Shown: piece by piece, positions 1-29,808 of the stretch
Layout: every line of letters begins with the position of its first letter
How positions within the stretch are numbered: the first letter of the stretch is position 1
Source: a virus
Length of the DNA stretch: 29,808 nt
Strand: one strand, 5' to 3'
Virus record (IMG/VR): IMGVR_UViG_3300028423_000707
Location: 1 to 29,808 of that record
Notes under the pieces: generated by a model
Database searches by the model: none
Told to the model about the DNA's origin: nothing
What the model saw: only the letters and a program-made list of their open reading frames with translations
Translations under genes and position numbers: made by a program

Positions 1-8
1 TTGGCATT

Positions 9-659
9 TTATATTGTCTCCGACATGTAGGTACCTGCTATGTTGAATGAGTCTGTCGTGGTCAAAGTAATGGGACTGCCCTGTGAAAATGGTGTCTCAG
101 TTAAGCTCTGACCCTCTGGACTTAGGGTATAAAGTTTTAGAACATTAGTTCCTACGTCTACTCGACCTTGAATAATGTAAACATCTCCCGTGCTGTCATC
201 CAGCAAACTTCCGTTTGAGAATGAGTAACCGTGATGAACATTGGTTGGAAGTGTTACGTAATATTGGCCTGTGCCAAAGCTCACAATGTTATCCATATCA
301 ACATCAACAGAGAAATGTACTAATTGACCGAGTTTTACATAGTGTCCATGAAATAATGGGTCTCCTATGAAAGTTGGCTGGGTTTCGTCCGTACCACCTT
401 GCACTGTATATTCAATAATGCCTGGCTCTGGTTCTGGCCCAGTGGGGCCAGTAGGACCCGTTACACCCTGAGTTCCCTGCGGTCCCGTTGGTCCTTGCGG
501 TGCGGTAGCAACCTGCACCCACTGCTGACTGTCGCCGTCATTTACATATACATAAAACTTTCCAGACTCTAAGTCTGCCCAAACCTGACCAACAAACGGT
601 TCAGTAGGGAATGTGGTCTCAAAAGCACCTGCGGGCCCGGTGTCACCAGTAGGCCCAGT
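9..659 (-). CDS. Tail fibre/baseplate protein, collagen-like and C-terminal part (frameshifted from 643-996)
   Basis: This reading frame holds two blocks of Gly-X-Y (collagen-like) triplets such as GPTGPTGDTGPAG and GPTGPQG, with a short linker between them. A beta-rich C-terminal domain of about 130 residues follows and ends at a TAA. That build is typical of the shaft and receptor-binding tip of phage tail fibres. The frame has no convincing start: the only candidate is a GTG at 518 without a ribosome site, and the frame is open upstream to about 674. It continues directly from the baseplate-like N-terminal part at 643-996 if one base is skipped in the GGGG run at 660-663. I read both as one gene broken by a +1 shift, either a sequencing indel or a real (possibly programmed) frameshift. 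The role is known by analogy only. Confidence 0.7.
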   Translation of the reverse strand, partial: TGPTGDTGPAGAFETTFPTEPFVGQVWADLESGKFYVYVNDGDSQQWVQVATAPQGPTGPQGTQGVTGPTGPTGPEPEPGIIEYTVQGGTDETQPTFIGDPLFHGHYVKLGQLVHFSVDVDMDNIVSFGTGQYYVTLPTNVHHGYSFSNGSLLDDSTGDVYIIQGRVDVGTNVLKLYTLSPEGQSLTETPFSQGSPITLTTTDSFNIAGTYMSETI

Positions 660-996
660 GGGGCCTGGGAGCTTCTACTTCTAAATCGTATACGTATGTA
701 CCAGCTTCGATTGCTGACATGTCAGTGGCCGAAATAAGTAAGTCAAACCTTCCTTCTGTGCCATAAACAGTGATACGCCCATTTTCTGTAGTGAGCTCAG
801 CGGCGACTGTGCTTGAGTTAGTTGCAGGCCTAAGTTGCATCCTGGCGGTGTATCCAGTTACATCATTAGCTTTGCGTTTGGCGTCTTTAAAGACGACCGT
901 GTAGGAGAAAGTAGCTCCTTGGTCCGCTACAATATTGTGTACGGCAGAGTTGTTTGTGTTCACATCTGTGTTGTAAACTCTGGTGGAATTACTCAT
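643..996 (-). CDS. BppU-like baseplate/tail protein N-terminal domain
   Basis: About 117 residues from the ATG at 996, which is preceded by a GAGAG ribosome site. The sequence resembles the N-terminal beta-sandwich that anchors many phage tail fibres to the baseplate. Its hallmarks are a 'VVFKDAKRKANDVTGYTARMQ' type segment, then 'ELTTENGRITV' and 'LLISATDMSAIEAGTYVYDLE'. In relatives this domain runs straight on into further tail domains. Here it breaks after 'EVEAPRP' and ends at TGA (643-645), while the collagen-like shaft continues in the neighbouring frame. The product probably forms a fusion with the 9-659 part in the virion. It lies opposite in direction to the following genes, so it ends a structural gene block that extends left of the window. 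Confidence 0.7.
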   Translation of the reverse strand: MSNSTRVYNTDVNTNNSAVHNIVADQGATFSYTVVFKDAKRKANDVTGYTARMQLRPATNSSTVAAELTTENGRITVYGTEGRFDLLISATDMSAIEAGTYVYDLEVEAPRPHWAYW

Positions 997-1088
997 TAGG
1001 CTCTCTCGGGAGAAATTTTGGGTGCAATCTGTTATTATTTTACAGCATTTGCCAGAGGGGCAGATGTTCTGGAGGAGTGGAGACAAGG

Positions 1089-1310
1089 ATGTCTTCGGGA
1101 ACTATAACCGAACTAGAAGAAAAACTAAAACAAGATAATAACGGACCGGAAGTAGCTCACTACGCTGAAAAAACTTCAGTTACAGAGGGTTATGTGTTAG
1201 GTAGCCCGGTGATAGCTCTCTGCGGCCAGGTTTTTGTTCCGTCTAGGGACCCGGAAAACTTACCAATTTGCCAAGCTTGTGCTGAAATTATCCAAGAAAT
1301 TTACTCATAA
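1089..1310 (+). CDS. DUF3039 family zinc-ribbon-like protein
   Basis: A 73-residue protein. I chose the ATG at 1089, downstream of a GGAG at 1072, because it fits the family length. It has the features of DUF3039 proteins of actinobacteria and their phages: HYAEK (His24), then 'PVIALCG' (Cys45), 'VPSRDPE' and a closing CxxC (Cys61, Cys64). The conserved His and three Cys could bind one metal ion. Function is unknown. The family is largely actinobacterial, which supports the host assignment. It is divergent from the tail gene and lies just upstream of the nrd operon. Confidence 0.75.
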   Translation: MSSGTITELEEKLKQDNNGPEVAHYAEKTSVTEGYVLGSPVIALCGQVFVPSRDPENLPICQACAEIIQEIYS

Positions 1311-1378
1311 AAGTGCCTTTCTAGCACCTTAAGAAATCCCCTATACTGGTAGTCCCCCCAAAGCGATTTGAGCTTAAT

Positions 1379-1407
1379 TTGCAATCTTATTTGGGGTTTT
1401 GTATTCT
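1379..1407 (+). promoter_or_regulatory. Probable promoter of the nrd operon
   Basis: TTGCAA (1379-1384) and TATTCT (1402-1407) are separated by 17 bases, about 28 bases before the nrdH ATG. A ribosome site GAAAGG (1420-1426) follows. An inverted pair CCCCAAA (1356-1362) / TTTGGGG (1390-1396) straddles the -35 box and could be an operator or part of a terminator for the DUF3039 gene. The boxes were matched by eye only. Confidence 0.45.
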
Positions 1408-1435
1408 TATCTGAACTACTTGAAAGGTCGACAAA

Positions 1436-1657
1436 ATGTCTGTAACTGTTTATACAATCCCCGCTTGTGTCCAATGCGAAAGCACTAAGAGATTTCTGAA
1501 CAGGGCAAATATTGAGTACAACGTTATTGACCTTTCCGTTGACCCAGAAGCGTATGACATGGTTAAGGACCTTGGATACACCGAAGCCCCTGTAGTTGTT
1601 GCTGGCGACGACCATTGGTCAGGTTTCCGCCCTGACAAAATCGAGACCCTTGTATGA
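1436..1657 (+). CDS. nrdH: NrdH glutaredoxin-like redoxin
   Basis: 73 residues, the normal length. It is a thioredoxin-fold electron donor for class Ib ribonucleotide reductase. The redox motif is Cys11-Val-Gln-Cys14 after 'VYTIPA'. The cis-Pro region is 'APVVVAGDDHW', and the NrdH signature WSGFRPDKI lies near the C terminus. It is the first gene of an nrdHIEF operon and overlaps nrdI by 8 bases. It would recycle the C-terminal cysteines of NrdE. Reduction of NrdH itself would need a host thioredoxin reductase, as none is seen here. Confidence 0.95.
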   Translation: MSVTVYTIPACVQCESTKRFLNRANIEYNVIDLSVDPEAYDMVKDLGYTEAPVVVAGDDHWSGFRPDKIETLV

Positions 1658-2066
1658 GGTCGTCTACTTCTCAAACATTTCGGGCAACACCCATAGGTTT
1701 GTAGAAAAACTAAGCTTTACATCTCGGAGGATTCCTATCCACTGGGATGCAGATGAGCCGATGCTCATCGAAAACGAATCGGTCCTCTTTGTGCCTACAT
1801 ATGGTGGAGGGAACGACGACAAAACTGTCCCCCGACAGGTAGTCAAGTTTCTCAACATCAAAGAAAACAGGGAAAAGATAAAAGCAGTAGTTGGTTTTGG
1901 TAACACTAACTTTGGTCCGCACTTCTGTGCAGCCGGAGAGATTGTTGCAGCAAAGCTAGGTGTTCCACTGCTCTATCGTGTAGAAATATCAGGAACGCCA
2001 GAAGACGTGGACGAAATAAACGAAAGGCTAGGCACACTGTGGACAACTACAGCTATCACGAGCTAA
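1650..2066 (+). CDS. nrdI: NrdI flavodoxin-like protein for class Ib RNR
   Basis: 138 residues from a TTG at 1650, chosen because the conserved N terminus '[16 protein letters not shown]' begins there and it overlaps nrdH as expected. NrdI is an FMN protein that supplies the oxidant used to build the dimanganese-tyrosyl radical cofactor of NrdF. Visible family features are the phosphate-binding SGNTHRF loop, 'PTYGGG', 'GFGNTNFG' near the flavin and '[10 protein letters not shown]' near the C terminus. It is complete, with no frame break. The low-efficiency start and the overlap suggest translational coupling to nrdH. Confidence 0.93.
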
Positions 2067-4156
2067 ATGCAATGCTCAATCTATGGAGCGATGATAAGAA
2101 GATTCAATTTAACAAAGATAAAGAAGCTGCACGCCGCTACTTTCTAGACCACGTCAACCAGAACACTGTTTTCTTTCATAGCTTGGAAGAAAAAATTGAT
2201 TACCTAATTGAGAATGACTATTACGAGGATATTTGGTTTAAAAAACTCTACAATTTTGATTTTGTCAAAGAACTATATAAAAAGGCGTACAACTACAAAT
2301 TTAGATTTCCTACATTCTTAGGTGCCTACAAGTTCTACACCTCCTATGCCCTAAAGACCTTTGACGGGGAGCGTTACCTTGAGAGGTTCGAAGACAGGGT
2401 GGTTGCTAATGCCTTGGTTCTTGCCAGAGGTGATAGAGAGTTAGCTCATCACCTGGTTGAAGAAATTATTACCGGTCGCTTCCAGCCAGCAACCCCCACC
2501 TTCCTAAACTGCGGCAAGAAGCAGCGCGGCGAGTTCGTCTCCTGCTTCCTGCTTCGCATCGAAGACAACATGGAGTCAATCTCCAGAGGCATCAACTCTG
2601 CCCTGCAGCTCTCAAAGCGCGGTGGTGGAGTAGCACTCAATCTAACCAACCTTCGTGAGTACGGTGCCCCCATTAAGAAAATTGAAGGTCAAAGCTCCGG
2701 TGTCATCCCTGTTATGAAACTTTTAGAGGATGCATTTTCTTATGCAAATCAGCTGGGTGCTCGTCAGGGTGCTGGCGCTGTCTATCTAAACGCCCACCAC
2801 CCAGACATCATGAAGTTTCTAGACACCAAGCGTGAAAATGCTGACGAAAAGATTCGAATCAAAACCCTCTCTATTGGAGTTGTTGTTCCGAACATCACAT
2901 TGGAGCTTGCAAAGGCCAATGAAGATATGTACTTGTTCTCCCCTTATGATGTTGAGCAGGTGTACGGAGTGCCGTACGGTGATATTTCTGTTACCGATAA
3001 ATACCAGGAGATGGTCGATGACCCACGTATCCGCAAATCAAAGATTAAGGCTCGCGAGCTGTTTGAGAGAATTGCCGAGCTTCAGTTTGAGTCTGGATAC
3101 CCTTACGTACTCTATGAAGACAACGCAAATGATGCTAACCCAATTGGGGGACGCATTAACATGTCAAACCTCTGCTCCGAGATTTTGCAGGTGAACACCC
3201 CTACCACCTACAACGCAGACCTTTCTTACGACCAGATTGGCAAAGACATCTCCTGCAACTTGGGTTCGTTAAACATTGCAAATACCATGGAATCCCCTGA
3301 CTTTGCTCGAACCATTAAGACTGGCATCCAGGCTCTCAGTGCAGTCGCTGACTTTAGCTACATTGAATCTGTAATGTCTATTGCCGAGGGCAATAAGAAG
3401 TCCCGTGCAATTGGGCTGGGACAGATGAATTTGCACGGTTTTTTGGGCAGCAGGCATATTCACTACGACTCCCCTGAGGCAGTGGACTTTACGAATATCT
3501 ACTTCATGGCTGTTTTGTTCTATGCCCTAAAGGCATCGATGGAGCTTGCCAAAGAGACAGGCGAAAAGTTTGATAACTTTGAAAACTCTAAGTATGCTGA
3601 CGGCTCTTTCTTTGAGAAATACACCGAGAAAGTCTGGGCCCCGGAGACTTCAGAGATTCAGCAAATCTTCGAAAAATCTAAAATCGACTTGCCTGGAGTG
3701 GAGGAGTGGCAGCAACTAAAAGAGGATGTTATGAAGCACGGTCTTTATAACCAGAACCTACAGGCTGTTCCACCAACTGGCTCCATCTCCTACATCAACA
3801 ACTCAACCTCTTCAATTCACCCTATTGCTGCTCCTATCGAGGTCCGCAAAGAGGGAAAGCTTGGTCGTGTTTACTATCCAGCTCCCGGATTGACTGATGA
3901 AAACCTTGAGTACTTTAAAGATGCTTATGAGATTGGTCCGGATGCGGTCATCAATATTTATGCGGCTGCGACCCAGCACGTAGACCAGGGTCTATCTCTG
4001 ACACTTTTCTTCAAAGACACCGCAACAACTCGTGATGTCAACCGCGCACAGATTATGGCGTGGAAGAAGGGTATTAAGACCATTTACTACATCCGTATCC
4101 GCCAGCAAGCACTAGAGGGCACCGACGTAGAGAACTGCGTCAGCTGCATGCTGTAG
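2039..4156 (+). CDS. nrdE: Class Ib ribonucleotide reductase large subunit NrdE
   Basis: 705 residues, full length, reducing ribonucleoside diphosphates to deoxy forms. The GTG at 2039 is preferred because the '[10 protein letters not shown]' N terminus matches actinobacterial NrdE ('DYHALNAMLNLYD' in mycobacteria). An ATG at 2072 would remove part of it. Key features: '[15 protein letters not shown]' with an active-site cysteine, '[11 protein letters not shown]', the catalytic loop 'SNLCSEIL' (Asn, Cys, Glu), '[19 protein letters not shown]', and the C-terminal redox tail NCVSCML reduced by NrdH. Similarity to mycobacterial NrdE is high throughout. It overlaps nrdI by 28 bases and its stop abuts the next ATG. 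Confidence 0.96.
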
Positions 4157-5888
<1,732 letters not shown>

Positions 5889-5889
<1 letters not shown>

Positions 5890-6068
5890 TGCCAACTTAC
5901 GAATACACCTGCAAAAAAGGCCACACCTATATCGAAGTGCGGTCAATGTCAGCTAACCAAAAGGTGTATTCTTGTCCTGAAGAAGGGTGCGGTGCCGAGC
6001 TTATTAGGAAGTTTGGCACCCCACCTATCTCTTTTAAGGGCAGTGGTTTTAGTGCAAGCAAGGGATAA
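5889..6068 (+). CDS. FmdB-type small zinc-ribbon protein
   Basis: 59 residues. It starts 'MPTYEYTCKKGH', the usual opening of FmdB/regulatory zinc-ribbon proteins, and continues with a second knuckle 'SCPEEGCG' and 'KFGTPPISFKGSGF'. The first knuckle is Cys-Lys-Lys-Gly-His, so one ligand may be His. Such proteins are common in phages and actinobacteria and have no firm function. Its ATG overlaps the nrdF stop, suggesting it is the last gene of the nrd operon. Confidence 0.75.
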
Positions 6069-6099
6069 TTCTTGATTTGCATTTGACTGCATATATGAC

Positions 6100-6105
6100 T
6101 AAAAT
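6100..6105 (+). promoter_or_regulatory. -10 box of a probable leaderless whiB transcript
   Basis: TAAAAT ends 8 bases before the whiB ATG at 6114 and no ribosome site lies between (AAAATTTTCTGTAATG). Transcription would start at or within a base or two of the ATG, as in many actinobacterial leaderless mRNAs. No clear -35 box stands at 16-18 bases; TTGACT at 6083-6088 is too close. Confidence 0.4.
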
Positions 6106-6113
6106 TTTCTGTA

Positions 6114-6407
6114 ATGCAAATAGAAAATTTTAACTTCCCAGTGTTCGAATCGGACGAGTCTCCCTTGTGTGCTCAGACCGACCCAGAGATGTTTTATCCA
6201 GAGGAAATCGGTATTGCTTATGGCAATGGGAATTTAAAGTCTGTCTATAGATATGAACGTGAGGCTAAGGCTGTTTGTCGCCAGTGCCCGCTACAAGAAG
6301 CATGCTTGCGATTTGCCCTAGAAAATAGGGAGCAAGGTATCTGGGGAGGTACTACAGAAAATGACCGCAAGAGACTCCGAACAATACTAAGAACTCGTAA
6401 GATTTAG
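6114..6407 (+). CDS. whiB: WhiB-family iron-sulfur transcription factor
   Basis: 97 residues. It has the four cysteines that bind a 4Fe-4S cluster: one in 'SPLCAQTDPEMFYPE', then Cys-x-x-Cys-x5-Cys in 'AVCRQCPLQEAC'. The beta-turn 'GIWGG' follows, then a basic C-terminal helix (NDRKRLRTILRTRKI) for DNA contact. WhiB proteins are confined to actinobacteria and their phages; they bind the sigma-A region 4 and steer promoter choice. A phage copy (compare WhiBTM4 of mycobacteriophage TM4) could reprogram host transcription. A single-gene unit with its own promoter is likely. This is the strongest host marker in the window. Confidence 0.93.
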   Translation: MQIENFNFPVFESDESPLCAQTDPEMFYPEEIGIAYGNGNLKSVYRYEREAKAVCRQCPLQEACLRFALENREQGIWGGTTENDRKRLRTILRTRKI

Positions 6408-6469
6408 CCCTTGGTAGAATTGTCCTGGGAGAGAAACTAATTAGTTAATCAATCCTAGGAGAATCAATA

Positions 6470-6754
6470 ATGGGCATTTTTGCTGAGGTATTCCGTAGGA
6501 CTGCAGCTCTGATTGTTCTGCGTGTTAGCGGAACCTTTGCTGGTGGTTCTATTGCTGGAGTTGAGCTCTGGCAGTCCGCAGCTGTTGCTGCATTCATCGG
6601 TGTCATGGACGTCGCTGAAAACATTTCTCGTGCTTACATGACTGATGGAAAGTTGGACATGGACGAGGTAAACTCTGCGTTTGGTAAGGCTGCTGTTGGT
6701 GATGAGGACCCGCAGTTGGCTGCTAGCCTTCCAGAGGACGACGAAGTTAAGTAA
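6470..6754 (+). CDS. Holin-like membrane protein, copy 1
   Basis: 94 residues behind a strong AGGAGAA ribosome site. An N-terminal basic residue pair precedes one or two hydrophobic segments ('RTAALIVLRVSGTFAGGSIAGVELWQSAAVAAFIGVMDV' region), then 'DGKLDMDEVNSAF' and an acidic tail. The same pattern, including the W(Q/L)SAA and DGK(L/I)D(M/K)DEVN motifs, occurs in the minus-strand protein at 26291-26599. The layout resembles r1t-type phage holins, which oligomerise in the membrane to release endolysin. Separation from the endolysin by 15 kb and the existence of a second copy are unusual. A perfect terminator follows. Confidence 0.6.
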   Translation: MGIFAEVFRRTAALIVLRVSGTFAGGSIAGVELWQSAAVAAFIGVMDVAENISRAYMTDGKLDMDEVNSAFGKAAVGDEDPQLAASLPEDDEVK

Positions 6755-6776
6755 ATATAGAACTTAATTCCAGACA

Positions 6777-6814
6777 CCCCTCTTGAGATTTTTCTCAAGG
6801 GGGGTTAGTCTTTT
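6777..6814 (+). terminator. Strong intrinsic terminator after holin-like gene
   Basis: CCCCTCTTGAGA (6777-6788) pairs with TCTCAAGGGGGG (6793-6804), 12 base pairs with one G-T wobble, around a 4-base T loop. TTAGTCTTTT follows. It separates the whiB/holin unit from the downstream genes. Confidence 0.9.
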
Positions 6815-6817
6815 CCC

Positions 6818-7054
6818 ATGAACTTTAATGAATGGCTAGAATTTGGTATAAAACAAGGGTGGTGTGGGCCTGACGTCTGCTACACTCATGATGGTCTTCC
6901 AACTGCAGAAGCCGAAGAAGAACAGTTTGAGCAGGGCGAAGACCCGTGCTTGCACATTATTCGCTTGTACGAGGACCCTGACCATAGAGCAAAAATACAA
7001 GAAAATCATTCACCATCTATTTGGCGAGCAACTAACAAAGGAATTGACGTTTAA
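6818..7054 (+). CDS. Conserved actinophage hypothetical protein (THDG family)
   Basis: 78 residues. The pattern 'NEWLEFGIKQGWCG..VCYTHDGLP.A..E.EQFEQGEDPC' is one I recognise from many actinobacteriophages, with the constant THDG and DPC motifs and three cysteines. No function is known. It starts just after the terminator with no obvious ribosome site and ends in a TAATG overlap with the next gene. Confidence 0.7.
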   Translation: MNFNEWLEFGIKQGWCGPDVCYTHDGLPTAEAEEEQFEQGEDPCLHIIRLYEDPDHRAKIQENHSPSIWRATNKGIDV

Positions 7055-7185
7055 TGGCAAAGAGAAAAGGCGGTGGAGCACCCGCTCCTAAGCAACCAAC
7101 ATCAGACCGCAAGAACGGTAAGGCTTATAAGCAGCGTCCCAAGGTATTTGACCCCGTAAAGCGGCGACTGGTAACAGATGGCTAG
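7054..7185 (+). CDS. Small basic hypothetical protein
   Basis: 43 residues, rich in Lys, Arg, Gly and Pro, beginning 'MAKRKGGGAPAPKQ' and ending 'VKRRLVTDG'. It overlaps the preceding stop (TAATG) and the next start by 8 bases, which supports it as a true translated frame. The composition suggests nucleic-acid binding or a disordered peptide. I do not recognise the family. Confidence 0.55.
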   Translation: MAKRKGGGAPAPKQPTSDRKNGKAYKQRPKVFDPVKRRLVTDG

Positions 7186-7921
7186 TAAACCTTTAACAAT
7201 ATATTGGGCACCTCAAATACCCATGGAGCCTGGCTCTGAAGACTGGAACATGCTATATGACGAGCCTAAAAACTTATATTTAGAACTAGTTAGAAAGAAA
7301 AAAGAAAAGTCCGTAGGTAGGGAATCCTTTTTTAATTGTCCTGCTGTCACAGATAGATTAAAGTCAAGCTTTATTTTTAGAAATAATTTAGACTCTCATG
7401 TAACCTATGATGCTTCTGACCCTTTAAGCCCTGAAGTTATTGAGAGCTCTGGATTAGGGGCTCAGTTTGTTAGAGGAACTAACATGGCTGGTGGAGCAAG
7501 CATAAATTTTTCAATGGCTTGGCTGTTTTTTTGTGAAGAGTCAGTAGAAGCTATGACAAACGTACCCGCTTTTCATGAGCCCAGCGACTTTTCTCAAAAG
7601 GGATTTATCTCTCCTGGAAAATTTGACATATCTAAGTGGTTTAGGCCGATTATGTTTGAGGCGCAGTTCTGGAACCCTGTTGACAGTGTGAATATTCTTT
7701 CAGGTGACCCATTGTTTTATATAGAGTTTTTAACTGACAGGCCTGTAGAATTAAAAAGATTTAAGATGACTCAGCAGTTAAATAAATACTCACACTTTTG
7801 TTCCACTACTATAAAGCGCTTTGAGCCTAGGCTGCCTTTGGTAGATAGATATAAGCGTTTTTTGAATACAAAGACAGACAGACTTGTCTTAAAAGAGATA
7901 AAAGAAAATTTGGTGGAATAA
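7178..7921 (+). CDS. Conserved environmental-phage protein of unknown function (possible distant relative of the 10099 and 11170 proteins)
   Basis: 247 residues. Features are 'FFNCPAVTDRLKSSFIF', 'AWLFFCEES', 'GKFDISKWFRPIMFEAQFW' and 'SGDPLFYIEFLTDRPVELKRFKMT', a pattern I associate with conserved proteins of marine and freshwater phages. The order Cys-Pro...(Gly)-Asp/Thr-Pro...phi-Gln/Glu-phi-x-Phe/Arg parallels the 'CIPFLD' and 'GTPIFQMLPFKR' blocks of the proteins at 10099 and 11170, so a shared fold, perhaps DUF6065-like, is possible. That link is by eye and weak. Its role is unknown; no membrane segment or signal peptide is seen. The DNA is more AT-rich than the nrd genes. Confidence 0.65.
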   Translation: MASKPLTIYWAPQIPMEPGSEDWNMLYDEPKNLYLELVRKKKEKSVGRESFFNCPAVTDRLKSSFIFRNNLDSHVTYDASDPLSPEVIESSGLGAQFVRGTNMAGGASINFSMAWLFFCEESVEAMTNVPAFHEPSDFSQKGFISPGKFDISKWFRPIMFEAQFWNPVDSVNILSGDPLFYIEFLTDRPVELKRFKMTQQLNKYSHFCSTTIKRFEPRLPLVDRYKRFLNTKTDRLVLKEIKENLVE

Positions 7922-7939
7922 ATTGCGTTATATTTCTGT

Positions 7940-7954
7940 TATAATTAATATAAT
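7940..7954 (+). promoter_or_regulatory. Possible promoter with doubled TATAAT box
   Basis: Two TATAAT hexamers (7940-7945 and 7949-7954) stand 40-54 bases before the ATG at 7994. A TTGCGT at 7923-7928 is the only -35 candidate, and its spacing is 11 or 20 bases, neither ideal. Confidence 0.35.
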
Positions 7955-7993
7955 CCCCCTACAAAGGCGTAGTCCGACGCTATTTAAGGAACT

Positions 7994-8161
7994 ATGCCTG
8001 TCTATCAATATTTTTGTGACAAATGTCAGAATGAAATCCCTGTAAACCAGGTCGACACTAATCATTTAAAGTTAATCTGCTACTCCTGTGGTCAAGACCG
8101 TTATAGAAGAAACACTTACATCAAAGCAATAACAGAGTGGTTCGACAAAGCGTTTAATTAG
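7994..8161 (+). CDS. Small FmdB-like zinc-ribbon protein
   Basis: 55 residues. It starts 'MPVYQYFCDKCQNE' and has a second CxxC ('CYSCGQ') about 25 residues on, forming a four-Cys zinc ribbon. It resembles the protein at 5889-6068 in its MP-x-Y-x-Y-x-C opening but keeps all four Cys. The C terminus 'TEWFDKAFN' is not zinc-related. AAGGA before the ATG serves as ribosome site. Function is unknown. Confidence 0.65.
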   Translation: MPVYQYFCDKCQNEIPVNQVDTNHLKLICYSCGQDRYRRNTYIKAITEWFDKAFN

Positions 8162-8162
8162 T

Positions 8163-8192
8163 TTGACAAAAAAAGTCTTTGTGTTGTAGTCT
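8163..8192 (+). promoter_or_regulatory. Probable sigma-70-type promoter
   Basis: Consensus TTGACA (8163-8168), an 18-base spacer, and TAGTCT (8187-8192). The ATG of the small gene at 8199 is 6 bases beyond the -10 box, so the transcript would be leaderless. Confidence 0.5.
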
Positions 8193-8198
8193 TTATTT

Positions 8199-8366
8199 AT
8201 GCACGCTCAAAATCAATCATTTATAGAGTTCACAAAAACCTTATTACGTCAAAAGTTTTGTAAGCATCCGAATAGCACATGGGCAACATGCCCCTATACT
8301 GAGCGTCAGTATGAGAACTGTAGCAAGTGCGGGAAAAGACTTTCTATGAAAGCAGCTGACAAGTGA
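8199..8366 (+). CDS. Small Cys/His protein
   Basis: 55 residues. A Cys-Lys-His, a Cys-Pro and a closing 'NCSKCGKRL' give four Cys and one His that could hold a zinc ion. It has no ribosome site but starts 6 bases after a good -10 box, which favours a leaderless message. Its TGA overlaps the GTG of the next gene by 4 bases. Unknown function. Confidence 0.55.
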   Translation: MHAQNQSFIEFTKTLLRQKFCKHPNSTWATCPYTERQYENCSKCGKRLSMKAADK

Positions 8367-9097
8367 TTCCTAGCTATCAGCCCGTAGAAATAAAAGAAGA
8401 CCATGAAGCTTGGTCTAAATTTTCTAGAGGACCTTATAGGTGGTACTTTAACAAACTTGAGATTGCCTTGCGCCAGGGGCTAGATGCAGGCCCCGCGGCG
8501 ACGGCTCCTGGAAAAGCAGGAGAGTATATACATCGGCCAATCTACAATATCTATGGAATGGGTCTAGGTGCGCGTAAATTTAGTTATGACCCTCACACAG
8601 ACGAGAAAGAAATATTAAACAATAATATTGTGCCGGAAGGCCATTTTTGGACGCAGTGGTTGAATGGTAGACATATATCGATTGACTACAGACGGTCTGT
8701 AACAAGTGCAGACCGATGGGTAGTTTCCAATGCATTACAAGGTTTTCATGAATCTGACGAAGACTTGTCAAAGTTTGCATTTTGGAAAGTCATAAACCCA
8801 AATGAGGTTCCTAAATTGGAAGAACTACCATTAAAGATAGAGTTTGCCAATGAGCCTGGAGTTCTAGGATTTAACGTAGAACTAAGGGCGGAAGTTGTTA
8901 CAGAAGTTCACTTTAGGTTGGGCAACGAGCACTTTTCTGACTGCCCTATAGGAACGAAGATAATCCCCGTTTGGGAAAACCATGAAGAGCCAGAGGGAGA
9001 GTGGAGGGACAATCTACCATCTGCCATAGATTTCTCTCGGTCGGATAAGCTATCAGTCATTAGAAAAGGCTTTAAGCTACAGTTCCCCACTGGTTAA
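8363..9097 (+). CDS. Unknown 244-residue protein
   Basis: Starts at a GTG overlapping the preceding TGA (GTGA), suggesting coupling. The sequence begins 'IPSYQPVEIKEDHEAWSKFSRGPY', has a central segment rich in aromatic residues and His ('GHFWTQWLNGRHISIDYRR'), and ends in beta-strand-like segments. There is no signal peptide or membrane helix, and I cannot assign a family. Its size and position next to the 7178 protein suggest a related job, but I see no convincing motif match to that group. It is followed by about 120 bases of regulatory-looking DNA. Confidence 0.6.
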   Translation: MIPSYQPVEIKEDHEAWSKFSRGPYRWYFNKLEIALRQGLDAGPAATAPGKAGEYIHRPIYNIYGMGLGARKFSYDPHTDEKEILNNNIVPEGHFWTQWLNGRHISIDYRRSVTSADRWVVSNALQGFHESDEDLSKFAFWKVINPNEVPKLEELPLKIEFANEPGVLGFNVELRAEVVTEVHFRLGNEHFSDCPIGTKIIPVWENHEEPEGEWRDNLPSAIDFSRSDKLSVIRKGFKLQFPTG

Positions 9098-9154
9098 GGT
9101 ACTAAATATAGCATATTGTAGACCAGTATTTTGCTGGTTTTAGCCAAAACACTA

Positions 9155-9197
9155 TGTACAACTTTTGTTGTATAAACTTAGACCTAAGGTTATACAA
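9155..9197. repeat. Near-perfect palindrome with three half-sites ahead of the recombinase operon
   Basis: TTGTATAAACTTAG (9168-9181) and CTAAGGTTATACAA (9184-9197) form a 14-base inverted repeat with one mismatch and a 2-base centre, 30 bases in all. A third half-site, TGTACAAC (9155-9162), is inverted against GTTGTATA (9167-9174) around TTTT. It lies just upstream of the -10 box at 9205 and of the gene pair ending in a serine recombinase. It could be a repressor operator or a recombinase crossover site; the 30-base length fits a resolvase subsite. Confidence 0.6.
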
Positions 9198-9204
9198 AAT
9201 CAGG

Positions 9205-9210
9205 TAGAAT
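9205..9210 (+). promoter_or_regulatory. -10 box of a probable leaderless transcript
   Basis: TAGAAT stands exactly 6 bases before the ATG at 9217, with no ribosome site. The palindrome 9168-9197 covers the expected -35 position, so binding there should block or control this promoter. This is probably the start of the transcript reaching through the halogenase block. Confidence 0.45.
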
Positions 9211-9216
9211 TAGCCT

Positions 9217-9462
9217 ATGGATGTCGCCCTCACAGTTGTCTCAATCTTGGTGGCTATCTGGGCTCTAATAAACATTGTTGCTATAGCTTTTGGTATTGGG
9301 TACGAGGTGGCAGACCGGGATTACAGGCAACGCTTAGAGGAAATGCTAGATAGATACAAGCCTTACGCGCCTACTCCCGAGATACGTGGCTTTAAGTATC
9401 AAATTAGAGAAGAATTCGGATTGGAGCACACGGCAGATGAGCTTAGACGCCCCTATTTCTAA
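9217..9462 (+). CDS. Small single-pass membrane protein
   Basis: 81 residues. An N-terminal hydrophobic segment (about residues 3-27, 'VVSILVAIWALINIVAIAFGIGYEV') is followed by a charged soluble tail with basic and acidic residues. It would sit in the membrane with the C terminus probably in the cytoplasm. The end overlaps the recombinase start by 26 bases. Unknown function. Confidence 0.65.
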   Translation: MDVALTVVSILVAIWALINIVAIAFGIGYEVADRDYRQRLEEMLDRYKPYAPTPEIRGFKYQIREEFGLEHTADELRRPYF

Positions 9463-10102
9463 AGCTTTGCTCTATTCAAGGGTGTCCACAGCCATGCAGG
9501 TTGAAGATGGTGTCTCTTTGGACGCCCAGGAGAGACAATTAATCACTGCAGCAGAGTTTCACGGGTTTAATGACTGGGAACTAGTGCGTGAAGAGGGTCG
9601 CTCGGGTAAAAGCATCAAAGGTAGGCCTAAGTTGCAGGAAACATTAAAAGTACTTGAACAGAAAGATGCAGACGCCCTTATTGTTACAAGACTTGACAGA
9701 CTGGCACGTTCTACTACAGACTTTCTCCAGATAGTAGATAAGTCTGCTAAAGAAGGATGGCGGTTAATCTTGCTTGATTTGAACCTAGATACATCGACGT
9801 ATCAGGGCAGGTTTGTGACAACAGTGATGTCGGCGCTCGCTGAGATGGAGCGTGGCATAATCGCTGAGCGTGCTAAAGATATTCACAAAGACCGCCGCGC
9901 CCAGGGGATTGAGTGGGGCAAAGACATCGGGCCAAAGGCAGATGACCGACAAGATTTAATAGACGCAATTATTAAATATAGAAGCAAAGGCTTGTCTTTT
10001 AAGAAAATAGCTGACAAGCTAAACCTAGAAGGCTACCCCACAAAAAATGGGGGGCTATGGTATGCTACAACTGTTCAGAACGTGTGGAAGCGAAATCAAT
10101 GA
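9437..10102 (+). CDS. Small serine recombinase (resolvase/invertase family)
   Basis: 221 residues from the ATG at 9437. The catalytic domain shows 'LLYSRVST' with nucleophile Ser17, 'DAQERQL', 'REEGRSGKSIKGRP' and 'VTRLDRLARSTTDF', all hallmarks of serine recombinases, then 'MSALAEMERGIIAERAKD' (the E helix). The C-terminal 45 residues ('GLSFKKIADKLNLEGYPTKNG...VQNVWKR') form a helix-turn-helix DNA-binding part. The length matches resolvases and invertases rather than large serine integrases. It likely acts on a short site such as the 9168-9197 palindrome. It overlaps its neighbours on both sides (26 bases upstream, ATGA downstream) and so is co-expressed with the following cassette. Confidence 0.88.
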   Translation: MSLDAPISKALLYSRVSTAMQVEDGVSLDAQERQLITAAEFHGFNDWELVREEGRSGKSIKGRPKLQETLKVLEQKDADALIVTRLDRLARSTTDFLQIVDKSAKEGWRLILLDLNLDTSTYQGRFVTTVMSALAEMERGIIAERAKDIHKDRRAQGIEWGKDIGPKADDRQDLIDAIIKYRSKGLSFKKIADKLNLEGYPTKNGGLWYATTVQNVWKRNQ

Positions 10103-10824
10103 GACGCAAATCTATAGAATTCTTACCTTCCGAAGACTTTGTCAAATATCTGTCGGAAAAGCCTGTAGTGGCAGCAAAGTCGCTTCCTCGGTGGTTTAGG
10201 GAATATAGTCAGTTTTTTGGACCAATCAACGACAAATTTAAATGGTTAGGTAGTGAAGGAAGTAATGCTTCTGTGAAGGCTTGCGTCCCCTTACTTGATG
10301 GAATGACAGCTGGATACACTATTCCACTTCCTTTTGATATAGAGGTAACTACGCTTCCAGATGGTCAAAAGGAGTTTCGTTGGAGAAGCGAGCAGTTAGA
10401 TGGACTAATTACTGGTCACCACGAGGACCAAGTACCAAGGCAAATGATTCCAAAAGATTTTTCTACAGTTCCTTATAAATTTAGGAGCTTTTGGTCAGTA
10501 AAAACACCCCCTGGGTACTCTGCAATGTTCGTACACCCTTTAAATAGGTTTGACTTACCTTTTGTGTCTATGTCTGCAATAGTAGATACAGATGACTATC
10601 ACATCCCCGTCAACTTCCCTTTCGTTTTGCGGCAAGATTTTTCTGGGATTATTGAAGCTGGTACTCCAATGATTCAAGTGATTCCTTTTAAGAGAGACTC
10701 CTGGGATTCGAGCGTCAAGCCAGAGATAGACCGCGAGCTCATAGAGAGAAATGAAGTTGACATGATGACTCGTATGTGGAAGATGTATAAAAAGCAGTAC
10801 TGGAAGCGCAAGGATTTTAAGTAG
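10099..10824 (+). CDS. Conserved protein of unknown function, paralogue A of the halogenase-linked pair
   Basis: 241 residues from an ATGA overlap with the recombinase. It aligns well with the protein at 11170: 'AAKSLPRWF', 'SVKACVPLLDGMTAGYT', 'TPPGYSAMFVHPLNRFDLPF', 'NFPFVLRQDFSGIIEAGTP', 'IQVIPFKRDSW' and a basic 'YKKQYWKRKDF' tail. The many constant His, Asn, Arg and Asp residues (HPxNRxDLPF) could make a binding or active site; the fold looks all-beta. I do not know a biochemical role; a DUF6065-like relationship is tentative. The position just ahead of two halogenases, with a second copy between, suggests a shared pathway. Confidence 0.7.
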   Translation: MRRKSIEFLPSEDFVKYLSEKPVVAAKSLPRWFREYSQFFGPINDKFKWLGSEGSNASVKACVPLLDGMTAGYTIPLPFDIEVTTLPDGQKEFRWRSEQLDGLITGHHEDQVPRQMIPKDFSTVPYKFRSFWSVKTPPGYSAMFVHPLNRFDLPFVSMSAIVDTDDYHIPVNFPFVLRQDFSGIIEAGTPMIQVIPFKRDSWDSSVKPEIDRELIERNEVDMMTRMWKMYKKQYWKRKDFK

Positions 10825-10826
10825 CA

Positions 10827-11180
10827 ATGTCCAGGAGGAAGCAAAAACTTGTAGACGCCGCTATTAAAAACGGCGCTCCTATTGCTGACTGGACTATTAA
10901 GGAAGAAATGCAGATTAATGGACGCCATGTAACAAAGGGCACTGAGCTAAAGATTCGTGGTGAGCGGGGCCGGTTTAGGTTCGTTAAATACGTCTACAAC
11001 GAAAGATTAGACGTAGACTGGATTGATGTTTGGGGTGGTCCCAAGAGGTGTCCAGCTCTAAGAAGCTTCAGGGTTGACCAGGTGCATAGGGTTCACTATA
11101 AGAATCAAACCAATGAAGCTTTGGCTGAGGAGTATAAGGCTAAGAAAGAACTGTTAAAGAAAGAGCAAGATGATGTTTGA
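10827..11180 (+). CDS. Conserved small basic actinophage protein
   Basis: 117 residues. The core 'INGRHVTKGTELKIRGERGRFRFVKYV', 'WIDVWGGPK', 'RSFRVDQVHRVHYKNQT' is a pattern I recognise from actinobacteriophages; it looks like a small beta-barrel followed by a charged helix. It is highly basic, so nucleic-acid contact is possible. Function is unknown. It lies between the two paralogues and overlaps the second by 11 bases. Confidence 0.65.
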   Translation: MSRRKQKLVDAAIKNGAPIADWTIKEEMQINGRHVTKGTELKIRGERGRFRFVKYVYNERLDVDWIDVWGGPKRCPALRSFRVDQVHRVHYKNQTNEALAEEYKAKKELLKKEQDDV

Positions 11181-11934
11181 GTTTTTTAGAAAAAAGAACA
11201 AGTTGGTTGAGCCGGGTGAACAACTAATAGAGTTTGGAAGAACAGCTGATTGGATTCCTTATCCACAGCCAGCCAGTAAATCTATTCCTGACTGGTATAA
11301 AAATACCCCAAAGTACACTAATGGTAATGAACCAATTATGGGTTCGGAGCATCAATCTAGTAATTTGAGTGTTAAATACTGTATTCCATTCTTAGATGCC
11401 CTGACAGTTGGATACACTGCACATTTATGGTGTGACCTTAAGGTAGAGCAAAGACCGGCAGGGCCTTGGTTTACTTGGCGCGTGGAGCCATCGGTATTAG
11501 ATGGCCGGAATCCTGAAGGTTTAGAGACGTTACCTATCCCGCATGGGCACTCAGATAATCATTTTATTTGGCACCAGCCATTTAGTGTTAGGGTTCCTAA
11601 GGGGTATTCAGTGCTATACACCCACCCTTTTAATAGGTATGACCTTCCATTTACCACTTTGACTGGGATACACGACTCAGACACTATTCTTCCTCCCGGT
11701 AATTTTCCATTTCATCTAAAGGAAGGTTTTGAAGGCATCATACCTTCAGGCACGCCTATATTTCAGATGCTACCTTTTAAACGTGAAGATTGGGTAGGAC
11801 TTGGTAATCCAGAATTACAAAAAGAAGGTCACGACCGTTCAATGAAGTCCGTGAGTATGGTAGCTGGCTATTACAAGAAAAAGCGTTGGTCACGAAAGAA
11901 CTACAGAATGGTTGAGATAGAAGATGACATTTAA
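11170..11934 (+). CDS. Conserved protein of unknown function, paralogue B of the halogenase-linked pair
   Basis: 254 residues; tandem ATGs at 11170 and 11173 are both possible starts. It shares with the 10099 protein the blocks 'SKSIPDWY', 'SVKYCIPFLDALTVGYT', 'VPKGYSVLYTHPFNRYDLPF', 'NFPFHLKEGFEGIIPSGTP', 'FQMLPFKREDW' and a basic C terminus. The HPxNRxDLPF and GTPxxQxxPFKRxxW motifs are the best constant points. There is no signal peptide or membrane helix, so it is cytoplasmic or virion-borne. It overlaps the first halogenase by 11 bases, which points to stoichiometric co-translation with it. Role unknown; a substrate-binding or carrier partner of the halogenase is conjecture. Confidence 0.7.
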   Translation: MMFEFFRKKNKLVEPGEQLIEFGRTADWIPYPQPASKSIPDWYKNTPKYTNGNEPIMGSEHQSSNLSVKYCIPFLDALTVGYTAHLWCDLKVEQRPAGPWFTWRVEPSVLDGRNPEGLETLPIPHGHSDNHFIWHQPFSVRVPKGYSVLYTHPFNRYDLPFTTLTGIHDSDTILPPGNFPFHLKEGFEGIIPSGTPIFQMLPFKREDWVGLGNPELQKEGHDRSMKSVSMVAGYYKKKRWSRKNYRMVEIEDDI

Positions 11935-13516
11935 AGATAACCACAAACAGCGATTCGTAGTTCTAGGGGCTGGTACAGCAGGTACTATAGCTGCTTTATA
12001 TCTACAAACTGTGGATGAAAATTGCAAGATAACTATTGTCAAGTCAGATAGTGTTGGCATACTAGGTTCTGGAGAGGGAACCACACCTGCGTTTGTAAAG
12101 ATGATGGACGCCTGTGGTATACCTTTTGAGAGACTGGTCCGACGCACAGGTGCAACCGTTAAAAACGGAATTAGGTTTTGTGGGTGGAATAAAAACAACA
12201 AACAGCAAAGCGACCAGTTTGTACACTCGTTTGGCGCTGGGTTAGGTTTGGGTATTGTAGATTTAACTCCTTCCGAGCAGGTAGTCCCTTTTAGTGGCGC
12301 ATTTCTTATGAATGCTCAGTATGGAGAGTCACCAGATAAAAGTGATTTAACAGCTAAAGCAGCTAAGCTATACAAGGCAAATTTTGCTCCTCGAGACGGC
12401 AGCCAAGTAGGTGACGACGCAGGTGGTCAGAGAGATATCTCTGAGTTGGCTGCCATATCAAAGTTTGCAGTTCATTTTGACGCTAATGCCTTAGCCGAAG
12501 AACTACTTCTTGTCGCTCAAGAGAGGGGTATAGACGTTGTAGAGGGTAAGGTGAAGGACTTTGTGCAAAACGAAAAAGGGGATGTTACAAGCTTAGTTCT
12601 AAATAATGATTCTTCTATACCTCTAGACTTTTTAATTGATGCTAGTGGTTTTAGCAGGATGTTCCCTAAAGCGTTTAAGTCTAAGTGGGTTAGCTGGAAG
12701 AAGTATCTACCTGTTGACTCTGCTATACCTTTTTTCTTACCAAAAACAAAAAAGATACCAGCTATAACTGACGCTATTGCCATGAACTATGGGTGGATGT
12801 GGAAGATACCTCTACAACACAGATGGGGGTGTGGGTATGTTTTTGATTCTTCGCTTATTTCAGCTGAGGAAGCCGCAGCTGAGGCTGCAGAATTTTTAGG
12901 AGCCAAAGTCGAGTACGACACAGTGCTGACTTTTGAGCCAGGTTACTACAAGACCCCGTGGCAACGCAATGTAGTTTCTATTGGACTAGCTAGCAGTTTC
13001 GTCGAGCCACTAGAGGCAACTTCTATATGGGCAACTATCTTACAGCTTGAAGAACTTTTTACCCGTCCTGAAATGATTCACAATCCTAATCAAGAGAGCA
13101 GAGATTTTTTCAATAAAAGGAATGAGCAACTCCAGCAAAACATTGCTGCAATGATTCAACTTCATTATCAAACTAGGCGGAAGGACACAGAGTTTTGGCA
13201 AAAGTTTGATGGAACTAATCTAGTTCCTAGGCTAGCTGAGATTTATGACATTCTTAAATATAGAACTTTAGATTGGAGAGATATAGAGGGTGGAGACCCT
13301 TGGCACTTAGATTCTTGGTATTACGTTGGTATGGGTGTCAAGCACTCAGACATGCTAAGAAGATTAGGGGAGGCTACGGAATACAACCTCTATAGTCAAA
13401 AAGTTAAGTTTGATTACGAGTACCTGAGGAAACAACAAGCTATGGGGGCGATTAACCATCTTTACGACCATAGAACATTCTTAGAGTTACTAGGAGCAGA
13501 ACCTTGGCAAGATTAG
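11924..13516 (+). CDS. Flavin-dependent halogenase (tryptophan halogenase family), copy 1
   Basis: 530 residues, full length for PrnA/RebH-type enzymes, which use FADH2, O2 and chloride or bromide to halogenate electron-rich rings. It begins with the FAD-binding GAGTAG (residues 15-20) and has 'GSGEGTTP' (49-55). Lys80 in 'GATVKNGIRF' sits where the catalytic lysine (Lys79 of PrnA and RebH) is expected. The halogenase motif WMWKIP (291-296) is intact, and 'GLASSFVEPLEATSI' holds the active-site glutamate region (361-367). All hallmark residues are present, so it looks active. The substrate cannot be told from sequence; free tryptophan, an indole, a peptide or a tRNA/protein side chain are all open. 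It overlaps both neighbours. Confidence 0.92.
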   Translation: MTFKDNHKQRFVVLGAGTAGTIAALYLQTVDENCKITIVKSDSVGILGSGEGTTPAFVKMMDACGIPFERLVRRTGATVKNGIRFCGWNKNNKQQSDQFVHSFGAGLGLGIVDLTPSEQVVPFSGAFLMNAQYGESPDKSDLTAKAAKLYKANFAPRDGSQVGDDAGGQRDISELAAISKFAVHFDANALAEELLLVAQERGIDVVEGKVKDFVQNEKGDVTSLVLNNDSSIPLDFLIDASGFSRMFPKAFKSKWVSWKKYLPVDSAIPFFLPKTKKIPAITDAIAMNYGWMWKIPLQHRWGCGYVFDSSLISAEEAAAEAAEFLGAKVEYDTVLTFEPGYYKTPWQRNVVSIGLASSFVEPLEATSIWATILQLEELFTRPEMIHNPNQESRDFFNKRNEQLQQNIAAMIQLHYQTRRKDTEFWQKFDGTNLVPRLAEIYDILKYRTLDWRDIEGGDPWHLDSWYYVGMGVKHSDMLRRLGEATEYNLYSQKVKFDYEYLRKQQAMGAINHLYDHRTFLELLGAEPWQD

Positions 13517-13794
13517 AGTGGTTGTCCGCTCTAAAAACTATGTTAAAGACCAGCTACTGGGATAAACCAAACACTGTTGAGTTCTTTGCCTTCATGATAA
13601 AAATTATTATTATTATCCCTGGGCTAATCTGGGGCGTCTATATCTGGTGGCTATATCTGTTTTCCTTGGGAACCAGCTTTGCGTTAGTATGGTCTTCGAC
13701 TGTTAAGACGTTGCCAACTATTATTATTTTGAACCTAGCTTGGATATTCTTATCGTCATTTGTACTTATCAGAGAGTTTTTATCATGGATATAA
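13504..13794 (+). CDS. Two-helix membrane protein between the halogenases
   Basis: Up to 96 residues from a TTG at 13504 with an AGGAG 7 bases before it; an ATG at 13540 without ribosome site would give 84 residues. Two long hydrophobic stretches are clear: 'IKIIIIIPGLIWGVYIWWLYL' and 'LPTIIILNLAWIFLSSFVLI'. It overlaps halogenase 1 by 13 bases and halogenase 2 by 10. Nothing identifies a function. Its place between two redox enzymes allows a membrane anchor or transporter subunit as guesses only. Confidence 0.6.
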   Translation: MARLEWLSALKTMLKTSYWDKPNTVEFFAFMIKIIIIIPGLIWGVYIWWLYLFSLGTSFALVWSSTVKTLPTIIILNLAWIFLSSFVLIREFLSWI

Positions 13795-15302
13795 CTATAT
13801 GTGGCGGGGGTACAGCTGGCTGGATTGCTGCCTTCCACCTCCTTCGGGCGTCGAATATTAAAAAACTAACTGTAATAGAGTCATCAAAAGTTGGGATTAT
13901 TGGGGCGGGTGAAGCATCAAGCGGTTTGCTTTACTCTTTGCTGGAAGATGAGTACAGCAATAGCGACTTTTCTATGTATGAAAAAAGTTGGCCAAAAGTT
14001 GACCTTGAGCACTTCAACAATAGTGTCGAAGCAAGTCCAAAGTATGGGATTTTTCATAAAGATTGGGCAAAAAAGCCTGGTGGATACTTTGGACCAATAA
14101 TTGGTAGTCCAACAGAAAAAGTTCATCAAGATTTTTTGTTTCTAGCAGCAGTAGCATCCAGTCAGGGCAGGAAAGGTCATACTGCAAGTGAGTTTGGAAT
14201 TGCTTACGACCTAAACGCTTGGCCAATAAGTGAAGGGCCAGCTTTACACTTTGACGGAAATAAGTTTTCTAAATATATAAGGGATTTCTTACTTAGCTAT
14301 GAAAATCGGCTAAATGTAGTAGACGCAACTATTGATAACGTCAATCTAGACAGCAGGGGTTGGATTGAAAGTGTCAACTTAGATGATGGCTCTGAAGTTA
14401 AAAGCGACTTTTGGTTTGATGCTACAGGTTTTAAGAAAGTTTTAATGAGCAAGATGGGGACAGAGTGGACTTCCTATAAAGATGTGCTACCTGTGGATAG
14501 TGCCATACCTTTTATAGAGGAGTATCAACCCGAGGAACGGGTAAAACCCATGACATTGGCTCAGGCTATGAGCTCTGGCTGGATGTGGAACTCACCTTTG
14601 GACCATAGAAAAGGAGCTGGCTATGTATACTCTAGTCAGTTTGTTAGCGATGAAGATGCCTTAAAAGAAGTTGAAGAAGTAGTTGGTCATGAAGTCGACC
14701 CAATAAAAACAATTAAGTTTGAATCAGGCAGGATTTCAGAAACTTGGAAAAATAACTGCATAGCTATAGGGCTAGCATCATCTTTCTTAGAACCACTAGA
14801 AGCTACATCTATCCACTCCACAATTGTGCAAATGATTGCTTTCACAAGAGAGTACTTAACTCCTACTGTAAATACAACTGTAAAAGAATCCTATATTACT
14901 AGCTACAACGAGCGTATAAGTAAGGTGCTAGAGCATTACAAGGACTTTACCGTTTTTCACTACCAAGGGGGGAGGACTGACTCCGAGTTTTGGAGATATA
15001 TAACTAATGAGAAAGCCACTACTCCAGTTGTTGAAAATTACATTGAAAAGGCTCAAAACAACATTATCCCTGGCGATACATATTTTAATGACAAGTTTGC
15101 ACTCGATGGACTTTGGAAGTGGACCTTATCTGGGCTTGACTTAATCACTCCTGCCCAGGCAAATAAGCAATTAAAATTTCATAATATGTACAGGTTGTCT
15201 ACTGATAAGCTTGCTATGTACATACAAGAAAACAAAGAAATTTATAGACAAAGAGGTATCCCATTTATCTTTTTGCCAAGAGGAGCTGGTTGGGAACGTT
15301 GA
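13785..15302 (+). CDS. Flavin-dependent halogenase (tryptophan halogenase family), divergent copy 2
   Basis: 505 residues from the ATG at 13785 (AGAGAG upstream). FAD motif GGGTAG (residues 7-12), then 'GAGEASS' (40-46) lacking the usual Thr-Pro. Lys86 in 'EASPKYGIFHKDW' matches the catalytic lysine position. The halogenase motif reads WMWNSP (266-271), with Ser where Ile is normal in WxWxIP. 'GLASSFLEPLEATSI' (329-343) is kept, and 'LPVDSAIPF' is shared with copy 1. Overall it is clearly a paralogue, not a recent duplicate. The altered motif suggests a different substrate pocket or weaker halogenation. Its TGA overlaps the next TTG start. Confidence 0.9.
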   Translation: MDITICGGGTAGWIAAFHLLRASNIKKLTVIESSKVGIIGAGEASSGLLYSLLEDEYSNSDFSMYEKSWPKVDLEHFNNSVEASPKYGIFHKDWAKKPGGYFGPIIGSPTEKVHQDFLFLAAVASSQGRKGHTASEFGIAYDLNAWPISEGPALHFDGNKFSKYIRDFLLSYENRLNVVDATIDNVNLDSRGWIESVNLDDGSEVKSDFWFDATGFKKVLMSKMGTEWTSYKDVLPVDSAIPFIEEYQPEERVKPMTLAQAMSSGWMWNSPLDHRKGAGYVYSSQFVSDEDALKEVEEVVGHEVDPIKTIKFESGRISETWKNNCIAIGLASSFLEPLEATSIHSTIVQMIAFTREYLTPTVNTTVKESYITSYNERISKVLEHYKDFTVFHYQGGRTDSEFWRYITNEKATTPVVENYIEKAQNNIIPGDTYFNDKFALDGLWKWTLSGLDLITPAQANKQLKFHNMYRLSTDKLAMYIQENKEIYRQRGIPFIFLPRGAGWER

Positions 15303-15565
15303 GTACAGATAATAAAAATGAACTTATGAAAACTGGAGCTAAGCTAGAGCATGAAAGGCTAGCTAAAGTCGCTTTCGGTTATAGGCTTAGAAATGACGAA
15401 GATTCTGCTAACGCTAGAGAATTCGCTGCAGCGGGCGAAGTCACTGAGCAACGTAGGATTTTAGCCCTATTTGAAGAGAGGTTGCAACTGGGAGATAATC
15501 CAGAGGCGGCTCAATGGGCAATCGAAGTGATTAGAACAAGCACCGACTCTAGGTATCTTTCTTAG
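15299..15565 (+). CDS. Small helical hypothetical protein
   Basis: 88 residues from the TTG at 15299, which overlaps the halogenase stop (TTGA); a TTG at 15290 is also possible, with AGGAG just before it. The sequence is charged and looks helical ('KLEHERLAKVAFGYRLRNDEDSANAREFAAAGEV'). There are no cysteines and no membrane segment. It belongs to the halogenase transcription unit by overlap. I do not recognise it. Confidence 0.55.
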   Translation: MSTDNKNELMKTGAKLEHERLAKVAFGYRLRNDEDSANAREFAAAGEVTEQRRILALFEERLQLGDNPEAAQWAIEVIRTSTDSRYLS

Positions 15566-15569
15566 AACA

Positions 15570-16298
15570 TTGATTTACGAGTGGAAACCAGCCCAGGGCG
15601 TACGTAATTATGGCGACGCTCTAGGTGAGATAGTAGCCGAGGCTCTAGATGTAGAGTCAATGGATAAGTCAATCGACAAAGTTTACTTCCCTATTGGAAG
15701 TGTTATTAGCAACGAACATATTGAATACTGGGTCAAACTAAAACGGACGCCAGTATTTATTGGCTGTGGCTGGAGGGGTACAGAGCTAGACCCCGAGCTA
15801 GTTAAGAAGTGCGCATTCATTGGAGTTCGTGGACCAATAACTGCAAACGCTGTTGAAGCTTGTGGGCTAGACCGTCCTACTGTCACCGGCGACAGCGCCT
15901 ACATCGCTTTCGACCACCTTGCGATAGACGCCCCTACTGTAGACAGAATGGGAACGCTTCTAGTTCCACATATTGCAAGTAAGGTGAAAAGGTCGACAAC
16001 TCCGGAAAAGTTTGGTGTGGACAGAATTGTTTTGCCAAGGGTGATTACCAGGCAAGACACTGTGGACATGGTTAATACAATTGCAATGAGTGAGTTTGTG
16101 TTGGCTGGTGCTATGCACGCCGCTATTACATCTCATGCGTTTGGTGTTCCCTTTGCACCTTTTAATCCAGGCAACGAACCCAAGATGAAGTGGTATGACT
16201 GGTTCGAGTCCATTGGAGTGCCCCGCAGAGAGATTAGGTTCTGCAAAGATTATCAGCAGGGCTATGAATGGTATAAATCAATTTCACAATATCTTTGA
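15570..16298 (+). CDS. Polysaccharide pyruvyl transferase-like protein
   Basis: 242 residues from a TTG at 15570. It fits the PS_pyruv_trans family: 'NYGDALGEI' near the N terminus, 'FIGCGWRG', 'RGPITANAV', 'VTGDSAYI' and the strongly typical 'FVLAGAMHAAITSHAFGVPFAPF'. Family members transfer pyruvate from phosphoenolpyruvate to sugars of surface polysaccharides, making ketals that change charge and can mask receptors. It is shorter than many bacterial members (about 300-350), so it could be a trimmed phage form. It closes the halogenase block. A role in altering the host surface or phage glycans is inference. Confidence 0.75.
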   Translation: MIYEWKPAQGVRNYGDALGEIVAEALDVESMDKSIDKVYFPIGSVISNEHIEYWVKLKRTPVFIGCGWRGTELDPELVKKCAFIGVRGPITANAVEACGLDRPTVTGDSAYIAFDHLAIDAPTVDRMGTLLVPHIASKVKRSTTPEKFGVDRIVLPRVITRQDTVDMVNTIAMSEFVLAGAMHAAITSHAFGVPFAPFNPGNEPKMKWYDWFESIGVPRREIRFCKDYQQGYEWYKSISQYL

Positions 16299-16323
16299 CA
16301 TAAATGCGTAGTCTTGCTACAGT
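16295..16323 (+). promoter_or_regulatory. Strong sigma-70-type promoter
   Basis: TTGACA (16295-16300), a 17-base spacer and TACAGT (16318-16323) stand 25 bases before the ATG at 16348, with GGAGAA as ribosome site. The -35 box overlaps the stop of the pyruvyl transferase gene. It marks the start of the next operon. Confidence 0.6.
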
Positions 16324-16347
16324 TTTTGTACGTAGAACGGAGAACGC

Positions 16348-16524
16348 ATGGAACGCGATTACGAAGCAGAGCTAAAAGCTATTACTGTCCAACTAGCTAT
16401 GGTTGGGAAAGCCATTGACTCTTTGGTAGAAGCTAGCGAGCAATTAATTGTAGACGCTAAGTTTTTGCTTATGGTTATGGGAGAAGAAGAGACAGAAGAG
16501 GAGAGCTGGGACTATGGCATATAA
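16348..16524 (+). CDS. Small acidic helical protein
   Basis: 58 residues with an uninterrupted helical look ('ELKAITVQLAMVGKAIDSLVEASEQLIVDAKFLLMVMG') and an acidic end (EEETEEESWDYGI). It might form a coiled coil. First gene behind the promoter at 16295; overlaps the next start by 11 bases. Unknown. Confidence 0.55.
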   Translation: MERDYEAELKAITVQLAMVGKAIDSLVEASEQLIVDAKFLLMVMGEEETEEESWDYGI

Positions 16525-17173
16525 GGACTACAACGACTACCTTGACTACTTAGATTATGACCAGGGCAGGTATGTCGAGACGAATAAAGTGAAGTACTCA
16601 GATGGCACAGAGCATGAGGAAATTTCTATGCCACAGGGAGCTTTCTGGGATTTGCTAGAGAAAGCGGAGAGAATGGGCCGCGAGGCCGCTCGACGCGATG
16701 TAATAGACGCAATTACTGAAGTAGCTGGCAAATATCGCGGAAGTAGAAGTGCCCAGGTAAATATGGCCTTTGACCATGTAAACAACACGATTGTTGCTGG
16801 TAGTAACTCTGGTGCTATTAAAGGCAGAGAAGTTTTGAAGGCTGAGACGCAGGACCTGGATGTGGTCAATGAAGCTGACGACAAGTTGGCACAGAGACAA
16901 CGTATGAGGGACGAGATGGCTCCTATTCCTGACTTTCTTCGTGACGAAAAAGGTAGGTTTGTATCAGAGCCTACATACGTTAATCCTGATTTAGACCCCG
17001 TGAAACAGGCTCATGACAAGCTTCTAGTCGGTTGGTATCAGCGTGGTACCGAACTTATTTACTGGAATGGTGAGACCTGGGCTTCTGGACCCAAGAGAGA
17101 AAGTCTTGGCATAACTAGGTTGCCTATTTCGGAACTAGAAAAACTAGAGTATGTCGATTTCTACAACGGATAG
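16514..17173 (+). CDS. Unknown 219-residue protein
   Basis: The N terminus is very rich in Tyr and Asp ('YKDYNDYLDYLDYDQGRYVE'). A charged helical middle follows ('AERMGREAARRDVIDAITEVAGKYRG'), and the C-terminal 'YQRGTELIYWNGETWASG' looks like a small beta domain. There is no signal peptide, membrane segment or Cys motif. It overlaps the following gene by 23 bases. I cannot name a family. Confidence 0.6.
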   Translation: MAYKDYNDYLDYLDYDQGRYVETNKVKYSDGTEHEEISMPQGAFWDLLEKAERMGREAARRDVIDAITEVAGKYRGSRSAQVNMAFDHVNNTIVAGSNSGAIKGREVLKAETQDLDVVNEADDKLAQRQRMRDEMAPIPDFLRDEKGRFVSEPTYVNPDLDPVKQAHDKLLVGWYQRGTELIYWNGETWASGPKRESLGITRLPISELEKLEYVDFYNG

Positions 17174-17525
17174 CCTCAGAAATAATATTGCTGTAATATT
17201 AGTTTTTATGGGTATGAAGAGAGATGGGCGCAGGCCGCAGTTAGACCTTTCAAACTTGCAGGAAAAGTTTCCAGACATTTTTGATAAAGGTCCTAACAGT
17301 AAAAATGAAAGCCGAGGTCCTGCTCTTTCTGTTACCCAGGCCAGCATGAGGGCTGGTATAGGTAAAAAGGTAATACTGAAACTAGCTGAAGATGGCTACT
17401 TAGAAGTTTGGAAAGAAGGCAACGCTACGATGCTTTTCTATAGAGACTTACTAAGAGCCACCTGGGAAGCTAGTGACAGAGGTAAAGGTCCGCTCCCAGG
17501 GAAACCAGGAAGACCTTCTTCCTAG
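17151..17525 (+). CDS. MerR/excisionase-like small helix-turn-helix protein, copy 1 (extended)
   Basis: 124 residues. The first 50 ('RNNIAVILVFMGMKRDGRRPQLDLSNLQEKFPDIFDK') are unique to this copy. The last 70 form a domain shared with the next two HTH genes: 'RGPALSVTQASMRAGIGKKVILKLAEDGYLEVWKEGNATMLFYRDLLRATWEA'. The pattern (two short helices, a turn, 'G-Y-L', a beta hairpin and YRD-LLRA-W) suits a winged helix of the MerR/excisionase type. It would bind DNA or guide a recombinase. A proline-rich tail follows (KGPLPGKPGRPSS). Confidence 0.6.
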   Translation: MSISTTDSLRNNIAVILVFMGMKRDGRRPQLDLSNLQEKFPDIFDKGPNSKNESRGPALSVTQASMRAGIGKKVILKLAEDGYLEVWKEGNATMLFYRDLLRATWEASDRGKGPLPGKPGRPSS

Positions 17526-17541
17526 ATGACGAGGACTTTTA

Positions 17542-17646
17542 ATGTTTAGACCTATGATAGAAACTTTTGGAACTGCGTGGGCGTATTACGTTGCATTTGG
17601 AATTTTGATTGCTTGGTGGGCGTTTTACAGACTACTAAAGAAGTAG
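17542..17646 (+). CDS. Tiny membrane peptide
   Basis: 34 residues with a single hydrophobic helix ('WAYYVAFGILIAWWAFYRLL') and a Lys-Lys end. It sits between HTH copy 1 and a zinc-ribbon gene. There is no strong ribosome site, though the preceding segment is purine-rich (GACGAGGAC). Small phage membrane peptides can be lysis regulators, but nothing here proves it. Confidence 0.45.
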   Translation: MFRPMIETFGTAWAYYVAFGILIAWWAFYRLLKK

Positions 17647-17655
17647 GAGAAAAAT

Positions 17656-17832
17656 ATGAACATGGGTGACCTAGGCTACCAATACGACGAACCTTGGACT
17701 ATACCTGCCAGTGTAAAAGTCCAGCACAAAGATGGTGTTTCTGAGTACGTCTTTGTTTGCTCGGATTGTGGTTGGGCTGGGCGCATAGAGAAGTATGCGG
17801 GATACATAAGCATTGAAAGTTGCATGTGTTAA
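17656..17832 (+). CDS. Small CxxC protein
   Basis: 58 residues behind AGGAGAAA. It has 'FVCSDCGWAGRIEKY' and ends 'IESCMC', giving four cysteines that could hold zinc. The ATG of the next gene follows the TAA directly. Unknown function. Confidence 0.6.
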   Translation: MNMGDLGYQYDEPWTIPASVKVQHKDGVSEYVFVCSDCGWAGRIEKYAGYISIESCMC

Positions 17833-18033
17833 ATGTCTAAGGGTCCGCTTATGACAAGAATCCAAGCTGCAAATAAAGCTGAGGTGGCACACAGTGTTGT
17901 CAATAGGTATATACAAAAAGGTTTAGTAGAGCCAATAGTTATCGATGGCTACGAGTTTGTTTATTACAGAGATGTGTTGAGGGCATCTTGGGAGTGTAAT
18001 AAAAGAGACAATAGATTTAGAGGTGAAAGATGA
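17833..18033 (+). CDS. MerR/excisionase-like small helix-turn-helix protein, copy 2
   Basis: 66 residues: 'SKGPLMTRIQAANKAEVAHSVVNRY' with a helix-turn-helix pattern, then 'GYEFVYYRDVLRASWE' matching copies 1 and 3. Its basic tail (NKRDNRFRGER) may add DNA contacts. It begins one base after the preceding stop and overlaps copy 3 by 4 bases. This is the most trimmed form of the domain. Such proteins in phages often act as excisionases or small repressors. Confidence 0.6.
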   Translation: MSKGPLMTRIQAANKAEVAHSVVNRYIQKGLVEPIVIDGYEFVYYRDVLRASWECNKRDNRFRGER

Positions 18034-18263
18034 GCCGTGGTCCTTTAATGACTATTAAAGAAGCTGCTGAAAAAGGCGGTATCACTACAGCTTCTATCTA
18101 TAACTATGAGAAGAATGGCTACTTGCAGTTTGTAGAAATGCCTGGTGGGTTTAGGGTTGTGTATTACCGAGATGTTTTGAGAGCTGCTTGGGCCGCTAGA
18201 CAGGGCTCAATAAGTGGCGGTCAAAAGGGTAAACGTAAGTCAGATAGTTATTACGGGCGGTAG
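18030..18263 (+). CDS. MerR/excisionase-like small helix-turn-helix protein, copy 3
   Basis: 77 residues. 'SRGPLMTIKEAAEKGGITTASIYNYEKNGYLQF' is the clearest helix-turn-helix of the three, followed by 'GFRVVYYRDVLRAAW'. The tail is basic (GGQKGKRKSDSYYGR). It starts in the ATGA of copy 2. The shared 'S(K/R)GP-LMT' opening and 'YYRDVLRA-W' close mark these as tandem duplicates that have since diverged. Confidence 0.62.
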   Translation: MSRGPLMTIKEAAEKGGITTASIYNYEKNGYLQFVEMPGGFRVVYYRDVLRAAWAARQGSISGGQKGKRKSDSYYGR

Positions 18264-18265
18264 TT

Positions 18266-18484
18266 GTGAAAAGGATTGATACCCAGGACGTTCTAAGGGG
18301 AATTTTGGTAGTGGGTTGTGTGTACGAGGTGGTGGCAGTAACCACGAGGAAAGTTCCAACTATAACCCGTATCCTTAAGACCCTTGGCTCAAAGCCATAT
18401 GGAAAAGCAGCTCTGTGGTTGTGGACCGGGTATATATCAGCACACTTTTTAGAGCCACTAGAAAAATCAGAAAATAAAGAATAA
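18266..18484 (+). CDS. Conserved small phage protein, possibly membrane-associated
   Basis: 72 residues from a GTG. Moderately hydrophobic stretches ('VLRGILVVGCVYEVVAV' and 'AALWLWTGYISAHFLEP') could be one or two weak membrane helices. The pattern is familiar from actinophages as a hypothetical protein. It ends just before a good promoter. Confidence 0.55.
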   Translation: MKRIDTQDVLRGILVVGCVYEVVAVTTRKVPTITRILKTLGSKPYGKAALWLWTGYISAHFLEPLEKSENKE

Positions 18485-18485
18485 C

Positions 18486-18514
18486 TTGACATGTTTGCCA
18501 GCTACTGATAGTTT
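18486..18514 (+). promoter_or_regulatory. Promoter of the DNA glycosylase gene
   Basis: TTGACA (18486-18491), a 17-base spacer and TAGTTT (18509-18514), 27 bases before the ATG at 18542. The -35 box begins right after the stop of the previous gene. Confidence 0.55.
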
Positions 18515-18541
18515 TTAGGGACTAAAGAAAGTAGGCTGGAG

Positions 18542-19033
18542 ATGCAAACATTCGTACCGTTATTTGGCTCAACGGATACAGCACGAGTATTAGACAGAGC
18601 TAGGCTCAACAAGCAAGCCCTAGAGGGTTGGCAGATTCTAATGAACCTTGTTGAGCTAGACCCTATGGGGAACCACCGAGTAGCTAAAGGTTGGCGTAAT
18701 CACCCCGCCGTAAAGATGTGGAGAGGTCACGAAGGTGCTTTAGTTTCGTACATTCTTAGAATGGTTATGGAATGGCAGAGACGCGGCTATAAATCAACTA
18801 TTGGTGAAAAGACACTTATTACTTACTTCCAGGCAATCAAACTAGGCAGAATAACTGCAGCTAGTCACAGGTTCCCTGAGTGGATGCGTAACAAAGAGCA
18901 GTTCGCTGAGATTGCTTCTAGTCACCGGATGGCACTTTTAACGAAGAATTACGAGTGGTACTCACAGTTTAAATGGCCAGAAGACACTGGTTGTCAGCCA
19001 ATTGGCTACGACTACGTCTGGCCAGTTCAATAA
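18542..19033 (+). CDS. Pyrimidine-dimer DNA glycosylase-like protein (Pyr_excise, T4 DenV-like)
   Basis: 163 residues. 'MQTFVPL.GSTDTARVLDRARLNKQALEGWQIL', then 'WRNHPAVKMWRGHEGALVSYILRMVMEWQRRGY' and a C-terminal 'SHRMALLTKNYEWYSQF.WPE' match the family typified by phage T4 endonuclease V and its actinobacterial relatives. The enzyme would cut the glycosidic bond at UV-induced pyrimidine dimers and nick the backbone. A phage in sunlit water would profit from it. It has its own promoter and is complete. Activity is not provable from sequence. Confidence 0.82.
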   Translation: MQTFVPLFGSTDTARVLDRARLNKQALEGWQILMNLVELDPMGNHRVAKGWRNHPAVKMWRGHEGALVSYILRMVMEWQRRGYKSTIGEKTLITYFQAIKLGRITAASHRFPEWMRNKEQFAEIASSHRMALLTKNYEWYSQFKWPEDTGCQPIGYDYVWPVQ

Positions 19034-19053
19034 TCAGGCAGGTTTTAAAGCGG

Positions 19054-19059
19054 TATAAT
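19054..19059 (+). promoter_or_regulatory. -10 box of a leaderless transcript
   Basis: Perfect TATAAT, exactly 6 bases before the ATG at 19066, with no ribosome site between. No good -35 box is visible. Confidence 0.5.
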
Positions 19060-19065
19060 TTATGT

Positions 19066-19218
19066 ATGTCAGACCGTTTACTACCCGAAAGCATGTGGGA
19101 CAAGTGCAGCTACTGTGGTTCCATTCGCAAAGAGAGCCAGGGTACTTTGAACTACCCTAAGTGTTTTCGTCAAGGTTGCCCTGGACAGCACGCTAAAAAG
19201 GGAATTCCTCTAAAATAA
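19066..19218 (+). CDS. Small zinc-finger protein
   Basis: 50 residues. 'KCSYCGSIRKES' and 'KCFRQGCPGQH' provide four Cys and a His for zinc. The ATG at 19066 is chosen because TATAAT lies 6 bases upstream; a second ATG at 19062 is out of frame. It ends 'KKGIPLK'. Unknown role. Confidence 0.6.
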   Translation: MSDRLLPESMWDKCSYCGSIRKESQGTLNYPKCFRQGCPGQHAKKGIPLK

Positions 19219-19232
19219 ATCTGTACTTGTAG

Positions 19233-19238
19233 TACACT
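19233..19238 (+). promoter_or_regulatory. -10 box of a leaderless transcript
   Basis: TACACT, 6 bases before the ATG at 19245, no ribosome site. Same geometry as at 9205 and 19054. It may also drive the tRNA. Confidence 0.4.
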
Positions 19239-19244
19239 GAATTT

Positions 19245-19430
19245 ATGTCAACTATGACCTATACACATGAAGATGCTTACGCGCATGGAAAAAAAGCGGG
19301 CGAAGCAGAGTACCGTATTTATATCACTAGTGTTCTTAAGTATCTGCAAGAAACCATGGCAGATGCTGGTGAACCTGAACCAAAACTACCTATCTCCTCG
19401 CTAATAGCATTGGTGGAGGAGTATAAGTAA
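19245..19430 (+). CDS. Small hypothetical protein upstream of the tRNA
   Basis: 61 residues: 'YTHEDAYAHGKKAGEAEYRIYI' followed by a helix and 'LPISSLIALVEEYK'. There are no cysteines and no membrane segment. It is placed 6 bases after a -10 box. The stop is 6 bases from the tRNA, so tRNA processing from the same transcript is likely. Related in style to the 'AAQVGYEIGVAAEKSRVL' part of the 19597 protein, but I do not claim homology. Confidence 0.55.
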   Translation: MSTMTYTHEDAYAHGKKAGEAEYRIYITSVLKYLQETMADAGEPEPKLPISSLIALVEEYK

Positions 19431-19436
19431 TACCAA

Positions 19437-19507
19437 CCATCCCTAGTTCAATTGGCAGAGCAGCGCATACGAAGCGTGGGTTCCTGGTTCGACTCCAGGG
19501 GGATGGA
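19437..19507 (+). tRNA. tRNA-Arg (anticodon ACG)
   Basis: Acceptor CCATCCC (19437-19443) pairs with GGGATGG (19500-19506), with discriminator A. The D stem is GTTC/GAGC. The anticodon loop ATACGAA gives anticodon ACG on a GCGC/GCGT stem closed by a weak A-G pair. The T arm is CCTGG-TTCGACT-CCAGG with a 4-base variable loop. CCA is not encoded. At 71 bases it is slightly short. It would read CGU (and CGC/CGA if A34 becomes inosine in the host). The frame of the anticodon arm is the least sure part. Confidence 0.75.
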
Positions 19508-19538
19508 CTTTTACATATGATAGTGTTATGGTGAAAGC

Positions 19539-19579
19539 GGTGGCCACGTAGGCTTTTCTTGGTTACCTGCGTGGTCACC
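19539..19579 (+). promoter_or_regulatory. Long hairpin in the leader of the 19597 gene
   Basis: GGTGGCCACGTAGG (19539-19552) pairs with CCTGCGTGGTCACC (19566-19579): 14 base pairs with two G-T wobbles and a 13-base loop. No T-run follows, so it is not a normal terminator. It ends 17 bases before the ATG, just ahead of the GAAGGAAAG ribosome site. It could stabilise the mRNA, mark a processing site after the tRNA or control translation. A TATGAT at 19515-19520 could be the -10 box of a promoter in front. Confidence 0.55.
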
Positions 19580-19596
19580 ACCAGAAAGAAGGAAAG

Positions 19597-19926
19597 ATGT
19601 CATTGAATGATTTTGATAGCTTGCCAGACCCTAAAGAAGAACTAGAGGGTGGGGTTAATGAAGGCAATGTTACTCAAGTAGATGTTGCAAAACTTCTAAA
19701 GGCCAAAGAAACTATGGAAAAAGCCATAGACGCAACTAATGATGCTGCTGCTCAGGTGGGTTACGAAATTGGTGTTGCTGCTGAAAAGAGCAGAGTGCTA
19801 GAAGTTATAAAGGTTTTTAGAGAGCAAGATTTTATGAACGATAACGGTAAAGCATTGCTTGACGCTTTAGCCGCTACACTTAAGCAAGAAGATGCAATGG
19901 AAGAGAGCGAGTCAGAAAATGAGTAA
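19597..19926 (+). CDS. Acidic hypothetical protein
   Basis: 109 residues, strongly acidic at both ends ('DDFDSLPDPKEELEGG'-like start, 'EESESENE' end) with a helical alanine-rich centre. Good ribosome site (GAAGGAAAG). It overlaps the next gene by 8 bases. Unknown. Confidence 0.55.
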   Translation: MSLNDFDSLPDPKEELEGGVNEGNVTQVDVAKLLKAKETMEKAIDATNDAAAQVGYEIGVAAEKSRVLEVIKVFREQDFMNDNGKALLDALAATLKQEDAMEESESENE

Positions 19927-20239
19927 TAAATGGGAAGCTTGGCCTTTTGCGTGTACTCCACCTACTGTAGGTAGTATATTTTCATACCTGTATATCTCCG
20001 CAGAGGGTGGGGGTATCGAACCATTTTATGAAGACTTTTGTAAAAAGTACATAGACGTATTGAAAACCTGCTACCAAGTTTACGAAAGGAGTCAGTCAGA
20101 GCCAGAATACTTTTTTGGTATGCTAGAAGAGCCTTATAGGGAACTACTAAGGATGTTTAATATAGAAGATAAAGCCTATGGTAGTGGACTAGAAGAGATG
20201 CAATCTCTTTCCTTTAACTATAAGAAAACTACTAAATGA
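19919..20239 (+). CDS. Hypothetical protein
   Basis: 106 residues from the ATG at 19919 inside the end of the previous gene. 'WEAWPFACTPPTVGSIFSYLYISAEGGGIEPFYEDFCKKYIDVLKTCYQ' has three Cys without a zinc pattern; the rest is helical and acidic. Overlaps the next start (ATGA). Unknown family. Confidence 0.55.
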   Translation: MSNKWEAWPFACTPPTVGSIFSYLYISAEGGGIEPFYEDFCKKYIDVLKTCYQVYERSQSEPEYFFGMLEEPYRELLRMFNIEDKAYGSGLEEMQSLSFNYKKTTK

Positions 20240-20508
20240 GCCATTTAACTTGCGAGCACGATATAAAACACAGCGGGGAAGTGCACCTCGGTTGTGACGG
20301 CTGCTGTGCAATTTTTGAAGGTTGGATTGTAGCCGAGCGTCAGAGGATGCTGGGCTTAATTGAAGATATGGACCTTATGATTGCCTACCGTAATACTGGC
20401 ATTGAGGTTCCAGAAAAGATTTTGGACGCTATTGCAGGGGCTATTCAGCCAGAAGAAGCGGACAAAGCCCAAGCTGAGTTCGATAGCGGAGACTATTTCG
20501 GTGATTGA
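20236..20508 (+). CDS. CDGCC-motif protein, copy 1
   Basis: 90 residues. 'CEHDIKHSGEVHLGCDGCCAIFEGW' holds four Cys and three His in a compact N-terminal part, likely a zinc site; the rest is helical ('RQRMLGLIEDMDLMIAYRN'). The next gene encodes a protein with the same CDGCC block. Function unknown. Confidence 0.6.
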   Translation: MSHLTCEHDIKHSGEVHLGCDGCCAIFEGWIVAERQRMLGLIEDMDLMIAYRNTGIEVPEKILDAIAGAIQPEEADKAQAEFDSGDYFGD

Positions 20509-20752
20509 CGACGACTCAATGGAGTGTGTTCATGAGTTTGAGCACGTCTATGGAGAGAGCCACTGGTGTGATGGCTGTTGCAGTATTGTCTATGAGAAAC
20601 AAGGAAGTCGATTAACCGCTTTAGGACTCAAGAACCAGCTTAAGTTGATACAAGATAACCCTATCGTTGAAAACTTAAACGGTGTAGAATTAGCGGAACT
20701 GGTAATACAGACCATAGACCAAGCAATGGAAGAGGATAAAGATGTTAGATAA
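20501..20752 (+). CDS. CDGCC-motif protein, copy 2
   Basis: 83 residues from a GTG at 20501 overlapping the preceding stop; an ATG at 20519 is an alternative. 'CVHEFEHVYGESHWCDGCCSIVYEKQ' repeats the Cys/His spacing of copy 1 (C-x-H...H-x-x-CDGCC), followed by a helical, acidic tail. A tandem duplicate that has diverged outside the metal site. Confidence 0.58.
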   Translation: MIDDDSMECVHEFEHVYGESHWCDGCCSIVYEKQGSRLTALGLKNQLKLIQDNPIVENLNGVELAELVIQTIDQAMEEDKDVR

Positions 20753-20921
20753 CTTTGCAGATGTAGGTGGTGGCGAAGAGTTAGCCGCAATGGCAAGGAA
20801 TTCTGAAGAGCGTCAGCGTGAGCGTGAGCGTGCAGCTAAGTTTTTTGAAGCTGAGTTGCTGCAAGGCCACACTCTAGAAGAAGCTATTGATTCTTATAAG
20901 AAAGAATATGGCATAGAGTAG
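20742..20921 (+). CDS. Small charged helical protein
   Basis: 59 residues with a run of alternating Arg and Glu ('NSEERQRERERAAKFF') then 'GHTLEEAIDSYKKEYG'. Overlaps the preceding gene by 11 bases. A coiled coil is likely. Unknown. Confidence 0.5.
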   Translation: MLDNFADVGGGEELAAMARNSEERQRERERAAKFFEAELLQGHTLEEAIDSYKKEYGIE

Positions 20922-20926
20922 CAGCT

Positions 20927-21148
20927 ATGGCAAAAAAAGCAAGCAGTGTAAAACTGCAACCAGAGCAAAAATTTATTGAAAAGATTCAAAACGAAGAGCG
21001 CCTAAAGATTTACGAAGCCTTGAGAGCGTTGGAAATTGTAAACTATAGCATACCTGAGGATGTTTGGTTTGTTAAGTTAAAGAGTGGTGCAGTCATCTAT
21101 TTAGACCAGTGGATTGACAATTGGGAAAAATCTTCTGGTTCCCGGTAA
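20927..21148 (+). CDS. Small hypothetical protein
   Basis: 73 residues, basic N terminus ('AKKASSVKLQPEQKF') and a C-terminal part 'DVWFVKLKSGAVIYLDQWI' that looks like a beta hairpin. No Cys. Starts 6 bases after the previous stop. Unknown. Confidence 0.5.
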   Translation: MAKKASSVKLQPEQKFIEKIQNEERLKIYEALRALEIVNYSIPEDVWFVKLKSGAVIYLDQWIDNWEKSSGSR

Positions 21149-21210
21149 AGTATTTTCTTATAATTCTGCTCCACGTCTGCAGTTTTGTTTTATCTGCGAT
21201 AATAGTATTC

Positions 21211-21285
21211 ATGGACAAAGTTGAAGAGCTCAGGTTTGGTAAACGGATTCCACCAGAAAACTTCTATCCTGGGAGCAAATATTGA
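21211..21285 (+). CDS. Possible 24-residue leader peptide
   Basis: ATG 7 bases after GATAAT (21198-21203), so perhaps leaderless, and encoding 'MDKVEELRFGKRIPPENF...' . It ends in TTGA overlapping the TTG start of the next gene, which suggests coupling. It may be a true small gene or a leader that opens the next start. Confidence 0.35.
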   Translation: MDKVEELRFGKRIPPENFYPGSKY

Positions 21286-21575
21286 TTAACTTCACAGAAC
21301 GCAGACTACGCAACATGCAAAAGATGCGCCACATGAACGACATCCAGCTAATGATTTTAAATAATCCACTATTTAAGAATCTTGAAAAGAAAGACCAGAA
21401 GAAGCTGGCTAAGCTCATCTATAAAGCTGAGATGGTTGAAGTGTTCGTCCGGGACAAAGAGATTGTACGAATCAACGAATCTTTTAATGACATCATTGCC
21501 GCCGTGGCAAACATGCTAGACGAAGACTTGGATGACGATGATGAAAACAACCCGCCTTATGGTAAAGACTTTTAG
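21282..21575 (+). CDS. Charged helical hypothetical protein
   Basis: 97 residues from a TTG at 21282 with GGGAG 6 bases before it. 'ERRLRNMQKMRHMNDIQLMILNNPLFKNLEKKDQKKLAKLIYKAEMVEVF' is strongly helical and basic, and the C terminus is acidic (DEDLDDDDENN). It is the last gene before a bidirectional terminator. No family recognised. Confidence 0.55.
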   Translation: MINFTERRLRNMQKMRHMNDIQLMILNNPLFKNLEKKDQKKLAKLIYKAEMVEVFVRDKEIVRINESFNDIIAAVANMLDEDLDDDDENNPPYGKDF

Positions 21576-21652
21576 ATATTGTGATAGGTTTGAGTTGTCT
21601 CGATGGTGAGACAAAAGATAAATAAATATCCTTTCTACTATCTACAAAAGAT

Positions 21653-21682
21653 AAAGCCCCCCGTTGGCTCTTGGGGGGCTTT
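21653..21682. terminator. Bidirectional terminator between converging genes
   Basis: AAAGCCCCCC (21653-21662) pairs with GGGGGGCTTT (21673-21682) around a 10-base loop; T-runs flank it on both strands. It serves the plus-strand operon ending at 21575 and the minus-strand endolysin ending at 21700. Confidence 0.92.
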
Positions 21683-21699
21683 TTCTTATTTAACGCAGT

Positions 21700-22677
21700 T
21701 TACTTCTCAGGGAACTTAATCTCCTGACCAATACGGATTAGGTTTACGTTAGTGATGTTGTTGTGTCGAGCAAGCTCACTTACGCTGAACCCGTGCTCTA
21801 TTGCAATCTTTGAAAGTGTGTCACCTGGCCTTACTTGATATGACTTTGGTGCCTCTTCCTTCTTTTCCTCTTTTGGAGCTTCTTTTGGAGCTTCTGGCTT
21901 TTTCTCTTCTACCTTCTTGTTAGCCTCATAAGCCTGACGGGTTCCATACTTTTTAGCCTTGTCGTTGCCTCTGCCAGCCCATGGGTTGCGAGTAGGTTTT
22001 GCTCCAGCTTTAACTGTCTCACAGAAGAATTGCTTGCCATTGTAGTAGAGGCAGATTTCGTGAGTGTCTTTAAGAGTTACGCCCTTCATATGGGTTTTAT
22101 CTGCCTTGACAGTCTTATACCAAACGCTCTTGCCATCTTTACGCATACGTAGCTTGGCTCCTACTGGGAAGTTGTCAATCTTCACAACAACGTTTCCATT
22201 TTTTGGAATCAGCTTTACCTCAACGTCAGCCTCTGGTCCTGGACCTGCGTGCTTGTTGATGAACTTGTATAGGTCGTAAACTTTGCCCCAGAAAATACCT
22301 TTTCTTGAGGTGGACAAAGTTGCATGGAGGTGGGGACCGGAACTTGCCTTGCCTGTATTTCCAAGCAGTGCGATGGTGTCGCCCATCTTTACTTTGTCGC
22401 CTACTTTTAGGGTTGGCTTCTTTGCAAGGTGTGCGTATCCGATGTACCAGGTCTTGCCTTCTGCCCAAGCAGTTTGGACGATGCACCAACCAAGGATTTT
22501 TGAGTACTGGACGAGGGCAATTGTTCCGTCAGTGATGGCTGGGATAGGGGTTTTGTTTGGTTTAGCCCAGTCGGTTCCGCGGTGTGGTCCTAGACCATTG
22601 CGAATCCTAAAGGCGGAGCGAGTTCCAAAATAACCGGTAATACGGTCCTCTGAAAATGGCTGCATCCAGTTGGCCAC
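21700..22677 (-). CDS. Endolysin: M23 peptidase with C-terminal LysM domain
   Basis: 325 residues from a GTG at 22677 with AGGAG 9 bases before it. Residues 1-130 are an M23 (LytM-type) zinc metallopeptidase: His32-x3-Asp36 ('GPHRGTDWA'), His83 in 'YAHL' and His116-x-His118 in 'GPHLHATL'. A middle part of unknown kind and a Lys/Glu/Pro-rich linker lead to a LysM at about 281-325 ('YQVRPGDTLSKIAIEHGFSVSELARHNNI...GQEIKFP') that binds peptidoglycan. There is no signal peptide, so export needs a holin. It would cut peptide cross-links of the actinobacterial wall; a tail-associated role is the alternative. Confidence 0.88.
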   Translation of the reverse strand: MANWMQPFSEDRITGYFGTRSAFRIRNGLGPHRGTDWAKPNKTPIPAITDGTIALVQYSKILGWCIVQTAWAEGKTWYIGYAHLAKKPTLKVGDKVKMGDTIALLGNTGKASSGPHLHATLSTSRKGIFWGKVYDLYKFINKHAGPGPEADVEVKLIPKNGNVVVKIDNFPVGAKLRMRKDGKSVWYKTVKADKTHMKGVTLKDTHEICLYYNGKQFFCETVKAGAKPTRNPWAGRGNDKAKKYGTRQAYEANKKVEEKKPEAPKEAPKEEKKEEAPKSYQVRPGDTLSKIAIEHGFSVSELARHNNITNVNLIRIGQEIKFPEK

Positions 22678-22749
22678 GATAGTTCTCCTAATAAATAAGT
22701 TGGGTTGTAGTTCTATTTTACCTAAACCTAAAACGGGCGATTTCTGTGG

Positions 22750-22755
22750 TAAGAT
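22750..22755 (+). promoter_or_regulatory. -10 box of a probable leaderless transcript
   Basis: TAAGAT, 7 bases before the ATG at 22763, with no ribosome site. It lies in the divergent region facing the endolysin gene. Confidence 0.4.
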
Positions 22756-22762
22756 TTGCCTC

Positions 22763-23233
22763 ATGAGCGACTATGGATTACTTTTAAGAACTTTTCATAT
22801 AGAGGTACAAAAAGATGGATTTCCGCCTGAGTATGACCAACTAAATGATGCTGCTCCATATTTTTTAGCAGCTGAGGACTACACAATTGAGCCTAACGAA
22901 AAAAAGATTCTCAGGACCGGCTGTCACATAAAATATCCCGATATTGAGTTTGCTATGGTATACAGCCCTATGCCGCAGTTGTTACTAGAAGGTCTAATGC
23001 TGTTTGACAATAATAGGATTATAGATTCTTGGGATAATACTGAGCTTCACTGTATGATTTGGAATACTACTGATGAACCAAAAACCATCAAGCGTGGACA
23101 AAGAATCTTTAGAGGTGCAATTGTTCTAACTTCTCATGCAAGTTTTGTCGATGCAGATACTGAATATGTAACTAGTTGGAAGCCTGAAGACGAATTACCT
23201 GCTAACAGAATCAGATGGAAGTTGATTAGATGA
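22763..23233 (+). CDS. Degenerate dUTPase-fold protein
   Basis: 156 residues. The C-terminal two thirds follow the trimeric dUTPase pattern: 'YTIEPNEKKILRTGCHIKYP' (motif 1 region), 'GLMLFDNNRIIDS' (motif 3, usually GLxxxxGxIDxxYxG) and 'LHCMIWNTTDEPKTIKRGQRIFRGAIV' (the 'VILINLGDEPFTIKRGDRIAQLV' stretch). The motif 2 RSG, the motif 3 tyrosine and the C-terminal P-loop-like motif 5 are not seen. It may have lost dUTP hydrolysis and act as a regulator, as some phage dUTPases do, or handle another nucleotide. ATGA overlap with the next gene. Confidence 0.65.
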   Translation: MSDYGLLLRTFHIEVQKDGFPPEYDQLNDAAPYFLAAEDYTIEPNEKKILRTGCHIKYPDIEFAMVYSPMPQLLLEGLMLFDNNRIIDSWDNTELHCMIWNTTDEPKTIKRGQRIFRGAIVLTSHASFVDADTEYVTSWKPEDELPANRIRWKLIR

Positions 23234-23742
23234 GCACCGGATTTAGATTTAAGGAGCCACCTAATACCGTTATATTTTTTGACGATACAACTTGCTTAAC
23301 CGCTGTCTATGACTCTAAGGCAGTAAAGATAGATAAGAAAACCAAAGAGGTTTTTTACTCTGTAAAGTGGACTATGTCTAGATATAACAATTATCGACTA
23401 AGGTTTTTGGGAGTCATGGAGACCTCTTTGGAGGCAACCAATGATGCAGAGGCAGAAGAAAGAATTGAAGAGTTAGCTGGTATAGCTATAAAGATTATGT
23501 TAGAGGCCAACAGCAATGAAAATAAAGATGATGTCCTCACAGAGCATGATGGCAGGGAAGTTATAGCAGCTATTCATGCTCGTTGGATGTCTAGGTTTTT
23601 AAATGATGAAACTTTGGATGACGCCGTATTAAAAGTTAGAGCATTCCTAAAAGAGATGAACATAAAGAACACTAAGAAATTATTGAGTGAGTTATTTAAC
23701 AATAAAGTTGTTGAAGATATTAAAAACAAAGAACTTAAATAG
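23230..23742 (+). CDS. Unknown 170-residue protein
   Basis: Opens 'MSTGFRFKEPPNTVIFFDDTT' and is mostly helical after residue 60, with acidic and basic patches and no Cys motif. It is co-translated with the dUTPase-like gene (ATGA) and closed by strong terminators. I do not recognise it. Confidence 0.6.
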   Translation: MSTGFRFKEPPNTVIFFDDTTCLTAVYDSKAVKIDKKTKEVFYSVKWTMSRYNNYRLRFLGVMETSLEATNDAEAEERIEELAGIAIKIMLEANSNENKDDVLTEHDGREVIAAIHARWMSRFLNDETLDDAVLKVRAFLKEMNIKNTKKLLSELFNNKVVEDIKNKELK

Positions 23743-23753
23743 TTAAGCAAAGA

Positions 23754-23795
23754 AAAACCCCCCGATAAAATCTGGCAAATGATTCGGGGGGTTTT
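23754..23795. terminator. Bidirectional intrinsic terminator
   Basis: AAAACCCCCCGA (23754-23765) and TCGGGGGGTTTT (23784-23795) form a perfect 12-base stem with an 18-base loop, with A- and T-runs at the ends. Confidence 0.9.
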
Positions 23796-23814
23796 CCTGC
23801 CTACGATGAAAGGT

Positions 23815-23843
23815 AGCTACTACTGTTTGTAGTAGCTTTTCCA
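23815..23843. terminator. Second terminator hairpin
   Basis: AGCTACTAC (23815-23823) pairs perfectly with GTAGTAGCT (23829-23837) around a 5-base loop, then TTTTCC. Between converging genes, 20 bases after the previous terminator; probably serves the minus-strand operon or as backup. Confidence 0.75.
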
Positions 23844-23871
23844 TTTTATAGGGTTATTTAGTTTTATGCAA

Positions 23872-24063
23872 CTATGCTTCAGGGTCGTGTCGTGTTGGAT
23901 AAGTGATAATCCAAACGGCAAGAGTAATGATGATTAGATTGCCGACCACGTCGCGAGCTGAGCCTTCGAGCAGTACCCAACCAATGAGCAGTGCAACGAT
24001 GGTCCAAACCTGGTCTACCAGGTCGCGAAAGAGGCCAAACAAAAAGTTCATTAGTTTTCTCAT
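23872..24063 (-). CDS. Small membrane protein of the lysis region
   Basis: 63 residues behind AAAGGAAAGGA. An N-terminal amphipathic segment ('MRKLMNFLFGLFRDLVDQ') precedes hydrophobic stretches 'VWTIVALLIGWVLLE' and 'VVGNLIIITLAVWIITYP'. It lies 15 bases downstream of the restored end of the secreted protein gene and is probably in one operon with it and the holin-like gene. Pinholin, antiholin or spanin-like roles are possible but unproven. Confidence 0.6.
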   Translation of the reverse strand: MRKLMNFLFGLFRDLVDQVWTIVALLIGWVLLEGSARDVVGNLIIITLAVWIITYPTRHDPEA

Positions 24064-24078
24064 TGCTTATCCTTTCCT

Positions 24079-24243
24079 TTATTTCTTGAATCTTCTGTAA
24101 GCTGCGAATCCTGGTGCTCCACCTGCTCTAGCTGCAGGGGCGGAGGTGGCTGCTGCGGCGGCTGCTTGAGAAGCAACTTGTGCAACCTGCTGGACAATGA
24201 CAGATGCAACTACTACCTTCTGAGCGTCTTCTCGGACTTCGGG
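24079..24243 (-). pseudogene. Out-of-frame C-terminal extension of the secreted protein
   Basis: In the frame one base back, 'PEVREDAQKVVVASVIVQQVAQVASQ' and an Ala-rich, Gly/Pro-containing end 'GAPGFAAYRRFKK' continue smoothly from the helical C terminus of the secreted protein and stop at TAA, 15 bases before the next gene. The amphipathic to hydrophobic helix with a basic end looks like a membrane anchor or a sorting tail. The join is at the GGG run 24241-24243 and would need one extra G. No start codon serves it alone. Confidence 0.6.
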
Positions 24244-26294
24244 ATTGATGGAATGGCTGCAATTTCTTCGTTTAGCTCTGGGTCATCAGCTTCGGCAACA
24301 ACTGCAAGAGCTGTAAGGGCTGCTTCATACTCTGGGGAGTCTGGTTCTGAAGATTCAAAGACTTCTTTAACCGCTTCTTTAACTATTTCTTGTTGAACGG
24401 GTGTAATCTTTTTTGGGTCCTCAAGCTGAACTAGCTTCTCAACAGATTCGATAACATTGTCTTGTGAGATATTTTCTACTAGCTCTTGTTGCTCTGCCTC
24501 TGGCGTTGGCTCTGGCTCTGGTTCGCTATCATCAGACTCGACTGGAACTGATTCGTCGTCAACAGGCTCTTCAGATGGCTCAGGAGATTCGTCGGAATCA
24601 GGCTCTTCAGGCAAAGGTTCGGGCTCTGGCTCCGGCTCGGGAACAGTGGGAGTGGGAGGCGTAGGCTGTGACTCTTCAGGTTCTGGCTCTGGCTCCTCTG
24701 TTTCTTCTGGTTGTGTTTCTTCTGGCTCGGGTTCTTCTTCAACGTCCTCTGAGTCTTCCAGAGGCTCATCTTCTTCTGTGTCAGTCTCTGGTGTTTCTTC
24801 TTCTGGTTCTGGCTCTGGTTCAATCTCCGGCTCTGGCTCAGGTGTAACCTCTGGCATAGGGGTAGGAGCTGGGGCTACATAAATAGGCTGAGGTGGGGGT
24901 GGAGGCGGAACTTCTGATTGAACTTGTTCTTGGACATGTTGAACTTTTTCTGAAGCAGTGGAAGTTGCTACGGTTGCACTATCAGCAGACATAACAGCTG
25001 TATTCACTGCTTCCTCTGCGTAGCTGGCAGCAACTGCTTCATCATAAATGGCGGTCTCGGTGTTGAGCTTTGCCATGTCGTACTCTGCTGATTTCTGGTC
25101 ACGAGTCTGAAAAGCGTCAGCTTCTATAGCTTGCAATCCTTCTAGAGTTGAAACCTCTGTATTGAAAGTAGCTGTTGTAGTCTCGACGTTTTCGTAAAGC
25201 TGTGGGTCAACAGGTTCGCCATCTTGTGCGTAATAAATGTCGTCAACTATGTACCAGTCGGAATCTGGCGGTAGAACTACGTTGTCTACATAGTAGCCAT
25301 CTGGACTCTTGTAGACCTCGTAGGTTGTGTACTCAGGATTGCCTTCTGGATAGCTAGAGACGTTGTCTTCAATCATCCAAGAATCTTGAGCTGTAGTTCC
25401 TTCAGAGTCAAAAATGTTGACGGTAGCAATGGTGTCACCATTCTTTGCGTAAACGCTCATACCAATCTCAGAAATTTGCTTGACGTTTGGGAAATCAATA
25501 ACAGTGTCGCGAGTAGTGTTCTGTAGTTGGAGCGTGGTTCCGTCAAAGTGCGTGGTGTATTGGTCAGTAATAGAAGTCTGGTCAACTTCAGTTTCGGTGA
25601 CTGGTTGCCCGTCTTTGAGGATTTGAATGTCGGTGCTGGAAGTTGTGAAGTTTCCGTCAGCGTCGGTAAAGGATTCTGTAGTTTTTATCTTTGATGCATC
25701 CTCGGCAGCAGCAAGTTCTTGTTCGGCTGTATTCTTTACAACCATTGCATCATCTACAACTATTTCTTGGTTAGCAACATCAGTGGAAGCTATAGAGACG
25801 TTGTCTTCGGCTGTAGCAAGTTCAGTCTCGGCGGTAGCTTCTTCCTGCATAAAGAGGTCTGTGGTGTCTTTAGCAAGAGCGTAGTCGTTAACTGCTTGTT
25901 GTGCAGTCTCTAGGTCAGTCTGTGCGTTGGCAGTTTCGACCTTTGCAGATTCGATTAGAGAGTCAGCTTCAACAATGTCGTTTTGCAAGTCTTCGGAAGG
26001 TGAAGGAACTTCTGATTCTTTTTGTGCAACAGCATCAGAAAGGTCTTGCTCTGCTTGTGCAATTGTTGATTCGTCCGTAGAAATCTGTGCAGCAGTTTGG
26101 TCAACGGCAGACTGTAAGTCATCTGGAGTAGGGGGAGGGGGTGGTGGTTCAGACGTTGTTACTTCGGAAGAAGAACTGTCAGGAGAGACTACTTCTTCAG
26201 TGGCGTAGGCATTGCTAGCGTGCGAAACCAAGGAGGCCGTAAAAGCTAACGCGGTCCCTGAGAGTGTAAGTATGGCAAAGCGTGCAAAGGTCAT
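24213..26294 (-). CDS. Large secreted Pro/Glu-repeat protein with coiled coils
   Basis: 693 residues as read. A clear signal peptide (residues 1-31, 'RFAILTLSGTALAFTASLVS', cleavage near NAYA|TEE) is followed by PPPPPP and a long Ala/Glu/Gln helical region (about 56-200) with coiled-coil character. Next come a beta-rich domain (about 205-370) with many Tyr and Asp, a second helical region, then a Pro-Glu/acidic repeat tract (about 463-601, PEPEPEPE) like wall-spanning stalks of surface proteins. The C terminus is helical, and the frame then runs out at a TAG with 'KSEKTLRR'; a one-base change at 24241-24243 would extend it by 54 residues. Its ATG overlaps the holin stop (ATGA). A phage product exported by the host Sec system that reaches through the cell wall is likely; its target is unknown. 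Confidence 0.75.
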   Translation of the reverse strand: MTFARFAILTLSGTALAFTASLVSHASNAYATEEVVSPDSSSSEVTTSEPPPPPPTPDDLQSAVDQTAAQISTDESTIAQAEQDLSDAVAQKESEVPSPSEDLQNDIVEADSLIESAKVETANAQTDLETAQQAVNDYALAKDTTDLFMQEEATAETELATAEDNVSIASTDVANQEIVVDDAMVVKNTAEQELAAAEDASKIKTTESFTDADGNFTTSSTDIQILKDGQPVTETEVDQTSITDQYTTHFDGTTLQLQNTTRDTVIDFPNVKQISEIGMSVYAKNGDTIATVNIFDSEGTTAQDSWMIEDNVSSYPEGNPEYTTYEVYKSPDGYYVDNVVLPPDSDWYIVDDIYYAQDGEPVDPQLYENVETTTATFNTEVSTLEGLQAIEADAFQTRDQKSAEYDMAKLNTETAIYDEAVAASYAEEAVNTAVMSADSATVATSTASEKVQHVQEQVQSEVPPPPPPQPIYVAPAPTPMPEVTPEPEPEIEPEPEPEEETPETDTEEDEPLEDSEDVEEEPEPEETQPEETEEPEPEPEESQPTPPTPTVPEPEPEPEPLPEEPDSDESPEPSEEPVDDESVPVESDDSEPEPEPTPEAEQQELVENISQDNVIESVEKLVQLEDPKKITPVQQEIVKEAVKEVFESSEPDSPEYEAALTALAVVAEADDPELNEEIAAIPSIPKSEKTLRR

Positions 26295-26599
26295 TTCTTT
26301 TCTTGGATTTCTTCCTGATTCTTTAGACGCACTACTTGACTAAAGATGGTGTTGACTTCGTCTTTGTCGATTTTTCCATCTTCGAGAAATGCCAAAGCCA
26401 ATTTTTCAACGACCTTAGCAACTGCTAGTAGTCCGCCTAAAGCTGCAGAAAGCCAGACGTCAATACCAATGATTGAGCCTGCACCAATAACGCCAAGGGC
26501 AGAAGCGATAAATGTGGCAACTATTCGCCAGAAAACATCGATGGTGAGATGTATGTTGCCGTCTTTTTTCTTTTTCTTTTTGGCTCTAGAATTAGACAA
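26291..26599 (-). CDS. Holin-like membrane protein, copy 2
   Basis: 102 residues from a TTG (26599); no better start is visible. A Lys-rich head (RAKKKKKKDG) is followed by hydrophobic helices ('VFWRIVATFIASALGVIGAGSIIGIDVWLSAALGGLLAVAKVV') and 'DGKIDKDEVNTIF', then a charged tail. It matches the plus-strand protein at 6470 in order and motifs. It is the first gene of the probable lysis operon and overlaps the secreted protein gene. The r1t-like holin assignment rests on layout and paralogy. Confidence 0.62.
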   Translation of the reverse strand: MSNSRAKKKKKKDGNIHLTIDVFWRIVATFIASALGVIGAGSIIGIDVWLSAALGGLLAVAKVVEKLALAFLEDGKIDKDEVNTIFSQVVRLKNQEEIQEKK

Positions 26600-26677
26600 C
26601 TTAGGGACTTTCTACTAGTCCTCTCCCCTTTATATCTACTCTATACATTGTAGCTGAAATGGGAATTATCGAGTTGT

Positions 26678-26706
26678 TTGCATATTTTGAAAGTATGTGC
26701 TACTGT
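26678..26706 (+). promoter_or_regulatory. Promoter of the small membrane gene pair
   Basis: TTGCAT (26678-26683), a 17-base spacer and TACTGT (26701-26706), 26 bases before the ATG at 26732 with AGGAGAG as ribosome site. The region 26600-26677 must hold the divergent promoter for the lysis operon; I see AT-rich DNA there but no firm boxes. Confidence 0.5.
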
Positions 26707-26731
26707 TGAAGAAAATTGAAAGGAGAGTGAA

Positions 26732-26860
26732 ATGGAAGTAACTTTCGTATGGAGTTGGTTCAGCTTCTGGATGGGTGTGTTAGCAACCTTTGGATTTGGA
26801 CTAGTTAGTTTATTTATTGCTGCTCTATCCATGCAGGCTAAGAAGCGTCGTAAATGGTAG
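26732..26860 (+). CDS. Small membrane protein
   Basis: 42 residues with one hydrophobic helix ('SFWMGVLATFGFGLVSLFIAAL') and a basic tail (QAKKRRKW), N-out/C-in by the positive-inside rule. Very good ribosome site (AAAGGAGAG). It overlaps the next start by 7 bases. Confidence 0.6.
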   Translation: MEVTFVWSWFSFWMGVLATFGFGLVSLFIAALSMQAKKRRKW

Positions 26861-27114
26861 GAGCTATAGTACTTGTGGCGGTACCAATGTTTGCAATTGG
26901 TTCTTGGCTATGGTGGGGTGCAGGTGCACCTACATTAGACGGTATATTTGGCGGAGGTTTTTGGTGGTATCTACCTACTCCGTTTGTTGGAATAGCTGTA
27001 GCTTATGGAGCTATAGATAAAGTGTTCCGTCTAAGTGAAATTGACGAACAGGCTTATATGTATAACAAGGTTCGTAAAAAAGCTAGAGAACGCCGTGAAA
27101 GTGGTGTGGACTAA
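26854..27114 (+). CDS. Membrane protein with two or three helices
   Basis: 86 residues. Hydrophobic stretches 'VGAIVLVAVPMFAIGSWLWWGAG' and 'FWWYLPTPFVGIAVAYGAI' are followed by a charged helical tail ('RLSEIDEQAYMYNKVRKKARERRE'). Very rich in Trp and Gly. Paired with the previous gene; its end overlaps the converging minus-strand gene by 4 bases. Unknown role. Confidence 0.6.
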   Translation: MVGAIVLVAVPMFAIGSWLWWGAGAPTLDGIFGGGFWWYLPTPFVGIAVAYGAIDKVFRLSEIDEQAYMYNKVRKKARERRESGVD

Positions 27115-27377
27115 TCCTCTTCGGGGAGGTCATACTCTTCGTGACCAACTCCCCATGCGTAATTCTTAACTGTGCCTAGTAGTTCGAAGACTTCGGCTGT
27201 GAGGTCTTCGACTGCTAGAAGCAGGTCAGCTTTTTCTTCAGGGTCTTCGGGGGATTCTATTTCTAGGTGTGTTTCTTGAATGGCATACCGACATAATTCC
27301 AACTTTTGAACAGCCTTGCGTATCTGAGTCTTGGCTGCACCTGGAGTGAACTCCGGTGGTATGCGTGATGTATCCAT
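27111..27377 (-). CDS. Acidic helical hypothetical protein
   Basis: 88 residues, with 'AKTQIRKAVQKLELCRYAIQETHLEIESPEDPEEKADLLLAVEDLTAEVFELLG' forming long helices and an acidic end. Leaderless start (see 27384-27389). It lies between converging and diverging plus-strand genes and may be a small regulator; no helix-turn-helix is evident. Confidence 0.55.
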   Translation of the reverse strand: MDTSRIPPEFTPGAAKTQIRKAVQKLELCRYAIQETHLEIESPEDPEEKADLLLAVEDLTAEVFELLGTVKNYAWGVGHEEYDLPEED

Positions 27378-27383
27378 GACAAA

Positions 27384-27389
27384 ATTTTA
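27384..27389 (-). promoter_or_regulatory. -10 box of a leaderless minus-strand transcript
   Basis: On the minus strand TAAAAT lies exactly 6 bases before the ATG at 27377 (TAAAAT-TTTGTC-ATG), with no ribosome site. Confidence 0.45.
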
Positions 27390-27530
27390 CCTTGTGTGGA
27401 GGTGTGTGTTTTGGCTGAAGGGGGGTAATTTGGTGCTGGTATTGTAACAGGGTATAGTCTGGGATAGAGGGGATTATGTATATACTTTTTAAGAAAGTTT
27501 TTATGAAACTGGGAGAGTTGCCTGTGGAAA

Positions 27531-27629
27531 GTTATTATCAAGAAATGTGGGAGATGAAAAACGCTGATAATACAGAAAAGGTTATTATCAAGAAAAAAAG
27601 TGTAAACGATGTAATTTTTTGATAATACA
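27531..27629. repeat. Four TGATAAT-type sites in alternating orientation
   Basis: GTTATTATCAAGAAA occurs twice, at 27531-27545 and 27581-27595, exactly 50 bases apart. TGATAATACA occurs at 27565-27574 and 27620-27629. TTATTATCA and TGATAATA are reverse complements, so the sites form two inverted pairs; the second can extend through A- and T-runs into a longer stem. They look like operators or iterons. Confidence 0.65.
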
Positions 27630-27639
27630 ATCGGCAAAG

Positions 27640-27736
27640 AGAACCTTTACAACATTCGGGACCTATTTTCCTGACGCGTGTGGAAGTTATATTTCTAGCC
27701 TCTAAGAAAATTAATTCCGAATGCCGAGAAGGTTCT
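27640..27736. repeat. Composite inverted repeat
   Basis: AGAACCTT (27640-27647) + 5 bases + CATTCGG (27653-27659) on the left mirrors CCGAATG (27717-27723) + 5 bases + AAGGTTCT (27729-27736) on the right, with equal spacing and a 57-base interior. Fifteen paired bases in two blocks make chance unlikely. It could be a structured RNA leader or a protein-binding array. Confidence 0.6.
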
Positions 27737-27801
27737 TAATGCCGAAATAGCCAATATAGACCGTAAATTGATGTTAGTATGGTCTTGTCTCAATAGAGGC
27801 A

Positions 27802-27824
27802 CTTGACAAAACAAAAATGTCAAG
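27802..27824 (+). promoter_or_regulatory. Inverted repeat containing a TTGACA box
   Basis: CTTGACA (27802-27808) and TGTCAAG (27818-27824) form a perfect 7-base inverted repeat with a 9-base centre, 22 bases before the ATG at 27847. TTGACA could be a -35 box, but the match for -10 (TTTAGC at 27826-27831) is poor; an operator is as likely. Confidence 0.4.
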
Positions 27825-27846
27825 TTTTAGCCGAAAGGAACTACGT

Positions 27847-28182
27847 ATGAGTAGTAACTTCAATATCGACCCTCATGAGGTCTACAAGAAAGAGTATGAC
27901 CGGTTTCTTTATCATTTGAAAACTGCATACTTAAGAGATAAGACCGAACAAGTCCAATGGGAAGCTACGGAAAATCTGAATGAATTGCTAGACAAAATGT
28001 GGGAAGCCCAGAAGTCTGAGTTATTCCTGCTATGTCTAAACACTCAACTGGACGACAGTAAAATCTCATTAACTGATGCAATGGAACGCATCTTCAAAGG
28101 TAAGCACTCGCAAATCACAATGCAGCGACCTAGAAAGGCTAACCCGAAACCGCAGTCAGCAAGGAAGTGGTTAGGTGAGTGA
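27847..28182 (+). CDS. Hypothetical helical protein
   Basis: 111 residues from the ATG at 27847, chosen over 27817 because GAAAGGA precedes it. It is largely helical ('YDRFLYHLKTAYLRDKTEQVQWEATENLNELLDKMWEAQ') with a basic end (QRPRKANPKPQSARKW). Position at the start of an operon after a large control region could fit a packaging or DNA-binding role, but no motif supports it. Confidence 0.55.
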   Translation: MSSNFNIDPHEVYKKEYDRFLYHLKTAYLRDKTEQVQWEATENLNELLDKMWEAQKSELFLLCLNTQLDDSKISLTDAMERIFKGKHSQITMQRPRKANPKPQSARKWLGE

Positions 28183-28759
28183 GTTCGAACTAGATGAAGA
28201 TGAAATCAAAGCTGAGCTAGACCGCCGAGAGAAGATGGCAGTTCGAAGCAGGGATGTGTGCATATGTGGACATCCAGTATCTGCTCACTCGTCTGGTGTT
28301 TTCTTTCGTGGTGAAGTAAAGCAACGTTGTGTGACAGGAAAGCTAGAGTGTGGATGCACTCGACCAACTCCTGTGCTTCGTGCTGGAAACCTAAGGTTGT
28401 TTCAAAAGAAATCAACTGGCAACGGTGGAATGCATGGGCTAACACTTGCACTTCATGCGTGTAACAGCCAAGAGCCACCAGTTTTCTGGGAGTGGATTCA
28501 AGAACCCTACTGCTGGAACTGTGGCGACAAAGAAGCTTCAGTTGCTGTGTGCAGGATTCTCCATCCAAGCAAAACGCTTGAGTTAGGTGGAAAAATCCTA
28601 GAGAACACAAATGCTGACCGTGCAGAAGAAAATGCTTTCCTCTGCAAAGACTGTAGGGAGAGTGACAAGCATGTCAACCTATGGGTCTTCCCCGAAACGT
28701 CTGACGAGAAAAACTTGCCAGATAATGACAATAATGATAATGTTGTACCTATCCGCTAA
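28175..28759 (+). CDS. Zinc-finger-rich protein
   Basis: 194 residues from a GTG at 28175. Two metal-binding regions are visible. The first is 'CICGHPVSAHSSG', with a later Cys and 'ECGCTRPTP', a Cys-x-Cys-Gly-His...His...Cys-x-Cys pattern familiar in actinophages. The second is 'YCWNCGDKEAS...C' with 'CKDCRES'. The acidic, Asn-rich end is disordered. Role unknown; nucleic-acid binding is plausible. It overlaps the preceding gene by 8 bases. Confidence 0.62.
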   Translation: MSEFELDEDEIKAELDRREKMAVRSRDVCICGHPVSAHSSGVFFRGEVKQRCVTGKLECGCTRPTPVLRAGNLRLFQKKSTGNGGMHGLTLALHACNSQEPPVFWEWIQEPYCWNCGDKEASVAVCRILHPSKTLELGGKILENTNADRAEENAFLCKDCRESDKHVNLWVFPETSDEKNLPDNDNNDNVVPIR

Positions 28760-28777
28760 CAAGTTAGGATTTAGAGA

Positions 28778-29371
28778 ATGGTAAATATCACGAGCTGGGA
28801 TAAGTTCGTCAAGTTTGTGACTGGACAATATCCCAAAGCAACTCGCACTCTTTTGCGTCAAGAAGAGCTTGCCAAGATAGAAGCAGAGCGAATTGCAAAA
28901 GAAAAGGCTGAAGCCGAAAGACAGGCGAAGCTTAAAGCTGAGAAGGAAGCAGCACTAAAGGCTAAGTCAGCTGCCAAGATTGAGGAAATCAAAAAGGCTG
29001 CTAAGCCAAATCCTGCTGCTAAGGCAGACGAGAAGGAAGAGCCTAAAAAGGCCACTCCAAGAAAAGCTCCTGCCAAGAAACCAGCAGCCAAGAAAATAAC
29101 CCAGCCACCAAAGCCAAACCCAAAGGACGAATACAAGCGCCCCGCTGAGTTCAAGGCTGATGCTAAAGATGGTGACGGTGACGGTCTAGTACAGGACGGT
29201 ACTATCCACGAGCGTCCAGCTGCTAAGAAGAAGGCTCCCGCAAAGCCAGCTGCTAAGAAACCCGCTTCAACTGAAAAGAAGCCAGCAGCCAAAAAGCCAG
29301 CTGCGAAGAAAGCTCCTGCTAAGAAGCCATCGACTTCTAGCAGGAAGAAGCCAGATAGCGATGCCAAGTAA
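28778..29371 (+). CDS. Lys/Ala/Pro-rich protein with a DGDGDG calcium-like loop
   Basis: 197 residues. After about 40 residues comes a charged helix ('AKIEAERIAKEKAEAERQAKLKAEKEAA'), then repeats of (A)AKKPA like histone H1 or the tails of mycobacterial HU. In the middle is 'DAKDGDGDGLVQDGTIHERPA', resembling the DxDxDG calcium loop seen in some actinophage structural and capsid-associated proteins. A nucleoid- or capsid-associated DNA-binding role fits the basic tails. The repeats make the length prone to change. It overlaps the next gene by 11 bases. Confidence 0.6.
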   Translation: MVNITSWDKFVKFVTGQYPKATRTLLRQEELAKIEAERIAKEKAEAERQAKLKAEKEAALKAKSAAKIEEIKKAAKPNPAAKADEKEEPKKATPRKAPAKKPAAKKITQPPKPNPKDEYKRPAEFKADAKDGDGDGLVQDGTIHERPAAKKKAPAKPAAKKPASTEKKPAAKKPAAKKAPAKKPSTSSRKKPDSDAK

Positions 29372-29504
29372 AAAGCAGAATGAAAGAGCTAATGAATATA
29401 TTCGCAAGCTCGACATAAAGCTCAAACAGGCATTGGACTTGAAGGCTAAATCAAACACTGGCGGTTGCCAATGCGGAGGCAACTGCGGGTGTAAAAAGCA
29501 GTAA
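29361..29504 (+). CDS. Tiny protein with metallothionein-like cysteine cluster
   Basis: 47 residues. A basic helix ('SKKQNERANEYIRKLDIKLKQALDLKAK') leads to 'GGCQCGGNCGCKKQ', four Cys in a Cys-x-Cys-x3-Cys-x-Cys pattern. That is enough to bind one metal ion. It starts inside the end of the previous gene and is closed by a terminator. Unknown role. Confidence 0.6.
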   Translation: MPSKKQNERANEYIRKLDIKLKQALDLKAKSNTGGCQCGGNCGCKKQ

Positions 29505-29515
29505 GTAGTCTGCCG

Positions 29516-29556
29516 AAAAGCACCTCGTCACTACGATAGTGGCGGGGTGTTTTCTT
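29516..29556 (+). terminator. Intrinsic terminator
   Basis: CACCTCGTCACTA (29521-29533) pairs with TAGTGGCGGGGTG (29537-29549), 13 pairs with two G-T wobbles and a 3-base loop, followed by TTTTCTTTAT; AAAAG precedes it. It ends the operon starting at 27847. Confidence 0.88.
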
Positions 29557-29779
29557 TATCTGTACCAGGTAAAATCAGGTGGAGCAAAGGGGTGGAAAGT
29601 GGTGAATGTTCTTAATGAAGGGCAAAACCCCCTCGCTCTCCCTCTCCACGCGCAAAAAATCGTCCCGGGCAAACAACTCATCAACTTTTAAATAATCTAC
29701 AATTGTGTTCCAGGTAGTGCGAACTCGTGCCCCTCTCCCCGGGTTCGCATTACCCCAACTTTTAAGGAACACGAAAAAC
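29557..29779. other. Intergenic region before the last gene
   Basis: About 220 bases. A 68-residue minus-strand frame spans it (29575-29781), but it lacks a ribosome site and recognisable features, so I leave it out. AT-rich DNA around 29685-29705 and AAGGAA near 29764 look like the promoter and ribosome site of the following gene. Confidence 0.4.
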
Positions 29780-29808
29780 ATGACCGACGGCGAGATTTCA
29801 AGAAGTGC
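29780..29808 (+). CDS. Start of a gene cut by the window end
   Basis: ATG behind AAGGAA, encoding 'MTDGEISRS' before the window ends. Too short to identify. By position after a terminator and control region it begins a new operon. Confidence 0.5.

Follow-up and report, generated by a model that had tools for sequence, protein, structure and literature searches.

A membrane-protein gene between two flavin-dependent halogenase-family genes in an actinophage-like virus

What phage halogenases act on in nature has been a standing question ever since prnA genes turned up in cyanophages, and the roles proposed for these enzymes, antibiotic protection and the tailoring of host metabolites, are explicitly speculative (PMC2984593, PMC7824862). 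Two prnA copies were tabulated for phage Syn9 in 2010 (PMC2984593 Table 2), halogenases occur in 20 of 153 surveyed cyanophages (PMC10452541), and the actinophage DSL-LC01 has a halogenase (PMC10611076). We found halogenases in 66-70 of 50,697 GenBank phage records, and VirX1 proved to be the second of two tandem halogenase genes in its source phage Syn10 (match to PDB 6QGM). The original prediction for the locus described here had treated VirX1 as an isolated viral precedent and two copies in one phage as unheard of, neither of which is supported in light of these examples. Halogenases in phages, tandem pairs included, are thus already known; what looks new is a 96-aa membrane protein, TM96, encoded between them.

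We analyzed a window of 29,808 nucleotides, the whole stretch taken from IMG/VR virus record IMGVR_UViG_3300028423_000707, whose features are listed in Table 1. The contig carries WhiB, NrdHIEF, endolysin, and tail genes, making it actinophage-like, and the idea that it might be a bacterial genomic island rather than phage DNA was not borne out. From the host signature of WhiB and GC content, we read its source as a freshwater-type, actinophage-like virus of actinobacteria, in keeping with the earlier assignment; the GC content of the window (~43%) is close to that of Nanopelagicales phages (44.7-44.8%; PMC10202952). No near-identical DNA was found in GenBank phages. Successive genes overlap (D2/Hal1 by 11 bp, Hal1/TM96 by 13 bp, TM96/Hal2 by 10 bp, and Hal2/next gene by 13 bp), which supports the operon that had been proposed. 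No flavin reductase gene was recognised near Hal1 and Hal2.

Table 1. Features of the halogenase locus, in positions of the window.
Feature	Position	Strand	Description	Basis
WhiB-like regulator	6114..6407	+	actinophage marker	
Serine recombinase	9386..10102	+	directly upstream of cassette	Pfam/PHROG profile match
D1	10057..10824	+	paralogue of D2 (phrog_7084; weak DUF6065)	
117-aa protein	10827..11180	+	inside operon; function not assigned; 80% identical in sister phage	
D2	11170..11934	+	phrog_7084/DUF6065-like; model resembles dUTPase/dCTP deaminase fold	
Hal1	11924..13516	+	flavin-dependent halogenase family, 530 aa	
Hal1 K80 codon	12161..12163	+	catalytic lysine, aligned with PrnA K79	
Hal1 E364 codon	13013..13015	+	second Glu of EPLE, PrnA E346 equivalent	
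TM96	13504..13794	+	96-aa membrane protein; overlaps Hal1 3' end and Hal2 5' end	
Hal2	13785..15302	+	flavin-dependent halogenase family, 505 aa from ATG 13785	
Hal2 K86 codon	14040..14042	+	catalytic lysine position	
Hal2 E339 codon	14799..14801	+	EPLE glutamate	
91-aa protein	15290..15565	+	function not assigned; overlaps Hal2 end; kept in sister phage	
Polysaccharide pyruvyl transferase-like	15570..16298	+	PF04230; absent from sister phage	Pfam match

Judged by sequence, Hal1 and Hal2 are PF04820 halogenase-family enzymes with intact catalytic residues. Both reading frames are full length and free of internal stops, and that of Hal2, listed as 13740-15302, most likely starts at ATG 13785, since homologues start M-D-x-T-I-x-G-G-G. 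Hal1 scored 323 bits (E = 3.5e-96) and Hal2 270 bits (E = 6.6e-80) against Pfam Trp_halogenase PF04820 (cut-off, 21 bits), upholding the call of two full-length family members; both also matched the PHROG 'tryptophan halogenase' (phrog_2928; E = 5.6e-88 and 1.2e-88, respectively), and the closest solved proteins were halogenases (phmmer; ~1e-51 and ~1e-53). The original prediction had both proteins keeping the FAD motif, the lysine, and the glutamate of an EPLEATS segment, and all of these are present: GxGxxG reads GAGTAG in Hal1 (residues 15-20) and GGGTAG in Hal2, the EPLEATS segment occurs in each, and the catalytic pairs are K80/E364 and K86/E339. Among 74 phage homologues, the lysine is kept in 73 and the glutamate in 71. 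The third motif of the family, WxWxIP, which is thought to prevent monooxygenase activity, is intact in Hal1 as WMWKIP (291-296), where the I295 position varies (T, V, A, S) in 13/74 phage homologues, and the corresponding position in Hal2 reads WMWNSP (266-271), with both tryptophans and the proline retained. As WMWNSP departs from WxWxIP, halogenation by Hal2 is less certain. With the halogenase residues kept, the halogenating role first suggested for the pair appears plausible.

The two proteins share 30% identity and occupy separate clades, in agreement with their description as divergent copies, and on these grounds we ruled out a recent duplication. In the tree, a check suggested along with the original prediction, Hal1 belonged to a viral clade set apart from PrnA and the bacterial enzymes sampled, and to a different clade from VirX1; PrnA was part of the tree, and the comparison with RebH and PyrH was made with phmmer outside it. 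A placement with FAD monooxygenases lacking halogenation, named beforehand as counting against the prediction, did not come true, as the halogenase residues are kept. Hal1 and Hal2 may have old, separate origins among the flavin-dependent halogenases of VirX1's family. PrnA, RebH, and PyrH share with them the family, the FAD motif, and the catalytic lysine and glutamate but are distant in sequence, and the window locus, unlike theirs, has no biosynthetic cluster. The phmmer alignment with PrnA extends to residue 408 in Hal1 and ~440 in Hal2, and because the tryptophan-holding C-terminal region of PrnA does not align with either, free tryptophan may well not be their natural substrate. The closest bacterial sequences are BrvH-like/Proteobacterial PF04820 enzymes (29-35% identity), which lie outside the viral Hal1 clade and whose loci lack TM96 (0/80 bacterial loci). 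At the halide-loop position that is G360 in RebH, BrvH has a serine (PMC5945002), as does the EPLEATS segment of Hal1 and Hal2.

Among the phages, Syn10 resembles the window in its tandem halogenase pair, with common family and motifs, and in the phrog_7084 gene alongside it, but differs in its cyanobacterial host, in VirX1 lying outside the Hal1 clade, and in having no TM96 in the region examined. DSL-LC01, a freshwater actinophage that has WhiB as our virus does, encodes a halogenase loosely grouped with that of the window's Hal1 clade; unlike the window, it has a single halogenase with the motif variants WVSKIP and EPLD, which adjoins collagen-like and glycosyltransferase genes, with no TM96 in the region examined.

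The linkage of TM96 to halogenases extends across many phages. At 79 viral loci collected by TM96's own sequence, a halogenase lies within 150 bp in 67 and within 10 kb in a further 6, most often with a 4-bp ATGA-type overlap (gap -3) at the junction, and the neighboring halogenases span three clades, namely those of Hal1, VirX1, and Hal2. The partnership is not obligate, since the remaining 6 TM96 loci have no halogenase in the sequence available and 26 of 52 halogenase-recruited loci are without TM96. Nevertheless, TM96 is probably a working partner of the adjoining halogenases. Neither GenBank phage records nor a single pattern scan across 84,980 species genomes yielded a relative, and the latter result led us to reject a bacterial source; as far as could be found, TM96 has no earlier description and is apparently new. 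Its AlphaFold model (pLDDT 84) consists of an N-terminal amphipathic helix and a three-TM bundle. SWEET/MPC/PnuC-type bundles recur among its fold matches, at non-significant E values of ~3 or more, and SemiSWEET, the mitochondrial pyruvate carrier, and PnuC are like TM96 in size and in the number of TM helices, three being predicted for TM96 (TM-scores ~0.41-0.62 for its model). Without a match to their profiles in Pfam, PDB, or NCBIfam, we rejected membership of TM96 in the MPC, SWEET, or PnuC families by sequence, and the likeness is a lead rather than a family assignment. The 96-aa gene between Hal1 and Hal2 had gone unmentioned in the original prediction.

Comparison with a syntenic sister phage (contig L090/L143) revealed that the order D-D-Hal1-TM96-Hal2 is kept, with TM96 79% identical and housekeeping genes 80-94% identical to the window, whereas identity falls to 31% and 49% for the two halogenases, so that the pair ranks with the most variable regions in these phage genomes. 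Synonymous sites are saturated between the sister halogenases, so their dN/dS supports no claim on selection. The sister copy of Hal1 has lost the catalytic lysine and the EPLE context, which suggests that halogenation by Hal1 may be dispensable.

We propose, with a probability of about one in two, that the locus is a phage-encoded halogenation cassette in which Hal1 and Hal2, of VirX1's family, are translated as one operon with TM96. The family, the intact catalytic residues, the gene order of the operon, and the proximity of TM96 to halogenases in many phages are observed; the halogenating function and its substrate we infer from them. During infection, each halogenase would take FADH2 from a host flavin reductase, and HOX made from O2 and halide would be handed to the conserved lysine, where it would halogenate an electron-rich aromatic group. 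TM96 could tie this reaction to the membrane as a small carrier moving substrate or product, or else as an anchor recruiting the enzymes to a membrane-bound substrate; the carrier reading is weakened by the fold E values and the missing sequence match. Hal1 and Hal2 may modify different positions of one substrate. Alternatively, Hal1 may be on its way to a non-catalytic partner role, a change that the sister-phage copy appears to have undergone. A conserved and translationally coupled TM96 offers a concrete handle on the phage halogenase substrate and points to a membrane-linked substrate or a transport step.

Other readings of the locus bear on the reaction itself or on its target. Hal1 and Hal2 might be PF04820-superfamily flavin monooxygenases whose reaction is the hydroxylation of a residue in a peptide or protein, like QhpG, LodB, and GoxB, which are among their only NCBIfam matches, all far below cut-off, and the WMWNSP of Hal2 would fit such an activity. 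We consider this unlikely, given that the halogenase CmlS is also among these weak matches, that the halogenase lysine and glutamate are kept in both proteins and nearly all phage homologues, that Hal1 keeps all motifs, and that the solved proteins nearest to the two are halogenases. If the enzymes do halogenate, the cassette might make or decorate a small amino-acid- or sugar-derived metabolite, a toxin or signal favoring the infected host, as proposed for the halogenase clusters of jumbo cyanophages (PMC7824862). The pyruvyl transferase-like gene directly after the cassette, the APS kinase, glycosyltransferase, sulfotransferase-like, and 2OG-oxygenase-like genes of related loci, and a carrier-like TM96 suited to export are consistent with this; these neighboring enzymes are not conserved, however, the sister phage has no pyruvyl transferase, and no synthetase-like core gene lies nearby, which leaves a metabolite product rather doubtful.

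A virion or tail-fibre protein, or a host surface glycan, is an improbable target, even though halogenases adjoin tail-fibre or collagen-like genes in Syn10, S-SRM01, and DSL-LC01, the active site of VirX1 is unusually open (PMC8407142), and a collagen-like tail-fibre-type protein is encoded at the left edge of the window. The window halogenases lie ~11 kb from that gene, those of P-SSM2, S-PM2, and WhiB-linked environmental loci have non-tail neighbors, and a membrane partner would not be expected for a virion substrate. Extending the halogenation cassette beyond this locus, we tentatively suggest as a possibility that aquatic, mostly actinophage-like phages share a two-part system, in which a small, conserved SWEET- or carrier-like membrane protein would transport or present what one or two co-translated halogenases use or make, while these halogenases diversify rapidly or are swapped, and one of a pair can become a non-catalytic partner.

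The phrog_7084/DUF6065-like proteins came up as a candidate obligate halogenase partner from their position beside the pair in both the window and Syn10. They were rejected as specific to halogenases, as a halogenase is present in only 9 of the 80 loci recruited by phrog_7084, they are multi-copy in many such phages, and their model resembles the dUTPase fold. In that D-protein model (pLDDT 66), the best 50 Foldseek matches are nearly all dUTPase/dCTP deaminase, with a best E of 1.1e-3.

We found that Hal1 and Hal2, two full-length proteins of the PF04820 flavin-dependent-halogenase family, both retain the FAD motif, the lysine and the EPLE glutamate, which confirms the observation of two intact phage halogenase-family genes and the original prediction's description of them. 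Hal1 keeps GxGxxG, K80, WMWKIP and E364, and Hal2 keeps GxGxxG, K86 and E339, with WMWNSP at the family WxWxIP position; by sequence, the nearest known structures of both are solved flavin-dependent halogenases. As listed, the Hal2 frame begins with a TTG at 13740, upstream of the ATG from which homologues start. The presumed novelty of phage or paired halogenases was not borne out. In tblastn over 50,697 phage records, Hal1 homologues were present in 66 and Hal2 homologues in 70, with cyanophages predominating and the Actinomycetia phage DSL-LC01 included, whose halogenase was published in 2023 (PMC10611076); a tryptophan halogenase was reported in 20 of 153 cyanophages surveyed (PMC10452541). 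Two halogenases per phage are not new either, since two prnA genes of Syn9 were tabulated in a 2010 review (PMC2984593), Syn10 carries an adjacent halogenase pair followed by a phrog_7084 gene, further tandem pairs are found in L050/L051, and L063 likewise carries two. VirX1 (6QGM) is exactly the second gene of the Syn10 pair. The cyanophage enzymes of S-RIM44 (L059) and S-PM2 (L062) have EPLQ, not EPLE, at the active-site glutamate. What is worth following is the association with TM96, a 96-aa membrane protein, and halogenase decay in a sister phage.

The genes lie in a one-strand run (10057-15565) in the order D1, 117-aa protein, D2, Hal1, TM96, Hal2, 91-aa protein, with overlaps of 10-13 bp at all five junctions from 117-aa protein/D2 through Hal2/91-aa protein. 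WhiB, an accepted actinophage marker, is encoded on this 29,808-base IMG/VR virus record together with NrdI, NrdE, NrdF, dUTPase, pyrimidine-dimer glycosylase and, at the left edge, tail-type proteins. The GC content of ~43% is near that of cultured Nanopelagicales phages (44.7-44.8%; PMC10202952). A repetitive 693-aa protein rich in acidic residues and proline, whose N-terminus is signal-like (24213-26294, - strand), had no match in the PHROG search.

Coordinates of the features on the viral contig
Feature	Start	End	Remark
WhiB	6114	6407	
D1	10057		
117-aa protein	10827		
D2	11170		
Hal1	11924	13516	full-length PF04820; ORF and family match
TM96	13504		96 aa
Hal2	13785	15302	full-length PF04820; ORF and family match; ATG start as in homologues
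91-aa protein	15290		
Polysaccharide pyruvyl transferase-like gene	15570		few bases past 91-aa protein gene
M23/LysM endolysin	21700	22764	

TM96 was first seen repeatedly beside halogenases in a neighbourhood comparison. To avoid ascertainment via the halogenase, loci were recruited with the TM96 sequence alone (best 80 of 427 relatives), giving 79 new loci: a halogenase lay within 150 bp in 67, within 10 kb in a further 6, and nowhere in the locus DNA examined in the other 6. As the contigs are related, these counts are not independent (64 distinct C-terminal sequences over all samples together). The most frequent gap was -3, an ATGA-type overlap. In a tree of 95 halogenases, TM96 neighbours fell in a large Hal1 clade, a small Hal2 clade and the clade that holds both Syn10 enzymes. 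We found no relative of TM96 when 84,980 species genomes of bacteria and archaea were scanned by pattern, nor in GenBank phage records or at 80 bacterial halogenase loci. The pairing is not obligate, because several halogenase-free loci have TM96 amid replication genes; of 52 loci collected with Hal1 or Hal2 as query, 26 were without TM96. Many viral contigs (L030, L034, L043, others) share the order 117-aa, 70-aa, WhiB and 77-80-aa proteins, halogenase.

AlphaFold2 (58 homologues, pLDDT 84) predicted an N-terminal amphipathic helix and three transmembrane helices for TM96, whose invariant residues include K33, P39, G40, W48, W49, N77 and W80. Sequence searches found no family, and Foldseek on the model gave no significant match in the PDB or the viral library; the recurring non-significant matches were mitochondrial pyruvate carrier and SemiSWEET chains in the former and PnuC, PQ-loop and SemiSWEET proteins in the latter, so that "carrier-like" is only a lead.

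The sister phage (IMGVR_UViG_3300026094_000728; L090/L143) is syntenic with the window. Identity is high for NrdE (91%), NrdF (92-94%), serine recombinase (81%), the 117-aa protein (80%) and TM96 (79-82%), and low for Hal1 (31%), Hal2 (49%), D1 (48-49%) and D2 (59%). The Hal1 counterpart is probably no longer a halogenase, because Cys replaces the lysine, the WxWxIP position reads YLWKTP, and LLENKEAVG stands where FVEPLEATS is expected; among 74 dereplicated phage homologues it alone lacks the lysine. Sister Hal2 retains Lys and Glu. The pattern fits halogenases rapidly diverging or being replaced while TM96 beside them stays conserved. Immediately upstream of the cassette is a recombinase gene, and halogenase exchange is a candidate reading only. 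The window's NrdF frame (5049-5889) is broken by a stop at 5732 after "...LLMELF", its C-terminal part running in another frame to 5889, and lacks ~37 residues that the sister has, by either genuine deletion or assembly fault. A protein with weak similarity to glycoside hydrolase family 130 (4157-5062), inserted between nrdE and nrdF, is missing from sister contig L090.

D1 and D2 are phrog_7084 members with a weak DUF6065 match. The D2 model (pLDDT 66) had dUTPase/dCTP deaminase structures throughout its top PDB matches (best E 1.1e-3); a separate dUTPase-family gene lies at 22670-23233. As only 9 of 80 D-recruited loci hold a halogenase, a role as dedicated halogenase partner was ruled out. 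Proteins of this phrog_7084/DUF6065 type (here 10057-11934) occur in 2-4 copies in many recruited viral contigs.

In the established chemistry of this family, HOX forms from FADH2, O2 and halide and is passed by the conserved lysine to an electron-rich substrate; Hal1 and Hal2 would each form and deliver HOX likewise. As no flavin reductase was recognised within the window, we assume that the host supplies it. Hal1 shows no alignment to the C-terminal part of PrnA that binds tryptophan, and VirX1, a relative from a phage, combines a large, open site with a broad range of substrates (PMC8407142); hence we expect a natural substrate other than free tryptophan. Given weak NCBIfam matches of Hal1/Hal2 to QhpG, LodB and GoxB, flavoenzymes acting on, or required for, peptidyl tryptophan maturation (PMC7876137), a hydroxylase or protein-modifier role is a possible alternative, for Hal2 above all. 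Some halogenase loci (L009:8758-9519, L047:8267-8959, L004:6923-7732) encode an APS-kinase plus nucleotidyltransferase-like protein as well as others that resemble sulfotransferases on visual inspection, with no Pfam match, hinting at sulfation alongside halogenation in related phages.

Follow-up and report, generated by a model that had tools for sequence, protein, structure and literature searches.

Two different flavin-dependent halogenase genes in tandem in a freshwater phage fragment, the second with an altered WxWxIP motif and a divergent predicted substrate pocket

The closest described systems to the gene pair studied here are the phage enzyme VirX1 of cyanophage Syn10 (PDB 6QGM), the tryptophan 5-/6-halogenases PyrH and SttH, and BrvH (PDB 6FRL). 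In PrnA, the tryptophan indole is in stacking contact with residues H101, F103 and W455 (PMC5659210). The Trp1, Trp2 and Trp4 motifs have been defined (PMC8269204), and BrvH is a PF04820 enzyme of a group that lacks Trp4 (PMC8269204). The WxWxIP motif has been proposed to prevent monooxygenation (PMC10696468; PMC9469721), the role of its single residues is unclear, and engineering of the motif has been called for (2023 review, PMC10696468). Some real halogenases lack WxWxIP (PMC8407142), and for this reason the motif was not counted as defining for the wider family.

The window (the whole 29.8 kb virus record that was analysed) is a freshwater phage fragment with two different flavin-dependent halogenase genes in tandem, called here hal1 and hal2. 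It also encodes a class Ib ribonucleotide reductase, with NrdI recognised by profile and NrdE and NrdF by their resemblance at the DNA level to reductase genes of phages, as well as a WhiB regulator and an M23/LysM hydrolase. WhiB is typical of actinobacteria and of phages of actinobacteria (PMC10611076), and an actinobacterial host is therefore likely. Window positions 5049-7178 cover a short NrdF frame (227 aa) and, after it, a long region that lacks ORFs >100 aa, which could mean an intron, an intein or a broken frame. A polysaccharide pyruvyl transferase-like gene (PF04230) lies downstream of hal2 (window 15570-16298). The halogenase locus contains the following genes:

10057..10824, plus strand: DUF6065-like protein (PHROG 7084), upstream neighbour, from a profile match
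11170..11934, plus strand: second PHROG 7084 protein, directly 5' of hal1, from a PHROG 7084 match
11924..13516, plus strand: hal1, PF04820 halogenase of 530 aa, from PF04820, the tree and the site table
13504..13794, plus strand: predicted membrane protein of ~96 aa with a TTG start after AGGAG, from homologs, the start and hydropathy
13785..15302, plus strand: hal2, PF04820 flavin-dependent halogenase of 505 aa with ATG at 13785, from PF04820, PHROG 2928 and an AlphaFold model

PHROG 7084 genes were considered as halogenase partners and rejected. They are present in 23 of 48 halogenase records and are equally common in NrdF-bearing phages (26 of 50), a control set in which only four carry a halogenase, and so they have no specific link to halogenases. 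The model of the DUF6065-like protein (pLDDT 69.8) matched dUTPase-like structures weakly (E 1e-4, low TM), a slight hint of such a fold for this PHROG 7084 protein.

Both halogenase genes score far above the PF04820 cut-off of 21 bits (323.3 for hal1 and 269.6 for hal2), indicating that the halogenase motif in them is not a chance match. In hal1 the motifs are GEGTTP, a catalytic Lys in ATVKNGI, WMWKIP and EPLEATSI, and the equivalents of PrnA H101/F103 are retained in the alignment. The sites of hal2 are as follows:

13803..13820, plus strand: GGGTAG, residues 7-12, the GxGxxG FAD-binding motif, from the translation
13908..13925, plus strand: GEASSG, residues 42-47, with Gly47 at PrnA P53 (Trp1 substrate loop), from the alignment
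14040..14042, plus strand: Lys86 (in ASPKYGI), equivalent to the PrnA catalytic K79, from the alignment
14091..14099, plus strand: Gly103-Pro104-Ile105, in place of the PrnA indole-stacking H101/F103, from the alignment
14580..14597, plus strand: WMWNSP, residues 266-271, a WxWxIP variant with Ser270 at PrnA I276, from the translation and alignment
14799..14810, plus strand: Glu339 (PrnA E346) and Thr341/Ser342 (halide-site T348/G349), in EPLEATSI, from the alignment

Alignment with PrnA places Lys86 on K79, Glu339 on E346 and Ser270 on I276. The E346 assignment is confirmed by PDB 2jkc, the PrnA E346D mutant, which shows D in that aligned column, and the Lys86 column is invariant in alignments A1 and A2. 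The original prediction that hal2 keeps its catalytic lysine and glutamate region is thus confirmed. The AlphaFold model of hal2 (pLDDT 86.5) has the halogenase fold, including the C-terminal helices, and superimposes on SttH and PyrH with Z 41 and rmsd 2.4 over 470 residues. On the strength of the profile match, of the model, and of a FAD motif, Lys86, Glu339 and Thr341 that line up with PrnA, hal2 was filed as a flavin-dependent halogenase. Assignment as a tryptophan halogenase was withheld, since it has none of the Trp1, Trp2 and Trp4 motifs. GEASSG stands where the Trp1 loop would have ATIP, ATVP or ATFS after GE, Gly103 and Ile105 replace the stacking His and Phe of Trp2 (PrnA H101, F103), and a reading of the translation found no YYxxF or (Y/H)YHG string of Trp4 in the C-terminal part.

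The Ile at position 5 of WxWxIP is absent from hal2. The translations bear out the earlier observation that hal1 has WMWKIP and hal2 WMWNSP, with Ser in place of Ile. Of the 221 viral homologs, a set that includes the window genes, 183 have Ile at position 5, 13 have Thr, 11 Val, six Ser, five Ala and three Gly; the 80 cellular homologs have Ile in 78 and Val in two. It had been suggested that many active halogenases with the same NSP variant would make the change unremarkable; the exact NSP string was found in hal2 alone among the 301 homologs surveyed. The strings WHWRSP and WNWRSP occur in a clade other than that of hal2, and a search of viral contigs for DNA encoding exactly GWMWNSP, covering TCN serine codons (AGY codons lay outside the search), returned no match. 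No WxWxIP variants with measured activity were found. Ser or Thr at the PrnA I276 place requires at least nine changes on the tree of 128 representatives. The nearest relatives of hal2, a sister group of phage halogenases (L015-L019), are all WMWRTP and keep Lys and Glu. The syntenic orthologs of hal2, which were found through NrdF, have WMWNTP (G049, 49% identity) and WMWQAN (G063, 46%). Replacement of the Ile by Thr, Ser or Ala is thus a trait of hal2's own branch and not the sign of a dead enzyme. In the G063 ortholog the motif has moved further, with Ala for Ile and Asn for Pro, possibly a reflection of relaxed constraint. In this phage (L308, L311), copy 1 has WMCKIP and copy 2 WMWQAN, so that both shield motifs are altered while Lys and Glu remain.

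The two genes fall in separate, well-supported clades of the tree and are ~30% identical; they are old, distinct lineages and not the product of a recent duplication. We defined the hal2-type viral halogenase clade, which is mostly viral, by tree placement, and hal2 groups with hal2-type representatives in starred branches of 2, 9 and 39 rows. Genes of hal1 type and hal2 type occur together in 10 other loci. The two clades differ at residues of the predicted substrate pocket. The place of PrnA P53 is Pro in 21 of 23 hal1-type and Gly in 38 of 39 hal2-type representatives. The place of PrnA H101 is His in all 23 hal1-type representatives, and mostly Gly, Ala or Ser in the hal2 type (His in 2/39). 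Because the pocket residues at PrnA P53, H101 and F103 differ, different substrates for hal1 and hal2 are favoured.

The original prediction proposed specialisation of the two copies, with two substrates among its options, and this part is supported by the separate clades and the pocket residues. The Ile-to-Ser change does not hold up as its mark, since the hal2-type pocket is also present in the 30 of 39 hal2-type representatives that keep the Ile, and the residue has changed repeatedly on the tree. The pocket split is the stronger argument for specialisation. The loop difference that had been described was partly right: hal2 does have GEA without the Thr-Pro, but the loop of hal1 is GEG, not GEA, and the missing Pro in hal2 is a trait of the whole hal2-type clade. 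Gln occupies the place of the catalytic Glu (PrnA E346) in 13 of 39 hal2-type representatives, including L012 (S-PM2), L022 and L030. Glu to Gln at this place was reported to inactivate a characterised halogenase (PMC8407142), and parts of the hal2-type clade may therefore not halogenate.

Paired copies in related phages bear on which gene has moved away from catalysis. The hal1-type/hal2-type pair is in syntenic order in G049 and G063; in G068 the arrangement is cut by the contig end. In G049 the order is that of the window: a PHROG 7084 protein, a DUF7246-like protein, a second PHROG 7084 protein, hal1, the membrane protein and hal2. The hal2 orthologs in G049 and G063 keep the catalytic Lys, the Glu and the halide-site Thr. 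Copy 1 of G049 (L312:1321-2910, minus strand) has an intact frame of ~530 aa with Cys in place of Lys79, Tyr in place of W272, Thr for I276 and Val for T348, and it has no GEG loop. It is probably a pseudo-halogenase, judging from these residues, retained beside a halogenase with its catalytic residues; a search for further relatives of it returned only itself. Copy 1 of G063 carries Cys at the W274 place. Because of these changes, the larger departure from catalysis in this phage group is in copy 1.

In the WMWRTP sister group, dN/dS is 0.05-0.07 (synonymous sites are saturated against hal2 itself), which indicates strong purifying selection on these sequences. Neither hal1 nor the membrane protein was found on the L015-L019 contigs. 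A single PF04820 gene, of hal2 type, is present on contigs G001 (66 kb), G002 (20 kb) and G005 (32 kb), all of which are fragments. Other viral contigs have up to five or six PF04820 matches, often in tandem (G006, G015, G017, G018, G020, G021, G022, G036 and G040).

The membrane-protein frame between the two genes was unannotated. It begins before hal1 ends and ends after hal2 has begun, and it contains hydrophobic segments. Across 11 membrane-protein sequences, 24 residues are invariant (alignment A5); those of the sequences that were scanned matched nothing in Pfam, PHROGs or NCBIfam at E<0.1, and tblastn against 50,697 GenBank phage records gave no match. Among 80 viral loci with this protein, 61 have a halogenase ORF, which is <=500 bp away in 60, and the gaps between the two genes are often -1 or 6 bases. 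The nearest reference type of these 61 halogenases is hal1-type in 43, hal2-type in two and another clade in 16 (mostly VirX1-like). The other 19 loci have no nearby halogenase ORF; in the 16 of these inspected, the membrane protein is flanked by a predicted primase-like gene on one side and a different conserved gene on the other. In the 50 NrdF-bearing phages, the membrane protein occurs in three of four with a halogenase and in none of 46 without (Fisher p 2e-4, for phages that are not independent). The gene neighbourhoods thus indicate a strong link between membrane protein and halogenase, although not an exclusive one. Of 48 halogenase records, 11 contain the protein, against none of the 80 cellular halogenase loci, suggesting that it serves a subset of halogenases. 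We hypothesize that it keeps hal1 at the membrane or feeds it there.

The explanation to which we lean, from sequence and the predicted model, is that hal2 is a second catalytically competent viral halogenase, present beside hal1 because their substrates differ. FADH2 from a host reductase would react with O2 and halide at the hal2 flavin, and hypohalous acid would pass through the tunnel to Lys86/Glu339, where an electron-rich compound other than free tryptophan would be halogenated. Ser at the WxWxIP Ile would alter slightly the strand shielding the substrate from the flavin, a change tolerated in this lineage as Ser, Thr or Ala, with both shielding Trp kept; Ser270 probably tunes the tunnel and does not abolish activity. 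From the presence of a membrane-protein gene between hal1 and hal2, the hal1 step, at least, may take place at the membrane. A broader proposal, which we offer tentatively and with less confidence, is that hal1, the membrane protein and hal2 form a phage-encoded, membrane-associated halogenation module with a dedicated membrane partner of an undescribed family. In such a module the two enzymes might differ in substrate range, and some members might include a pseudo-enzyme, of which copy 1 of G049 would be the example.

Both copies could instead act on the same kind of substrate, with their differences, NSP included, being drift in redundant or dosage genes. Many viral records do have two to six PF04820 matches, and WxWxIP is labile in this phage group (WMWNSP, WMWNTP, WMWQAN, WMCKIP). 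However, the pocket residues are fixed inside each clade and different between clades, and the low identity of hal1 and hal2, with no recent duplication, also makes redundancy unlikely. Less probable again is that hal2 has turned into a hydroxylase or other flavin monooxygenase through its altered substrate-shielding strand. The proposed role of WxWxIP in preventing monooxygenation (PMC10696468; PMC9469721) and the replacement of I276 in hal2 and all near orthologs would fit such a change, but hal2 keeps both motif Trp, and it also keeps the halide-site Thr and a Lys/Glu pair for which a hydroxylase would have no use.

The suggestion that hal2 has no catalysis of its own and serves hal1 in a structural or regulatory role, also raised in the original prediction, fares poorly and we consider it improbable. 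The genes adjoin and are joined through the overlapping membrane-protein gene, and a probable pseudo-halogenase partner exists in this phage group; that partner is copy 1 of G049, however, where the catalytic Lys is lost from copy 1 and not from copy 2. The catalytic residues are conserved in hal2 and its orthologs, the WMWRTP group is under purifying selection and occurs on contigs as long as 66 kb on which no other halogenase was detected, and hal2-type enzymes occur without hal1, on contigs that are fragmentary. Decay of hal2 is very improbable, and the departure from WxWxIP is what speaks for it; the 505-aa frame is intact, the fold is predicted with high confidence, and orthologs at 46-49% identity have intact frames.

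The hal2 lineage supplies natural WxWxIP variants (NSP, NTP, RTP and QAN, with CKIP in copy 1). Because natural variants keep the catalytic pair, the role of single residues in the motif is directly testable. The small membrane protein would be a first genetic handle on the site and target of phage halogenases during infection.

Among the known systems, VirX1 is, like hal2, a phage-encoded PF04820 enzyme, with the same fold (Z 35.7) and the catalytic Lys/Glu. VirX1 differs in belonging to another clade on the tree, and it keeps Ile in WVWNIP and Ser in EPLES where hal2 has WMWNSP and EPLEA. Syn10, too, has two adjacent halogenase genes, and VirX1 (L010) is the downstream one. Structurally, the hal2 model matches PyrH and SttH best (Z 41.4), and its FAD motif, Lys, Glu and halide-site Thr line up with theirs, but identity is ~25%, and hal2 lacks their Trp1 loop (GEATFS) and Trp2 motif (HPF) and has Ser for Ile. 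BrvH shares the fold (Z 39.4), and its halide pair is Thr-Ser (PMC5945002), as in hal2; it differs in being cellular and in keeping WxWxIP, whereas hal2 comes from a viral record and has the motif altered. The IMG/VR phage halogenases L015-L019, G049 and G063 are the nearest relatives (43-50% identity), and like hal2 they have the Ile replaced (by Thr or Ala) and the Trp1-loop Pro changed to Gly, with Lys and Glu kept.

Follow-up and report, generated by a model that had tools for sequence, protein, structure and literature searches.

What might a phage do with a large, apparently exported protein whose gene adjoins a holin-like gene? The question is raised by an IMG/VR virus record of 29,808 bases, analysed over its whole length and referred to here as the window. 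A preliminary description of this DNA had recognized a Sec signal, coiled coils, a beta-rich domain, a Pro-Glu stalk and a C-terminal helix in the next frame, and had proposed a role in lysis, superinfection exclusion or adhesion. The architecture and location given there hold up in the comparisons reported below; the two-helix partner (23872-24063), the frameshift as such and the CBM-like head were absent from that account. Architecture and setting are well supported, and it is from these that we infer a function.

Organization of the locus

As read in the window, the surface protein comprises 693 amino acids (24213..26294, minus strand) and is tied to its family by a C-domain profile (E 1.5e-22) and an ectodomain alignment (hhalign E 4.2e-10). 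Its parts, all on the minus strand, begin with a Sec-type signal peptide (residues 1-31, 26202..26294), in which AYA at residues 29-31 precedes the presumed cut. There follow a first coiled coil (residues 61-200, 25695..26114), a beta-sandwich head with a CBM-like fold (residues 201-359, 25218..25694), a second coiled coil (residues 364-461, 24912..25205) and a Pro/Glu stalk (residues 466-600, 24495..24899). Both coiled coils appear as long helices in the AlphaFold2 model of the ectodomain (mean pLDDT 84.7), in agreement with the preliminary description, and the beta-rich domain that it named corresponds to the predicted sandwich at 201-359. The stalk, put there at about 140 residues, is delimited by composition to 135, with 30% Pro, 34% Glu, no Lys or Arg and a net charge of -56. 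The conserved C-terminal domain (C-domain) comes in two parts: the first, in frame, occupies 24243..24509 (profile E 1.5e-22, model positions 2-87), while the last, carrying the hydrophobic helix, basic tail and stop, was found by profile and alignment in the -1 frame at 24079..24252 (profile E 1.4e-11, model positions 107-146).

A two-helix membrane protein of 63 amino acids (23872..24063, minus strand), recognized as the invariant partner by its pairing across relatives, comes next. Upstream, a holin-like protein of 102 amino acids (26291..26599, minus strand), identified by PHROG matches and 15 relatives, shares 4 nt with the beginning of the surface gene. An endolysin with M23 peptidase and LysM domains (21700..22764, minus strand; Pfam M23 E 4.3e-18, LysM E 3.3e-13) is located about 1.1 kb from the cassette, beyond two plus-strand genes (one dUTPase-like, one with no match), and is not within the same gene run as the surface protein. 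A scan for promoters and terminators gave a result near chance.

Elsewhere, the window encodes two tandem tryptophan halogenases (11924-13516 and 13740-15302, plus strand; Pfam E 3.5e-96 and 6.6e-80), a tRNA-Arg (acg) at 19437-19508 and, at its edge, a fragment of a collagen-like tail fibre (9-518, minus strand). A tryptophan halogenase about 29% identical to those of the window is also present in Actinomycetia phage DSL-LC01, which is described as metagenome-assembled and predicted to infect Actinomycetia (PMC10611076). Comparisons of RNR and halogenase pinned down no host for the window virus.

Recognition and extent of the family

Searched whole, the window protein gave zero matches, as did the -1-frame piece used alone as a query, and phmmer with the window ectodomain against the relatives returned nothing; the kinship of this ectodomain was found by profile comparison. 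The holin-like gene as a query led to 15 contigs, all of which carry a large surface protein (L014-L016 among the carriers): 12 have an adjoining large downstream ORF of the same plan, and 3 a large ORF upstream of the two-helix gene. The C-terminal domain (a query of 140 residues from ten relatives) retrieved 282 viral-contig stretches, of which the best 80 were kept; one scan covering 84,980 species of bacteria and archaea gave no match. With the two-helix protein at least 593 stretches were obtained (593 of the first 600 candidates), the best 80 again being kept. Both 282 and 593 are stretches confirmed by tblastn among candidates, in which one virus may recur, and because the best 80 were kept from each search, the tested loci are biased to close relatives. 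The two-helix protein additionally matched one contig binned as a Flavobacteriaceae MAG; the contig carries phage-like genes and is probably a mis-binned phage. One row of the two-helix alignment (L097:11465-11644) was unrelated and was dropped.

No entry of Pfam, NCBIfam, PHROG or PADLOC names the family, as judged from the members scanned, and no description of the surface-protein family was found in the literature searched. The two-helix protein has no match in Pfam, PHROG or NCBIfam at E 1e-3. Neither the L003/L017-type C-domain nor the L061 two-helix protein had a match among INPHARED phages, where the DSL-LC01 protein or its tail matched DSL-LC01 alone. The surface protein and the two-helix protein constitute a unit that occurs in hundreds of stretches of uncultured viral contigs and is absent from the family libraries searched.

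Export signal, stalk and anchor

Signal and hydropathy were assessed by hand-made rules, against 360 other long frames of the same loci, a control set in which antisense frames were included and any frame bearing the family motif was omitted. Of the full-length unique relatives, 101 of 105 satisfied the signal rule, versus 82 of the 360 controls; among the four misses, L002 and L036 show a signal by eye, and L041 and L134 have no normal start. The C-terminal hydrophobic helix passed in 115 of 127 relatives versus 10 of the 360 control frames, and the tail behind it carries a net positive charge in 126 of 127. The 12 relatives below the KD threshold of 1.6 have short or weakly hydrophobic helices; the -1-frame helix of the window itself scores 1.44, and the C-terminus of L144 is a long Lys-rich tail. 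The LPxTG motif occurs in none of the 127 unique relatives, and a lipobox-like motif in 3 of 127. A Pro-rich stretch (≥20% within 80 residues) was present in 85 of 116 relatives, so that the stalk is usual, not universal. The structure model of the C-domain (mean pLDDT 72.9) had no convincing match in the PDB.

Sequence comparison shows the family to share a predicted cleavable-type signal, a variable ectodomain, a usual Pro-rich stalk and a conserved helical C-domain with a hydrophobic helix and a basic tail. Conservation across the relatives thereby supports predicted export, a wall-spanning stalk and a place in the lysis operon, as well as the Sec signal that had been proposed from the window alone. 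The same data bear on the view that the gene encodes a virion protein (a fibre or receptor-binding protein), with the signal-like segment being a structural helix. Tail fibres commonly contain coiled coils and CBM-like domains, and minor tail and adsorption proteins are among the viral fold matches. The preliminary description had itself pointed to a virion-internal helix, or to structural relatives lacking export, as grounds for abandoning its proposal; instead, conservation extends to signal, anchor helix and basic tail, and the neighbouring genes encode membrane and lysis proteins. A search of 14 records for the A5 head, moreover, found it as a single copy in three of them and marginally (E 0.005) in a fourth, never twice in the same record. 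Given the excess of signals and C-terminal helices over the controls, the virion protein is the most improbable of the readings weighed here.

The reading frame of the anchor

Placement of the C-terminal helix in the next frame was correct for the window but does not describe the normal state of the family: at the break site, the relatives have a single unbroken frame ending in a hydrophobic helix and a basic tail. In the window the frame changes near 24243-24252, and about 20 profile positions are missing at the break. The surface ORF meets an in-frame stop at 24213, and the conserved -1-frame continuation runs to a stop at 24079-24081, ending 15 nt before the two-helix partner gene. A programmed -1 frameshift is disfavoured, as visual inspection revealed no canonical X XXY YYZ heptamer and the relatives have one frame. 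Relatives L041 and L042 are identical over 2.1 kb save for a one-base indel, at which the L041 surface gene is truncated.

The window anchor is out of frame through either mutation or an assembly error. The frameshift and the profile positions lost at the anchor could mean that the gene is already broken and yields a soluble, unanchored secreted protein or nothing useful. Since the -1-frame part is still well conserved and lies close to the partner gene, however, the break would be recent or an artefact; together with the indel between the otherwise identical L041 and L042 stretches, this makes a genuinely broken gene very unlikely.

Head domain and ectodomain swapping

An hhalign comparison aligned the head of the window protein to those of eight relatives at E 4.2e-10 and 23% identity. 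In the ectodomain model, the sandwich is located between the long helices, with pLDDT values of 49-91 per block across it, compared with 84.7 overall. Structure comparison with VIA-align related it to CBM29 (Z 9.0-9.4, rmsd 3.2-3.4, 122-126 residues aligned) and to D-glucuronyl C5-epimerase (Z 9.5, rmsd 3.0, 123 residues), and Foldseek matched it to the carbohydrate-binding module fold (E about 1e-4). Because these Z values are just one or two above the usual level of the tool for models with no clear match, there is moderate support for a head that folds like a carbohydrate-binding module.

PA14 proteins of uncultured phages rank among the best matches to viral structures, as do proteins of tails or adsorption. 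Among seven relatives scanned, PA14 scored above the cut-off in L089, and fn3 below it in L017 and L072. The SEC10/PgrA family (NCBIfam TIGR04320) reached 22.3 and 20.3 bits against a cut-off of 70 in two of seven proteins scanned, in both cases over the coiled coil; it did not match the window protein.

C-domain identity of at least 70% links 582 pairs of relatives, of which 139 have no ectodomain match (e.g., L024 and L027, 94.6% identical in the C-domain), although some rows among the 139 are truncated ORFs such as L134. It follows that ectodomain modules are swapped between relatives. Such swapping over a conserved anchor would be no less natural in an adhesin or exclusion protein than in a lysis factor, and the glycan-binding-like folds of the heads point the same way. 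The protein could thus be an adhesin, a receptor mask or a superinfection-exclusion protein, displayed late on the infected cell, with the lysis operon serving only for late expression. Its binding of glycans might block the adsorption of other phages, or of the phage's own progeny on debris, or might stick infected cells to their neighbours. Matches to PA14, tail and adsorption proteins would be expected if the head and receptor-binding proteins meet the same glycans. The invariant pinholin-like coupling and the strong endolysin neighbourhood documented below, however, exceed the needs of late expression, and the SEC10/PgrA match is weak, far below the cut-off and confined to the coiled coil of two relatives. 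We regard this role as a serious possibility that nevertheless falls well short of probable.

Pairing with the two-helix protein in the lysis cassette

A two-helix gene is found nearby in all 71 listed unique loci (unique proteins only) recruited via the C-domain or the holin-like gene, at gaps of -86 to 627 nt from the surface gene. Recruitment via the two-helix protein leads to the same arrangement: in each of the 80 loci kept, a large ORF immediately precedes the two-helix gene. The C-domain profile recognizes 61 of these ORFs at E 1e-3; visual inspection gives the remaining 19 the same tail plan, which L152, L153, L157 and L172 also show in alignment. When identical two-helix genes are merged, 117 of 117 have an upstream large ORF, 89 of them at a gap of 20 nt or less and often overlapping. 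Measured from stop to stop, the 100 upstream ORFs clear of a contig edge range from 280 codons, in the frameshifted L041, up to 1286. Loci overlap between these counts, and some of the loci scanned had themselves contributed seed sequences to the two-helix, holin-like and M23 profiles.

The partner is about 62 amino acids long, with charged ends and two hydrophobic helices in 59 of 59 proteins, for all of which a crude hydropathy rule (positive-inside) predicts an N-in/C-in topology. Gaps of about 400 nt to the surface gene are occupied, in the loci looked at, by a staphylococcal-nuclease-like gene. The nuclease-like genes carry no visible signal (L007 10650-11063, L017 6423-6836 and others; L017 Pfam SNase E 3.2e-14). 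Candidates for secreted subtilisin-like proteases were noticed by eye near the cassette (L016 9106-9936, L042 7964-9001, L032 7458-8261).

Of 137 loci, 100 encode an M23 endolysin downstream, on the same strand and no more than 6.5 kb away, and 5 have one upstream; counted over distinct loci, it is downstream in 65 of 96. A holin-like gene is nearby, before or after, in 53 of 75 distinct loci. In the window this gene adjoins the surface gene, and its product matches a holin family (PHROG 443, E 5.6e-4) and, better, PHROG 26427 (E 1.6e-24), labelled nuclease; for a small two-helix holin-like protein that label may be wrong. The lysis-operon location thus extends from the window, where it had been noted, to the relatives. 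At the level of gene order, the surface protein is shown to be strictly paired with the two-helix protein, with putative holin and M23 endolysin genes as frequent neighbours.

An apparent fusion in phage DSL-LC01

The two members of the unit appear to be fused in DSL-LC01. Its hypothetical protein WJZ48438.1 (944 amino acids) has a head homologous to that of the window protein (hhalign E 7.7e-12) and a tail resembling the two-helix protein, as indicated by a one-sequence search (E 4.7e-6) and by a second comparison (E 4.1e-5, probability 70%). The tail also matches PHROG 29041, a family of 55 positions, at E 1.8e-5. As the C-domain was not detected in DSL-LC01, the evidence for fusion consists of head and tail only. 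WJZ48438.1 is like the window protein in its homologous head, signal, stalk and membrane tail, and differs from it in the two-helix-type tail fused on, a Thr/Pro stalk and the lack of a detectable C-domain. If the fusion is right, the N-terminal end of the tail, and hence the C-terminal end of the anchor, would be in the cytoplasm.

Fusion and obligate pairing with a holin-like protein, along with a variable ligand-binding-like head, a stalk and a membrane helix, would also suit an extracellular sensor of lysis timing. In such an analogue of T4 RI, the ectodomain would bind glycans or arriving virions, and the anchor would hold or release the two-helix partner. No sign of regulation was seen, however, and both the two-helix protein and the holin-like neighbour are putative holins, so that we consider a sensor unlikely. 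Equally doubtful is its elaboration into a receptor-gated lysis switch, in which an antenna of the phage would cross the host wall, bear exchangeable heads that sense glycans or virions, and be coupled through the membrane to a pinholin-like partner. The moment of lysis would then depend on what the infected cell touches, and an extracellular sensor-holin pair would exist in phages for which no cultured relative was found, with both parts fused in DSL-LC01.

Proposed role at the lysis step

The reading that we tentatively prefer, while stopping short of calling it probable, is an exported, membrane-anchored, wall-spanning and glycan-binding protein that acts at the lysis step, like LysZ. The product, probably made late, would be exported by Sec, its C-terminal helix remaining in the membrane with the tail in the cytoplasm, and the two-helix protein would bind this anchor. 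The stalk would carry the head through the peptidoglycan to glycans of the envelope or surface. Less certainly, engagement of these glycans at lysis might open the envelope and free the virions once holin and endolysin act. Several observations count against this lysis-step role: the window anchor lies out of frame, and the window endolysin outside the gene run of the surface protein; a recognised holin or M23 endolysin is nearby in only part of the cassettes (53/75 and 65/96); ectodomains are swapped; and the C-terminal helices of some relatives are short or weakly hydrophobic.

Should the lysis-step role be correct, the two-gene unit would add a building block to Gram-positive lysis, in which the steps after holin and endolysin are poorly known. 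Relatives encoded beside the same small membrane protein point to an undescribed part of host exit or of host-cell marking. If binding by the infected cell is determined by the heads, these would be a natural library of modules for surface display. An interaction between the surface protein and the two-helix protein can be tested directly, given the strict pairing and the apparent fusion.

Comparison with known systems

In overall plan, the family resembles sortase-anchored surface proteins of Gram-positive bacteria, which likewise have a signal, an N-terminal ligand-binding head, a Pro-rich wall-spanning stalk and a hydrophobic helix with a basic tail. It differs from them in lacking LPxTG in all 127 relatives, in being phage-borne and in having a partner that is not a sortase. 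The modelled head shares its fold with carbohydrate-binding modules of families 29, 22, 16 and 61, although at only 7-17% identity to the window head, and a shared fold shows no function. Unlike tail fibres and receptor-binding proteins, the family has a conserved export signal.

Among lysis proteins, the T4 antiholin RI is small and periplasmic, and is comparable by description in being exported, phage-encoded and potentially able to reach a holin from the outer side. The T4 lysis-inhibition genes rI and rIII are mentioned in PMC13056207. According to the same source, the phage 21 pinholin and mycobacteriophage LysF1a have an N-in/C-in topology (PMC13056207), as is predicted for the partner of about 62 amino acids with its two short helices; the likeness is one of topology, and the partner differs in being tied to a large exported protein.

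LysZ of the Corynebacterium glutamicum phages CL31 and Cog is described as a lysis protein with one TMD and an N-in/C-out topology, proposed to meet lipid-anchored glycans, and its deletion leads to small plaques (PMC13056207). By this description, LysZ shares with the surface protein a membrane anchor, an extracellular part proposed to meet envelope glycans and a location in the lysis cassette. The surface-protein family, by contrast, has a signal peptide and a C-terminal anchor, which would give it the opposite topology, and is further set apart by its usual Pro-rich stalk, swapped heads and invariant two-helix partner. Compared by description, with sequence kinship forming no part of the likeness, LysZ would be the closest functional precedent for the protein encoded in the window.
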